Shown here piece by piece: positions 1 to 64,000 of a stretch of DNA of 64,000 nucleotides (positions are counted from its first letter, which is position 1; every line of letters starts with the position of its first letter). The position numbers and the translations under genes are program-made. The DNA is from Fragilariopsis cylindrus CCMP1102. Taxonomy: Eukaryota; Bacillariophyta; Bacillariophyceae; Bacillariales; Bacillariaceae. Under the pieces are notes generated by a model, which had not been told where the DNA came from, made no database searches, and saw only the letters and a program-made list of their open reading frames with translations. The stretch covers positions 992,001-1,056,000 of the forward strand of contig FMBT01000289.1 in NCBI GenBank assembly GCA_900095095.1, read 5' to 3'.

Positions 1-49
1 AATCAATAGTATCAGAAAAGAACAAGAAAAATATTATTACTTATATATT

Positions 50-1100
50 TTAAAATCGACCACGACCACCGCCACGACCACCACCGCGTCCACCACCACG
101 TCCACCTCCTCTTCCCCCTCTGCCTCCGGACGAGAATCCTCCTCGTCCTCCACCTCGTCCTCCGAAGCCGCCGCCTCTACCACCACCACGACCACCCCCG
201 CGTCCACCACCACGACCTCCACCGCGGCCTCCACCGCGACCACCTCTTCCGCCGCCTCTTCCACTACTTCGTCCTCCTCCTCCTGAACTTGGATTAGTAA
301 ATCTTGATACAGGTAATAATTTATCAGTTCCAATGTATAGAAGATCATTCGGTTGGAAGCTCTTACTTAGTACACCTGGATCCATCTTTACTGTAAAGAA
401 AATTTCAGCGACCTTACCAAGAATTTCATCGACTTTACCAATTTTACGCTTATTTTCTAGATATACGCCAGCATTGAAATATGGTACCTTTTGATCTAAC
501 GTCCATCGACATACTAGTTCTGATTCACAATCATGTAACACGTGACCCGATTCTAAATAATAATTTGGGTGAATAATGTATGATGCATCATTAATCATTG
601 AAGTGAGAAAATGAAAATTGTAAATTTGAAAGAAAGAAAGAAGACGAAACAGATATCATATCACATAGAAGAATCTCTAAATCTTCTCTACCGAAGAAGA
701 CCCGAGTCGAAGTTGTCAAAGATTACACCAACGGCACTATTATCGACATACAATACAGCCACATTTCATCCAAACACAGTCCAATCATACAATCGCATAT
801 CATAAACGTACCAACAATTTCAGCTGGTGGTCCTTCATCCCGACCGAATCTGCACCATTAAGAAAAACAAGATAAAGAAATAGAAGATCAAACAAGAAGG
901 AAGTGAGACAATAATAATATAGCAAACAGTCCATGATCATCAAGTGTATGAATGCGTCTATTTCATTCCTTCGCATATCATTGACAGAATATACTGAATA
1001 ATACTTACCGTCCTCCACCACCTCTTCCACCACTAAATCGACCACCTCCTCTGCCGCCGCCTCTGCCGCCGCCTCTACCAAAACCTCCTCTTCCGCTCAT
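50..1100 (-). CDS. GAR1: GAR1, H/ACA snoRNP core subunit (3 exons)
   Basis: Core protein of box H/ACA ribonucleoproteins, which pseudouridylate rRNA and snRNA in the nucleolus. I read three exons: 1100-1009, 849-812 and 552-50, joined at GTAAGT/CAG and GTACGT/TAG sites. The phases fit and give 210 residues. Exon 1 encodes a short Gly-Arg-rich N terminus. Exon 2 supplies the family hallmark DEGPPAEIV, and exon 3 continues with ESGHVLHDCESELVC and VPYFNAGVYLENK, then KVDEI and LLPVSRF, all typical of GAR1. The protein ends in a long RGG/GRGG tail, so two GAR domains flank the core as in yeast GAR1. An internal Met of exon 3 at 598 could be mistaken for the start, but that would lose the PPAEIV strand. 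It is head-to-head with the gene at 1592. Identity is secure; the exact splice sites are read by eye. Confidence 0.93.
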
Positions 1101-1591
1101 TTTTATTTTTCGTGGATTATGTGTATATTATCGAAATTTCAATTTTATATCTTTGTGGTACAATTCAGAATATACTGTCGATTCGATAGGTAGCTAAATA
1201 ATGTTAGTGATAGGTTCGGTACAAGCTTGTATGTATGCTGTAATTATATAGAGATTGACTATGATAACAATTTAAGCTAGCTGTTGTAGTAAGAATGTAT
1301 GTAAAGTTACTGTCTACTGTGTACTGTATGTTATTGGCGTTGTTATTATTGTCGTCTTGTCGTCGATATTATACGACAACCACCCATTTTGAAGTCAGAT
1401 TTTCGTGCAAAATTCATGGAATCACGAATAAACTGTGACTTGAAATGCTTAAAAGCACAAATTGAAAATCCCAACAGAAAAATCCTGCTACAGACTAGCC
1501 ACTAGCTTCAATATACTAGCAGTCCAATATTGTAGTACAGTAAATGCAGCAGTTAGCATTGATTAATTATTTCCTTCATCAACATATCAAC
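1101..1591. promoter_or_regulatory. divergent gap between GAR1 and the 1592 gene
   Basis: This 491-bp gap separates two start codons that point away from each other, so it must hold both promoters. An ATTGGCG (inverted CCAAT-type) motif lies at 1333-1339. I see no convincing ORF or RNA gene. Confidence 0.4.
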
Positions 1592-2158
1592 ATGGCTAAG
1601 AAAAAGAACAAATCCCAGCTTGACGATGCTAAGCCCAAGAGCAGCAGTAGCAACAACAAACCCAAACGGGAAGTCCAAGTAGTAACTTGTCCATCAGCAT
1701 TTCCAATTTCGACAAAACCAAAAAAGAAACGTCCACGCGATGACGACGACGGAAAAACAAAAAAGAAAGAGAAGTTACTTGATTGGCACGATACAGCAAA
1801 AGAAATTAGAAATTACGGTGCACAAGCATTTATTGGTCGACAAAAGAAAGACTATGAAGATGAACAATATTATAAATTAACAGGCCGGCATAAAGCGAAA
1901 CCAAAATGTCCTTTACCACTCGTTCGGGGATTAAAAAGAGCAGCAGCCAAACGAGATGCTAAAGCAAAAGAAGAAGCTAGAAAAGCTGGAATTGTTATAC
2001 CAAAACAGAAAGATGATTCATCTAGAAAGTCTATGTCGGATCACGACTTTCATAAATTCGGTCCAGCACCTAATATTGGTTTCATGAAGGATGGACAATA
2101 TAGAGCAACAGCAAACCAGAATAATAAGAGAGCAAATGTAGTCAAGAAGAGACGATGA
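1592..2158 (+). CDS. DUF4602/C1orf131-like basic nucleolar protein
   Basis: A 188-residue, very Lys/Arg-rich, hydrophilic protein with an N-terminal KKKNK-type basic tract and a C-terminal KKRR. The central block (FIGRQKKDYEDEQYYKL, then CPLPLVRGLKRAAAKR, AKAKEEARKAGI) matches my memory of the DUF4602 family, whose human member C1orf131 is a small-subunit processome component. That family link is from recall and is moderately secure. I chose ATG 1592 (MAKKK) because the in-frame ATG at 1544 adds 16 hydrophobic residues unlike the rest. The gene is divergent from GAR1, another nucleolar factor, which fits a role in ribosome biogenesis. No introns are needed. Confidence 0.7.
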   Translation: MAKKKNKSQLDDAKPKSSSSNNKPKREVQVVTCPSAFPISTKPKKKRPRDDDDGKTKKKEKLLDWHDTAKEIRNYGAQAFIGRQKKDYEDEQYYKLTGRHKAKPKCPLPLVRGLKRAAAKRDAKAKEEARKAGIVIPKQKDDSSRKSMSDHDFHKFGPAPNIGFMKDGQYRATANQNNKRANVVKKRR

Positions 2159-2616
2159 TTTGTTTTTATTTGATTTGGAAGATAGATAGAGGAGAGAAAG
2201 CATACAGAGATGATTCGTACGGTGTACATGTACAAAGTATATCCTAATGTAAAATCGATGTACCTGCAGTATTTTGTAAGATATGTTGAATATTGAATCG
2301 CTACTTACTTTTAAACATGTATATTACACTTTACTACGGTAGCAGTCTAAAACGTCGACTCTCTAACAGTAGAGAATAGGATGAAAGTATTTTATGTACG
2401 ACCTATATTTTAATCTGTATTATATTGTATTGTATTGTATTGTATTGTATTATAGTATCTATTTTATGTTATGTTCATTATACATTATAGCATGCATGTA
2501 TAATAATATAAATTACCACATTATTTTAGCTGAAGTCGCGGCTATGCAGATGTAACGAATTGAGGAAAAAAAATCATCCCTTTAATGACATAGCAGCACG
2601 CCTTTACGATGTTCCC
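2159..2616. other. convergent intergenic gap
   Basis: Terminator-side gap between two convergent genes. It is AT-rich, with a (TATTG)n pentanucleotide run at about 2423-2452. No coding or RNA gene is seen. Confidence 0.5.
2423..2452. repeat. (TATTG)n microsatellite
   Basis: About six tandem TATTG units in the convergent gap downstream of the 1592 gene. Confidence 0.9.
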
Positions 2617-4383
2617 TTATGCCTTCGTGGGATCATTCATATTAAACTCGTCTATCAATTTACCTAAATCTGTCACCATCGGTGAAACGTTTCTAACAAA
2701 GTCTGCGACGTCCCGCTTTGAGTTTTCAATCACGATATCTTCTATTGACGACGATACCGTAGACGATGAACTGTATACTATTGAACTGTTGTCATTGTCA
2801 GTAGTAATGGCGTTACTTCCGCCGGTAGTAGGATCATAAAACGATGATGATCCGCCGCCGCCGCCGCCGACCATATCTGTATTTAACTGGTTTAGATCGA
2901 AATGGCTTTCACTGGATAGGATAAGATTGTTCTTGCGCTTTTTCTTTTCTTCCTTCCCACAATTAAACATCCGGAGTGTATCTTCCCACTTCTCAACAAT
3001 TCCACCTCCAATTTTTTCCATTGCCACGAAAAATTCGTTATCATCCTTTTCTTCCGTAGTGGAAGCCGCCGAATCCTCCTCGCAGACGGATGAGGAAGTA
3101 GAAATCTGACTAGTAGTATAACTATTGGTAAAATCTGAAAGCTTACGAGCTAGAGGAGGATGATGATAATCATCATCACCCTCTGATCGTGTACTGGTTG
3201 CCTTGTATTGCTGTTTACCAACATTGCTGGTTATTGGCAAGTCTTTTGGTGGGCAAATAGACAACCAAATCTTGTCAATAGGAGGAGTACCACCAAAAGA
3301 TTGTGAAAATATATGTTTGATAGCCCAACCATGGTAGTCATGGTAAACAATTTTATAAGCTGCACTGGCGGCATCTTTAGGAGAAGTGTAATATTCTGGT
3401 ACTACTAACGAATTACCGAATGTTGTCAATTGATAATGAAGCTGTCTTTTGGTCCATAGTAGACCCGATGCGGAAGATTTTTCTTTTAGAAATGGGAATT
3501 TCTTATGAACTTTCATTTCTAATTCGAACTGGAGGAGCTGCCGTAGGGTAGGAGAAGGAATCATCGACGTTGTGGGACTTTTCCTTTCCTTATTCAGGGT
3601 CTGATAGTGTATTAAATATTCGTGAACGCCCCTCTCAATCTTTTCTAGATTCTGTAACACATCTCGGTAGGCTAAACTTAACCCCACGGCGTATCTTTGA
3701 TATCCTTTGGGTACCATGCGTAAATTCCTCCATTCGGCAAAAATACGAGTAACAGCTACAAATCGTAACGCATCTATGTCCCCCTCACTTCTTTTCTTCG
3801 ATGTTGATATTATCTTTGCTGTTCCTTCCGATAAACATCCACGAGATGCCTTGACAGCCATGTCTAAAGCAGTAATGACGGCTCTCAATATCTGAGTCTG
3901 TTCAGCTATAAACTTATTCTTTTCAAAGTCATATAGATTGGCATCAGTAGCGTACCGAAATAGAATTGTTATATCATTTATTGATAGTCGTTCGATATAG
4001 TCTAACCTCGCGAAGCATTCTTTTCGTGTAATGGATCGTATAGCGGAACGTAGGAGCGAATTAGAGCAATCTAAAGAACTTAATATATTTTTGGAAAGAT
4101 TCTTAAATGTATCCACCGATGTCACTCGTGAAAGAGAAGATAAAGTAATGTCGTTGCCTTTTATTGATGGTCGTCGAATGATATTATAAATGAAGATGAA
4201 CGTAGTTAAAAGGAGAAGACTACTTGAGGCAGCATCAATGGAAAACGTAGCACGAGCGTTTATAATATACAAAGTTCCTGCGAAGCAACAAGTCGTCGCA
4301 GAAACAATGGTCATGGCATAGCTTTTGTTCTTGTTGTGTCGTTTGATCGTTTCTAAATCTTCTAAGTTAGGGTGCCTACACAT
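2617..4383 (-). CDS. membrane-anchored GLTP-domain-like protein, copy 1
   Basis: A 588-residue protein, paralogous to the next minus-strand gene. Two hydrophobic segments (about residues 21-42 and 55-70) come first, followed by an all-helical region that carries the glycolipid transfer protein signature. An Asp-x3-Asn-x2-Lys motif sits at D241/N245/K248 (RDVLQNLEKIE), Trp at W310 (GLLWTKRQL) and His at H351 (YHGWAIKHIF). These are the positions that bind the sugar head group in GLTP (D48, N52, K55, W96, H140 in human GLTP). It would bind a glycosphingolipid or related lipid at a membrane. The tail is acidic and disordered and ends DEFNMNDPTKA, nearly identical to its paralogue. The open frame reaches 4428, but the first ATG is at 4383. 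Family assignment rests on the motif pattern only. Confidence 0.68.
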   Translation of the reverse strand: MCRHPNLEDLETIKRHNKNKSYAMTIVSATTCCFAGTLYIINARATFSIDAASSSLLLLTTFIFIYNIIRRPSIKGNDITLSSLSRVTSVDTFKNLSKNILSSLDCSNSLLRSAIRSITRKECFARLDYIERLSINDITILFRYATDANLYDFEKNKFIAEQTQILRAVITALDMAVKASRGCLSEGTAKIISTSKKRSEGDIDALRFVAVTRIFAEWRNLRMVPKGYQRYAVGLSLAYRDVLQNLEKIERGVHEYLIHYQTLNKERKSPTTSMIPSPTLRQLLQFELEMKVHKKFPFLKEKSSASGLLWTKRQLHYQLTTFGNSLVVPEYYTSPKDAASAAYKIVYHDYHGWAIKHIFSQSFGGTPPIDKIWLSICPPKDLPITSNVGKQQYKATSTRSEGDDDYHHPPLARKLSDFTNSYTTSQISTSSSVCEEDSAASTTEEKDDNEFFVAMEKIGGGIVEKWEDTLRMFNCGKEEKKKRKNNLILSSESHFDLNQLNTDMVGGGGGGSSSFYDPTTGGSNAITTDNDNSSIVYSSSSTVSSSIEDIVIENSKRDVADFVRNVSPMVTDLGKLIDEFNMNDPTKA

Positions 4384-4453
4384 GGTACCAATACGGTAGG
4401 TAATCTTTAATTTGTTATCTGTATTCAATGCGGTGTTAGTTCGAAGGTAAAGG

Positions 4454-4454
4454 G

Positions 4455-4488
<34 letters not shown>
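4454..4488. repeat. (GTT)n trinucleotide run
   Basis: About eleven GTT units lie just upstream of GLTP-like copy 1. Read on the minus strand they are AAC/CAA repeats, probably in the 5' leader. Confidence 0.9.
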
Positions 4489-4813
4489 GACTGGTTAACT
4501 TTGTTTGTACGTGAATAATCGCTTTATTACTGAAATTGTGGAATAATGCATAAATCGCCAAGAAACACTGAGTATGTGATATAATTTTTGAACGGATGAA
4601 AAATTACTTATTTTCATGTCGTGGGGCATCACACATTGGCGTGATGATAAACATCATCACATTGGCGTCATAAACGTGAAGCTTCGCCCTAACGTTAGTA
4701 ACGTTAGCGTAGTGCCTGAAACAGAATAGTTGACATTTTAAGGACGACGTGTTTCTGACGCAACTACAAAACGTGTAATCGTAAAGTGCGCAAGCCGCGC
4801 GCCTAATGAATGA

Positions 4814-5311
4814 TACTCCATTTCAGTCGTTCCTAGATGAATGAATGATACAAGTTTAGGAACTAATAACTCATGCTCGCCGTAGAAACGTACTAGCGCG
4901 CTACGACGAAAAAATGTGTAATTAGTCTTAGCCTTTTTTACCGAGCATCGGTGCCACGTGTAACTACTGACTACAGTAAAAAAGCACGTAATCATATTTT
5001 TCGCTTCGAATATATCATATATAACACATGAAAATGGGAATGTATTGAATTGAACCTCCATGGGTATCGGTCTATTTAACGTAAGCTTATGAGACGAAAT
5101 ATAGTGTATCATTCTGTGCTATTATAATGACCGGTGACCACGCTTTTAGACCAATTTAAGACCGCATTCTAGTCGATGCTCTATTGCCGTAGTTAAGTAA
5201 TTGAATTATTGCAGTAGTTAACTAGTTGAATTAATGGGCTCATATCCCGAGCAAAAAAAAGTGTGGCATTAGTTCCTAAACTGGTACTCCATTTCAGTCG
5301 TTCCTAGATGA
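4814..5311. repeat. 27-bp direct repeat flanked by 14-bp inverted arms
   Basis: The 27-bp word at 4814-4840 recurs exactly at 5285-5311. Next to the copies, GTTTAGGAACTAAT (4854-4867) is the reverse complement of ATTAGTTCCTAAAC (5268-5281). The segment between may be an inserted or rearranged non-coding element; no transposase is present. Confidence 0.6.
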
Positions 5312-5800
5312 TGAAACCTACGAGAAGATAACAAAATTTAATACTTTGATCAGTAAGTGATAATAGTAGCTTGTGATACTTCAAGTGATAGCGGCACTTT
5401 GCAACAGCAGCAACAGCAGCTATCATGTTCAAAGTGTATGAAAAATATCGATGGAATGAAAAAGACATGAATTGCCACTCTACCTGGTATCTAGCTAGTG
5501 GTATGGTATATCGCAATGTGATGAACTGGTGTTGCTTGAACATATATTATTGATCATTTTCAATTATCACTATTGTTATCGGATATAAGTAAGCTGAGCA
5601 CACTTGTGCTCGTATTCTTTCTCTTTCCTCCTTTCCTTTTGCAATGATAATATCTTATTTTATTTTCCAAAGCACTTGTGAAAAATGCATAAGAAAGAAG
5701 AAGAATTATCCATAGGATTATGTATGATTGGAGGCCATGCGCAATAGACACATCATTTTTTTCTTGAGAAGTACCCTTTTCTAAATGAATAAAAATATAT

Positions 5801-5829
5801 ACATACATACATACATACATACATACATA
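5801..5829. repeat. (ACAT)n microsatellite
   Basis: Seven tandem ACAT units in the intergenic region downstream of GLTP-like copy 2. Confidence 0.9.
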
Positions 5830-6081
5830 ACGGCATATATCTATGAATATAAGCATCCTCCCCAAAAGCATTGCCATTCTCTAGGTCAAGGGACACATAC
5901 ATTAAGTTATAGCATTAGTATGTACAGAGGATTAATCTACAGTGTTGATGACTTTTCTGTGTATTGTGATAATCTATTTTCTGTATATTATTACGTAATG
6001 GATTAATTGTGTGATGTAATTAAAGTTTCTTATGTTCCTGAAATGTGGGTAAGTACAGAGTGAACTCTGGTTCTTCACTTC

Positions 6082-8112
6082 TTAAACCTTGGTAGGATCA
6101 TCCATATTGAATTCGTCGGTAAGACGGGAAAGGTCGTATAGTAGTGGTTCTGCTACCTCCAGATATACTTTAATGTTATCGTATGCATCCTTTCTCATTT
6201 CTTGGTTGATATAGTCCTCCATTTCGTCCTCCATTTCGAGTTGTCTTGCGATCGTTGTTTCCTCAGTCATTGTTGTCTGTTCTGGATCTACTTTTTCATC
6301 ACCATCAAGTTTCAAGATCAATCGTCGCCGTTTATCATTATTTTGTCGGTGTACTTCCCGCCGTTTATGTCCGAACAACTGACTAATATTACTGGTCACC
6401 TTATCCCATTCATTGATTACATGTACAGAATGTTTTTCCCATTCATTGACGACATTATTAGCGATCTTGTCCCATTCCTTTCCAATATGTCGACCAAATC
6501 TTTCTATGGGGTTGTTACTCTCTAGATCTCCCAATGGACCACCAAATGTCCGTTGTTGTTTATGTTCCGGCACTCTCATAATAATAGATCTAGCTTCCTG
6601 TTGGACTTCCTCTAAGCGATGTGGATTCATGTACTTGTATATTTCAATACCTTCCGGTGCGGCTTGGAAACTGTAGCTGAATATCTTTTGAACGGCCCAA
6701 CCATGAAGGCTTCCATATATTTCATCGTACGCATCTTGTACAGCCGATCTGGAAGAGTCAAATCGACCAGGAACTTCCAGTACGTTCTTAAATATGGCTG
6801 TTTGATAAACAAGTTGTCTTCGGACCCACAAAAGTCCCATCGCTGCACTCTTTTCCTTCAATTTAGGAAGCTTCGTGTTGTCATGAAGATCTGTATCGGT
6901 CTCAAATTGCAATAAGTCTCGGAGTGTTGGGCTGATCAATACTTTATTGCGATGATCGACAGTTCCGTTGCTTGTATTATGTTCCTTATTGTCATCATCA
7001 TCATCGTGATCATCCGTAACACCACGATGATCGATATAATTGTGAATGGCTTGTTCAATCTTCGCGATATTTTGTACAATATCTTTCTGACCAAGACCGA
7101 TACCAACTGCGTAGCCTTTGTAGCCAGGAGGAACTTGCCGAAGGACACGCCACTCCGCAAATACTCTCATTGCTGCACAAAAGTTAATGGCGTCGATATC
7201 ACCCGACGATGGCGGAACGACGACGCCGGTAATGGGAGCCTGAACATACTTCCCCCGAGCTACTGATGTTGTTGTGGACAGACGATCTACCAATTTTTTG
7301 ACACGAGGTAAGACTCCTGATAGGAATTTACCAGAATTAAAACCGTTCTGAGTACTTTCTACAGCATATCTGAAGGACATCGATAAGTCCTTTAATGTTA
7401 ATTGTGCAATATCTTTGAGTGGTACAAAGCAATCTGGGCTGGATAGAATAAAATCTTTACTACTTGTTGTAGAAGAAGTAGATGACTTCTTTTTTGGTTT
7501 TGACTTTTTGCTGCTGCTACTACTTCGTGTCCTTCCCGCTACGGCGGCACCGCCTCGTGGTGTTTCCAAAACAACTCGGGTTGGATTAAAATCATCATAG
7601 TCATTGTCATCGTGTGAATATATCGTGACTTGAAAGGCATCTCGTACTTGTTCCACAACAGTAGAAACCGAACCGAACCAGCCAGTGTTCGTCGATGATG
7701 ATGATGATGATCGTTGATCTACTACTACATGTAGTGCAGGAATATGACTATGATATCGAAAGGCGGGACGGATCACATCTGCACTCAAGGCATCATAATG
7801 ATCCTGTGCTTCAAATGATTCCATCTGTGTTGCACCATCGACCATATGAAAAATCACACTAAAAGCAATCAAAATGAAAAGAGATAGTTTTCCAACCGTC
7901 CATCTATTTGTATCATCAAATTGTGCATTGACATTGACATTGACATTGGTGGTGGTGGTTGATGTGCTTGCTGTTGTTATTATTTTTGCTGTGGTAGTAT
8001 CGTCGTTCTTATTGTCTTTCAAACTAAAAGCTTCCTCATCATCGCCCATGCAACAGGATCTTGTATTGCCGTCTATCATCTCCTGATTGTTATTACATCT
8101 ATTATTATCCAT
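6082..8112 (-). CDS. membrane-anchored GLTP-domain-like protein, copy 2
   Basis: A 676-residue paralogue of the 2617-4383 gene, same strand, 1.7 kb away. One hydrophobic segment lies at about residues 72-91, followed by Ser/Lys-rich low-complexity sequence. The GLTP-type helical region then carries all five key residues: D344/N348/K351 (KDIVQNIAKIE), W429 (GLLWVRRQL) and H470 (LHGWAVQKIF). An Asp-rich loop of about 25 residues separates the DNK motif from the Trp. The C-terminal half has coiled-coil-like, Trp-containing repeats (KEWDKI, NEWEKH, NEWDKV) and ends DEFNMDDPTKV like copy 1. ATG 8112 is a possible start. A spliced alternative uses the upstream exon at 8489-8751 and acceptor AG at 8099-8100, giving 759 residues in frame. 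Lipid binding is inferred from the signature. Confidence 0.7.
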   Translation of the reverse strand: MDNNRCNNNQEMIDGNTRSCCMGDDEEAFSLKDNKNDDTTTAKIITTASTSTTTTNVNVNVNAQFDDTNRWTVGKLSLFILIAFSVIFHMVDGATQMESFEAQDHYDALSADVIRPAFRYHSHIPALHVVVDQRSSSSSSTNTGWFGSVSTVVEQVRDAFQVTIYSHDDNDYDDFNPTRVVLETPRGGAAVAGRTRSSSSSKKSKPKKKSSTSSTTSSKDFILSSPDCFVPLKDIAQLTLKDLSMSFRYAVESTQNGFNSGKFLSGVLPRVKKLVDRLSTTTSVARGKYVQAPITGVVVPPSSGDIDAINFCAAMRVFAEWRVLRQVPPGYKGYAVGIGLGQKDIVQNIAKIEQAIHNYIDHRGVTDDHDDDDDNKEHNTSNGTVDHRNKVLISPTLRDLLQFETDTDLHDNTKLPKLKEKSAAMGLLWVRRQLVYQTAIFKNVLEVPGRFDSSRSAVQDAYDEIYGSLHGWAVQKIFSYSFQAAPEGIEIYKYMNPHRLEEVQQEARSIIMRVPEHKQQRTFGGPLGDLESNNPIERFGRHIGKEWDKIANNVVNEWEKHSVHVINEWDKVTSNISQLFGHKRREVHRQNNDKRRRLILKLDGDEKVDPEQTTMTEETTIARQLEMEDEMEDYINQEMRKDAYDNIKVYLEVAEPLLYDLSRLTDEFNMDDPTKV

Positions 8113-8488
8113 GATATTACGTTAGTTAGAGAAAAACGAGACAAATTATATCAAATATATATGAGAAAGTTTGAATTGGATGTGACGAAACGATTATCAT
8201 TTGATTAATTCGTCTTCTTTTGATAATCCAAAGAGGTGAGTTGAATTGGTTCCTTCCTCGTTAATATTATGAATTCCTAATTGTCGTTACGCGACATGTC
8301 ATTGCTTTACGAAGTGTTCTTTTTTTAAATTCAAAAAAGCAACCGGGTTTGGTTTCTTTTCAGTCGTGCGGTATGTTCTACCTACCGTACAAAAAAATTA
8401 CAACATTTAGATAGAAAAACAACGACGATGATGTATGCATATGCCATGATGATGTATTATCATGTTTACCACGAAAACTACAACTTAC

Positions 8489-8751
8489 ATATTACTAAAA
8501 AAATATTCACGGCTGAATCTAGATGCACCAATTACCACATGATCCTGCTCCGAGTGTGCATCATTTTTATTATCTTTGTAGCAGCAATCCTCCTCTAATA
8601 GTAGTACGTTCTTCTGAGTGTTGGCGTTTCTCTGCTGAATGCTATCGAAATCTAAGGATTGAGATCTTTTCATCGTTAGTAAGTTGTTGCTGCTAGTTAA
8701 TGATGATGATGGTGATGGTGATGTTAATTGTGATCCTCTGATGGATAACAT
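8489..8751 (-). CDS. candidate 5' exon of GLTP-like copy 2
   Basis: An 87-codon Ser-rich open stretch starting MLSIRGS and ending at a consensus GTAAGT donor (8488-8483) in phase 2. The acceptor AATAATAG at 8099-8100 of the downstream GLTP-like gene is in the matching phase, and its intron has a pyrimidine stretch and CTAAC branch-type sequence. Joined, the 390-nt intron is removed and the frame stays open. The alternative is a tiny independent gene or chance ORF. No domain is visible. Confidence 0.42.
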
Positions 8752-9241
8752 ACTAATAATTATTCTTGTACGGATCTGCTTGTTAGAAAGTGAATGGCGA
8801 GTTGATGATGATGTGCATTTTTAATTTATTGTCATCTCCGCCTCTCCGCCCTTGATTCCCGACGTCGATTTTCTGATTGGCGTCAAGGTCTCATTTAATT
8901 CTCACTCAACTCACATCGCCATTTCGTTTTGGGTTTTGGAATTTCACACGCACATCTTCGCTCTTAAAAATAGAAGAATTAAAGGGTGTCAACATTTTTT
9001 GTAGGGTGTGTGTCACCTAAAACCATAATTGACGTGTATTTTTGGCCTTATGGTCGTTTTGCACGTTTTGGTTGGAGCTTGCGGATGAAGGTCGAACGGA
9101 CAATAATTTTTATTTTCGCGAAAAAAAAATGTGATGTAACCGAACTGCTGCTGTCTTTGATGATTTATATTATAATGAATCAATCGAATACAATCGAATC
9201 TGCGAATCAATCGACCAAGCAACAGCATCAGATCGAGAAAG
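8752..9241. promoter_or_regulatory. divergent gap, GLTP-like copy 2 / guanylate kinase
   Basis: A 490-bp gap (if the 8489-8751 exon is real) between divergent starts. It holds ATTGGCGTCA at 8876-8885, the same 10-mer found upstream of GLTP-like copy 1, and TGACGT at 9030-9035. TGACGT and TGACGC match CO2/cAMP-responsive elements described in the diatom Phaeodactylum. Function here is inferred. Confidence 0.4.
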
Positions 9242-10522
9242 ATGGAATACTTCTTTTACTTTAAAAGGAATCTATCACATTTTGTGTTTCTTCTTTCGTT
9301 GAGTACATTCGTAGTGTTCGTCGTCGTGGAGGAAGCAGCAATAACGACTACTACAGCCTTCGTCGTACCCATAATAATAGCTCGTCGTCGTCAGAAATGT
9401 TGTCATCGTGATACTACGAACTTCTCTATGCAAGGAGCAAGTGGCGGTGAAGTGCATCAAGATCAGCATGGACGTACCATCCAAATACCTATACAACAAA
9501 TGAACGAGGACAACAGCAACAACAACAACAACGACCGAACGACTCAGATCGAAGCAGAGACAACAACAGTAAAATCTAACCTCGAACCTTTAGTAGTATG
9601 CGGTCCTTCAGGTGTTGGCAAGGGAACAGTAATCGATTGCCTTAGAAAACGATATCCATCGAAGGTTTTTGGATTTAGTGTTTCACATACGACACGACAA
9701 CCACGACCAGGAGAAATCCATGGACAACATTATTACTTTACCACTATTGAGGACATACAACGTGATATTGATCAGGGTATGTTTGTAGAGCATGCACTTG
9801 TCCATGGGAATTATTATGGTACAAGTAAAGAAGCAATTCAAGTCCTACAAGATGAAAATAAAATTACAATATTAGATATTGATATGCAGGGAGTGATATC
9901 AGTAAAGGAATCGAATGTTCCTGCAAAATATATCTTCATTGCACCACCATCAATGATCGAATTAGAAAATAGGTTACGAGGTCGAGGTACAGAAACTGAA
10001 GATGCTATTCAAAAACGGATTGGAAATGCTGCAAAAGAAATTGAATACGGTCAACAACAGGATGAGGAAGTTGATAATCGTATATTTGTCAATAACGATG
10101 TTGAGAATACTGTAAATGAAATCATTGAAGTTTTGAATGAATGGTATCCTCAATTAAAGGAAGGAAGCATGGTATCAATACAACAACAACAGAATCAACA
10201 GCAACAAGTAATGGATAAAGAACAATCTACCACTGTCGAAGCAACAACAAAAGAATCTAATCGTGCGTTTGATATTATGGGTGAAAGTGATAGAATGTTA
10301 GATCTTTCTTCAGTACGAATGCATAATCGATTAGAGCCAGTCGATCGAACCACACGTGAAGAGGAAGACATAACAGCAACAACAACAACGACAACAGAGT
10401 CGGATGGAAAGGGGGAGATAAATGATGGAAGTGAAGATGATTCGATAGAGGACATGCTCGGATTCTCGGCATCGTCTCCCTTTCGATATTTGGGCGATAT
10501 AGATCCGAACATTCGAATATGA
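9242..10522 (+). CDS. plastid-type guanylate kinase
   Basis: Converts GMP and ATP to GDP and ADP. The N terminus is a hydrophobic signal segment (about residues 11-33) followed by TTAF-VVP at 38-43, an ASAFAP-type site, so import into the plastid is likely. The kinase domain starts near residue 116: P-loop GPSGVGKGT (121-129), then SVSHTTRQPRPGE, the GMP-binding loop typical of the family, then HGNYYGTS, ILDIDMQGV and a lid RLRGRGTE. The P-loop has Gly-Thr where cytosolic enzymes have Ser-Thr; plant organellar enzymes also vary here. A Gln/Thr/Ser-rich tail of about 110 residues after the kinase fold has no known function. The gene has no introns and is divergent from GLTP-like copy 2. Confidence 0.93.
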   Translation: MEYFFYFKRNLSHFVFLLSLSTFVVFVVVEEAAITTTTAFVVPIIIARRRQKCCHRDTTNFSMQGASGGEVHQDQHGRTIQIPIQQMNEDNSNNNNNDRTTQIEAETTTVKSNLEPLVVCGPSGVGKGTVIDCLRKRYPSKVFGFSVSHTTRQPRPGEIHGQHYYFTTIEDIQRDIDQGMFVEHALVHGNYYGTSKEAIQVLQDENKITILDIDMQGVISVKESNVPAKYIFIAPPSMIELENRLRGRGTETEDAIQKRIGNAAKEIEYGQQQDEEVDNRIFVNNDVENTVNEIIEVLNEWYPQLKEGSMVSIQQQQNQQQQVMDKEQSTTVEATTKESNRAFDIMGESDRMLDLSSVRMHNRLEPVDRTTREEEDITATTTTTTESDGKGEINDGSEDDSIEDMLGFSASSPFRYLGDIDPNIRI

Positions 10523-10702
10523 AAATTGCACAATTGAGAATTGTTCTCGACAACTTCCACCTAATAGCAAACAAATATATAGTACTGTACAGCGTATTGA
10601 GGGGTAGATAGAGTAACTTTCACAAATATAGCTATTTCCACACTTTCTGTTCTTAAACTGAGATTGCTCGTATGTTGTTTAGATGTATTTGTTACTACTC
10701 AA

Positions 10703-11860
10703 TTAAATTTTGCTCAAGTCAAATTCCATCTGTAATTGATCCCACGATCGTCGTCCATCAGGGTAATCATCTTTGATGAATTCATCCTCAAAGTTACGTA
10801 TGAACGTCGAAAAGTTGGTCTTCGGAAGGTGTTTTTCTATCAATCCTTTGTCTCGTTTTGAAATATTCGCACTTTTATGCAATATGATTGTTCCTATCGC
10901 TTGAAATATAAGGTTACAGATACTTAAAACATCTCTTTTTTCTCCAAACATAGTCCATGAATCAACAGCCCCTCCCTCAAAGTCATCTGACATACACAAA
11001 ATAAATGCCAAGACATATTCATATGCGTTTCTCCAGTTTTGATCGGTAATCGCATTAGCTTTTGCAAGAACCGATTTAGATACTTCGTATACCGATTCAA
11101 GCTCACCTCCTCTTTTGCCTCCTTTCCCTGTGAGAGATCGACAAAAGTTATCGGCTTGAGAGTAGACTCGTTCGTCTCCCGGCAAGAAAATAATTGGAAG
11201 CTTGATGCTCGGATCGTCGACCCTATAAATGCAAATAATCACCAGCAACAAAGCGAGTGGATACGATAGATGATTACCACCGTAAGACTCAGGTGGGACA
11301 TTTGGATCATTGAATCGAGAGAGTGATACCCACCAATCATCATTATCGTCTTCATCTTCGCATATATCAAATACAGGCGTCCGATCATTAGTTACAGGGC
11401 GATGAAAATCAACCAGTTTGGATGCTTGAAATAACTCTAAAATTTCCTCATCTAAATTTCCATGCTCTTCCAACCAAGAAGGAAGTTGTTTCTTTTGTGT
11501 CCAAAAATACCACAACAAGACGTCGTTTTCCCCCAGTTTTGATGAAAATGTTCCCCTCTTCACTAGTTTATCGCGATTATCGTCATCGTCGTCGTCGCCA
11601 CCACAGGTCCAGATCACTTCAAAAATATCATCGACACCACTTTCAACTCTTCCCGTGCAACGTCCAGCAACTTGAAAGGTAAATTCGATTATTATGCCTA
11701 CCAAACTTTCGGGATATCCAAAGTCTCCGTACCTTTCAATCGAAGGACCAAACCAGAGTCGATATTCGATAGACTTGGAATACAAATCATCCTCTTCGTC
11801 GCTATCTTTTACAAGCTTCCGATATTCGTTCACATTAGAATGAACAAATTGAAAATGATG
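10703..11860 (-). CDS. unknown acidic protein, 5' end unresolved
   Basis: About 385 residues are open. I do not recognise a family. The protein is acidic, with Asp runs (CGGDDDDDDN, CEDEDDNDDWW), a hydrophobic stretch YPLALLLVIICIYRV and a helical C-terminal half (YEYVLAFILCMSDDF, IFQAIGTIIL). No ATG opens the frame: the first start-like codon is GTG at 11833, and in-frame sequence continues to TTTCTAG at about 11867-11861, which looks like a splice acceptor. A short upstream exon is therefore likely but I could not identify it. It ends 180 bp from the convergent guanylate kinase gene. Bases and codon use look like its neighbours. Confidence 0.6.
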   Translation of the reverse strand, partial: HHFQFVHSNVNEYRKLVKDSDEEDDLYSKSIEYRLWFGPSIERYGDFGYPESLVGIIIEFTFQVAGRCTGRVESGVDDIFEVIWTCGGDDDDDDNRDKLVKRGTFSSKLGENDVLLWYFWTQKKQLPSWLEEHGNLDEEILELFQASKLVDFHRPVTNDRTPVFDICEDEDDNDDWWVSLSRFNDPNVPPESYGGNHLSYPLALLLVIICIYRVDDPSIKLPIIFLPGDERVYSQADNFCRSLTGKGGKRGGELESVYEVSKSVLAKANAITDQNWRNAYEYVLAFILCMSDDFEGGAVDSWTMFGEKRDVLSICNLIFQAIGTIILHKSANISKRDKGLIEKHLPKTNFSTFIRNFEDEFIKDDYPDGRRSWDQLQMEFDLSKI

Positions 11861-13066
11861 CTAGAAATCCAAACATCAAATGATCTATATTGAATCAGAA
11901 ATTGGGTCATCAAATACATTGGCCGTGATTGGAATTGTGACTGATTTATACACTGTTTAACTTTCTAATTTTTTCTAGAACAAATCAAGATTTAGTTCTT
12001 CATAGAACATAATTCTAAATTGTAAGCACATCTTAATTCCAACAGCCCACACTTGAAATACTCCCTTCTAGATGATCATCCATATATCCTCTCTTCTATC
12101 TTGTGAAAGGAAGATGTAAGACAATAATGGTATTTCTCCTTTACATGTCTGCGCTGTAGTACATGAGCAAAGTAATGTTTGTTTGATTGCTAGAGATGCA
12201 ACTAGTGAAGTAGCTGTAGGTTCATATAAAGGGAAGAGATATGTGGCAAATACTTTGGAACTTTGAACAAGTGGTTTTCAAGCTTTCTTGTGTAGTTGAT
12301 CTTGATGTTGAACTTCAGCACCAATGCAGAAAGTATGCACTAACAAAAAATTCGGCGGTGGCGGCATTGCAGGTCCACTATTCTTCCTTGTCAGCAGGGT
12401 ATGTTGTAGGTCATGGAACGAAGCTGTCAATGTCTCCTTGTTAATGCTATCAGCATCCAATTTCTGGTCAACCTTCATGATCACAGTTGGTTATTTTGGT
12501 CTGACACTTAAAAGGAGGGAAACTATTAAATCATAAACTATTGGTTACTGAAATCATGTTTATAAATATTAACTGTCGCAATTAGGATTCTTCAGTAGTA
12601 TACTCTATTTTGCAAATCAGTGCAGTATTGTATTATTATTGTAGCTGCCAGGTACTAGGTAAATCAAACTCGTCACTTTTCGACTGTTTGATTCAGTACT
12701 TATCACATACAACCACACCTTCACTAAAGCTTACATTTCATTTGAAGTTATTGCTCATTTGCTCCATTTTGGATATTCTTTGGTGTTCACAGAACATCCT
12801 TAATAAACAACAATTGCACTGAGCTGTTTGTTACGCAAGCATATATCTTGTTCTTTACATTTAATTCACCAACAATCCTAAAGAGAGTATTGTACCTGTT
12901 ATATCTAAATGGTAAAAAGTCAAAGAGTTTTAGGTAAAGAATTATGTCATTTTGATCCATTATATTATCTGAAAATATAAATTGAAGCTTCGAATTTTTA
13001 CTACGCATAACGTTGTTAAGTGTGTAATTCGAAATTAAATCTAGTATAATATTTATTACCTATAGA
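11861..13066. other. 1.2-kb intergenic region
   Basis: AT-rich with only short overlapping frames on both strands and no domain, RNA gene or large repeat that I can see. A missing first exon of the 10703-11860 gene may lie at its left edge. Confidence 0.4.
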
Positions 13067-15214
13067 TTATACGCAGAAATCTATAGGATTCGCATCATTG
13101 TTTTCTGCAGCAATATGAAATAGGTGAGTCACGAAACCGATGGAGCGTTTTGTCGCTCCCTCTTCCTCCAGTCTTTTTCGATGTTGCTCTCCTAACGCAT
13201 GGTAATCTTCTATCGCCGTCTCCTCATCGCCTCCCTCGCGTAAAAGGTCAAAACCATCACCACGGTTAGTGTTGTCCCTATTACTTCTATATCGCTCTAA
13301 GCTGGCTGCGTTTACGTAGACTTGATCAAAGCCGTATCCAGACATTGTCCATTCTTCGTTCCGATCTGATTCTTGCTCTGATGGATCGTCTGGGTTTGCT
13401 TCTGGAATGGGTGGAGGCACGTAAACAGGTACAGGTGCCGGACGATTACGTGGAGGTGGTCGGGGAGGACGGGGTCGTGCTCGACGTTCCTTACACCATT
13501 CACATTGAATCCCACCCTTAAGAATGACCATATACTCGGTATCAAAATACATGGTAAGCTTCCAACGAATATTGTCATTCCATGATGTTCCAAAATCCTT
13601 CTCCCATTCTATTGACGCTGTCAATTTTCTTTCTCCTTGATCCCATTCGATGTTATGAAAATTGACACGCGTTGGTAAAGGAGAGCCATCGTCGAGAGAA
13701 GGAAGATCACGACAGGCAGGATGTCGATAGGAAATGAACGATTCTGTGTATGAGATAAAGTGATAGGATGCACTACCAGTAAACATACGTTTTGTAAATA
13801 CATTACCAAATACTGATACACCATTGTATTTTGGTATACCGGTGAATCCATCTATTCTGGCATCAAGTTGTTGATATAAGAATTTGTCTTGGCCCATTCC
13901 AAATAGATGAACCTTCGGTACTGGAATGGGGCCCATTGTTTGTCGGATCCAAACAAGTTCTGGGGCATTCGGGTCACTTGTCTCCCACCGAATACGGTTA
14001 CCTACTGGTGGACCCATCGGCTCTTTTTTTAGGTTCACTCCTTCTATGATAGTTTGTCGGTGCGCAGATCGTGGCCAATGCACAACAATGCGTTCGGGGT
14101 CTTTAAAATTAAAATAAAATGACCATCCTGATTGCTTGAACTCGTTATTTATGACATGAATCTCGCTCCTTAGTTTTTTTCCTACTGGATCCTTCCAAAC
14201 AACTGACCATCGCCCATCCATAGGATATTTACATAATTGTCTTTCCTCGCCTGTATATTGATTTGGAATGTCTTCTACTGTCAGTATTCGTTCACGCTTT
14301 TGATATATCCTTCCAGTAGATATAAAACGATAATCTTTCGAAAAACCAAGAATTATATCCCATTCATGACAACCATTGAGTGGTACGGGCCACAAGATAG
14401 TGCCATGAAACGTCCGTGAAAGTTCATGAAAGTGACATCCTTCTTCCATAAAATTGATACGTGGTGATATACTTCCATCCTCTAATCTCCAATTATTTGG
14501 TCGTCTCTGAATAGCTTTTGACACGTTCAAAAAAGGTCGTCGAATACCCTCGTCGTCGGCAAGATTGTGTGATTTAAGTTTATCCCAATCCCAATGAAAA
14601 CTAAATTCTCCCGGTCTGCCTCGATAGGGAACATAGACGACATTTTCTAATGGATTTGTCTTCGAAGCCAAAATATTAAGTGAAGATTTCAGAGACGTCG
14701 ATAGAGAAGATAGATCAATGTTTGTCAATAACTTGGGTTTTTCTTCTTTTTGTTGTTGTTTGTTAGGATCATCTTTCGGATTCCAAGAATCTATATCCGG
14801 TGGATACAATGGTTCCAGTGTACTGCTATTGACAACCTCGAAGAGTGAAAGCTCGGATCTACATATTGGACATCTACCTAAAGTCGGTGCTGAAAGATGT
14901 ATATCAGCCGCACACTGTGGTGGCCATCGTTCTGTAGCTGCATTGGCGTTCAGTACTACTTCCATACATTCCACACATAATGAATGACGACATAGTCCAC
15001 TGACAAAGATCTCGGAGGGATTAAAGCATATTGGGCATGAATTAGATGATAAGGATGACGATGATGATTGATCGGCCGAAACTTCTTCCTTTTTTTTGGA
15101 ATCACGATCCCTTCCATCTTCGTTTGATGATAGCGAAGCGTGTTCCATCTCCTTTGACTCCTCTTGAAGCGCGGAATGGAATGATTCGTCTTCTGTATTG
15201 GCGTGAGCGCTCAT
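13067..15214 (-). CDS. RING-finger protein with large beta-rich region
   Basis: A 715-residue protein counted from ATG 15214; the frame is open to 15295 but only via GTG. A classic C3HC4 RING lies near the N terminus: C60, C63, C75, H77, C80, C83, C115, C118 (CPIC, CRHSLCVEC, CPIC), with a long last loop. It is likely an E3 ubiquitin ligase. After it come about 450 residues rich in aromatic, strand-forming sequence that I cannot assign. Segments there look related: SISPRINFMEEGCHFHEL, SGWSFYFNFKDPERIVVHW and TRVNFHNIEWDQGERKLTA, suggesting repeated beta modules that could be the substrate-binding part. A Cys pair (CEWC) and a Pro/Arg-rich linker (RPRPPRPPPRNRP) follow. The C terminus is acidic and helical. 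No transmembrane segment is visible. Confidence 0.75.
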   Translation of the reverse strand: MSAHANTEDESFHSALQEESKEMEHASLSSNEDGRDRDSKKKEEVSADQSSSSSLSSNSCPICFNPSEIFVSGLCRHSLCVECMEVVLNANAATERWPPQCAADIHLSAPTLGRCPICRSELSLFEVVNSSTLEPLYPPDIDSWNPKDDPNKQQQKEEKPKLLTNIDLSSLSTSLKSSLNILASKTNPLENVVYVPYRGRPGEFSFHWDWDKLKSHNLADDEGIRRPFLNVSKAIQRRPNNWRLEDGSISPRINFMEEGCHFHELSRTFHGTILWPVPLNGCHEWDIILGFSKDYRFISTGRIYQKRERILTVEDIPNQYTGEERQLCKYPMDGRWSVVWKDPVGKKLRSEIHVINNEFKQSGWSFYFNFKDPERIVVHWPRSAHRQTIIEGVNLKKEPMGPPVGNRIRWETSDPNAPELVWIRQTMGPIPVPKVHLFGMGQDKFLYQQLDARIDGFTGIPKYNGVSVFGNVFTKRMFTGSASYHFISYTESFISYRHPACRDLPSLDDGSPLPTRVNFHNIEWDQGERKLTASIEWEKDFGTSWNDNIRWKLTMYFDTEYMVILKGGIQCEWCKERRARPRPPRPPPRNRPAPVPVYVPPPIPEANPDDPSEQESDRNEEWTMSGYGFDQVYVNAASLERYRSNRDNTNRGDGFDLLREGGDEETAIEDYHALGEQHRKRLEEEGATKRSIGFVTHLFHIAAENNDANPIDFCV

Positions 15215-16097
15215 TAAGAGTCGATTGATTCTTCCGAAGCTCTTTATGCCGATCTTCGAAGAATTACTTATTAAATTGCCGGTATTGCCGTTCACTGTTG
15301 ATGTTTTGTTCTTACATCAGCAGTATGTAAGCAATGTGTAATGTTTTAACAACATGTAAGAATTCTGGAGAAAATAATATTTTTCGCTTATTTATGAGAC
15401 ACTTCATGCTTAGCTGCTTATGGCTTCTGATCTGATGACTTTAAAGTTTGATTACCAATTTGAGTCGACTCGTTCGACTAGTACAACAAATCAAGTTACA
15501 TCAAGCCATATTCTGTCCACAATTAACTAACTTTGCTTTACAACTGGAGTAGCATGAGAAGAGTCAGATATGCGATGTTAAATACCTAAGTGCTGCTGGT
15601 ATCCAGTGCAGTAAGACTGGGTGATATATTAATCAAGGAGTCGGACATTATATTCTTGGATCTTAGTATGCGCCCCTGCAGGGGTATTTAGATTTGGATA
15701 GTGTACACACTGTGGCCTGTCTATCCATAGAAGTCTATCCATAGAAGTCTTTCCATCTACAAAAGGTGCATAGACTATCACCAACACTTTTGTGCCTTAT
15801 TATGTGCCATTGACATACAGTAACACCCTTGAGTTGTTTTAGTTGTTCTCTATCTGATCATACGGGATTGATTTGATCACGGAATAGATTTATTGTACCA
15901 TCGAGAAAGAAGAATAGGAACCACGTGTAGCAGTAGAATGAAAGATTCATGATGGGGCGGGAGATTCTCATCAGAATTTTAACATCACGCCTTCATTTTT
16001 TGTGTTCACCTTTACACCGCACAACAACACGTCGCTGAACGTTGCCTCGTTTTATTATTTCTTTTATGCAGTAAATCAAACAAACAAACAGTTAACA
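15215..16097. other. divergent intergenic region with short repeats
   Basis: The 0.88-kb gap between the RING gene and the 5'-nucleotidase gene. It contains a perfect 12-bp palindrome CCCCTGCAGGGG at 15673-15684 and tandem 14-bp words (GTCTATCCATAGAA at 15719-15732 and 15733-15746, with a partial third copy). No gene is seen. Confidence 0.5.
15719..15756. repeat. 14-bp tandem direct repeat
   Basis: Two exact copies of GTCTATCCATAGAA followed by a diverged partial copy, upstream of the 5'-nucleotidase gene. Confidence 0.8.
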
Positions 16098-16773
16098 ATG
16101 AAGATCGCCCTCGTTATAGGAGCCACGTTTCTTTGTACAACATCACGAGCATTTGTTCGGATTTCTGTACCATCCACTTCTAGACGACAAACAAAACCAA
16201 AATCACCAATACCGAAAATCGACGAGAATAACAATAATCATGCCGTGGTAGTAATCAAAGACGGATCGGAATCGACGACTCGTCGACGACGGTGTCCTTC
16301 CTTTCTTAATGCGGCTGATATATCAGTAGATATTTCTAATGATAGCGATGATGTAACTGAACATTCCGATGAATTGTTTTCATCACGACTTCCTTCCGAA
16401 TTGTTGGATTTTCCTCGACATGCGAAAGGAACGATCAACGAGATCCTTATAGAGACAGAAAATTTAGTTCAAAATTTGCATAAAGATTCGAAAGCCATCG
16501 ATCCAAAGATGACAAAACGTTCCATGTCTCCGATGGTGAATTCTCACGATTCTATTTTTGCCAACACCTACGTGGATCTTGGGAACATCGATACTATTGG
16601 ATTTGATTACGATTATACGCTTGTGCATTACACTGAAGAATTATTAACATTATTGTACGAAATGGCGCTCTCGCGGTTGGTCGAAGATCGACATTATCCG
16701 ACAGAAATGATGGAATGCGGTCTACAGTATGATCCTTATTTCAGTATTCGCGGTGAGTGATTAGGTATCGAGA

Positions 16774-16807
<34 letters not shown>

Positions 16808-18335
16808 TGTGTGTGCATATACGATGGATAGGACTATATATATATATATATATATATATATTCTACCTATTTTTCATGTATTTTGGTATGTCTGTATGAT
16901 GTATACCTGAGCATATTAACCTCATCTTCATTTTGTTGCTGTTGTTGGGATATATCAAATAATCATAGGCCTTGCTGTGGATAAGGAGACAGGTTGGATT
17001 TGTCATCTTTCCTATACACATAAAGTTGCCGTTGCTTGGGAGGGACGAAAGCAGGTCTCCACATCTCGCATTTTCAAAGAATACAAGGGGAAGAGAGGAT
17101 TAACTCCTTCGGAACGAAAGAAGAGACTGAAACCACTTAATGATCTATTTAGTATGGCAGAATGTTGTTTAATTGCCGATACAATCCAATTCTTCAACGA
17201 TAATAATATTGACTACTGTCCCTCTAATGTTGTTACGGATATACTTGGAGCTATTCGAGATACGCATATTTCAGGAGACTTTCATCGTATAGTTGCAGGC
17301 AATCCGGAAAAATATTTTGACCCAACACCTCATTTAAAAACGGTTCTGATGAATTTGAAAGATTCGGGAAAGAATCTCATATTTGCCAGGTAAGAAGAAT
17401 TCGAGATTTATATTTATTCCATCAGATAAAACATATTTTCTCTCTTTTTTCACCTTACATATTTGTTTATTGATCCAAAAAATGTGCATAGTAATTCACC
17501 TTACTGGTATGTAGACGCTGGGATGAAGTATGTTCTGGGAGACCAATGGATGGATCTGTGGGATGTAGTCATTGTTAGTGCAGGTAAACCGGCATTCTAT
17601 ACTGAAATTCGACGTCCCTTCCGAGAAGTCAATACACAGACAAATCGTGTAAGATTTCAAAAAGTTGAAAAGCTTGAGGCCGGTAAGGTATATACAGAAG
17701 GCTGTCTACGTGAACTTACCCGACTAATGGATTGGAGAGTTTCCTGTAACATTTCCGACGCCAAAGACGAAGAAGAAATGGATTCTAAGGGTCCACTTAA
17801 TACGAATACTAATGTGTTGTATATTGGAGACTCATTATTTGCGGATTTAGTGGATGCTAAGCGAGAATTCGGATGGATTACGGCAGCTGTAACTCCAGAG
17901 GTCGGATTTGAGTTGGATGTACAGGAATCAGACGACCACCTCTTGGCTGAGAAGACAATCGCACTTTTGTTGAATACTCTTAGACAAGTTCAATCGGAAA
18001 TGGGTACAGCAAAATATACAGACGATGACTCTCTAGTACTCGACAATTTAGAGAAACTCGTATCTAAGTGGAGAGATCGCGAGACGAACCTTCTTGGAAA
18101 TCCATTTGGAAGTGTATTCCGAGCGCGTTATCAACCTAGCCTCTTCGCACATTCACTGAGACGGTATTGTGATTTGTATATGAACAGCGTCGGCTCGTTG
18201 CGTCATTATAGTCCTCAACATCGCTTCTATCCTGAACCAGACTTTCGGCTGTTAGCACACGAGATTAAAAGGTCAACAGATGCATACTGTGAGATAGATC
18301 CTCCTGAGGATATCTTGAGCGACACAGAGGATTGA
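16098..18335 (+). CDS. HAD-family 5'-nucleotidase (NT5DC/cN-II type), plastid presequence
   Basis: Predicted to dephosphorylate purine nucleoside monophosphates. Exons 16098-16752, 16969-17389 and 17492-18335 join in phase to 639 residues. Introns carry GTGAGT and GTAAGA donors; splicing restores RGLAVDKETG and FASNSPYWYVDAGM, the latter a hallmark of this family. HAD motif I is FDYDYTLVHY with D170 and D172; motif IV is YIGDSLFADLVDAK. The N terminus from ATG 16098 is a signal peptide ending TTSRAFVRISVP, an ASAFAP-type site. An in-frame ATG at 16002 would bury this signal, so I prefer 16098. Whether it is a true nucleotidase or an NT5DC-type protein of unclear activity cannot be told from motifs. 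Intron 1 holds long TG and TA repeats. Confidence 0.88.
16774..16861. repeat. (TG)n and (TA)n runs in an intron
   Basis: A (TG)13-type run at about 16774-16801 and a (TA)n run at about 16834-16861, both inside intron 1 of the 5'-nucleotidase gene. Confidence 0.9.
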
Positions 18336-18718
18336 TGGTTCAGTTTCGATGGTTGTTGAAACGACTACAATTGTAAAAGCTTTAAATGAATTTCTTCTAT
18401 TGGCTTTCTACTATTTTTTGTATAGTCGTAGTATGAATATAAGTAGTAGTAAAATAATACATTCGTCTGATCACTATCAAATGTGAAATTCTACAGTACC
18501 GGTATCAATTATTTTTATTCTATAGTATTTCCTCAACAAGAAAAACATTGTTAGCATTTGTTTTTGCAGAGGTTGGCACGACACTAATAAAAGTTGATGA
18601 TTGGCATCTCTATTTGATCTAATGTGATTTTTTTCGGACAGTATGAATTTAGGATTGCAATTCTTGAGTGCTATTGTGTGTATGTTATCGCTATTATTAT
18701 CAGCATAAGTCGGAATGT
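18336..18718. other. convergent intergenic gap
   Basis: A 383-bp 3'-flank shared by the 5'-nucleotidase and CDV3-like genes. It is AT-rich with no visible gene. Confidence 0.5.
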
Positions 18719-19926
18719 TTATTTTTTGCCAAATGTGCTTATATCCTTTTTCTTTTTCTTCTTTTTGGGTTTAATGGGTGCCGGTGCGGGGGCAGCAGCA
18801 ACCTCAACCTCATTTGCTGGACTGGGATCTGTCGCCGCTGGTTCCTCATTTGCTGGAACGGGACTAACTGCCTCAGATTTCACTTCCTCTACTACTGCGA
18901 CATCGGGTGTTTCTTCTTCCACCTTGTTTGCTGCAGCGCTTTCTTCTTCCGCAGTCTGTGTTTTCTTCTTGAGATTCAACTTCGGTCGAGCCCTTGCTGG
19001 TGCAGCTGATGACGACGTTGTCGTTGACGCGGATGCCCCCCACGTAGCGCCTCCTCCAACGGGTGTTTTTGTGTTCACTTTGAAAGCGGGTTGTTCCAGT
19101 TTCTGTTTTTCAATAATGGCATCAGCGGTGGCCAAATCAGGAAATAGATTTTCATCTTCAGTATCAACTTTTTTCTGTGAGGACGACATTCTAGAGCCCC
19201 ATCCTGTTGCCATTCCTGTTCCTCCAGCTCGCTTGTGTGAGGGGACATACTTTCCCCCAACACCAGACATTCCAGCGGCAGCATTTCCAAATCGAGCAGA
19301 TGTCACCACTTCTTCCTTCTTTTCTTTGTCATCCTTGATTCGTTGTGCCTCTCGTTCCATACCTTCTCGTGCTGCAGCTAATTTCGCTTTCGTTTCTTCC
19401 ACTCGCAACTTTTCAACAATGTCTTCTTGCTCATTGCCGCTAGTGTGTGTTTTAAGGGCCATTGCCTTTGTCTCAGCATATTCTTTAGTAGTCGCACCCG
19501 ATGGTACCGCTACGGCCACTCCTTTGCGTGAAGTTTTGGCAGCCAAAGCTGCATCGTCCCATTGTGCATCATCGTCTCCTCCATTTGATCCATTTCCGAC
19601 AGTTAGTGACGACAAAGCCCCCGCCGCCGCTGATACAGCAGGTGCATTACTATTAGCATTTTCAAGTTAACAAAAACAACAGACAAGAAATGGTGAATAC
19701 GGGAAGAAGAAGAAATATATTCGTCTCAATCAATTTGAAGAAAAAGAACGCTCATGGCATTGTTCCACCCGTCCCTTCACAAAAAGACACAGTTACCGTA
19801 TATATATATATATACTTACACATGAACCGCGCTGGATATCGTAGCTGCATCGATCTTGTTCGCGTTGAATTTAAACGCTTTTTTCTTTTTCTTTTTGTTC
19901 GCAAAAAATGCAGCTGCGTCCGCCAT
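18719..19926 (-). CDS. CDV3-like protein (2 exons)
   Basis: A 345-residue hydrophilic protein. Exon 1 (19926-19820) encodes MADAAAFFANKKKKKKAFKF and ends at GTAAGT; exon 2 (19649-18719) follows a TAG acceptor in the matching phase. The intron holds a short TA run. Order of features resembles animal CDV3: an N-terminal FFA plus poly-Lys block, an acidic DDDAQWDD segment, a GKYVPSHKR-type motif (compare GVYRPPGAR) and an ENLFPDLATADAII segment (compare TQFPSL). CDV3 is a poorly understood cytoplasmic protein. The rest is Ala/Pro/Glu-rich and disordered, ending in a second poly-Lys run. The long plus-strand frame over this gene (18624-19670) is its antisense shadow. Homology is suggested from short motifs, so moderate confidence in the name but good confidence in the gene. 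Confidence 0.6.
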
Positions 19927-20348
19927 TGTCGAAGATTGTTGTGTATTACGTTTGGGAGTAAATTAGACTATGAATTGGGTACTACTACAGGATAGAAGAT
20001 AGAAACTTCAGGTTTGTCTTACGACAGAGAGATAAGTAACAATATACCAACAAGCAATAATGTTTCGTTGCTGTGTTGCTATCGTCGAGATGAAAGACGC
20101 CAGCACAAGTTTTGTCATGTGATCGTCATGGAGTGAGCGGTAGTGAGCCCTCTCAAAATAGTTTGATCGAGTGAGTCGATTGTGTCACGAGTTGTGATTC
20201 CGAATGACGTTTGTTTTTTTGTCGTGAGAAAATTATTACAATTGTAACGAAAAACCACCGCAGATTCGATAGAATCATGTCCACTGATCAAAACTAACTG
20301 CTCATCACATAACTTACTTTTCCCTCCTCCTTAAACTAACAGACAATA
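19927..20348. promoter_or_regulatory. divergent gap, CDV3-like / NDP kinase
   Basis: 422 bp between divergent start codons. TGACGT occurs at 20205-20210. No ORF of note. Confidence 0.35.
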
Positions 20349-20876
20349 ATGATGAAATCTTTCCTTGTCGCATCCGTCGTTGGTTTCTTAGGAGTTGCTC
20401 ATGGATTTTCCATGACGATGAATTCCGCCGAAAGAACATACATCATGATCAAACCTGATGGAGTTCAACGTGGAATTGTCGGTAACATCATCAGTCGATT
20501 TGAAACGAAGGGGTACAAATTGTCCGCCATGAAGACTAAAGAAGCATCGAAGGAGCTTCTAGAAACGCATTATTCGGATCTTGTCGAGAAGCCATTCTTC
20601 CCCAAGATGAGAGATTACATGATGAGCGGTCCTGTTGTATGTATGGTATGGGAAGGAAAGGAAGCTGTTTCTACCGGAAGAAAAATGTTGGGCGCAACTA
20701 ATCCTTTAGAATCTAATCCTGGTACTATTCGAGGAGATTACTGTATCGAGGTTGGAAGAAATATCTGCCACGGTAGTGATTCGGTTGAAAATGCCGAAAA
20801 AGAAATTGCTCTGTGGTTTGAAGAAGGGGAAGTTATGGATTGGACTTGTCACTCCAAGGATTGGATTTACGAGTAA
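20349..20876 (+). CDS. nucleoside diphosphate kinase with N-terminal presequence
   Basis: Transfers the terminal phosphate between nucleoside triphosphates and diphosphates through a phosphohistidine. The 175 residues start with a signal peptide ([19 protein letters not shown]) and a Phe right after it (HGFSM), a diatom-type plastid or secretory signal. The catalytic core is complete: [53 protein letters not shown] and the active-site [16 protein letters not shown] with H141. Either of two adjacent ATGs (20349, 20352) can serve as start. It is divergent from the CDV3-like gene. Together with the guanylate kinase it could take GMP to GTP in the plastid, which is inference. Confidence 0.95.
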
Positions 20877-21973
20877 GCAGGGACGCCACTTATGCTTATG
20901 CATGGAAGGAAGATTATTGTCATAAAATAACAATAAAAAAGTAATCGTTAACTAATGTACCTTGAATTGATCGGTATCTTTTAGTGCTTGTTTTGACTTT
21001 AAATTTTTTTGATGGATGGACTGAATTTTTTCCCCTTCAAAATTGTACTAAATATGACAACATAGTGTACATCCATGCAGAGTTCTCTTCTTTTGACTGT
21101 TCATCTGTTTCCCTTAATTGTTTTAAATCACTCTTAATTCAAAAAATATTGATATCATGTTGAATCGCATGCGTTTATAATGAGTGTGTACCAGTAATAC
21201 GTGTTGTTGTAAATTGATGATATGACCACTCAACATGCCACCATGACTATATCATCTACTGTATCTGGATAAACGTTGACATCTTCTGGACTTATTTCCT
21301 CCTCTTTTTATATAACATCCAATAAGTTTCCCCCATAAGTTGATTGGCATTTTGCTGCTCTAAAACAATGTTCATCTGATTTGAACATATCAAATCAAAT
21401 AGAATTGCATATTTATGCGTTGAAGTCATCATCTTCTATAGGGAGATACACTTTCATAGTAAGCTGATGTTGTCAATTCCCTTTTCATTTTCTGACAGGG
21501 CTGATGTATCATTTGAGATGATTTTATCCATCTTCTCTATATACTGTAGTATTCATCATCATCATTTCCACTCAGTTGCTCTCACAACTTAATTTTTCCT
21601 GGTTATTATCTGTAGACGTTGTCACGCAACCATCTAGTACCAACTGGAAATCACCATGTATGAATAATTACTGACATTGAATAAACTGCAGTATCATAAA
21701 ACATATGAAAAATGTGTGCAATGTTGCCCCGTACATTATGAATCAGATTTTGCTTAGTCTCAATCAAATAATACAGAAGAAAATGTCGTCTATCCTTCAA
21801 CCGTCGTTCAAATCTAAAACCAGTTTTTTCGGTGATAGTTGATAGTGATGATGCATGATCGATGATCGAGGATTAGCACATCAAAACATAACAAACAACA
21901 ACAACTTGTGTAAAAGAAAGTACATACAGTACTCAATACGCACAGTGTCTCAACTGGTCTCCTGACAACAAAG
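20877..21973. other. 1.1-kb intergenic region
   Basis: AT-rich, with only short frames and no repeat, RNA gene or domain that I can support. The right end must hold the promoter of the RRM gene. Confidence 0.4.
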
Positions 21974-24469
21974 ATGTGGTCTTTTTCGACGATTCAACGA
22001 TCCAGCATCGCAACTCGTCCTCTTGCTCGGCTGACTAATAATGTAACTACTGGACGATATAGACTATTTTCTTCATCTGGAGGAGGCGACGACCGAGGCA
22101 GCGGTGGTGGTGATGGTGGTGGTGGTGGAGGAAGGGACGGAAAGAATGATCGTAAATCACAGAAACAAGGCTGGTCGCGAAATAATAACAACACCAAAAA
22201 CAACAATCGCGATAAGCAACGAGATGGCCAGCCCAATAATAAGAAGAAGACTAATTTTTCTGATCAATTTTTACAAGGGCCCGCACGAGGCGAATTGAAG
22301 AATCATCGATCGGGTATCCCAAAATTGACGGGACGGAAGGGTAAGGGTCACGGTGTACGTGGAGCGGACCCACTTTTGGCCAGCGAATCTGATGAGTTGA
22401 ATGGATACGACGATGATGGTAGCGACGATGACTACTCGAATAATAATAATCGGCAACAGCAACAGTCTAAGCCAGTGAAGACGGGAACAATCGATAAGGG
22501 CAGTAAGTTGGAAGATCTATGTCCTGAAGACTACGAAGAAGTAGCAGAATACCTAAAAATGTATAAATCACTCGAACATTTTCAGGATAAGGAGGAGTAC
22601 TACTGGAATGAAGTCGATCTCGAAGGTACCGATCTAATCAAGAAACAAATAATGTTTGAGAAACTAAAAGCGGAGGCCACCAGAGATGCTGATGGCAAAT
22701 TAGTAGTGGAAGTTGACGATGCAACCTTCGCCTTGTTTGATGATGGGATAGATCTAGATGAAAACTCCACGAAGGATAAAGAAAAAGATCCACGACAACA
22801 ACAGCAGCAACAGCAACAGCAACAACAACAAAATTGGAATAAACCCCAAATTGATTTTATTTTGGACACAATGGGAGTAAAGGGTTACGATAAGCCTCCC
22901 ATTCCGAACGAATACGACGGTGTCAAACCACTCGCCTTGAAGGGACCCACCATGCATGACTTTGTCGAGTCGATGATGGAGCACCCTACCAAATATGGAC
23001 AACTTCGTTACGTAAGTCCGCATCCAGAAAGTACTCGGGAACCTGTACCCGATCTTCCTAATCGTCGGAGGAATGCTCCATTAGAATTCGTAGAGGCTCA
23101 TTCTCGGTTTATTTATGTATGGGGGATCCCTCCGCTATTGTCTGTGGACGAGCAACCTGGAGATCTTGATAATCCATTGCACTCCTTGGAGCTTCAAAAA
23201 ACGGCTGCGGCTCTCTTCGACGTCCAACCAGAATCAGTCTACCCAGCAAGTATTTCATCTGCCTTTGTTGGTTTGCCATCTAAAACGGATCAACGATTTG
23301 CCTTAGAATTTGGACCCGTACAAAAAGTAATTGGGAGTCCCGTTAAGATATCCAATTACACGCCAAAAGAGGGAGACAAAAAATCATTCGATGTCAACGA
23401 CATGGACTCTGTTGTTCTTTTGGAGAACTTACCATCAGAACTCACACCGTCATTATTGTCATCTACGCTCTTCCCGTCAGGAACTGACGCTGGTGACTTG
23501 GTATACGGTGGTTTGACTCCGGACGATTTCGTTATGCTTACCCCTCATTCGGCCGTACTTCGATTTGAATCGAAAGAACACGCCGATAGCGCTGTTAAAT
23601 CAACCATCGTCGAGCAGCGATTAAAAGACTTTGGACAGCATCGTATACGTTACAATAAGGCACGACGGGAACTGGTGTACACAGGAAAGCATACTGGATC
23701 CGGAGGAGAGGATCTAGAACGAGAATTAGGTAATCGACTGATCGTGGATGGAGATATGCCAACCAAAAACTTCTACCTATCTCATGCTACAGCGGTCCAT
23801 ATACGGAATTTGGATCCATCCGTTACTAAGCAGGAAATTTCTGAGTACTTCCAACCATTCTGTGCCATGTCACGAGACGTCGAGGGGTCGATTGAGTTTG
23901 TTACGTGTTACGAAGGTCTTCCTACGGGTAAGGCATATATTGGATTTGACGAACACGGAGAGGCTGAGGCTGCAATGGCTATGTGTGAATCCAGTGGGCG
24001 AGTAAATGGTCTTGGTCCCAACACAGTAATTATGAAAAAAGTTAGGGATTCTAAAAAAGTTATTCGCGAGAATCGTCCAGCTCGTGACGAACAAGAGCTA
24101 TTAGACAGTCTGGACAATTGGGAGCAATACGTCGACCCGAAGGACCTTGAAGAATTGATTGAGGCTGGTATCAGCAAGGACTCATTGGCAGAATCATTGC
24201 GAGCCATTCGTTACCATAACCCTACCTTTTCTAGTCTCGATCAGGCCATACGAAGTGAAGCCATGAACCCCGAAACAGATTCTGGTGGTATGTATCGTGA
24301 ATTGGTTCAGACTTATATCGAAACCCTAAAGGAATGTATTTCCACGCCTGAGGATCCTGGACCAATCTACGAAAGTCTATTTTTACCAGACGAGGTACCC
24401 GATACAGAAATATTTGAAAATGAACCAGTCCGTCAGGAGGAATTACGAAAAAGCAGAGAAGTACCATAA
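21974..24469 (+). CDS. mitochondrial-type RRM RNA-binding protein
   Basis: An 831-residue protein. The N terminus (MWSFSTIQRSSIATRPLARL, then RYRLFSSSGGG) is Arg/Ser-rich without acidic residues, typical of a mitochondrial targeting peptide. A Gly/Asn/Lys-rich linker and a poly-Gln run (about 22795-22830) follow. Two RRM-like domains lie at about residues 478-575 (VVLLENLPSEL ... AVLRFESKEHADSAV) and 606-690 (AVHIRNLDPSV ... KAYIGFDEHGEAEAAM). The second fits RNP2 and RNP1 best. An alpha-helical C-terminal region of about 130 residues is unassigned. Its role is probably organellar RNA processing or translation, by inference. No intron. It ends 132 bp from the convergent cysteine-rich gene. 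Confidence 0.78.
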   Translation: MWSFSTIQRSSIATRPLARLTNNVTTGRYRLFSSSGGGDDRGSGGGDGGGGGGRDGKNDRKSQKQGWSRNNNNTKNNNRDKQRDGQPNNKKKTNFSDQFLQGPARGELKNHRSGIPKLTGRKGKGHGVRGADPLLASESDELNGYDDDGSDDDYSNNNNRQQQQSKPVKTGTIDKGSKLEDLCPEDYEEVAEYLKMYKSLEHFQDKEEYYWNEVDLEGTDLIKKQIMFEKLKAEATRDADGKLVVEVDDATFALFDDGIDLDENSTKDKEKDPRQQQQQQQQQQQQNWNKPQIDFILDTMGVKGYDKPPIPNEYDGVKPLALKGPTMHDFVESMMEHPTKYGQLRYVSPHPESTREPVPDLPNRRRNAPLEFVEAHSRFIYVWGIPPLLSVDEQPGDLDNPLHSLELQKTAAALFDVQPESVYPASISSAFVGLPSKTDQRFALEFGPVQKVIGSPVKISNYTPKEGDKKSFDVNDMDSVVLLENLPSELTPSLLSSTLFPSGTDAGDLVYGGLTPDDFVMLTPHSAVLRFESKEHADSAVKSTIVEQRLKDFGQHRIRYNKARRELVYTGKHTGSGGEDLERELGNRLIVDGDMPTKNFYLSHATAVHIRNLDPSVTKQEISEYFQPFCAMSRDVEGSIEFVTCYEGLPTGKAYIGFDEHGEAEAAMAMCESSGRVNGLGPNTVIMKKVRDSKKVIRENRPARDEQELLDSLDNWEQYVDPKDLEELIEAGISKDSLAESLRAIRYHNPTFSSLDQAIRSEAMNPETDSGGMYRELVQTYIETLKECISTPEDPGPIYESLFLPDEVPDTEIFENEPVRQEELRKSREVP

Positions 24470-24601
24470 ATCTAGAAAAACAAAAATAGCACAAAAAAAT
24501 GAAAAGACAATAATTAACTGTTTTTTATCATATATTCCTAATTTCTAATCGTGTGTTAATAAAACGGACAATATCCTAGCACTAAGTTACTAATAGTTTG
24601 A

Positions 24602-25708
24602 CTAATTTAGCGCGCCTCGAAGTTGACGGCGTGAGCCACCGTTTGGTAGTGGAAAAATTACAGGTCTAGGTGCTAGAACAATTCCATTGGGCAAGTCACC
24701 ACTTCCTTGAGTGGGCGAACAACCTTCACAAGATGCTAAACATCCTTGGGGGACTAATACATCACCCTCCAAGTTAGAAATGAAAAGACGCCCATCTAAT
24801 GTTTGATTCCCGGAGGTTACTAAACCACATCCACTACTAGTAGGGGCAAAATTGTTGCATCTACCATCTTTGCATGTAAGTTGAGTAGGACCGGAGTAGG
24901 TAGTAGTAGTAGATATTGGACAAGATTTCTTCTTTGGGTCGATACATTGTCCAAGTTTGGGACGATAGAAGAAGTCCCCATCGTATGTATCACAACATTT
25001 TCCACGTCCTTTACAACCAGAATCATAAATTTCTGTTGAGGGGATAGCTGAACAACCCCGACAGGAAGTATAACAATTTTCATTGGTAGTATTATAATTT
25101 TCTTTTAATCCACGAAAAACTGATAATTGGGCGGTAAAGTTTGTTCCTCCAGCAGAAATTTTACAGTCATCATTATTATCCGAATTGACAATATTGCAAC
25201 TTCCATTATTACAATCAAAATCTAATAGACCCGCAAATGTAGTGATAGTTGCATAATAAGCGTTGTCGTCATCATCTTTGTTGTCGACTTTGTCGTATGA
25301 TGTACTTGTATCATCATCATCCCAATCACCACCAACTGTTATAGAAGAACATACATTACAAGTAGCAGTACAATTATTATAAATACTATACGTCCCATTT
25401 AAGTTACCGAGATACTTTCCACCAATTGTCCACGAAGCAGGCTCACCAGTTGATTTATCTATGACAGTAAATGAACATTCGTTTGAACGAAGTATACACT
25501 TTCCTTCTCCGTAATAATCATCGTTGTAGTCAGTGTTACTATGACCACATACGATAGTTTGCGGACCAATAAAGTCCAGAACGGGTCCCTCAATGGGACA
25601 TGATTCCTCAAATGGTTGTATACATTTTGATGCTGATGCACACCATTCATAACCAGCATCCCAATAATATCCATATTTATCTGGTCTTCCTCCTACCATC
25701 ATCACCAT
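24602..25708 (-). CDS. cysteine-module repeat protein, probably secreted
   Basis: 368 residues, Cys-rich and Asp/Asn/Ser-rich with several N-x-S/T sequons; I do not recognise a family. Three copies of one module can be aligned by eye. Module B has C166, C171, C182, C212, C216, C219; module C has C279, C284, C294, C323, C327, C330; module A ends C71, C78, C113, C117, C120 with C54 as its likely first Cys. The pattern is C-x4-C-x9/10-C-x28/29-C-x3-C-x2-C, with A longer between its first two Cys. A second shared motif, CIxPxxxSCPI, precedes modules A (C29, C37) and C (C255, C263). Disulfides and an extracellular place are likely, but no signal peptide is encoded at this ATG; the frame stays open upstream to a TAG near 25741, so a short 5' exon may be missing. 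Confidence 0.65.
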   Translation of the reverse strand: MVMMVGGRPDKYGYYWDAGYEWCASASKCIQPFEESCPIEGPVLDFIGPQTIVCGHSNTDYNDDYYGEGKCILRSNECSFTVIDKSTGEPASWTIGGKYLGNLNGTYSIYNNCTATCNVCSSITVGGDWDDDDTSTSYDKVDNKDDDDNAYYATITTFAGLLDFDCNNGSCNIVNSDNNDDCKISAGGTNFTAQLSVFRGLKENYNTTNENCYTSCRGCSAIPSTEIYDSGCKGRGKCCDTYDGDFFYRPKLGQCIDPKKKSCPISTTTTYSGPTQLTCKDGRCNNFAPTSSGCGLVTSGNQTLDGRLFISNLEGDVLVPQGCLASCEGCSPTQGSGDLPNGIVLAPRPVIFPLPNGGSRRQLRGALN

Positions 25709-26190
25709 CCTATCTTTATAGTTGTTATTATCGTTGATCTATTCGATCGAACTACTATTACTGAGCTACGTACCAAAAAGTGAGGTGAAAGATGAAAGAT
25801 GCATATTTTTTCCGCGCCCACTTTTCTTATGAGCATCATTTTCAAAGTTTGCGAGGCGCGCGCGGATGACAATCATTGCGTCGTTTCTATTGGTTTGTTT
25901 AGTTTCTAAAAAAATGCGCGTAACAAACACTGCTAGCAGAGTATCACTATACGATAAAGTAACGCCAACCGCTTTTTGTATTCTTTACAAAAGGTATGCA
26001 AATATCTATCATGGTACAAAATTAGTACGGGTAGAAATAGACAGTGCCGAAATCTTAAGACCGTTACAATAATAATCAGACAGCATTAGTACTCACTGCC
26101 TTCAAACTACTAACCCATTGCAAAGCAAATACAAAGCAAAGAGTAACAATAGAAAGTAAAGCAAAGTAAAATCAACTAACACCGTCAATC
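25709..26190. promoter_or_regulatory. divergent gap, cysteine-module gene / SCC3
   Basis: 482 bp between divergent ATGs. It has a CCAAT-type ATTGG at 25889-25893 and may contain an unrecognised first exon of the minus-strand gene. Confidence 0.35.
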
Positions 26191-29100
26191 ATGACAACTG
26201 CGGCTGCTGATACGTCGTCTCCGGTACGTAGATCGTCCCGTTCACGGAAACAATCTAATTCCTATTACGACGATGCAGCTAAAGCCGTATTATTAGAAGA
26301 ACAAAAACGAAAGGATGATAACGATAACGATAACGATGAGGTGTAAGTTGAATACATGATTGACACATTCTGCCTGCCTGTCTGCCTCTGCGTGTGTGTA
26401 TGTTCTTTCTTTAACTGTTTGATTTGATTTGATTTGATTTGATTTGATTTGATTTGATTTGATTTGATTTGATACCCGTTATTGTTGGATGCAAGTTTTT
26501 TATTTACTTTAATTTCGATACAAACCGTGAACAATTAGATCTATTTGTATTACTTGCTTGTACGGTGGTAGGAGATCATAACTGAACTGAACTGAACTGC
26601 GTTCTGATTCTGAATTCAGCTTCCACTCACTTACTCACTCAATGTTTAATCTAAAACCGTTTTATACACTACTCAAATAAATAAAAATGTACTCACATAT
26701 ATTTTTGAAATGCAAAATCTAACTTTTTCTAATATAAATTTGAAACAATACCAACAGCGACAACGATGACGATGTTGAACCGATGAGCACTGATGATGAC
26801 AATGATGACGAGGAATCTTCAGACGACGATGATAATGAAGATGACGATGACGAAGATTTTGAGGGTTCTCAACAAAAGAAGAAAAAAAAGAAAACTACGA
26901 CGCCGAGCAACAAGAAAAAGTCTGCTGTAACACCAACATCAGCATCCAAGAAAAGTACTACTACTACAAAGAAAAGTAAGAAGTCACCGAAGGTATCTCC
27001 CGCTGTTGTAAAACGTCGTGGGAATACTACTACTACTACCACTAAAAAATCAGTCACCACAAAAAATACTACCGTAACAGCCAAGACAGCATTTACCAAG
27101 ACACGTATCTCACAAGCATTAACGATGGTATCAAAGCATATTCTTGCCGTTCCGGATCAGATGATGACTAAGGATGACGATCTTGATGAAGATAATCAAA
27201 AGAAGCAAAAATTGAAAAAAGAAACTCCTGAAAATAGTTTAGTTGCAGCTTTATTAGCATCAGCTAAATCTATACCTGGAATTCCATCCACGGCTCGTCC
27301 TAAGACATATTATTATGCCCAACAACAACAACAGCAACAACAAGAAGTTGATCTTACATCAACATCATCATCGTCATCAACTTTGACATCATCAGAACGA
27401 ATGACGAAACGAACGAATTCGATTGTAAATGTATGTTTACCACAATTGGATGGGATTGTTCGTCATTTGATTCGTACAACAGAACAAAATGGTAATCCAC
27501 ATGAATTGCATGTCCAATTATTGAATTTGCTCTTTAGAAGTGTTGGTGGATCTATTGAAACAAATATTAATTCTGGTACCGACTTGGATGAATTAGAAGA
27601 TGATGATTGGGATGATCTTATTAGTAAGGTTGTTACTGTAATGAAAACTGAATCCGATGCTGATTCAACTTTATTGTGTGCCGATGATGATGATGATATC
27701 GGTATGCATACCACTACTACTAATAATGATAATGATGGTAGTAGTAGCGGAAGCGGTACAGCAGGTGATGGTACTACATCAACAACCGCTACATTGACAA
27801 CAAGACAAATCGGAACGATCGCATATCGTACTCTATATAAAGAGTTTTGGTATCGTCTTGGACATATCCTTTTGGCTCATTCACCTTCACCGGCAGTCGC
27901 AATGGTCAGTGAAGAAGATTCGGAAAATGAAAATGATGATGATGACGACGATGATGATGATGATGAGGAGAACGAGGATAAAGAAGATGATGATGATGAC
28001 GATGACGAGAATGATGGTCTGTTCTCCTCAAAGAAGAAAAAACGAAAACTCAGATCCTCTTCCTCTAAAAAATCGAAGGGAAACAAAAAGAGCAAGAAAA
28101 CTCAAATCGCTAAGACGACGAAGAAGATTACTCCACAACAACAAGGAGAAGGGTTTTCTTCGAATCGGTTCCAACTTGAAAAGGTACGAGATTTAATTCT
28201 ACGAATGACAGAATTAGTTTCTGTTGGTCAACCCGATTTACGAGCAGCGGGAACATTAGCTGTATTACAATTGGCGAAAGCATGCGTAGAACGGACCGTC
28301 GAATTGGAACAAAAAATACGTGTCGCAACACGACAACTTAAGGTTGCATCCAAGGCTGGATCGAAACGGAAACAACAAACGTTACAACATCATTTAGATA
28401 ATTGGAAACGTCATAAGGCAGAATTACAAGAAATGGTTGAGGGACCGGTCTTTCAGGGTGTTTTCATTCATCGGTACCGTGATGCCAATGAACGTATCCG
28501 AAGAGACTGTCTCCGATCATTATCGAGTATATCATTGATCCGACCTGATATTTTCTTAGTTGATACGTACCTGAAGTATTTTGGATGGATGGCATCCGAC
28601 AAGTCTCCCTCGGTACGTATCGCTGCCTTAGAGGGATTATCGGCACCGTTTCGAGTAGCGGCTTTATCGTTAATTCCGGTGAATTCAACATCGTCATCGG
28701 CGGCGATCCCATTTCCCATCGATGTCGCAACTATGCATAACGTCACCAACAAATTCTTATCGCGTATCGTTGATTGTATTGATGACAACGAAAGTGTCCG
28801 TGTACAAGAAATTGCTATCAAATTGTTACTGTCCATGGTCCATGAAGAATTCCTAGACGATTGGGAAGACGACTTAGGATGGGAAAAAATCAATATGAAA
28901 TCATTTGATCCATTTTCTTCTCCAAAGGTTCGTAGGGATGCTCTTTACTTTGTTATGGATCAGATCGAAACATTCGATACGGATGGGAAGGATGCATCAT
29001 CCATTGGGGACAAGAAACAATCGGATCAATTGCTTGCAATTGCGAAATGGTACGTGTCCAAAACTAATACACACACTAACAAATCTGCAGATGATTTCTT

Positions 29101-32100
29101 TAAAATACACTACCGAATGAATCGAGAAACTAATTCTCACGATATTCCTTTTATCCTCCCTCCCTCCCTCTACGTCTATCTCTATTTCTACTCAAAAAGG
29201 TGTGCCATCCGGCTTTGCGATAGCTCTATACTTGCTGACGATATGAATATCGAATTGGTAGACTACGTCGTTCAATCCATCGTGGGTATGCCGGAACATC
29301 GGGATCTTGTCCTCAATTGGCCGATGATGTTAAAGGCCATTCGGAGCGAAAATCCTCAACAGGGATCTGCCGACGAAAGAGAAGAGATTGCAACACAACG
29401 AATCCTTTTACGGATGTTGGCTACTTCTGCGGAAATCGAATTCGGAAAGGCATCGCGAATTGAACAAGATGGTGATTCTAAGAAAAATAATAATACACAA
29501 ATTTCTAGGAAGCGTAAAAAGTCGTCGTCGTCAAATCACGTCACGGAGACAAGTTTGGATGATTTATCCATTGCTCTATTGAAAAATCTTCCTAATCTGC
29601 TTGACGCTTTCAAGAGTGATATCATGTCCTTGCGTGATGTGACAAAACTTCCTCTGACCATCACCTCGTCGGCACTCGGTCTCCCAGCCCGCAAAGCCGA
29701 CTTTCAAAATCTTGCCAAGACTTTATGTCAATTGTACATCGATTCGACCGACGAACAAGTCTTACAGAATATCGCTCAAACTCTTTCTCAATGGGTCGAA
29801 GGAGACCATACGCGGGTATCAGAAGTCAAAATTAACCTTAAACGTTTGTCGGGTGCCTTACAAGACCGTCTGATGGAACTTTTTAGAGAAAGTGATCCCG
29901 AAAATCAAGGGGAGCGGGAAAGAAAATCCCCACGACGTAACAGGCGCAAGAAGTCAGATGGTAGCACTATTGGTGAATCCTCTATGTTTTCTTCGTCTCA
30001 AGAAGTTGACACTGAGCATTCTATTTCCTTGTTGATGCTACGTTGGAAGACACTCCTCATGGAATGTAAGGCAACATATTTGTTTGAAAAGGCCGACGAA
30101 GATGAGGACGAGGACGAGATCGAAGGACTATTCTTTACCATATCAGAAGCCATGGGAAAGAGACTTTCTGATAGAATGTCCAAGCACGATCGTGAAGTAG
30201 AAGACGACGCCGCGACGATTGCGACAACTCCTACCATCTGGAAGGACGATGACCCTGATATTCACGAGGCAGTTTCCCAAACAATCAATCGAGCATTGAG
30301 AGTACTTCTCGTCATCGTTTCGCAAGAGTTACTCGAGACACTGGAAAGTCGAAAGGATTTTGAAGCTTCCGGAAACGATGATGGCATTGATATGGATGCT
30401 GATGAACATAATTTTCCTGTCTTGAAAATGAGAGATAATCTTCTTCGAGTTCTTGGTCTTTGCTTTGATCAACACCTGCCTGAAGTCGATGGAGTAGAAT
30501 ATTCGGAGGAGCAGCAAGAGTTTGCTACCTCGGTGCAAGATAGTGCTGGCAAAGTAACATCTGACTTGCGCACACTATTTCCTTCCGATTGGTCAAATGG
30601 TAGTGATCCTGTCCGTAGGGCGCTTGCATTGACAGGTGGGCAAAATTTAGAAACCTTACTCGCAGGTTTCGTTCGGTGGTTTCAGTCCAGACAAGAGAGT
30701 ATGAATGCCAAGGAGGAAACGGGACTTAACACAATGGTTAGAGATGGCCTGCTACCTCTAGCTCGTATCATCAATCTGAACTATCAAGACTTTCACCGGA
30801 AAGAGGCAGGTATGCTTTTAAAACACATCAACGGCAGTGGAAGTTTGGCATCGCAAACTATTCTTTCGTTGACACGTAAACTAAAGAAGGTAGGAATGAT
30901 TTGCACGAATGCTAGGTATTCGATTGCTATGATGCCAATGTAGGTCCTATCATTCTCTTTCTCATCATCACGTTTTTCTTCTTTGTTCTGTTCTATTACT
31001 CTTAATATCTCTCTAATGCATACATTCGCTGTTAGACAAACCCACTTCGTATGCTTGAAGCTTATATGTCTTGTCTAAAATTTTCGTTTGAAAATTGGGT
31101 TGACAACGAACCGAATGAACCAGAAGAGAGCGCGCCAAGTGAAGAAGAAATTCAAAAATTTGAAGAAGCGGAAAAGCGTCATGAAGACTTATTCGCTTCA
31201 ATGGAGCAAGTAGCATCGAAGCTTTCTTCGTCTCTTGGTGTTGCCGGAAAACTCGGCAATGAGGTTTTGAAAAAATCGATTCGTGGCTTCATGAGAGAAG
31301 GAATTCGCTTTGCTTTTGATGGCCCTAATTCTGGTGATGATGACGAGCTTGTGGTAGGAAGTCGTTTGGCATTTTTATCGATGCTTCAAAAATTTACAAG
31401 TTGGGTAAAGAAAGACAAGGAAAATCTTGACAATCTGACCGATTTTCTCATTGCAAAGGAAACCGAGCTTAGACGTCATCCTGAGTTCGACGAAATTCAC
31501 CCCGAGGACTTAAACTCCCTTACCAACTTCCGAAAGTCTATGGGGATTAAAGGAGAAATTTCCTATTCGATAGTGTCAGGCACTGATGGTCGTTCGATTT
31601 CTATGGCAGAAAGCCCCGCTTCTACTGCTGTTTCTTCTCGTCGCAGAATCTCAACCACCGGGAGTCGAGTTTCTCGACTTTCCGGTCTTTCTATTCAAAG
31701 CGAGTTGTCTCCCTTACTCGAAGAAGATGACGACACTAGAGTTGAAGATGGAGACGAAAATTCTCCGACTCCACAGAAAGGAAGACAGTTGCGCCGTGCG
31801 GACACACGAGACGACGACGAGTCTCTTACCCATGCAGGCGACGACGAGACTACTGTTGCTTCTCTGAAACGGAGCTCTGTTGGAACTGTTCTGGAAGAAA
31901 GTGAACAAGAGGACGATGAGACAGACGGGTCTCTCACTCGTAATGGCGACGACGAAACTACCTTTACCAAAAGAAGCTCAGAAGATGACGGGTCTCTCAC
32001 TCGTAATGGCGACGACGAAACTACCTATACCAAAAGAAGCTCAGAAGATGACGGGTCTCTCACTCGTAATGGCGACGACGAAACTACCTTTACCAAAAGA

Positions 32101-32436
32101 AGCTCAGAAGATGACGGGTCTCTCACTCGTAATGGCGACGACGAAACTACTTTTACCAAAAGAAGCTCAGAAGATGACGGGTCTCTCACTCGTAATGGCG
32201 ATGACGAAACTACTTTTACCAAAAGAAGCTCAGAAGATGACGGGTCTGTTACTCGTGCGGATGACGACGAGACTGCTGCTGCGTCGAAAAAAAGCTCAGA
32301 ATACGAGCAAGACGAGAGTGATGATGGGTCTGTTACTCGTGCGGATGACGACGAGACTGCTGCTGCGTCGAAACGCAGCTCTGGCGGGTCGGTTTTGGAT
32401 GAAGACGAACAAGAAAGTGAAGGGAGCGAGGAATAA
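26191..32436 (+). CDS. SCC3: cohesin subunit SCC3/STAG
   Basis: Subunit of the cohesin ring complex that binds the kleisin and DNA. I read four exons: 26191-26342, 26758-29049, 29200-30889 and 31036-32436, all in phase, giving 1844 residues. The STAG core is clear: VFIHRYRDANERIRRDCLRS, IFLVDTYLKYFGWMASDKSP, SVRIAALEGL at about 28455-28650, with HEAT-like helices after it. The N terminus is basic with SRSRKQS and then very acidic (Asp/Glu runs) with Lys tracts. Intron 29050-29199 is exactly 150 nt and has no stop, so it hides in the open frame; splicing gives AKWCAIRLCDSS. Intron 30890-31035 is clear because the unspliced frame stops at 30943. The C terminus holds 21-residue repeats rich in SSEDDGSLTRNGDDETTFTK, far longer and more acidic than in animal STAG proteins. 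Confidence 0.9.
26421..26473. repeat. (GATTT)n microsatellite in SCC3 intron 1
   Basis: About ten perfect GATTT units in the first intron of the SCC3 gene. Confidence 0.92.
31924..32382 (+). repeat. 63-bp coding tandem repeat at SCC3 C terminus
   Basis: Five near-identical 63-bp units start at 31924, 31987, 32050, 32113 and 32176, followed by two diverged units at 32239 and 32323; a weaker related unit lies near 31813. Each encodes 21 residues with Ser/Thr next to Asp/Glu, like casein-kinase-2 sites. The open frames in other phases and on the opposite strand here are artefacts of the repeat. Confidence 0.93.
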
Positions 32437-33105
32437 AAAAGATCTTCGAAGAGAACGGACGAAGAACTGTTAGCTGGCTTAGCCACATGGCTTATCCTCT
32501 CTTTTTCACTTTTCACGTCTCATTATCGTGGAGAAATCAAAAAAAATTCTAGGAAAATTTCAGAGAAAAAAGAGGAGATCAGTCAACTAAGAGTTAATGA
32601 TTATAAAATCTATATATTTATGGGGAGAAAATATGTTCAGTTTCTGTGTTGACATAGAGATTTTATCATTCCTTCTAGCTCTAGATAGAATGTAGAAACA
32701 TGCGCTAGCCGAATAACAATACAGGTAGACTTGAAGAGAAAAATTACGAGAACTTACTCAAGAAGTGAATCTGCTTTACCTCAAGCAGTGCTATAAATAT
32801 ATAGTCCTATATATATGTGATATGTGTGTGTGTGTGATATATATATATATATATATATATACATAAATAATGGAAGGTGGATGTATTATCAACACTGATT
32901 AAACTAGAGACAAAACGATTTAAATTATTTGATTAATTTTGGAATCCAAATTGCATTATTTTTAAAATTAAATGATATTATCTAATACAGCACTATTATG
33001 TTTTCAACTATTGCATTTATTAGTGGGTAAAAATTATCGGAAAAAATGTAGACAAGAATATATATTGGCCTCACAACTATTCAACTGCTCGAATCTTTCT
33101 ACGAG
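32437..33105. other. convergent intergenic gap with TG/TA run
   Basis: The 669-bp gap between SCC3 and the TBC gene. It contains a compound (TG)n(TA)n run at about 32820-32861 and is otherwise AT-rich. No gene is seen. Confidence 0.5.
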
Positions 33106-36100
33106 CTAGTTCGGGTTCTTCATTACTTCATCCTCCAATTCTTGTAGCATTCTATTGGTCACTTTTATATTTAGGGCACATGGAATAAGAATGTCAGGAC
33201 GGAGTAAGGTAGCGTCAGGGATTGTATTCAGATAAACCATCATACCCTCAAGCTCATGATTCAATAATGTAGGCTGGCTCAGAAATAGAAGTGCAGTTCC
33301 GACACGGAAGAAAATTTTGAAGCTTCTCTCAACAAGCCATATATCCCACATGTGACAGACAGTGGCCGAAGGCATAGATGGCAGATAAAGAAATAAAGTT
33401 TGAAACCACCCGAGGGCGAATAATCCAACATTTAGATCATGGTGCTCAAAGTGGTCAAAAAGGACTGGTAGTTTAATTTGGACAAGTCTCTCAAACACTC
33501 GGCAGCAGGTCTTAAGGCATCGTAGCTCAGGGAAGTACATATGCTTCAGATTGTAATTCACGAAAAATACGTCCATTACTCGCACAATTGTTTCTTCAAC
33601 AATATGATTTGAATCGATTTCATTGTAAATCGCTTCAATATTATCGCCATTGACCGGCAAGCTCATTTGATACGTTGACGCAGTTGTGATGACCGAGGGC
33701 AATTTATTGTTTGCTGCATTCAATCTAATCGTGTCTTGAAGGATTCTGAGAAGGTGAGCAACAATGTAGTCCATACCTTGACAGTATCCGATATCTTCAT
33801 ATGTGGCTGCCAATGAATGTAGGATAAAGCTAAGTTTGTTCTGGAGATCTTTCTTGACATGCACTGAGAGAGAATTTCCGCTCAAAGCTATATCTTCATC
33901 AGAAATATCAATAGAAGCTGATGTATGATTTTCCTGGGGATGTTCAGAATCATTAATGCTTCCCACAAAGCTACCTTTTGGTGAAGCTGCACCCCAATCA
34001 CTCACTGTGTCCGTTGGACTTTCACTCACTTCACTTTTTACCGACACATCAGCATAGTCACCATAGTCCTTGTTGATTTTCCATTGAGGGGAGCTTATAC
34101 TTTCTCCTCCTCCTCCTTTTACACCATGCTTCATTAATCGATTATGTCCCCACGGAACCAATGCTGTTACAATAGAATCTGATTGAAACCTAGCCCCACT
34201 CTTATGCGGTGGCATATTACCAAACGAGCGAAGAATGTCGCGTTGGATGACATGATGCCATTTCCCTTCTTCTCCTGTTTGTTCCAGTTCTTTCAATCCA
34301 TCATTCCCACAGAATTGTTTCTCGCGACTGCGTACATCGCATTTCTCCAAAGAAATCCAAATCCAAAACGCCGGTCGAATACTCGCGTCGATTCCTCCAG
34401 TTCTCACTGCATCTTGCATTAGCATGTGCTCATTTTCTGCAACAACACGACCAGAGAATCGATTAACTGTTTTCATCCTACATATTGCAACAGGATCACC
34501 GAGGAAGGATAAAAAAGCGACAAGAATCCTAGGCACTTCCAAAACGCCCGCTTCAAACGGACTTGGATGACTTTCGGGAACCTTGCATCGTTTACCCAGA
34601 TCTTCCTCTGTCCCAATAGGAAGATTCTCTACTGAAACGATCTTCTCTACTGAAACGATCTTCTCTACTGCAACGATCTTCTCAACTGAAACGAGCTTTC
34701 TTAACGCTTTCATTTCAGCGTCGCATGAGCCCCTTACTTGATAGACAAAGTCCACAAGTAGTTCCGCTTTGTCCTCAAGCTGCTCAAATAGAAGCTCCTG
34801 CATGGTTTTCGGAGTCTCTTCTTTATTTTTCTGAAATGAAGATGAAACAATCATATCAAGGAATGGGTTGCTGTCACCGAATGGAGATGGGATCTTCGTA
34901 TTCTTACTGGCCATGTAAACAAAACTTACAAAATTTGCAGCTAGTACTTTGTTGTTCAATTTGAGGGAAGCTTCTGAAAGAATCACTGGTTTCAGTGTAG
35001 GGCGTTGTTTGTTTTCCGAGCAATCGTCAACTGAGTTTTCGACAGATGATTCCGCAGACGTCACAGTAGATAATGCCTTATCAATGGGGCTCACTACAGA
35101 ATCACAGAAACGCAAGCTATGCTTCGACTCCATGGAAGCTTCATTGACACTATCTGCCACATATCTGCTCATGCAATTAAAATGATCATCGGTTTCAAGG
35201 AGTGAGCGAGCAGCCTCCGAAAGATCTATATCCGTTTCTTGTACAGTCAATTCTTTCTTAAGGACTTCTCTCGAAAACCAAGAGAGAGACTCGAATTCAG
35301 CAGAAACAGATATTTTGCACGAGTCTATACTTTTCCTATCAGGGGAGAATGTTTCATCAAATGTTTTCGCAGCAGCAGAACTTGCCATCGCCACTTTGTC
35401 CGCCATTTTATAGGCAGATAGTTTAGCTTCCGTACTGCTTAGTTGATTCATTTTCTCGTTCGAATCTTTCCCTGACTTTGCTGACCTAGTACTCGACTTG
35501 GGTGAGGAAAAAAGGCTTGACTCGATTTTTTTCTGCACGTGCACGGGGGATTCAAGTGCTTCAACTTTTATGTAACAATCCTGTTTAATTTGGGTACTAC
35601 CGTCAGAAGCATCCGATATTTCGGTTTTAGTTTTGAAGAATTCCTCTTTCTCAACATCGTTCTCTACTTCTTCTACAGTCTCTCCTGAAAAGCTGTCTAT
35701 AATTTTATCTCCAACCAATAAAATGTCAGAATTTTCGTTCGTATTCTCAGATTCTACATGTGGAATATCTGAACGGTCCACTTGATCTTCAGAACTATCA
35801 ATTTTCCCTTCTTCGCTAAGTGGAGAGACAAATGAATCAATTTCTGGAAAGCCTTGGTACTGCTCTTCCAAGCGTTCCACCAATCCAATTGCGTCTGCCA
35901 CCTCCTTTCGCCACAAATTACTTTCAGGCACAGCTTCCAGTCCTTGATTGTTTCGAATATCTTCTATAGTTGAAGTTGTTCGTGATGTGGAAGATATCGA
36001 TTGAAATAAATCGTTCTCTTTACAGTGATTGTCCTCTTTGTCTACTTCCTTTACTAAAGCACTTGACAACGGGGAAACTTGATCCTCTATATGGGAAACT

Positions 36101-39100
36101 ACTTGATTTACATCAACACATGCTGCACGATTTATGCAGGCTAGCTCATTTTTCTCAGAAGAAAGTTCTACCTCGGTAAAGCCTTCTTTATCTTGATGTA
36201 CTTGAGCTCGGAATACGTCTTCATTATCTTCACAAAATGCAGGATATTCATCACCGATCGAGATTATTTCATTTTCGTCACCAACTTGGGTTTCTTCGTA
36301 TTGCTTGATCATACAACTTTCATTCGTTTCAGGTCTTCCTACGTCAGCATCTATTGTTGTATTGATAGGAACCGATCCATTTCCATCTTGAGTAAAAGAT
36401 GAATCACACCGAGGTACTTCAATTTCAATACTGTTATCCATCATTTTATTCTTAATCTCAAAAGTCTCATCATTACTACCCAGCTGTACTGAATCAAAAT
36501 GAAAGTATTCAGATGACTCCTCAAGAGCTTCTGGTTCTGCCTTAACAAGACTTTCTTTCATTGATGCAATGTAATCTCTGGCCCTTTTCTGGTCATCTTC
36601 CCATTTCTTCACCTTCTCAGCAGGCGGAGGGGCGAGAAGTGGAACGTTCTTGTCACGAGAACTTGATTTCGATTTCTTCTTCTTGGTTTTCCTCCTAGCT
36701 GGGGCACCAGGAGGTGGTGGAGGAGGAATTGCCATTTTCAATGATTCGAGAGTAGCAGGGACGACAACATCGGGCTGCGCATCATTGGAAGGGATAGGGA
36801 TAAGACTTTCCACGGGAGGAGAGATTGCCTCATTTTCTTTAATTCTTCTTTCCACCTTCACTTCTTCGTCAATACCTGTATTTTGATCATCTTCAACAAT
36901 CGTTTCAACTACATCATCATCATCATCGGAGTTCTGATGCGCGCTTGGTGTTGATGCTGCAATAGCGGCAACCTCTAGGGTTGGGACATTATTTGAAGAA
37001 ATAAGACCTTCCTCACGAGGAGAAGTCACATCCGTTTCATTGGTTTCTATCTCTTCTTCATCTTCGTCATCACTGTTTTGTCCAATATATTTAACATTCG
37101 TTACAACTTCTTCGTCATCAGAGCTCTCTTTTTCTTCTTGGTTTGTCACCTCACTGTCATCATCAACTGAATCTTCGTCAGGCTCTACACATGCATACAT
37201 CTTCAGTCTATTTTCTAATGAAACACTGTCATTAGCTATAGTGCCCTCGCCAGAATTTGAGTTTGAAACTTCGCCGATCAAGGGCTCGTCATCTTTTTGG
37301 ACGATGTTGCTTTCCGTTTTAATGTGTTCTTCAGCTTGCGCAATTTTCTCTCGGGCTTCAAACATCTGACATCTCTCGTCTTCTGTTAAAGCGCGTGTTT
37401 CCATTCCTTCCATCATCATTTTTACAAAATGACTTTCAGCATCTATGTCTATGACAAGCTTTGACATGGAAGTTTCAGAAAAGCCAGGCTCTGTACCGGC
37501 TGCCCATGACGATGTGTCAAATGTGTCAATCTTGTTCTGGAGGTCATCTTCGAGAGTCGGATCCTGATATCCATATGGTGAGAAGGATTTCTTGCTCCCT
37601 TGTAATTGTAGAGAAGAAATTTGACCACTTGTGTGCATAGTTGCTTCATTGTCTGACGGGATTATAATTTGTTCTTTCGTAGGAACATCTAAGCTTGGAT
37701 TTTTTTGTTCGTCGACGACCTTGTCTTTTCTCTCGGTTTGTGTCAAATGGTTTTCGGCATTATCTGACATTTCTTCTTTGCCTTCTGTTAGATTACTGGA
37801 TTTCTTTTCTTCCGTCATTAGGCCTGCAAAGTGATTTTTAGAATCTTCGTTTGCAGCAAGCTTTGACAACGATATACTAGAGAATTCAGCATCCGTACCA
37901 GCAACCCATGAAGTTGTGTCAAACATATCGACTACATCGGGTTGTAATGTAGTTGAAAATGCGGCATCGATATTTGAAAACCGTGCTGCGGATAAATCCC
38001 ATGGAGAGTTTTCGACAGGCGACTCCACCGGCGTGGCAATCGATTCAGCATCTTTTTCCTTCATTTCGTCGATTGTTTCAACTAATGAACCCAGATTGTG
38101 TTCAATTTTCTCTTCCTTCTTTTGGTCGACATGCTCATCACAGCAGTCGATTCCGAAGGAAGATTTATCACTAAATTCTGATTCTACCTCCTTGTTGGTG
38201 GGAGAAGTACATAAGGATGCAATAAAATCTCCCGACGGGAGATAGTCGTTGATTGATCCCATATTAAAACCACCAACTGAAACTTCAGACTCGATCATTT
38301 CCAACGGAGGATCTCCGTATTCATCATAGTCACCACTGTGTTTTTCTAAACTTTTTTGCGACAGATCGATTACTTCCTTTGAATTTTCTTCTACTACTGT
38401 TGAAGATTCATCCTCAACGACTGGCATCATTTCGACATCGTTATCATTTAAATTTTCCTCTACAGTTGAAAATTTATCCTCGACGACTGGTATCGTTTCG
38501 ACATCTACATCAGCGGTTTTGATTGATAAGCAGTTATCATGATTTGGTGACGAAACTCTATCCGAAATATCCGTCTTCAATTGTTCCTTCTTAGTTTCGT
38601 TGATCTCGTTGTTGTCTACTGTCATTTTTTCCTTCCCTTCCAATTGGTTGCCTTCGTCAGGTTCTTGTATACGGTTATGAATTGGCTTTTGTAACGTAGG
38701 TTCTATCACATCTTGCGTTGGGGGTGAACCGGATGGTTTACTACTTCTTGTTCTATTGGTCCTACCCGATAGATGTTGAAGCGACGCTGGTGTAGTTAAC
38801 GAGAACACAGACATCTTTGATTTTTTTGAAGGAACTCTCTTGACGCCAGCTAATTTATCCGCCATAATCTGAGAAAATGGACTTCGTCCCGTTGCCGCCG
38901 CTGCCTTACTGACTGTGCCTTTTTCCAAATCCGAACATTCCTTCGATTGACTTTTCTTCGAAGACGGGGAGAAACGCGGCCTCGATAATGAGCGGGAGCG
39001 ACGTCTCGATGCTAGAAACTGCGAGGTTACCGGTTTTTTATCATCATTATCTTTAGTAGTAGTAGTAGTGGTAGCTACCTCTTCCTTTTTCCTTTTTTCC

Positions 39101-39308
39101 TGAAGATTAGAGCCTGATGTTGATCGGATTGGTAACTTGGGAAGAGGCTTACTGGCATATGACGGCGGACGCACTACTTTAGAAGGAGCAGATGCTTTCG
39201 AATCTTCTGAAAGAGTTCTAGTGCGCGATAGCGACCGACCCAGGTCTGATCGTTTGGTAAACCTACTTCGACGATAATTGTTTTGTTGTGGCTCTTGTTT
39301 TGAGGTAT

Positions 39309-39344
<36 letters not shown>

Positions 39345-39990
39345 ATATGTTTTCATATTTTTTAGGAGCAATAATTCCTTTTGTAGAAACACTACCCACT
39401 GACCCCATATCATCGTCCGATGGGTCCATAGTCGATGACCGATTGTCCAACGCCAGTTTGCGACTGTTGATATTTTGATTGCTACTGGTACTGTTCTTCG
39501 TCACATTGCTTCGAACAGTAGAAGAAGATTCCACTGAGTTGTCCTCCGAGAGTTTCGATACGAGTGACCGAGAATTTCCTTTTTGGTCTGGATAAAGGGC
39601 TGACGGTATTTCAGATTCATCGGAAGGTGACGTCGTAACGTATCGTATTTGTTTTTGTGACTTGACTGCTCTAGCTTTTTGTGCTGTTGACATTAAACTA
39701 TTTTTGCTATCGTCAGAAGGACTTGTCGTTACAGTATTGATATCTCTTGTTGTTGTTGTTATTTTGGAGTCTTCAGAAAAAGGGCTACTTGTCGCTGCAT
39801 TGTTCCTGGGTGAACGAGATCTGGTCGACTTAAATGCATTAGCCTTTCGCGCTGAGGAAGTGATAACATTCGTACTATTCACAGAAGAAGAAGAAGAATG
39901 CTCCTTCCTCCTATAGGTTTTAGTGGGGATTCTAGAAATAGGTCTTCCCGCAAACGGAATACTTGAAACTGTTTTCTCTTCGTCTGCCAT
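33106..39990 (-). CDS. giant TBC-domain (Rab-GAP) protein
   Basis: 2294 residues in one exon. The last third is a TBC domain, which speeds GTP hydrolysis by Rab GTPases in membrane traffic. Both catalytic fingers are present: the Arg finger in VIQRDILRSFGN (about 34210-34245) and the Gln finger in YCQGMDYIV (about 33760-33785), followed by FFVNYNLKHMYFPEL and LPVLFDHFEHHDL. The domain is interrupted by a charged, Ser-rich insertion of roughly 130 residues between the fingers. The preceding 1600 or so residues are Ser/Glu/Asp-rich and disordered, with low-complexity Thr and Pro runs (AIPPPPPPGAPARRKTKKKK). Repeated short motifs occur in it, including two copies of a DTxSWxAGT segment and a VEKIVS run. 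Start MADEEK is the first ATG. Compared with usual TBC proteins of 400-1200 residues it is very long. Confidence 0.85.
34629..34695 (-). repeat. 18-bp coding repeat in the TBC gene
   Basis: Four tandem units encode VEKIV(S/A) or a variant. This is a short periodic segment just before the conserved region of the TBC protein. Confidence 0.85.
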
Positions 39991-41396
39991 GTTATGACAA
40001 GAATTCTTTTAATTGATATAATTGCCAGTCGACAACAGCTATATTTTCTTTTCCAATTTTACCACTAACGAACGAACGATAGATTATAATAATGATGGAA
40101 CAGTACCAAAACTAGGATAGAGTAGTAACGATGTACGATCCTACGGTATCAGTATGTGTCTATCGATTGATGTTGTTATTTACAAGTATGTGAAGTTCTG
40201 AGATTGCTTGTGAAGATTTATCCTATTATTTCCTTCGTTCGTGTTTAGTACAATTTTCGAATTTTACAGTTGAAAAATAGCCGTTTAATTGGAGGATAGA
40301 CGTGTAAAAAATAAAGAATTTAAAAATGAGATGCCTCATTATTTTCGAATTTTCCATGAATTTGATCGCTCATTCTTGTCGCGTGCATTATACTGGTGAC
40401 ACGCGCATGCAATCATGATGAACTTCGTGCGATCTAATGGGATGTTGATGCAAAGTGCACACAAGTACAAGTACAAGCACAAGTACAGTCCAATTGTGAA
40501 GCTCTTTTAGATACAATATCTTCTACTAATAATCAATTATGATAGGTCTATTAGGGACTGACTGCAAGCATGTTTATGCTAGTGTAAAAAAGCCAAAATG
40601 GATCATTTGGATAATTTGAGAATTGCTATACCGGTATGCTATGCTATGCTATGCTATGCTATGCTATGCTATGCTCAGATGATATGATAAGGTTCTAGAA
40701 TAGAAAGACTCCAATTTAACAGCTTTTGAGCAGACCGCTATACACAATTATTTCTTCATGTATAAGGAGGTTGAATACTTAAAATAGATGAATATCAACA
40801 ATGGATGGAATGACTAATGCAAATATAACCACAACTGAAGAAGAAGATGCATTGTTGATCCACGATGATGGAACATATCCAGCCAGCGGCCACAATGAAA
40901 GGAAACTCCAAGCAGTTGGAGACATGCTGAGGGAATGGTCAACTTTTACCGTGATTTGTGGCCACCAATTACCAGAGACAATTGCTCCATTAAAGATATT
41001 AGTAATGAAGAAAGGTAGTATGGAGTCCCAAACAACAAAATGAGAGTAGAAGAATGAAGCAATTGAACCATCACCACCAGATCCAGTCCAGAATGTACTT
41101 GAAGTACTAGTTATCACTAGTACTGGCATACACGATTATCATCTTTCTGTTAATACTATATTGCATTACAAGTGTGTGAGGTCCTGAAAAACATAGTGTT
41201 CGAGATAAGAAGGCAAGATAGGAAAGGAATTGTGACGAATCAATCAGGTTCTTTGTTCAGTAAGAATGTACATTGCGTACTGTAATAGTCGCGCGGCAAA
41301 TAACTAAGCTAATAGATGATGGCCCTCTATATCGCCTTCCGCTCTGTCTACCACTGTCTATATACCTGAAGAACACAGAACACTCAAACAAAGGCA
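39991..41396. other. 1.4-kb divergent intergenic region
   Basis: Lies between the TBC and glycosyltransferase-like genes. It has a (TATGC)n run at 40635-40675 and overlapping short frames on both strands at 40779-41129 that I could not support as genes. The rest is AT-rich. Confidence 0.45.
40635..40675. repeat. (TATGC)n microsatellite
   Basis: About eight perfect TATGC units in the region between the TBC and glycosyltransferase-like genes. Confidence 0.92.
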
Positions 41397-42263
41397 ATGG
41401 CGACACAGACGAACGACGAACAACGGTTGGCGAGATTGATAGTCGTTGCTCCGACCTACTATTATGATACAACTGATATTCGTTATCGTCTAGGACTTGA
41501 ATCCTGTCAACAAGCCGCAGAACACAAAATCCAGCTTGTTCTGGTTGACGCATCCCCGTCACATACGATCCGAGATGGACTCGAAGAGGCTGGATGTGGT
41601 TTTGTTATGGTGATACCTCAAACATCAAAGGGAAAAAAGGGCGCTGCTTTGAGAGAGGGCATTGCTAAAGCCCTCATCTTATTAAAACACAACGACGACG
41701 ACGACGACGACTGCGAGAATGGCACAGCTGTGATCGGGTTTCAAGAATTAGAAAAAGTTGATATGATTCGTCATTGGAAGTCGATCGCAGGAAGTTTATT
41801 GATCAAGTCATCTGATATTGTTGCTGTAAGACGCGACAACGAAATGTTTCGTAATTCGTATCCAATCGAACAATTCCATGCAGAACAGTTCGCGAATATG
41901 TTTTTGGATTCATTGGCCAATAAAATCGGTTTACCAACACCAATCGATTGGACGGCTGGACCGGTCGCATTCAAAGCTTCAGTCGCTCATCGATGGTTAT
42001 CTTATAAGGGTGAAGTATGGGATGCACAACTCGTACCAATTATAGAGGCCTTCATAGAGGGTGCAAAGATCTCGTCCTTTGATGTCACCTATCGTCATCC
42101 AGAATCAATGAAGGAACAAGAAGAAGGAAACCCAATATTTAACGAAAAAAGATTACATCAACTTAATTTTTTGTCAAATACAGTAGGTAAACGAATGATA
42201 GAGGTGGCGGCGGCAGCAGCAGCGGGGGCAGTGAAAACTGGGGTAGAAAATACCAATAAATAA
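41397..42263 (+). CDS. glycosyltransferase-like (GT-A fold type) protein
   Basis: 288 residues. The N-terminal half has the layout of family 2-like glycosyltransferases: strand IVVAPTYY, then LVLVDASPSHTIRDGLEEAG, then TSKGKKGAALREGIAKAL, a motif of nucleotide-sugar enzymes. Where a DxD metal site is expected the sequence reads VIGFQELEKVDMI, so the acidic pair is degenerate and activity is uncertain. The C-terminal half has WTAGPVAFKASVAHRWLSYKG and EVWDAQLVPIIEAFIEGAKI. An Asp run (DDDDDD) sits in the middle. No signal peptide or membrane segment is seen, so it is probably cytosolic. The fold call is by motif order only. It ends 142 bp from the convergent zinc/Sel1 gene. Confidence 0.6.
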   Translation: MATQTNDEQRLARLIVVAPTYYYDTTDIRYRLGLESCQQAAEHKIQLVLVDASPSHTIRDGLEEAGCGFVMVIPQTSKGKKGAALREGIAKALILLKHNDDDDDDCENGTAVIGFQELEKVDMIRHWKSIAGSLLIKSSDIVAVRRDNEMFRNSYPIEQFHAEQFANMFLDSLANKIGLPTPIDWTAGPVAFKASVAHRWLSYKGEVWDAQLVPIIEAFIEGAKISSFDVTYRHPESMKEQEEGNPIFNEKRLHQLNFLSNTVGKRMIEVAAAAAAGAVKTGVENTNK

Positions 42264-42405
42264 TTGAAATCGGTGGAGCCAACGTCAAGCGTAGAAAAAC
42301 TATCTATAATCAAATTGCTAGCTCTTGATATATTCATGCTCATTACAAACGGATCATCCAGAAAAAGTAAAGGCTGTTTCTACCTGTGTTTTATTAGCAG
42401 TTCTA

Positions 42406-44091
42406 TTAAGAAAACGTTATGGTCCTGGTAGCTGCGATTTGTTCCCCTATAACAGTGTTGAGTTCACCCATCAAGTCCTGGGCATCTCCCACACCATCTC
42501 CGCCAAATGCTATGACCCTTCGAAGGTCGTCCTCACATAAACCACATTTTACTGGGTCAAAACCGTTTGGTTTCTTCTGTCGGAGATTTGCCTTGGCCCG
42601 CCGGAGCAAACTTTTTCCATGAGAAGAATCCAGGGTAAGAGCTTCCGTGGCAGCAAGCGCGGCCTCAGAATACTTTACTTGACGTATCAGGGACTCCGCC
42701 TTATTAGAATGTATATTGACGTGCTCATTGAGCTGTTCTAGAGGACATACTTCAAAAAATATAGGAAACAACTCGAGCGCCTTATTGTACTCTCTAACAG
42801 CCTCGTCATATCTTTTTAAACCAAAATATCGATTTCCTTTCTTCTTGATTGACATGATCTTCTTGAACGTATCTGGTCCAACTTTTCTAAATCTACCCTT
42901 CTTTTTCTGACATTCTGGATGCAGTCGTTTATACTCTTTTGCATCTTCCAACCCTCTGCCCCAGGGACCTGTCCAAACGTTATCATCAATTTGGAGGAAA
43001 TTATTGCTCTCGCACCACGCTATATCCTTCCCTTCAATACTGCCATCAGGACGGACGAAGGTGATTTGATTCGTCCTTCTCTCTACTTCTTCCTCCTCTA
43101 ACTTCTGGCGAAAAAAAGAAGAAATTGCTAAACTTTTTTCTGAAAGGGAATCTGGGTCCAAATTAACCAATGTTTCATGGTCATTCTTTCGATGCGGAGG
43201 AACACCAGAGTTGTCGGATATGTATATATCCATAGATTTTCTTATTTCTTTTAAAGTCCCGGCAGCTTGTTCATTACCTTGTGATGCTGCTTTCTTCAAG
43301 AAAGGTATGGCTTCGACAGAATCCCCTTTCTCATAAAGTAACATTCCTGTCATGAAGTGGGCGCATTCGTCATTGCCTTCTCCTTCAGAGGCCTTTTTAA
43401 ACCAGGAGAATGCTTTCTCTTTTGAAGCATCTACTCCTTTACCGTGGAGGTAGCGGAATCCTAGATGTAGTTGAGATATCGGAAAACCTTGTTTTGCAGC
43501 TTTCCGGTACCATCGGAACGACAGGTCGTGCTTACCCTGTTGTTCGTAATGAAAAGCAAGTGTATTTTCTCCTTTGGCATTTCCAGCTTTGGCGGACTTC
43601 TTGTACCAATGCAGCGCTTGGGGTTCAGATATGGGTATGCCATTCCCTTCTTCGTACATACAACCCAGTAAAAAGAAGGCAGACGAATATCCCCGTTCGG
43701 CACAAAGGGTGGCAAGTCGAAGTGCTTCTTGGCCATTCGAAGCAAGTTCTTCTGGTGAATCGGTATCAATTAAAGTGCAGGCGTGGGAGTACTGTGCCCA
43801 AGCTTTTCCATCCAGGACGTGCTTCATGATTCGTTCATGAGATTCTTTGCTGTTGGTGAACACAGTCGGTTTCTTACACAGTGGGCATTTGTCAATATCA
43901 CAGAGCGCAGTTGTCGTTGTCACACCATTCTCTTTAGTCGTTATCGGCGCTGACAAACAATGGCAAATAAGTTTTCCACAACAACCAAGCCGAATATTCT
44001 CTATGCCACGCCAAGTCAACTTGGGGATCGGTTTCTTGCAAACTGGGCAAGGCCCATCACCGCCAATTGAAAGATCATCGTCAGTCTCCAT
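42406..44091 (-). CDS. zinc-finger, Sel1-repeat and TPR protein
   Basis: 561 residues. The N terminus has a RING-like zinc region of paired Cys: CPVCKKP, then LGCCGKLICHC, then CPLCKKP (about residues 15-75). Sel1-like repeats follow at about 115-290, with the typical AxxxLGxxYxxGxGVxxDxxKAxxWxxKAA pattern visible in SSAFFLLGCMYEEGNGIP and SQLHLGFRYLHGKGVD. The C-terminal part has three TPR-like helices (about 410-520: KKKGNRYFGLKRYDEAVREY, AALAATEALTLDSSHGKSLL). Sel1 and TPR repeats mount protein complexes; the zinc region hints at a ubiquitin-ligase role, which is inference. Proteins with this layout are common in diatom genomes as I recall. It is head-to-head with the PPR gene, 378 bp away. 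Confidence 0.8.
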   Translation of the reverse strand: METDDDLSIGGDGPCPVCKKPIPKLTWRGIENIRLGCCGKLICHCLSAPITTKENGVTTTTALCDIDKCPLCKKPTVFTNSKESHERIMKHVLDGKAWAQYSHACTLIDTDSPEELASNGQEALRLATLCAERGYSSAFFLLGCMYEEGNGIPISEPQALHWYKKSAKAGNAKGENTLAFHYEQQGKHDLSFRWYRKAAKQGFPISQLHLGFRYLHGKGVDASKEKAFSWFKKASEGEGNDECAHFMTGMLLYEKGDSVEAIPFLKKAASQGNEQAAGTLKEIRKSMDIYISDNSGVPPHRKNDHETLVNLDPDSLSEKSLAISSFFRQKLEEEEVERRTNQITFVRPDGSIEGKDIAWCESNNFLQIDDNVWTGPWGRGLEDAKEYKRLHPECQKKKGRFRKVGPDTFKKIMSIKKKGNRYFGLKRYDEAVREYNKALELFPIFFEVCPLEQLNEHVNIHSNKAESLIRQVKYSEAALAATEALTLDSSHGKSLLRRAKANLRQKKPNGFDPVKCGLCEDDLRRVIAFGGDGVGDAQDLMGELNTVIGEQIAATRTITFS

Positions 44092-44469
44092 TCTGCTTTG
44101 ATTGCAGGTTTCTCCAAGGTATTGTGCTTTTGTGTTTTTTGAAGAACAAAAGGGCGATCTAAAAAATCTTTTTCATCTTGACGTCCAAATTTCTGCGCCA
44201 TTAAGGTTTTGGTTTTGAACATTGCGCATTAATGCGCGTTGTTTTTAGACAGCACACAAACAACAATAACCAAAGAAAAAGATTAATTTTAAAAATTAAT
44301 CAAAAAATCACGCCGGATCTCGTGCCACTTAATTCTTAAAAGGCCTTTTTTAATAAGTTTTGTTTGTGTATCACAATAACCAACAACAGCCAACAATCAG
44401 GGTAATGGGTATGCTATCTGGTAGATTATAGATTAGACTTTTATTGTTATTGGGGTGTGTGCGGCGCTT
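44092..44469. promoter_or_regulatory. divergent gap, zinc/Sel1 gene / PPR gene
   Basis: 378 bp between divergent ATGs, with TGACGT at 44179-44184. No other gene. Confidence 0.4.
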
Positions 44470-47406
44470 ATGGGTGGTGCGTTAACGCTGATGGAACAAG
44501 AAATTATTCCCGACGAAACGAACACGTTCTTGTACCTATCAAATAAAGAGATAGGGCAGCTGCATGAGGAAAGACGATCGACTTTGTCGTCGTCGTCGTC
44601 GTCGTTTTATGATGTCAGATCTTGTCGGTCAAGAAAGCCCAGTGGAATTCTGGCAGTGATGCTTATATGGTGGTGTATAGTTCTGATAATCAATACGTCC
44701 CTATTGCAAGAAGTAATTAGTTTTCGGTCGTCTTCTACGACGGCTTTTGCTTTTTCCTCTTACCAATATACTCATCCTCAAAGAATGAAACTGCAATATG
44801 ATCAATTTTGTTGTGGTAGAGATTTATTTCGATTATCTTGTGGTCCACCTTCGGTCGAAGACATCGAGGATGACGGTACAACGACAACTAACAGCATCGA
44901 CATTTACGATTTCTACCAGAAGGACTTATCTATCCAATCCTTCAATAAGGATTTGCGATCCATATCATCCTCAGATCCTAGAAGAGCTCATGCTATATTA
45001 GATAAGATGGAAAAAATCTATCAAATCGATTCAACAAACTCATCAACGATGCATCTAGTGGAACCGGATTCTGTTTCATATTCAACTGTTATTGAGGGCT
45101 GGTTCCTTCATAAAATAGAAAAATCCGAAAACTATGACATATCAAATTCATTCTCAACGAAGTCCGGTATGACAGAGGTCCGTACTAGAGATATAGACGA
45201 AATAGCAGACTGTAATTCTACCGTGATAGAAATGATTAATGCTGCCGCTTATTCTGCTCAATCTCTATTGAATCGCATGGAAGATTCTGATCGTTTGGTA
45301 CCTAGCGGCTCAACTTATTGTCTCGTTTGTCAGAAATGGGCTGAATCGTATTCTCCTATGGATACTACGGGTCATAACATGGATATGGCTAGGGTTGTTC
45401 TTGAATCTTACGAACGATTCGAACAGCAAACAAATGCCATGTACTCGTCTTCTATTCATCTAAGCAGACTCTACACCATTGTGTTAGAGGGATGGTGTCG
45501 CCTCATTGGTAAGGTCCCTCGAGCTATGGCTCATGCCGAGGCCTTGTTAGAAGATATGGAAAACTTAACTTACGCAGAATCCAAACGACAAGTAGAACTC
45601 AATGATGTGGATACTACAAGTAAAGATGGAACTTATCGTCGTCGTCATGGCGTCGTTGGACCAAATTCAGTGACATACACAAGCATTATTGTTGGCTTGT
45701 CCCAAAGCAAACAATCCAACAAGGCTCGGAAGGCAGATGCAATTATTGACAGGATGAGAAATTTCGGACTCGAACCAGATGTGGTTGTTTACACTGCCGT
45801 ATTGAATTGTTGGGCAAAAACAAAAAGTCACATCGAGCGGGAGTGTGCGGCGAGCAGAGCATTGGAACTACTTCAGGAGATGGAGGACTCATATATTGTC
45901 GACAAAAATCATTTACTGAAGCCAAGTCTTATTACCTACATAACAGCAATTAAGGCAATCGGATATTCCTTGGACCCGAATGCACCTGAGTTAGCGGAAA
46001 AGGTTTTGCGACGAATGTACAATTTGACTGAGTCGGGCTCTATACATGTGCCTCCAAATGTCGCAACTTACAACGCAGTTATACATTCGCTTTCAACGAG
46101 TGGATCCAATAGAGGTCAGAAAGGAGATAACGCTCGCAAAGCAGAAGGCCTTTTGGTTGAAATGGTTAGACGCTCGAGAGAGGATGGGGAATCCTCTTTA
46201 GAACCGAGCGTTGTAAGCTGGGGGAGTGTATTGAGGGCTTATTCTCTTTCGGGACTGCATGATTCAGGTGAACAAGCCCAACGTATTGTCGACATGCTTG
46301 AGTTATGGTACGAATCTGGAAACAGTAATATTCGTCCAAATGTAGTATGTTACACTACAGTTATCTCTGCATGGGCTCGAGGAAAAGAACCTGCACAAGT
46401 TGCATTGGAAAAGGTCAATGAAATATTGGCATTGCTCGAAACTTTGTACGAAGACACGTTGGATGAGAGTTTTCGACCCAATAAGATAACCTATATAACC
46501 GCAATTGACGTTTACTGTCGCAAAAGTCCCGATGTTGCTGGATCGATGTCACAAAATCTCGTCAACCGTATGCTACAGTTGTATACCAAAGACGTCGGCT
46601 TCGATCGACCAACTCGAATTGTATTCAATACATTGATCAACGCTTGGTCAAGAAGCCAAGAAGCTAATGCTGCTGAACACGCCGAGAAAGTTTTCCGTTG
46701 GATGGAGTCTCAATATATAGCTGGCGATGAGTTGGTCAAGCCAGATGAAGTAACACTTTGTGCAGTTCTAAATGCTTGGGCAAACAACGCAATTAATGGT
46801 GGAGCTATGAGAGCACAGCAAATCATGGATCACACCGAGGCCTTGACAGCTGAGGAACGTGGATTTGATCGTACGATTATTCCTTGGAATATTTTAATAA
46901 AAGCATGGGGAAGAAGTAAGACACAAGATTCTATCCATCGAGCAGAGAAAATACTTAACCATCTAGAAGAGCGATATCAAGATGGAGAAACGAACATCAA
47001 ACCTGACATAACTACATATTCTTCGGTTATCAATTGCTGCGCATACTATACAGGTCCATTTGGGGGACGATCGGCAGCATTCGACGTGGCCTGGAGAACC
47101 TTTCGTAGAATCAAGGAATCTGACGATCTTACTGTAAATAATATTGTTTACGGGACTTTGTTCAAAGCCATTGGAAAATTGACTGTAAGAGATCGAAAGC
47201 AAAATGATATGATTGAGGATTTGTTCAAAGAATGTTGTCAATCGGGGCAGGTATGCATATTTGTTCTTAGCCAAGTTCGTTCGTCAAGTTCCACAGAACT
47301 CTTTCGGAATCTTTTACCTGAGTCCATTGAAACTCAAGACGCAAGAAACCTCGAAAAAATTCTCAACAAAATGCCAAGGGAATGGAGTAGAAATGTGATA
47401 TCGTAG
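44470..47406 (+). CDS. PPR (pentatricopeptide repeat) protein, plastid-type presequence
   Basis: 978 residues from ATG 44470; the frame extends to a GTG at 44455. PPR proteins bind organellar RNA one base per repeat and guide its processing or translation. Ten or more 35-residue-type repeats are visible, for example VTYTSIIVGLSQSK, DVVVYTAVLNCWAK, ATYNAVIHSLSTSG, VVCYTTVISAWARG, ITYITAIDVYCRK and IPWNILIKAWGRSK. Near the N terminus a hydrophobic stretch (MLIWWCIVLIINTSLLQEV) precedes VISFRSSSTTAFAF, a plastid-type site. The signal peptide would be at the very N terminus only if translation starts at the in-frame ATG 44659, which I think is plausible and would give about 915 residues. No intron. 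Confidence 0.88.
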   Translation: MGGALTLMEQEIIPDETNTFLYLSNKEIGQLHEERRSTLSSSSSSFYDVRSCRSRKPSGILAVMLIWWCIVLIINTSLLQEVISFRSSSTTAFAFSSYQYTHPQRMKLQYDQFCCGRDLFRLSCGPPSVEDIEDDGTTTTNSIDIYDFYQKDLSIQSFNKDLRSISSSDPRRAHAILDKMEKIYQIDSTNSSTMHLVEPDSVSYSTVIEGWFLHKIEKSENYDISNSFSTKSGMTEVRTRDIDEIADCNSTVIEMINAAAYSAQSLLNRMEDSDRLVPSGSTYCLVCQKWAESYSPMDTTGHNMDMARVVLESYERFEQQTNAMYSSSIHLSRLYTIVLEGWCRLIGKVPRAMAHAEALLEDMENLTYAESKRQVELNDVDTTSKDGTYRRRHGVVGPNSVTYTSIIVGLSQSKQSNKARKADAIIDRMRNFGLEPDVVVYTAVLNCWAKTKSHIERECAASRALELLQEMEDSYIVDKNHLLKPSLITYITAIKAIGYSLDPNAPELAEKVLRRMYNLTESGSIHVPPNVATYNAVIHSLSTSGSNRGQKGDNARKAEGLLVEMVRRSREDGESSLEPSVVSWGSVLRAYSLSGLHDSGEQAQRIVDMLELWYESGNSNIRPNVVCYTTVISAWARGKEPAQVALEKVNEILALLETLYEDTLDESFRPNKITYITAIDVYCRKSPDVAGSMSQNLVNRMLQLYTKDVGFDRPTRIVFNTLINAWSRSQEANAAEHAEKVFRWMESQYIAGDELVKPDEVTLCAVLNAWANNAINGGAMRAQQIMDHTEALTAEERGFDRTIIPWNILIKAWGRSKTQDSIHRAEKILNHLEERYQDGETNIKPDITTYSSVINCCAYYTGPFGGRSAAFDVAWRTFRRIKESDDLTVNNIVYGTLFKAIGKLTVRDRKQNDMIEDLFKECCQSGQVCIFVLSQVRSSSSTELFRNLLPESIETQDARNLEKILNKMPREWSRNVIS

Positions 47407-47530
47407 CTAGCTGATTAATTTATGTTAATAGATCAAAATATATACGATATCTTTGATAAAACAGAAAGTGGATATTTTTCGTTAGCAAATATTATGATGC
47501 CTTCAAAGAGGACTTGTGTCATTTGATTCA

Positions 47531-48787
47531 TCAAAATACTTCGTCGTTGCTGAGCATAGACTGAATCTCAGATCGCAAACGTTCCTGCAATTCTTTTTTA
47601 TTGCCACTAACTTTAAGTCCACGTGCTTTCAAAACTTCCCGTAGTTTCGCAACAGTTAAATTATCGACTGGATCCTTTGCATCTTTTTCTTCTTCTTTTT
47701 GCTCATTTACATCATCATCAACATCATTATTCTTATCCTTTTTCGTGATCGTAGGATCCTGCGAAGATGATGCTACTGTCGTTTTTTCATTTTTTACACT
47801 CTTAGTGACATCCTTCACACGATCAACTTGGACTGGAGGCTTTTTCTTCTGCCAGGGCGAGTCTGTATCTAAAAAGGGAATTTTCGGTGCTTCATCTTTC
47901 GATATACCTCGACCCATAGTCGAAAATGGTTTTTGCTCACCATCTTCACCCGTGATCCATTCAGATCCATCTTTTTGTTGTGTAACTTCCGTCATCAAAC
48001 CAGCCTCCTTCATATTGTCAAGTGTAGATTTGGTAACATTCAAACCTGAGGTAAACATAGACTTATCTACTAAGTTCATATCAATATTGTCAATATCAAC
48101 TCCCATTGAAGCTGCATAATCACGAACATTTAATTCTTCTGCTACATCATATTTTCGGTACGTAACTTCTTCTTCGTCTTCTTCATATACTCCATTCCAA
48201 TCATACTCGATAATATCAAATTCATCCTTTGGTGTACGTATCTGTTTTTCGATTGTTACCGTAACCTCACGATATTCATCTTGAAACTCATCCTTACCAT
48301 CATCTTTATCATCAGGATCTGGATCTGAAATGATCCAATATGTTCCATCTAAGACGATTCGTCCACGTAATTTTCTACTTGGATCCAACAAAATGCGTTC
48401 CTCTACTACTGCTACTACTACCTCCGAAGAATCTTCGCCGTCGTCGTCATCATTTGGCGGTGATGCGTTTAGTCTCAAATCAAGTGAATTGGGTTTTACT
48501 TTAAAATGTATATCCTTCGCTCGAGTCTCTTTTGGAACCTTCACTATGATTTCGATATCAAATGCTTCTTCTTGCCATGTGTAACTCGGAGCGATCCCTT
48601 TCCCACTATACAGAGGTTGATGTCGTTGTTGTTGTTGTTGTTGCTGCCGATGATGATGCCATCGATTTCTTTCAGTTTGAATAGTGGCTGATCTTGCTGA
48701 TTCTTGCCTTCTTGTTATCGGGCAAAATCCAGTCGTTAGGACAATACACAGCAGTAGGAAGGAAACTGCTCGTAAAACAATCACCAT
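47531..48787 (-). CDS. CS-domain plus SAP-domain protein, plastid presequence
   Basis: 418 residues. A signal peptide (MVIVLRAVSFLLLCIVLTTG) is followed by FCPITRR, an ASAFAP-like site with Phe in the key place. A CS (p23/NudC-like) domain lies at about 66-195: YTWQEEAFDIEIIVKVP, IHFKVKPNSLDLRL, KLRGRIVLDGTYWII, VTVTIEKQ. It is interrupted by acidic loops. The C terminus has a SAP domain at about 376-410 (LTVAKLREVLKARGLKVSG, KKELQERLR), a helical DNA- or RNA-binding motif. CS domains act as chaperone partners; SAP is usual in nuclear or organelle nucleoid proteins. The pairing in a plastid-directed protein suggests a nucleoid or RNA chaperone role by inference only. It is head-to-head with POP5. 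Confidence 0.82.
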   Translation of the reverse strand: MVIVLRAVSFLLLCIVLTTGFCPITRRQESARSATIQTERNRWHHHRQQQQQQQRHQPLYSGKGIAPSYTWQEEAFDIEIIVKVPKETRAKDIHFKVKPNSLDLRLNASPPNDDDDGEDSSEVVVAVVEERILLDPSRKLRGRIVLDGTYWIISDPDPDDKDDGKDEFQDEYREVTVTIEKQIRTPKDEFDIIEYDWNGVYEEDEEEVTYRKYDVAEELNVRDYAASMGVDIDNIDMNLVDKSMFTSGLNVTKSTLDNMKEAGLMTEVTQQKDGSEWITGEDGEQKPFSTMGRGISKDEAPKIPFLDTDSPWQKKKPPVQVDRVKDVTKSVKNEKTTVASSSQDPTITKKDKNNDVDDDVNEQKEEEKDAKDPVDNLTVAKLREVLKARGLKVSGNKKELQERLRSEIQSMLSNDEVF

Positions 48788-49214
48788 TTTAATTAATTAT
48801 TTTGTCGTGAACTTTAGTGTACTTCTTTGAAAATAATAGTGAGTTGACGCTTTGAGTTAGAGTACGAGACTACTATCTAGAAGACTACCGTACTGTATGC
48901 CTACTTCGTAGCAAGCGACGGCTGTGGATGTTGTTTGCTGAGATTTGAATCTTGTTTTGTTGTCGATTCGATTCTTTGATGGTATTTTTCTTTTTATTTG
49001 TGCCGGAAACATCACGAAAAACTCATCCACGTCTGGCGTTTGATTGGCGGAGAGACGATGAAACGGGCCATTGTGCAAGACGACATGATAGATTTTTCCT
49101 TCAAAATCAAAAAAATTCAGATTTCAGATTACAAACTATACACTATAAATCGTAATCGAATAAAAGCAACAAGCAATAACACAGCCAAGATAGGCGAATT
49201 GGAAACAGCCAACA
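48788..49214. promoter_or_regulatory. divergent gap, CS-SAP gene / POP5
   Basis: 427 bp between divergent ATGs, with a CCAAT-type ATTGGCG at 49043-49049 in the context TGATTGGCG, also seen at 8874-8882. No gene. Confidence 0.45.
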
Positions 49215-49763
49215 ATGGTTCGACACAAGAATAGGTGGCTTTTGGTGAAAGTTGAGCTTGCTGATGATATAAGGAAGAATAAGAGATTATCTGTTGGAAC
49301 GTCACCAGAATTATTTCCCTCAAAGAAAGAATTTACAACACGCTTGCGTCGAACTATTACTTGGTGCTTTGGTGTAGCGGGTGAGGGGCCTTCTCACGAT
49401 ACTCAAATACGGTTCTTTGACGCCGAAACGCAACTTGTGTTGGTCCGTGGACCTCGTCAATACTGTGAGATGATCCGATCTTCATTGACTTTACTACTCA
49501 CTCGCAAACAACTTCTTTCTTTGGGAGAAAGACTTGTAGATGATGCAGGTTCCACGTCCGATTATTGTGCATCGGTGATATCAGTTCATGGTTCAGCTCG
49601 GACTGCTAAAATTGCTACATTCCGAAAGCTACGAGAATTGTATCGACGAGAGATAGAAGAATCTCGTACTGATAATTCTGTTCCAAACGATGAGAAAGTT
49701 GAAAAAAATCTCTGTATTGCATTACAAGAGCGATTGACGATGATTCAAAACAATTTGAACTAA
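49215..49763 (+). CDS. POP5: POP5, RNase P/MRP subunit
   Basis: 182 residues. A protein subunit of nuclear RNase P and RNase MRP, which trim tRNA 5' ends and process pre-rRNA. The start MVRHKNRWLLVKVEL matches the family N terminus (MVRxKxRY/WLL). The later segments FGVAGEGPSHDTQIRFFD and QLVLVRGPRQYCEMIRSSLTLL and the ISVHGSARTAKIATFRKL motif match the alpha-beta fold of POP5/RPP14 proteins. It is intronless and short like orthologues; the C-terminal helix is longer than in the human protein. Divergent from the CS-SAP gene. Confidence 0.8.
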   Translation: MVRHKNRWLLVKVELADDIRKNKRLSVGTSPELFPSKKEFTTRLRRTITWCFGVAGEGPSHDTQIRFFDAETQLVLVRGPRQYCEMIRSSLTLLLTRKQLLSLGERLVDDAGSTSDYCASVISVHGSARTAKIATFRKLRELYRREIEESRTDNSVPNDEKVEKNLCIALQERLTMIQNNLN

Positions 49764-50397
49764 TTAATTGTTGTGATGTTACTCTCTTTATGCAACTACA
49801 ATAGCAACAACAATTCAATCATATGTTGGATCAACTGCAATATATCGTTATCTGGTAGCAACTCGATAACCAAACGGAACTCATCAGAAATAGAATTCGT
49901 CGTAGTACTAAACTAATAACGAAACTAAACTAAACACTTTCGTAGTTCAATTGTTCGTGGTCCAATAATGCAATATTGGTGAGGACCTCGATTTTCAGCG
50001 ACAGTACAGTACAGTCAATGAAGACTCCGAAAGAAGATAGATTTATCTTCCGTGGCAACTGTTGCTTTATAAAAAAAAAGAGCGCCGTATCTACGGAGAG
50101 CTTTCATTGTATGATGAGAAGAAAAATAAATTGTCAAAAGATGCTTCATAAAGGGGGGGATAACAATCGAAAGTATTCAATATAGGTAACTACCTAACTG
50201 CCTAATTAAGATTATTGTGTTATTTTCTGTCTGCAGTTAAATAATGGTAAATTCTTGGAAGTATTTTGTTTATAAAATAGAAAAACTATAACACATAAAA
50301 TTGCATACTATATCATATAATATAAATCATTTTTGGGTTACCTTCCCATTTCAACAGTAACGGTAATTGTATTACATAAATTATTGTATGTGTTTAC
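49764..50397. other. 634-bp convergent intergenic gap
   Basis: 3'-flank shared by POP5 and the sterol-desaturase-family gene. Short frames only; no RNA gene or repeat of note. Confidence 0.5.
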
Positions 50398-51809
50398 TTA
50401 GACACGTTCATTAAACGCCTTCGGTGCATATTCACTTGGCTTCTTATATGTTCCCCATAGTCTATCAAACCATGTAAATAGATGTCCATAATTGTATTTA
50501 AAAAATGCATGATGGACATGATGGTCAGCTGGTGTACCGAATCCGATCAGATGAAAGATTTGATCCCATGGGAATGTATATTCCGAATGGATTAATGTTA
50601 ACCAATTTGCATATAAGCTACCAAATGCCATATACGACCAAACATTACAATCCACTAGATTCGCTGTTGCGTATAACGGAATCAGGATCATACATATTGT
50701 ATCCAGCATCGAACCATTAAATGCATCAAATAAACGTGGATTGGTAAACTTATGATGAGGTTTGTGTGAATATTTATAAAACGCAGGAGAGACATTATGT
50801 TCCAATAGATGCAGAATGAATTGAATACCATCTTGTATCACTAAACATAAAAAGACTTTGGACCATTCAATCCCACCCTCAAAGGAATAGTATGCTGCAG
50901 GCATTAATTGGAACATCCATGTTCCAGTGAGGTATCCACCCAATAAAACAAATCCTTCCGGTTGAGACAAATGCGTAGTAAGACCTTCCCAGAATTCATA
51001 TGGTCGTGCTCCCTTTGTTTGTATCGATAATGGTTCTTCTCCATACCTTGATGATAAAAATCCGTATTTGAAAAAATAAAATACAAACAAACATAATAGT
51101 TGACCAACAGCTACTGTTATTAGTCCCAGACATAATCCTAATGGTTTTGGTGATGAAGAAATATTACTACTACCGTCATTGGTGTTGTGGATGTTATACC
51201 ATGATTCGGGAAATATATCACTATAATGTAACGGACTACCGGGTGTATTCAGCAATAATGGGACGGTCAACATAAAAGGCCACATAATAGCACTTATCCA
51301 TGGTAGGACGGGAAATGAACCGACATCGAAGTCTACTCATAATATGGACAATAGTAACGTTGTTTTTATTCCAATTCAATATACACAAAGTAAATGAAAA
51401 TTATTGTGAGCGATAAAAAGAAAATGACAAAAGTGAAGCATTCATCACACACGACTCGGGGAAAAATCAATTAAAAATCAGGGTTTTGAACCGACATGGT
51501 TACCGATTTGAGGAAAATGAATATCGAACCAATTCAATGAAACATAAAAGAATTAATCGTACCATTATTTGTTGCATGATCAGCATGTTTTTTCTTTAAG
51601 TCGTTGTTGTTCGACGTCAATGAGGTATTTTTATCATTCTGTTTCGTCTCCTGCTGCGATGATGATGGTGATGATGCTGATGCTGATGACAATGCCGAGT
51701 CGACAATCGATTCTGAAAGTGGAATAGTCTTCTTATCAATAATATGCATCCTCGAACATCCTCCTACGTCTGATAGAGTTGTTTCTTGATGCCTTTCTAA
51801 CGGCGCCAT
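50398..51809 (-). CDS. sterol desaturase/fatty-acid hydroxylase family enzyme
   Basis: Membrane di-iron oxygenase. Exons 51809-51563 and 51332-50398 join in phase to 393 residues; the intron has a GTACGA donor and TAG acceptor, and splicing gives NNDFDVGSFPVLPW. Several membrane segments (about MWPFMLTVPLLL, CLGLITVAVGQLLCLFVFYF) precede the three His boxes: HLLEH, HKPHH and the final HVHHAFF. The stretch FFKYNYGHLFTWFDRLWGTY is close to the C-terminal motif of sterol C5-desaturases (ERG3/SC5D type), so C5 desaturation in sterol synthesis is the best guess, but other members hydroxylate fatty acids or sphingolipids. The N-terminal 80 residues from exon 1 are Ser-rich and divergent. Head-to-head with the SET-MYND gene. 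Confidence 0.82.
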
Positions 51810-52222
51810 GGTTGAAAGTATATTTTTTTATTTTATTTGCTTATTTTATTTTATTCTATCGCTTTTGTTGTGTTGGAGCCATCTTGCTCGGTGTTTTTAT
51901 GTTCCGTGCTGATGATTCACATATTCGAATAGTCGAATAGCGATTCGACCGTATTAAAAACAAATAAACAAAAAACAGTTGGGGGCAGATTCAATTGACC
52001 CCTAAATTAACAACCCCCTATTAATTGTTTCCTACTGTACCGTACAACGTACATTGCAGTAAGTTACCTAAATTTTTTAATATTTTAAGAATTTTTTTCA
52101 TTGACAATTTTTGATTTTAAAAATAAATTGTACGGTAGTTTTAAAGTTGATAGTTGATCGATGATGATGTGTGTCTTCACATCCACTCTTTGAAACCAAC
52201 CAAAAAGCCGGATTGAGATGAG
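51810..52222. promoter_or_regulatory. divergent gap, sterol-desaturase-family / SET-MYND
   Basis: 413 bp between divergent ATGs. Runs of T/A and a short CCCCTATTAATTG area; no motif I can name. Confidence 0.3.
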
Positions 52223-54361
52223 ATGACAGAGCTCCAGGATGAAAAAAATCCAACACGATGTTGTAGTTATTGTCTACTACCGCCGACAGTTATTGGTAAG
52301 AAGTTGAAGAGGTGTTCGATCTGTCATAATGCGTGGTATCACGATGCTGAGTGTCAGAAGAAACATTTTTCAGTTCACAAAAAGGAATGTCGTCGACAAC
52401 AACAACAGCAACAACAACAACACCAACGCCAAATGACTACTAGAACTAACATTAATAACATTAATAATTATAATAATAATAATAATAGTGGATCTCCAGA
52501 ATTTGATGTCCAAGAACGGAAGGGTAGAGGAAAATGTCTCATAGCGTTATCGAAACTACGTAAGGGACAGCGTATCATTCCCTCGAAATTAAAACCACAA
52601 TCACAATCACAATTATCAGTAGAAGAGGACAGGAAGAAGAAGAAGAAGAAAATAGACTTCTGGATGCCATTAATCCTACCGGTATTACATGAAGAGTATC
52701 GAACAACTCGTTGTGCATTGTGTTTCAATCAGCTACAGACAGAATCATCTTACTCATTTGATGATGATGATGATGGCGGCACATGTAGTAGTAATTCATT
52801 ATCATTATTATCATCATCATCTTCCTCATTACCACCGAAAGAGAAAAATCAGAATCAAAATAATCGGAACCATCCATCACCACTATATGTGCTCCTTTTC
52901 TGTTCGAAATCCTGTCGCGAGGTAGCTGCCAACACTACTTGTCATTATAATTTAGATCGAGAAGAACAAGTTGTCCGTCGTCTATTAGATAACGGAAATG
53001 GACCACCACGTATCTTATCCACAGCCATTTTACTTTACAGGATACTTATTCATGAAAGTCGCAACAACAACAGCAACAACAACGATACTTATATTCGAGA
53101 CCAACTACGTCAATTACAATCCAAGAAAACACGGCGGACCGATATAGAGTTTGATGATACAAGCACCATATCGAATAATGGCAATATGAACGACGATAAC
53201 GATAACGAATCATCGAATAAGCTACATACACAGGGAGTTATTGCCACGGTTATGGGGATGTTACAATATTCCTCTGAATTATCGCTCCCATACAATAGCA
53301 ATCCGCCGTCTATGGTAGATCTTATTGATATGGTCCATACGATAAAAGTTAATGGGTTTAGTATATATGGAGGAGAAGAATTTACCGCATACGGTGTTGG
53401 TATATTCGGTACACCAAGCTATATGAATCATTCTTGTCGACCAAATGTACTTCAAACATTTTCATTCCAGGAGGGTAAACCACCATCCTTTTATGTGACT
53501 GCATTTCAGGATATAGAACCGAATGAAGAAATTTGTATTTCATACACTGATACATCTTGTCCACGACATATTAGACGTAAACGATTGAAAGGAGAGTATT
53601 ATTTTCTCTGCACCTGTGAGGCATGCGACAATAGTGACTACGACAATGGTAATATTGGTGGTAGTAATACCGCTCAAACAAACGATGATTCCAGAACTAT
53701 CGGTATTCGGTGTCAAGACTGCAAAAAATCATCCGTAGTGATTCATGCGGAAGAACGAATGGCACCCACTCGACCTAGTCCCGTCTATCGTTGTACAGAA
53801 TGCAACAAGACTGACTTTGAATCTGCATTGAAATTGCTCCGAGACTTTGATGATCAAATTTCCAAACGCGGGTATTCCAAAATATGTCGACCTACATTGA
53901 ATTCATCAACGGAGGATATGAACAGGACATACAGAAGTCTTAAAAAGATATGCAATATGGATTCATGGTACGTGCAGGAGGCCGGAGAAAACGTATTACA
54001 ATACTATTTAAATGAATTGTCCATGCAAAGGGACAACCCCCTGCAAGAACAACAGACGGCATGGAGGGCCTTGAAGATTGCAGAAGAACTTCTAGTAGAC
54101 GATGCGTCGTTGTCATCATCGTCGCCGTCATCATCCTTTCTAACAGCAACAAAAGATACTTTAACGGTCAGTACCAGCGCATTCCTGAAATATCAACAGT
54201 TGCGTTATAAGGCTGCAAAGCTCCGTTTATTCCTCATACCTGATCCAAGACAGTCTATTCATGATCTTGAAATAGTATTAAAATCGCTTTCGCCGTTCTT
54301 TCCTTCTGATCATGAGCTAATTATTGGATTAAAAGCTTGTTTGGCCAATGCTATGATGTGA
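52223..54361 (+). CDS. SMYD-type SET and MYND protein lysine methyltransferase
   Basis: 712 residues. A MYND zinc region at 14-56 (CSYC, KRCSICHNAWYHDAECQ, HFSVHKKEC) is followed by a Gln/Asn-rich linker. The C14, C17, C31, C34, H40, C44, H52, C56 ligand order differs from the usual MYND pattern in having His40 where a Cys (YCS) is normal. The split SET domain ends with SYMNHSCRPNVLQTF, the AdoMet-binding signature, and EPNEEICISYTD. A post-SET Cys cluster CTCEAC and a further CxxC pair (CRTECNK-type, CQDC) follow. Such enzymes methylate histones or other proteins. The C-terminal region is helical (TPR-like in SMYD proteins). Low-complexity Ser, Asp and Asn runs expand it beyond the 450-500 residues usual for animal SMYDs. 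Confidence 0.88.
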   Translation: MTELQDEKNPTRCCSYCLLPPTVIGKKLKRCSICHNAWYHDAECQKKHFSVHKKECRRQQQQQQQQHQRQMTTRTNINNINNYNNNNNSGSPEFDVQERKGRGKCLIALSKLRKGQRIIPSKLKPQSQSQLSVEEDRKKKKKKIDFWMPLILPVLHEEYRTTRCALCFNQLQTESSYSFDDDDDGGTCSSNSLSLLSSSSSSLPPKEKNQNQNNRNHPSPLYVLLFCSKSCREVAANTTCHYNLDREEQVVRRLLDNGNGPPRILSTAILLYRILIHESRNNNSNNNDTYIRDQLRQLQSKKTRRTDIEFDDTSTISNNGNMNDDNDNESSNKLHTQGVIATVMGMLQYSSELSLPYNSNPPSMVDLIDMVHTIKVNGFSIYGGEEFTAYGVGIFGTPSYMNHSCRPNVLQTFSFQEGKPPSFYVTAFQDIEPNEEICISYTDTSCPRHIRRKRLKGEYYFLCTCEACDNSDYDNGNIGGSNTAQTNDDSRTIGIRCQDCKKSSVVIHAEERMAPTRPSPVYRCTECNKTDFESALKLLRDFDDQISKRGYSKICRPTLNSSTEDMNRTYRSLKKICNMDSWYVQEAGENVLQYYLNELSMQRDNPLQEQQTAWRALKIAEELLVDDASLSSSSPSSSFLTATKDTLTVSTSAFLKYQQLRYKAAKLRLFLIPDPRQSIHDLEIVLKSLSPFFPSDHELIIGLKACLANAMM

Positions 54362-55508
54362 TAATTAGTTAACATCCCTAAAAATACTCAAGTTTTTCAC
54401 GTTTAAGAATTAATTGTATCAAATTCAAATTGTAGTGTTATTTATGCATGTTTATTAATCTGAATTACTTGTAAAATCACTCCTAAAAGTTTCAAGAAAT
54501 TTACGATTCTCAACATACAATATGCCTCTGTCAAAACCTTTGAGGGACTAGATAGTACATTATATTTTTTCAAACTTATAGTTTTGTAATCCCACGTAGT
54601 ATCATTTTGGCTCACTATTAATAATCATGTCATATCCCGTTCCTAGCAACGCCACACAACATCCTCACATGGGATATGAATGAGCTAAATAGATTTTCGC
54701 AGAAAGTATGGGCAAGAATGAGCAAGAAGGACCATCAATTACACACCTTCATGTTGTCTCATCAATTATTACATATATATATGTATATATATATATATAT
54801 ATATATCCTAAATCTACTGGAATTCATTATTACTGGTCACTGTACATGATATCAAACATAACAGTACATAAATATGACTGTTCCCTCCCATCCAGAGGAC
54901 AAAATTACATATTTTACTGTAGTAAGTATAATTGTAGCTTTCTTATTACTTAACTACTTCACCTCCCTATAATATGTTGGATGAAGTAAACCTAGTTTCG
55001 CCTATAGCATATGCTGTGGAAGCAATCTATTTATTACGCACACTGCATCAATTTTTCCTTGTCTTGTAGCTGTGAGTGCCCTACATTTATTTTGTGTAAA
55101 TAATGTTTAAAAAGTAGAAGTACTGTAAGTGCAGTCATGAGTGAGTGAGTCTTGAGTCAGACGTCACATTGTTCGAGTTGACTCTGTCGTGTTTCTACAA
55201 CACGAAACACTCACTCGAGCATCACAAGCTCAAAGCCCGTTATGCCCCAATCAAAACTTCTAAAAAACATCATACGACAGTACAAAACTTCTAAAAAATC
55301 ATAAACATCCGGTTCTCTATTTTTTATCATCATCTTCTTCAAATCTATCATCATCTACCGGTATGTTGAATGTTGTGATTGATTGCATGATTCGTCCTCT
55401 ATTCATTCATTATATATATTATCAAAAAGCATCTGTGAACATAAACATCAAAATCAATAGCATCGAAATCAATCAGTAGATCATCAAGATTAGTTAAAGA
55501 ACATAACA
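54362..55508. other. 1.15-kb intergenic region
   Basis: AT-rich with a (TA)n run at about 54771-54806. No coding or RNA gene is supported. The right end holds the FtsH promoter. Confidence 0.45.
54771..54806. repeat. (TA)n run
   Basis: Near-perfect TA dinucleotide run with a few interruptions, in the gap downstream of the SET-MYND gene. Confidence 0.9.
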
Positions 55509-57810
55509 ATGAAATTCGCAACGACAGCCGTAATGGCCTTGCTTTTGGCAGAGCAGACGAGTGCCTTCTCTACTTTTACTCCAATGAAGACGAACTACAA
55601 ATCATCATCATCGTCGTCATCATCATCATCATCTCTATCAATGGCTATCGATATGCCACCAGCTGAAGCAACGAGTGTTGTTAGCACAGTAGCAGAAAGT
55701 AGCACTCCCGTCATTACAAAGTCAACATACGGACCAACCGATGTTAGATATTCTGATTTCTTAAAGCTTGTTGATGGTAATAAAATTGAAAAGGTTACAT
55801 TCAGTGCTGATGGAACTCAACTATTAGGGGTTGACGTTGACGGAACTCGATTAAAGATTGAATCATTACCAAATGATCCCGAACTTCTTACTCAGCTTAC
55901 TGGCCATAAGGTGCGTGTTTTGTATGTTTTTGTCTTTGTTTTGTGTGTAGACATCAGTCATATACGATGCATTACGCGATTCGATTCGAAATGGGCAAAG
56001 AACACGTCTTTCCCTGTATATTGTGTTGTAATCATGTTTAATTGGCTCACACTGCTCGTGCTTTCTTTCTAAATATTATTGAACGTTATGTCAATATATA
56101 TTCTTATTACTATTCTTCTTCTTATTATCATCATCATCATCATCATTCCCTAAGGTCGATGTAACTGTATTGCCACAGCAGGAAGCTGGTGGACTTGGAG
56201 AACTTGCACAATCTCTTCTCTTCCCCGCTGCACTCTTCGCTGGACTTTTCTTCTTGAGTCGTCGAGCCGGTGGTGAAGGTGGACCTGGTGGTGGTGGTGG
56301 ACCCGGTGGACAAATGAATTTTGGTAAATCGAAAGCAGAAGTCCAAATGGTTCCCGATACAGGTGTTACATTTGATGATGTTGCCGGTTGTGATGGAGCA
56401 AAACTCGAACTGGCCGAAGTTGTTGATTTCTTAAAAAACCCTGAAGCGTACACAAAGAATGGTTGTCAAATCCCTCGTGGTGTCATCCTTGATGGACCAC
56501 CAGGAACTGGTAAAACTTTGTTGGCTAAAGCTGTTGCCGGTGAGTCTGGCGTTCCATTCATTAGTATTTCAGGTTCTGAATTTGTTGAAATGTTTGTTGG
56601 TGTTGGTGCGTCTCGTGTCCGTGACATCTTCGGACAGGCAAAGAAAAATGCTCCATGTATTATTTTCATTGATGAAATTGATGCCGTTGCACGTCAACGT
56701 GGTTCTGGTTTCGCTGGTGGTAACGATGAACGTGAACAAACTGTGAATCAAATTCTAGTTGAGATGGATGGTTTCGAAGGAAACCCCGGTGTCATTACTA
56801 TTGCGGCTACGAATCGTATCGATATCCTCGATCAAGCCTTACTTCGTCCTGGACGATTCGATCGTAAAGTAACTGTCGACCTTCCAGACTTTAAGGGACG
56901 TACCCGTATCTTAGGTGTCCATTCCCGTGGCAAACCCCTTGAACCTGATGTCGATTTAGAGGCTATTGCTCGTCGTACTCCCGGTTACTCTGGAGCACAA
57001 CTTGAAAATTTAATGAACGAAGCTGCAATTTCAGCCGCCCGAGCCGAAAAGAGTACCGTAGGTTGGGAACAAATTGATGGAGCAGTTGATCGTCTTATGG
57101 TCGGTTTGGAGAAGAAGGGTGGAAACCAAGATCCGAAATCAAAGCTAATGATCGCTTATCATGAGGCTGGACATGCTGTTGTTGGTGCTTTAGTTCCTGA
57201 TTATGATCAAGTACAGAAAATTTCTATTATGCCCCGTTCCAACGGAGCCGGTGGATTAACATTCTTCGCACCCCAAGAATCACGTCTCGAATCTGGGATG
57301 TACAGCAAACAATACCTCGAATCACAGCTGGCCGTTGCTCTCGGTGGTCGTTTGGCCGAAGAAATCATGTATGGCGAAGACAAAGTAACAACCGGTGCCT
57401 CCAATGATATTCAACAGGTTGCCAGTATCGCAAGGCGCATGGTCCAAGAGTGGGGTATGAGTGAAAAGGTTGGTAGCATATGCATGGACGAAAATGGCGG
57501 ACAACCTCAATTCATGGGTGCAATGATGAATGGCGGAGGGGTTCAGTGGGGCGGTAAGAAGATGAAAGACGTTGAAGAAGAAACCGAACGTCTTGTTAAC
57601 AATAGTTACATCATTGCGAAGGCAATCCTAGAAGACAATAAAGAGTTGTTCGAACATTTGACACAACAATTGATGGAAACTGAGGTTGTTTCGGCCGAAG
57701 AATTTCAGATGATGCTTGTTGACTTTAACGCAAAGACTATTGATTATAAAATTATCGGACAAGAAAGAAACCGAGAAATTTTACCATTCAAGGGTCTAAA
57801 AACATATTAA
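55509..57810 (+). CDS. ftsH: FtsH thylakoid metalloprotease (2 exons)
   Basis: ATP-dependent zinc protease that turns over photodamaged photosystem proteins in thylakoids. Exons 55509-55910 and 56155-57810 join in phase 0 to 685 residues. The presequence [20 protein letters not shown] is a textbook ASAFAP bipartite signal. The FtsH N-terminal domain follows, then one hydrophobic segment (about residues 154-169; [14 protein letters not shown]). The AAA domain has Walker A GPPGTGKT (248-255), Walker B IIFIDEID and the second-region motif [20 protein letters not shown]. The protease zinc site HEAGH lies near residue 470 with a later Glu in [20 protein letters not shown]. In diatoms some FtsH genes are plastid-encoded, but the intron and presequence show that this copy is nuclear. 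Confidence 0.96.
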
Positions 57811-58217
57811 ACCAATTCTAAACACACCATTTTTATTTTGATACGAAGTTAGTTCTATATATATTTCAATTCTCTGACTTCAACTCTAAATAAAGTACAT
57901 TCTAACTTTGCGGAGTGAGTAGTTAGGCAAATCTTGTCTATGGAATCGATGGTAGTTTTTAGACACAAACAACAACAATTTAAAAAAATACGTGAGGAAT
58001 AGGAATGTGGACACGATTTTTTAAATTCTATCATATTTTTTTATCCACGTATGAAAGGAAGTTGGTCGTGTTGATGATGCGAGATCTTTTTTCTTCATTA
58101 TAAAAAGATTTGGCGTTTGACGCGTTGTATATGTTTAGCCCATTAGCTGCTCTTTGCTTCTTACATCATAGTCAATAGTTACGTTGATCCACACTTTATT
58201 GCCGTGTACACTGTTAG
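57811..58217. other. 407-bp gap, FtsH to flavin reductase
   Basis: Both genes run in the same direction. AT-rich, nothing else recognised. Confidence 0.4.
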
Positions 58218-60195
58218 ATGATGAAGCCTTTCTTTTTTACCTTTCTTCTCTGGATTAATACGTACTCATTTATCAAAGGCTCCACAGCATTCAACAATAA
58301 TAACAAGATTCTAAAACAACGGGTAGCAAAGATGGCATCATCATCGGAATGGACACAAAACGACACGGATCAAGCAAAGGAGGCACGGGAAAAATTTGGA
58401 ATTTGGCCACTCGATGAATATAATGTTAAGCTACTGAATGAAGTTCATCCTCGTGACTACGTTTCAAAGAAAGAACCTTTCTCTGAATACGATTTGATTG
58501 CGATCGGGTCCGGTGCTGGTGGTTTAGTTTCTTCGAAACAATCAGCACGTCGTGGAGCCAAATCAGCAATGATTTCAGAAGCACTAGCTGGAGGTGATTG
58601 TTTAAATGTTGGCTGTGTCCCATCAAAGGCACTTATTCGTTCGGCCCGTGCAGTATCACAAGTAAGGAAAGCTGGTGAATTTGGAATAGTTGTTAAGGGT
58701 GAGATCGTTGTAGATTTTCCAAAAGTTATGGAAAGACTTCGACAAAAACGAGCCACAATAGCCCCCGCTGATGGTCACCCTGGCACAGAATCAGCAGGCA
58801 CGCATGTTTATCAAGGAAGAGGTCGGTTGACAGGACCTAATACAATCGAAGTAAATGGAAAGGAACTTAAATTTAAATATTGTATCCTGGCTACTGGTGG
58901 ACGACCGCAAATTCCTGATGGTATACCTGGGTTGAAGGAGGCACCATACACAACAAATGAAGAACTTTTTAATCTAGAAGTTCTACCGCCAAGAATGGTC
59001 ATATTAGGTGCAGGTAAGTGCTGATATTACGTTTATCTATCTATCTATATATATATATATATATATATATGAGTACCATACACAACGAATGTTCTTACAA
59101 TGAGCTATAAATGATTATTACTTGCACGTTTTCTAAAACAAAACCATAGGAGTTATTGCTTTGGAAATGGCTCAAGCCTTTTCTCTATTGGGCTCTAAAG
59201 TCACCGTCATTAATCGCTCATCACGACTTTTCGAATCGAAATTAGGTGATCCCGAGGCGGCCGCAATCATTCAAACAGAATTGGAAAAGGTAAGAGAAAG
59301 AGAGACACGGAGAGACAAAATAAATATTGACGCGTTTTCTGTTATCAATTATGTCTATATGTTTCGGTGACTAAAGTCTTTTTTAATCAATCGCGGTGGT
59401 TCCAATTTTTACATTCCAATCATACATTGCTCTCTCTATGAATAGGATGGGGTGACATTTCTTTCTGAAGCCAAAGTAAAAAATGTTGAAACATTGGTAG
59501 AAGCTGACAAGAATCAAATTGCATTACCACTTATGAAGGTTACAGTTGCAGACCAAAAGATTGAGTGTGAGTGTCTCTTGATCGCCACTGGACGCAAAGC
59601 TAATGTCGAAAATTGTGGCCTAGAAGCTGGGGGTGTAGAATTTGAGGTTGGTAGGGGTGTAATAGTCGATGATTACGCTCGATCTGTTAGCAACCCCAGT
59701 GTTTATGCTGTCGGTGATTGTTGTGCTGGTGTTCCCCGATTGACGCACATGAGTGGCGAAATGGCGAAATTGGTAGTCCAGAATAGTCTAGCAGATGACG
59801 AATGGAAATTGAGCAGTTTAGTAGTGCCTGCCGTCGCTTATACAGAGCCAGAGCTTGCTACTGTTGGATTTTCATCAGAAGATCAGGCCCAAAAAGAAGG
59901 TATCGAATGTGAGGTATACAAGACTGGCTTAGAACACAACGATCGAGCTATAATAGAACATAGTAATGTCGGATTTTGTAAAATAATCGTAAAGAAGGGA
60001 ACTGATGAAATTATAGGAGCTACCATCGTTGCCGAACGCGCCGGGGAAATGATTAATGAAGTAACCCTCGCTATGAAGAACAATCTTGGACTTCATGCCA
60101 TCGGTCGTAACATCCATTCATATCCAACTACGGGTGAAGCTGTCATGGGTTGTGGAATACAGTACATTAACAAAAACTTGCCTCGATTTGACTAG
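58218..60195 (+). CDS. FAD pyridine-nucleotide disulfide oxidoreductase, plastid presequence
   Basis: Dihydrolipoamide-dehydrogenase/mercuric-reductase-like flavoenzyme. Exons 58218-59013, 59150-59289 and 59446-60195 join in phase to 561 residues; the second intron starts GTAAGAG and the first holds a TA repeat. The start MMKPFFFTFLLWINTYSFIK then GSTAFNNN is a plastid-type signal. FAD motif GSGAGG (97-102); redox disulfide GGDCLNVGCVPSK with C128 and C133; NAD-binding ILGAGVIALEMA; second FAD motif YAVGDC; C-terminal HSYPTTGEA with the catalytic His. CLNVGC and TGGDCLN-type sequence fit the lineage often annotated mercuric reductase-like rather than classic lipoamide dehydrogenase, so the substrate is uncertain. 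It lacks an N-terminal heavy-metal domain, so mercury reduction is doubtful. Confidence 0.9.
59034..59070. repeat. (TA)n run in an intron
   Basis: Lies in the first intron of the flavin reductase gene, after short CTAT units. Confidence 0.85.
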
Positions 60196-60651
60196 AGTTG
60201 TGTGGAACAATAGCATTTTATTAATTCGGAGTCAGAAAGATTATATCGACAATATCAATGACAAAGAATGTAACGCTATTACATGCAATATGCCTCATGA
60301 TTTTCCTACATCTGATATCACTATTGATATAGCAGGGTGGAACGAGAGGATTGCGTTAAATCTTCGACCTCGCCCAGACCATTTAGCCGACACTCTATTG
60401 ACGTTTTGCTTAATTTACCCATGATTGAATGTGATGAGTTATTGGAGTACAATGATCGCAATGCTCAGTCAATTTTCGAATAATTACATATTTAAACGAG
60501 TCAATCACTGCGCATCACATAAACAAATAACCCAATATTTAGAAAGAATAATATTAAAACAGAGATTATATTTATAAAATTTTATATCTCAAATAGCTTT
60601 GAAAAGTATGGTGTAGGTCCTAGTATGTATCGGGATCTTTCTATTGAATGA
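60196..60651. other. 456-bp convergent gap
   Basis: 3'-flank between the flavin reductase and PRP22. Only a chance frame is seen. Confidence 0.45.
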
Positions 60652-63600
60652 TTAACCTTTTCGTCTTGACAGACGCCAAGAATCCTTTGGATTGAAGCGA
60701 TCGACGAGTGGTTCAATCTTTTCGAAGCGTTTCTGTTTAGTTATCTTATTCGGATCTGCTGACTTATAAAAGTTGGGAGCCAGCTCTGTCAACCATTTAG
60801 CATCGATGACCATAATATTTCTCATGTACTCCTTCGTAGTCAAGACCAACTCATGGTAAATCACATACTCAGGATTTTTGTTGAAAAGGGCAGAGGATGG
60901 ATGAATATACACTGGATTTTGGTCTACTAAGGTTCGATAACCTTCCTGTGGATCTTTCTTGGCAGTGTTTGTGAAGAAACCTGCCGTAATAGCCCTACAT
61001 ATGAGCTTATAATTTTTCCCGGCGCTGATTAATAACAAACGATATCGGTCCATAATGGTCACTAATTGCTTTCGAACATCTTGTGCTCTTTTCATGCTTC
61101 TTGCAGTAATAAAATTCTCAAAACACCAAGGGCTAGAAAATTTAGCTGCTTCCCAACCCTTGTACACCGCTAAGAGCGTAAGGTGATCACCTTCCGCTTG
61201 ATGAAACTTAGCCTTTCTCATATCAGCCTGTGACTGCTTATCTTTTGGTCTGTAGAAGGGGCTTTCCACACTCAGCATAGAAGTAATGGTCAAGATCTCC
61301 TCCGAGCAACCTAAATCAACCGAAAGAATCAACATCTTAGATAGATTAGGTTCCAAGGGGAATTCTGCCATCTTTCTTCCCAATCTCGTTAGCAAGCCCT
61401 CCTCATCCAACGCACCAAGCGCGTATAGCGTTTCAAGAGCCATCACAAGTGTTGCGACAGGGGGTGGGTCCATGAAATCAAATCCAAGTAAATCATTAAT
61501 GCCCATTGCTTTAAGCTGCAAAACAACATTACCAAGATTTGTTCTTTGAATTTCTGGAACATTCGTCGACAACATTTCCGTCTTAAATGCGTGTTCCGTG
61601 TACAATCTGTAGCATTTTCCGGGACCCGTTCTCCCTGCTCGTCCTGCCCTTTGCCTCGCAGAAGCTTGACTAATAGGCGTCACTACTAACGAGTCCATAC
61701 CGAGTTTGGGGTTAAATGCCTTCTGTTTCGAGAAGCCAGGATCAACAACATAGTAGATCCCATCAATCGTTAAAGACGCTTCTGCAATATTAGTCGCCAC
61801 AACGCATTTCCGAGATCCTATTGGAGCCGGTTCGAAGATTCGTGACTGCATTTCGGATGGCAATGCGGAATAGACCGGAAGAATGATTAGATCGGGTGCC
61901 AAATCACCCAAAGCTTGCATTCGTGTGTATAGCGTCTCACAGCACGTATCAATCTCCTCCTGACCGGTCAGAAATACTAAAACATCTCCTGCGGGCTCCG
62001 ATAGATGGATCTGCATGACAGTGATCAGACAAGCATCTAAATAATCACTTTCTGGTTCTTTGGTATACAAAATTTCAACGGGAAATGTTCTCCCCGGAAT
62101 TGTGAAGATGGGACACTGAAAGAAATATGTTGAAAACTTTTCTGCATCAAGCGTCGCAGAAGTCACGATGATTTTCATATCCGGTCTTCGACGACAAAGA
62201 TCTTTCAATAGGCCAAAGAGGACATCGGTATGGATCGTCCGCTCGTGGGCCTCATCTAGCATAAGGGCAGAGTACCGTTTGAGATCATTATCCGCCAAGT
62301 ATTCTCTCATGAGCATACCATCCGTCATATACTTGATAATGGTATCGGATGATGTTACGTCTTCGAATCGAATTGAATAACCCACCTGCTCTCCTAATGC
62401 GCAACCGTATTCTTCTGCAACACGTTTAGAGACTGAGACTGCAGCGACACGACGAGGCTGCGTACACCCGATCATACCATGTTTCGTGATCCCCATTTCT
62501 ACCAGGTATTGTGTCATTTGCGTAGTTTTACCAGACCCAGTCTCCCCAATCACCACAAGTATTTGATTGCCTAAGATGGCGGACATAAGTTCCTTCTTCA
62601 ATCTGAAAATAGGAAGTGACTCACGTTGATCCTTAAGAGATTTGTTGGAAATGATACCGTAACTCAATGTTTTGTTTTCCACTTTTTGTTTCCATTCCGG
62701 TGCCCCCTCGAGTTGCGACATGACATTAATACTTCGTAATTCTTGCGCAAAGTGACGTTCTCCCGCGTCAGGTAATGGATCCTCCCATGGACGATTCAAA
62801 TCTTTGGGGATGCTATCGATCAATTGATTGGCTTGTGCCGATCGCAATTCACGCCTTTCCTTGGCCAAAGTGGACTGTTGAAGAGCTGCTCGTTGTAATG
62901 AACCATCTGGATTTTTAACGATCTTAACCGGTTCGAGGTCTCTCCTACCACTCCTTCTAGTTTGACCGCGAAGGAAATTTGGTTCTACCTCGGCCAATTC
63001 TACTTCCGTCTCTTCCTCTGTTTCTTCCACTGCTAACATACCATGTACTGGATCGTATGTGGGATATTGCTCTACAGGTAATACTCCCGACTTGATGAGT
63101 TGTTGCGCTTCGAATAATTCGTGTTCAGTCAATGCCTGTTTAGTAGGTCGAAAACCTTTACCGGTACCACCACCACTACGTTGTTGCGCTCGAAGTTTGT
63201 CCATATCCAATCCAGGATGGACAACGGGCGTGGAGGCCATCGGTGCCATACTTGCACTACCACCACCACCACCACCACCGATATCCCCCGCGGCCGTTTT
63301 ACGAAATGGCATACGATCTTGTCCCGTCCGTTGATCAACATCCTTGATAGAAAGAATGAGTTTTTTCGTGTCACCGTTTCCCGTCATGGAAATCAACTTG
63401 ACCCACACGGATTGCCCCTTCCGAAAGTCCTTACGTTGATAGTTGTTTGGGAGTTGGTTTTTGTAGCACATCCCCGAACTGCTATTATTGTTTTGAAACT
63501 CGTCTAAACTGATACGGATACCAAAATCTAATATTTGTTCAATACGACCGTTATAAATCTCGTGAACTTCGAGAATTGGTGATGATCGAGGACGTTTCGA

Positions 63601-64000
63601 ATTATTTGTAGCGCCAGGGTCCGATTTGACATCGTTATTGGTCATCCACGCAGGTAAGTTGGAAACCCCACGTCGTTGACTCGATTCTACACCACCTGAG
63701 GCAACCGCAGAGGGTTTATTATTATTATTACTTTTGGAATCTTTGTTTATGTCACGTTCGTAAAATCCATCGTCGAGCGGAACAGAGTTCACAAGATTGG
63801 GTTTGGCTAATCCTGGAAAATCAGACGACAAAGGATTATTATTACTACCATCAGCACAAGACCCACCACTTTTGTTGATGCGTGTTTTTTCAACTTTTTC
63901 CTGTTGTTTTTTCATCCAACGTCGGATTCTAGGTGATTGACTTTGGACCCATTCCAATAGATTTTTACATAAACTGAGAGGCAAATCTGTACCGTTTTCA
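60652..64000 (-). CDS. PRP22: PRP22/DHX8-type DEAH-box splicing helicase (5' end outside window)
   Basis: Releases spliced mRNA from the spliceosome. The open frame runs off the window edge: the TTG near 63984 is not a real start, since in-frame sequence continues to base 64000 ([13 protein letters not shown]-type, as in the PRP22 N-terminal region). About 1115 residues are visible. A single S1 RNA-binding domain ([20 protein letters not shown] ... [14 protein letters not shown]) is followed by the PRP22 linker [16 protein letters not shown] and SALAKERRE-type sequence. Helicase motifs are complete: [14 protein letters not shown] in [22 protein letters not shown], and [20 protein letters not shown]. 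Then come the ratchet and OB-fold regions. It is intronless here and ends GRLSRRKG-type basic. Confidence 0.95.

Follow-up and report, generated by a model that had tools for sequence, protein, structure and literature searches.

Tandem GLTP-like proteins with apparent membrane segments and interrupted domains in the diatom Fragilariopsis cylindrus

In the stretch of 64,000 nucleotides of the Fragilariopsis cylindrus CCMP1102 genome that was analysed (contig FMBT01000289.1, positions 992,001 to 1,056,000; hereafter the window), two single-frame genes, a and b, lie as tandem neighbours on the minus strand and encode GLTP-like proteins (Table 1). Both open frames were recovered as delimited in an initial annotation of the DNA, and its proposal that the genes are paralogues is borne out by the alignment of a with b (144/496 identities, E 3e-58), with about 40% identity in the core. 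The frame of gene a is open to position 4428, where it begins with TTG, and no ATG precedes the one at codon 16 (position 4383); residue numbers for a are counted from the opening TTG and not from this ATG. Gene b has a stop codon four codons 5′ of its ATG. Since 76 of the 104 identical core residues have different codons, both genes are genuinely coding. The genome encodes silicon transporters, in line with its diatom origin. An exon-level search of the genome revealed no GLTP genes beyond a and b, profile and pattern scans of viral and prokaryotic contig collections returned no relatives of the pair, and tblastn with b found none among phages. NCBIfam gave nothing useful for the pair, and Rfam no match within the window at gathering scores.

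Table 1. Features of genes a and b, in window positions.
Feature	Residues	Positions	Strand	Basis or remark
Gene a, GLTP-like protein		2617..4383	-	ORF list and Pfam GLTP match; 588 aa counted from first ATG
a, two borderline hydrophobic segments	38-56, 66-84	4177..4317	-	KD 19-residue means 1.65 and 1.78
a, conserved block just before helix 2	216-249	3682..3783	-	GDIDA..RxFAEWRxLRxVPxGYxxYAVG, run common to b
a, GLTP core	253-391	3256..3672	-	D256, N260, K263, W325, R328, H366
a, long divergent insert, GLTP core to C-terminal block	392-563	2740..3255	-	a/b alignment; boundaries approximate
a, FFAT-like motif	465-471	3016..3036	-	motif search; EFFVAME, acidic EEKDDN ahead; within second insert
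a, C-terminal block	564-603	2620..2739	-	ends DEFNMNDPTKA; proposed last GLTP helix
Gene b, GLTP-like protein		6082..8112	-	ORF list and Pfam GLTP match; 676 aa
b, one strong hydrophobic segment	about 72-92	7837..7899	-	signal-anchor-like; KD mean up to 2.13
b, conserved block	304-337	7102..7203	-	same run, common to a
b, GLTP core	341-500	6613..7092	-	D344, N348, K351, W429, R432, H470
b, acidic insert, helix 2-3 linker	364-393	6934..7023	-	excision brings Pfam match to helix 2
b, long divergent insert, GLTP core to C-terminal block	501-636	6205..6612	-	a/b alignment; boundaries approximate
b, C-terminal block	637-676	6085..6204	-	ends DEFNMDDPTKV; proposed last GLTP helix

Both proteins match the Pfam GLTP family (PF08718) above the curated cut-off of 25.6 bits, a with 49.6 bits (E 6.6e-13) and b with 57.5 bits (E 2.4e-15), in agreement with the family membership proposed initially, and the full head-group set claimed for them (D-x3-N-x2-K, W and H) can be read directly from the two proteins. 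Judged by sequence, a and b carry DxxxNxxK...WxxR...H, the signature of the glycolipid-type GLTP members (excerpts of PMC8953657), and not the ceramide-1-phosphate type. On the full proteins the Pfam match covers the W/H part only (profile positions 47-137 in a and 48-146 in b), and upon excision of the linker that follows helix 2 it reaches back through the D-N-K helix, to profile positions 24-29. Extension of the core by helix 2 raises the Pfam score from 58.6 to 74.3 bits in b and from 50.8 to 58.0 bits in a, with all shuffled helix-2 controls below the real values (60.0-61.5 bits, five of five, in b; 52.0-55.9 bits, five of five, in a). By this measure the D-N-K helix can be assigned to the domain, strongly in b and modestly in a. 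For helix 1, which corresponds to the profile before position 24, neither candidate (about residues 258-279 and 304-324 in b, and their equivalents in a) lengthened the Pfam match. The conserved block that precedes helix 2 lies outside the Pfam coverage in both proteins and is possibly a divergent helix 1 plus loop. Profile matches of the pair in the PDB are to chains of GLTP, FAPP2 and ACD11, and more weakly to HET-C2, 2i3f and CPTP.

Both sequences show the same layout: a GLTP core in which the glycolipid-type set is complete, next a long insert that is divergent, and last a conserved C-terminal block. The insert ahead of this block comprises about 136-172 residues and diverges between a and b. 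Long acidic inserts had been described for both paralogues; one is indeed present in the helix 2-3 linker of b (DDHDDDDDNKEH), but in a this linker is short and not acidic, and the acidic stretch is located in the second insert. The FFAT-like motif of a was found in 53 of 5000 shuffles of the protein, and together with such an acidic flank in one; b contains no FFAT-like motif. Compared with an EFFDAxE-like core, position 4 of EFFVAME is a valine and not acidic, and loss of the acid at this FFAT position strongly cut ER targeting according to excerpts of PMC3261905. The genome also contains a VAP-like gene (the L009 frame), one of two PF00635 matches; its partial MSP domain scores 37.2 bits, and by eye it shows VKTTQPRRYLVRPN and, close to the C-terminus, a hydrophobic stretch. 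The other match, L008, looks different by eye, with a RING-like C-terminal part, and was not accepted as a VAP. Instead of direct evidence for the ER-plastid contact suggested initially, the analysis yielded this FFAT-like motif and the VAP-like gene, which for protein a hint at a contact of some kind on its ER side.

The C-terminal DEFNM(N/D)DPTK had been regarded as an added tail. Its conservation in a and b stands, but it is probably not an added element and looks instead like the terminal part of the last helix that belongs to the GLTP fold itself. Nine of its last 11 residues are identical between a and b, and these are better kept than the preceding stretch. A DNA pattern for DEFNM(D/N)DPTK, allowing up to 3 mismatches, has two sites in the 68 Mb genome, both of them within genes a and b, and the reversed control has none; given this restriction to the two genes, the motif is not a sorting signal in wide use here. 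Addition of the C-terminal block to the profile of the pair raises the match to GLTP (1swx) from 33.3 to 37.2 bits and that to ACD11 (4nt1) from 25.4 to 30.2 bits, and lengthens both towards the chain end (to 190/209 and 197/207, respectively). HET-C2 (3kv0) likewise shows a gain and a longer profile match, and for FAPP2 (5kdi) the block contributes little (32.9 to 33.6 bits). The alignments themselves end at profile positions 151 (1swx), 158 (4nt1) and 155 (3kv0) and do not reach DEFNMxDPTK, at positions 159-168.

In a free-register test against four PDB-verified C-termini, the register in all four cases ends at the reference end or two residues past it, and shuffles scored as well in 22 (GLTP), 20 (ACD11), 33 (FAPP2) and 152 (CPTP) of 1000 cases; the control of reference against reference was mostly weak (six pairs; 23/500 shuffles for the best, 107-413/500 for the others). 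A right-anchored test of the tails gave 1-14 shuffles in 2000 reaching the score against human GLTP, and failed against CPTP with exact anchoring (1994-1999/2000 shuffles as good). The right-anchored register was picked by eye, and the free-register test is therefore the fairer figure. Plain local tail scores are not significant, with 295-1415 of 2000 shuffles as good. Downstream of the HGW motif, the end-anchored GLTP register ranks first in a and shares first place in b, and elsewhere in the two proteins other stretches equal or exceed its score. A 4-reference HMM, in which the MAFFT alignment of the references is poor in the last helix, did not support the assignment of the tail to the fold: the tail adds 1.1 bits in b (shuffled tails as good, 89/1000) and -0.1 bits in a (196/1000), and with segments of the protein's own insert in its place the best values are 61.5 versus 56.5 for the true tail in b (n=132) and 45.4 versus 42.6 in a (n=169).

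The N-terminal membrane segments ascribed to both proteins are strong in b only, where the best hydrophobic 19-mer spans residues 73-91 (KD mean 2.13); those of a are borderline, and possibly form a hairpin. The N-terminal parts show no convincing alignment with each other, and the putative anchor is separated from the conserved region by a divergent stretch of about 50 residues in a and 130 in b. The positive-inside rule relates the flank charges of a membrane segment to its topology. In b the upstream flank is roughly neutral (D66, D67, R70, K75) and five acidic residues follow just after the segment (D92, E98, E101, D104, D107), and by this rule the GLTP domain of b is therefore predicted to be lumenal, which would preclude contact with VAP. 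These flanks suggest an alternative in which the N-terminal segments act either in targeting or as lumenal signal anchors, such that at least b would be a lumenal glycolipid carrier in the ER or Golgi or, after further import, in a plastid compartment, and not a cytosolic shuttle at contact sites. However, about 70 residues precede the segment of b, which is long for a signal peptide, and the segments of a predict the opposite topology, with a cytosolic GLTP domain; this alternative is considered rather unlikely.

On balance, we lean towards a and b being membrane-tethered glycolipid-binding or transfer proteins of the GLTP superfamily, including the assignment of the C-terminal block as last helix, the N-terminal anchoring and the docking of a to VAP. 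The N-terminal hydrophobic segments would serve as anchors in an endomembrane, and the divergent stretch behind them would let the GLTP domain span to a facing membrane. The domain would be completed by the C-terminal block, returning after the insert as the last helix, and a sugar-headed lipid could be extracted via the D/H pair with N, K and W, and then be delivered or sensed locally. Protein a would bind VAP on the ER through the FFAT-like motif of its insert and act as a contact-site shuttle by a logic comparable to that of FAPP2, with the membrane segment in place of the PH domain. Shuttles or sensors are favoured, with a at ER contacts; the anchoring, the compartment and the ligand are inferred.

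A still more specific arrangement is speculative and rather improbable. In such a diatom GLTP, the membrane segment replaces the PH domain, the long insert splits the fold before its last helix, and the paralogues reside on opposite faces of one endomembrane; as the VAP-binding motif would lie within the insert of a, ER docking could switch the pocket between open and closed.

The length and poor conservation of the inserts are also compatible with glycolipid sensors or scaffolds without transfer activity, in which inserts and tail would be protein-interaction regions and the tail a separate docking peptide. The better conservation of the last 11 residues relative to the stretch before, the result of the 4-reference HMM and the PDB alignments ending before DEFNM agree with such a role, but neither copy has lost any residue of the recognition set, the glycolipid-selective N and W among them, despite the limited core identity, and the gains of the C-terminal block against GLTP, ACD11 and HET-C2 and its consistent registers in the free-register test argue against it, making it doubtful. 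Least probable is that one or both 5′ gene models are wrong (an unseen upstream exon), with membrane segments that are non-coding or mis-started and soluble GLTPs with extensions as products: the TTG start of a and the unconvincing N-terminal alignment would fit, but hydrophobic runs lie near both N-termini in otherwise open frames, that of b being strong, and b has its upstream stop.

The proposed membrane-tethered proteins can be compared with characterized members of the family. Human GLTP (1swx) shares with the pair the core with DxxxNxxK, WxxR and H, and the proposed last helix, but is a soluble protein of 209 aa without inserts, whereas the diatom proteins (588 and 676 aa) have hydrophobic N-termini and an interrupted domain. 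HET-C2 (3kv0), which excerpts of PMC8953657 class as glycolipid-type, is likewise a chain of 209 residues in the PDB without such inserts. ACD11 (4nt1) clearly, and CPTP (4k80/4kbr) weakly, belong to the same family by profile, and ACD11 ends in a helix similar to the tails of the pair (P-[LM]-[ILV]-x-x-L-x-x-L); unlike these two, which carry the ceramide-1-phosphate signature DxxxK...RxxxRxxR...H (PMC8953657, excerpts), the pair has N and W. The GLTP domain of FAPP2/PLEKHA8 (5kdi) has the glycolipid-type signature and is tied to the membrane via another part of the protein, as proposed for a and b. According to excerpts of PMC8953657, small carriers with the GLTP fold are soluble shuttles, and the only known exception is FAPP2, a lipid transfer protein anchored at contact sites; a weak FFAT-like motif has been reported for FAPP2 (excerpts of PMC3261905). 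FAPP2 anchors by a PH domain for PI4P, whereas the anchor of the pair would be a membrane segment; a Pfam scan found no PH domain in a or b up to E 1.

According to excerpts of PMC3722133, GLTPs are found only together with glucosylceramide synthase. No ceramide glucosyltransferase was recognised among the five PF13506/PF13641 matches in the genome, where introns may hide one. The two PF13506 matches are near-identical loci, DPM1-like by eye, and were not taken as glucosylceramide synthase; two of the three PF13641 matches fall on the same loci, and the third is an unassigned GT2 with QRLRW. Eight PF03798 matches are compatible with ceramide synthesis, and also with other TLC proteins. Because no clear synthase was recognised in this genome, the pair would provide a test of the rule, as worded in those excerpts.

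Diatom GLTPs or GLTPs with membrane segments are not described in the titles and abstract openings of the literature matches listed, and titles and abstract openings likewise describe no GLTP fold or domain combined with a transmembrane segment as in the pair. What looks new is a GLTP-family layout with apparent membrane ties and long insertions in a normally compact lipid-carrying domain, for which the DEFNMxDPTK block offers a usable motif in orthologue searches. In diatom-type algae the plastid membranes adjoin the ER. If the proposed reading is true, a membrane segment combined with an interrupted domain would represent a second way of fixing a GLTP carrier at a contact site, in an algal group with this membrane arrangement.

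The tandem GLTP-like genes a and b lie ~1.7 kb apart on the same strand (see the table; residues of a are numbered from the TTG, the first ATG being codon 16). The encoded proteins are paralogues, with 144/496 identities overall and 40% identity in the core. Different codons are used at 76 of the 104 identical core residues, as expected of old genes with selection at the protein level. In a six-frame, exon-by-exon search of the 68 Mb genome, in which counts are lower bounds, a and b are the only places found for the GLTP family, and a protein search with b gives three matches, all within a and b; neither search reveals a second copy of the pair. Silicon transporter matches occur at 27 places in the genome (best E 1.1e-226), and among 14 prokaryote controls of that search one matches and none exceeds the cut-off; these matches identify the genome as that of a diatom. 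The stretch between a and b contains two repeats, one direct (30 nt, 97%) and one inverted (19 nt, 95%), at window positions 4811-4867 and 5268-5311. Some 400 nt separate the arms, and the repeats may mark the termini of a small inserted element. The fatty acid hydroxylase superfamily protein is a further lipid-modifying gene within the window, and the repeat frame is acidic and Ser/Thr-rich.

Coordinates of the gene pair and of other genes in the window
Feature	Window position	Strand	Description
Gene a	2617-4428 (from TTG; first ATG 4383)	minus	single open frame
Gene b	6082-8112	minus	single open frame
Guanylate kinase	9242-10522	plus	PF00625, 167.9 bits; hydrophobic N-terminal extension; adjoins b
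Repeat frame	31051-32436	plus	five near-identical copies like DDGSLTRNGDDETTFTKRSSE and two more divergent (by eye)
Fatty acid hydroxylase superfamily protein	50398-51285	minus	PF04116, 71 bits

Both proteins match the Pfam-A GLTP family PF08718 (49.6 bits for a and 57.5 bits for b, with a cut-off of 25.6), which bears out the family identity proposed in the initial annotation, and in the PDB the profiles built from the two proteins hit chains of GLTP, FAPP2 and ACD11, with weaker hits to HET-C2, the glycolipid transfer-like protein 2i3f and CPTP. In the full-length proteins the Pfam match is confined to the second half of the domain; without the linker that follows helix 2, it extends as far as profile position 24-29. 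Once helix 2 is included, the score of the core increases by 15.7 bits in b and by 7.2 bits in a, a gain most of which is lost on shuffling of that helix, with all five shuffled versions scoring lower than the real helix in b (60.0–61.5 vs 74.3 bits) and all five in a (52.0–55.9 vs 58.0 bits). Because the match extends with the linker cut and the shuffles score lower, the D-x3-N-x2-K motif pointed out earlier is, as judged from sequence, a genuine GLTP helix 2, firmer in b than in a. For helix 1 each protein offers two candidate segments, neither of which lengthens the Pfam GLTP match; one of the candidates falls within the strongly conserved block GDIDA..RxFAEWRxLRxVPxGYxxYAVG.

Ceramide-1-phosphate carriers are described by the signature DxxxK...RxxxRxxR...H and glycolipid carriers by DxxxNxxK...WxxR...H (PMC8953657). 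The full glycolipid form is present in a (D256/N260/K263, W325/R328 and H366) as well as in b (D344/N348/K351, W429/R432 and H470), and a ligand of the glycolipid type is a reasoned expectation from these residues. Eukaryotes without glucosylceramide synthase are stated to make no GLTPs (PMC3722133). In a family-type search of the genome a clear glucosylceramide synthase was not recognised, the matches comprising two near-identical loci that are DPM1-like by eye and one GT2; TLC-domain matches, found at eight places in the genome, would fit ceramide synthesis. Introns may split the synthase, the synthase may belong to a different type, or a different glycolipid may serve as the ligand. The two DPM1-like loci (L010 and L011) lie on different contigs, one of them with a frame break, and are perhaps two haplotypes of the assembly.

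Hydrophobic segments are present in both proteins, in keeping with the N-terminal membrane segments initially proposed, but they are not alike: b has one strong segment (spanning roughly residues 72-92, with KD means reaching 2.13), whereas a has two borderline segments, 38-56 and 66-84 (KD means 1.65 and 1.78, respectively). The segment of b is roughly neutral upstream with five acidic residues directly downstream, and the possible hairpin of a is basic on both sides. On the basis of the positive-inside rule these flanks predict opposite topologies, with the GLTP domain lumenal in b and cytosolic in a. Both proteins are likely to be membrane-anchored, judging from these segments. No feature of the two proteins singles out the plastid as the compartment concerned. 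In b the hydrophobic segment is followed by TPRGGA (residues 184-189, window 7546-7563) and then a basic Ser/Lys-rich stretch; similar RGGA motifs follow signal peptides in diatom proteins.

A C-terminal block of ~40 residues with DEFNM(N/D)DPTK at its end (residues 564-603 in a and 637-676 in b) is common to both proteins, and lies beyond a poorly conserved insert of ~172 residues in a and ~136 in b that separates it from the core. In known GLTP members the domain closes with a helix at the position matching this block. When the PDB is searched with the insert-free pair profile, both lacking the block and including it, the block increases the score for 1swx (human GLTP) from 33.3 to 37.2 bits and shifts the end of the alignment from residue 163 to 190, with corresponding changes for 4nt1 (ACD11; 25.4 to 30.2 bits, 164 to 197) and 3kv0 (HET-C2; 21.2 to 23.3 bits, 172 to 198). 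The gains are small for 5kdi (FAPP2; 32.9 to 33.6), 4kbr (CPTP; 19.9 to 20.7) and 2i3f (19.9 to 21.0 bits), and 4k80 (CPTP) drops slightly, from 12.7 to 12.3 bits. Since the three lengthened alignments end at profile positions 151-158, short of DEFNMxDPTK (159-168), this test supports the helix preceding the motif, and the motif itself is placed by collinearity. When the block is compared, ungapped and in free register, with the C-termini of four references as confirmed in the PDB, it ends at the reference end for GLTP and FAPP2 and two residues beyond it for ACD11 and CPTP; its score is reached by 22, 33, 20 and 152 of 1000 column shuffles for GLTP, FAPP2, ACD11 and CPTP, respectively, and the references mostly show no greater likeness to each other in the last helix. 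A four-reference HMM lends no support, as the block changes the score by +1.1 bits in b and −0.1 bits in a, shuffled tails are equally good in 89/1000 and 196/1000 cases, respectively, and some segments from the proteins' own inserts outscore the true tail. On balance, the block quite probably represents the last helix of the GLTP fold, so that the domain would be interrupted and not tailed; the shared C-terminal motif of the initial annotation stands, but probably not as an added tail.

The long insert of a contains, at residues 465-471, the sequence EFFVAME preceded by TTEEKDDN (FFAT-like peptide EEKDDNEFFVAMEK). In FFAT motifs an acidic flank accompanies the core EFFDA-E; each element is variable, but the acid at position 4 is important (PMC3261905). 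Position 4 is the sole departure of a from this core; the available portion of the same source gives one case of a hydrophobic residue there, namely I in Edr-2, where the acidic flank is denser. An FFAT-like core occurs in 53/5000 shuffles of a, and together with a comparable acidic flank in 1/5000, a figure that is suggestive, not decisive, because the motif was first spotted by eye. No FFAT-like motif was found in b. The genome contains a VAP-like gene (L009) with a partial MSP domain (37.2 bits) and, by eye, the sequence VKTTQPRRYLVRPN as well as a hydrophobic stretch close to its C-terminal end. At another locus (L008, 343-2799, plus strand) an MSP domain match is accompanied by an N-terminal region and, close to the C-terminal end, by cysteines whose pattern is RING-like by eye, a domain combination that is unusual.

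With the GLTP family, recognition set and inserts in place in both proteins, the reading that we favour by a little is that a and b are membrane-tethered GLTP carriers. The putative anchor would hold the GLTP domain on a flexible link, formed by the ~50 (a) or ~130 (b) divergent residues ahead of the conserved region, and the tethered domain would take glycolipid from one membrane and pass it to, or sense it in, the facing membrane; in a, VAP docking via the insert would supply the ER side. That both proteins serve purely as glycolipid sensors or scaffolds, transferring nothing, seems rather improbable. Tethered carriers of the kind preferred here would share the tethering logic of FAPP2, named as the sole known exception to soluble shuttles (PMC8953657); FAPP2 carries a PH domain, whereas a and b would have a membrane segment in its place. 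Neither a diatom GLTP nor a GLTP with a membrane segment was found among the matches listed in the literature searched (titles and abstract starts), and a and b are a new form of the known GLTP family.
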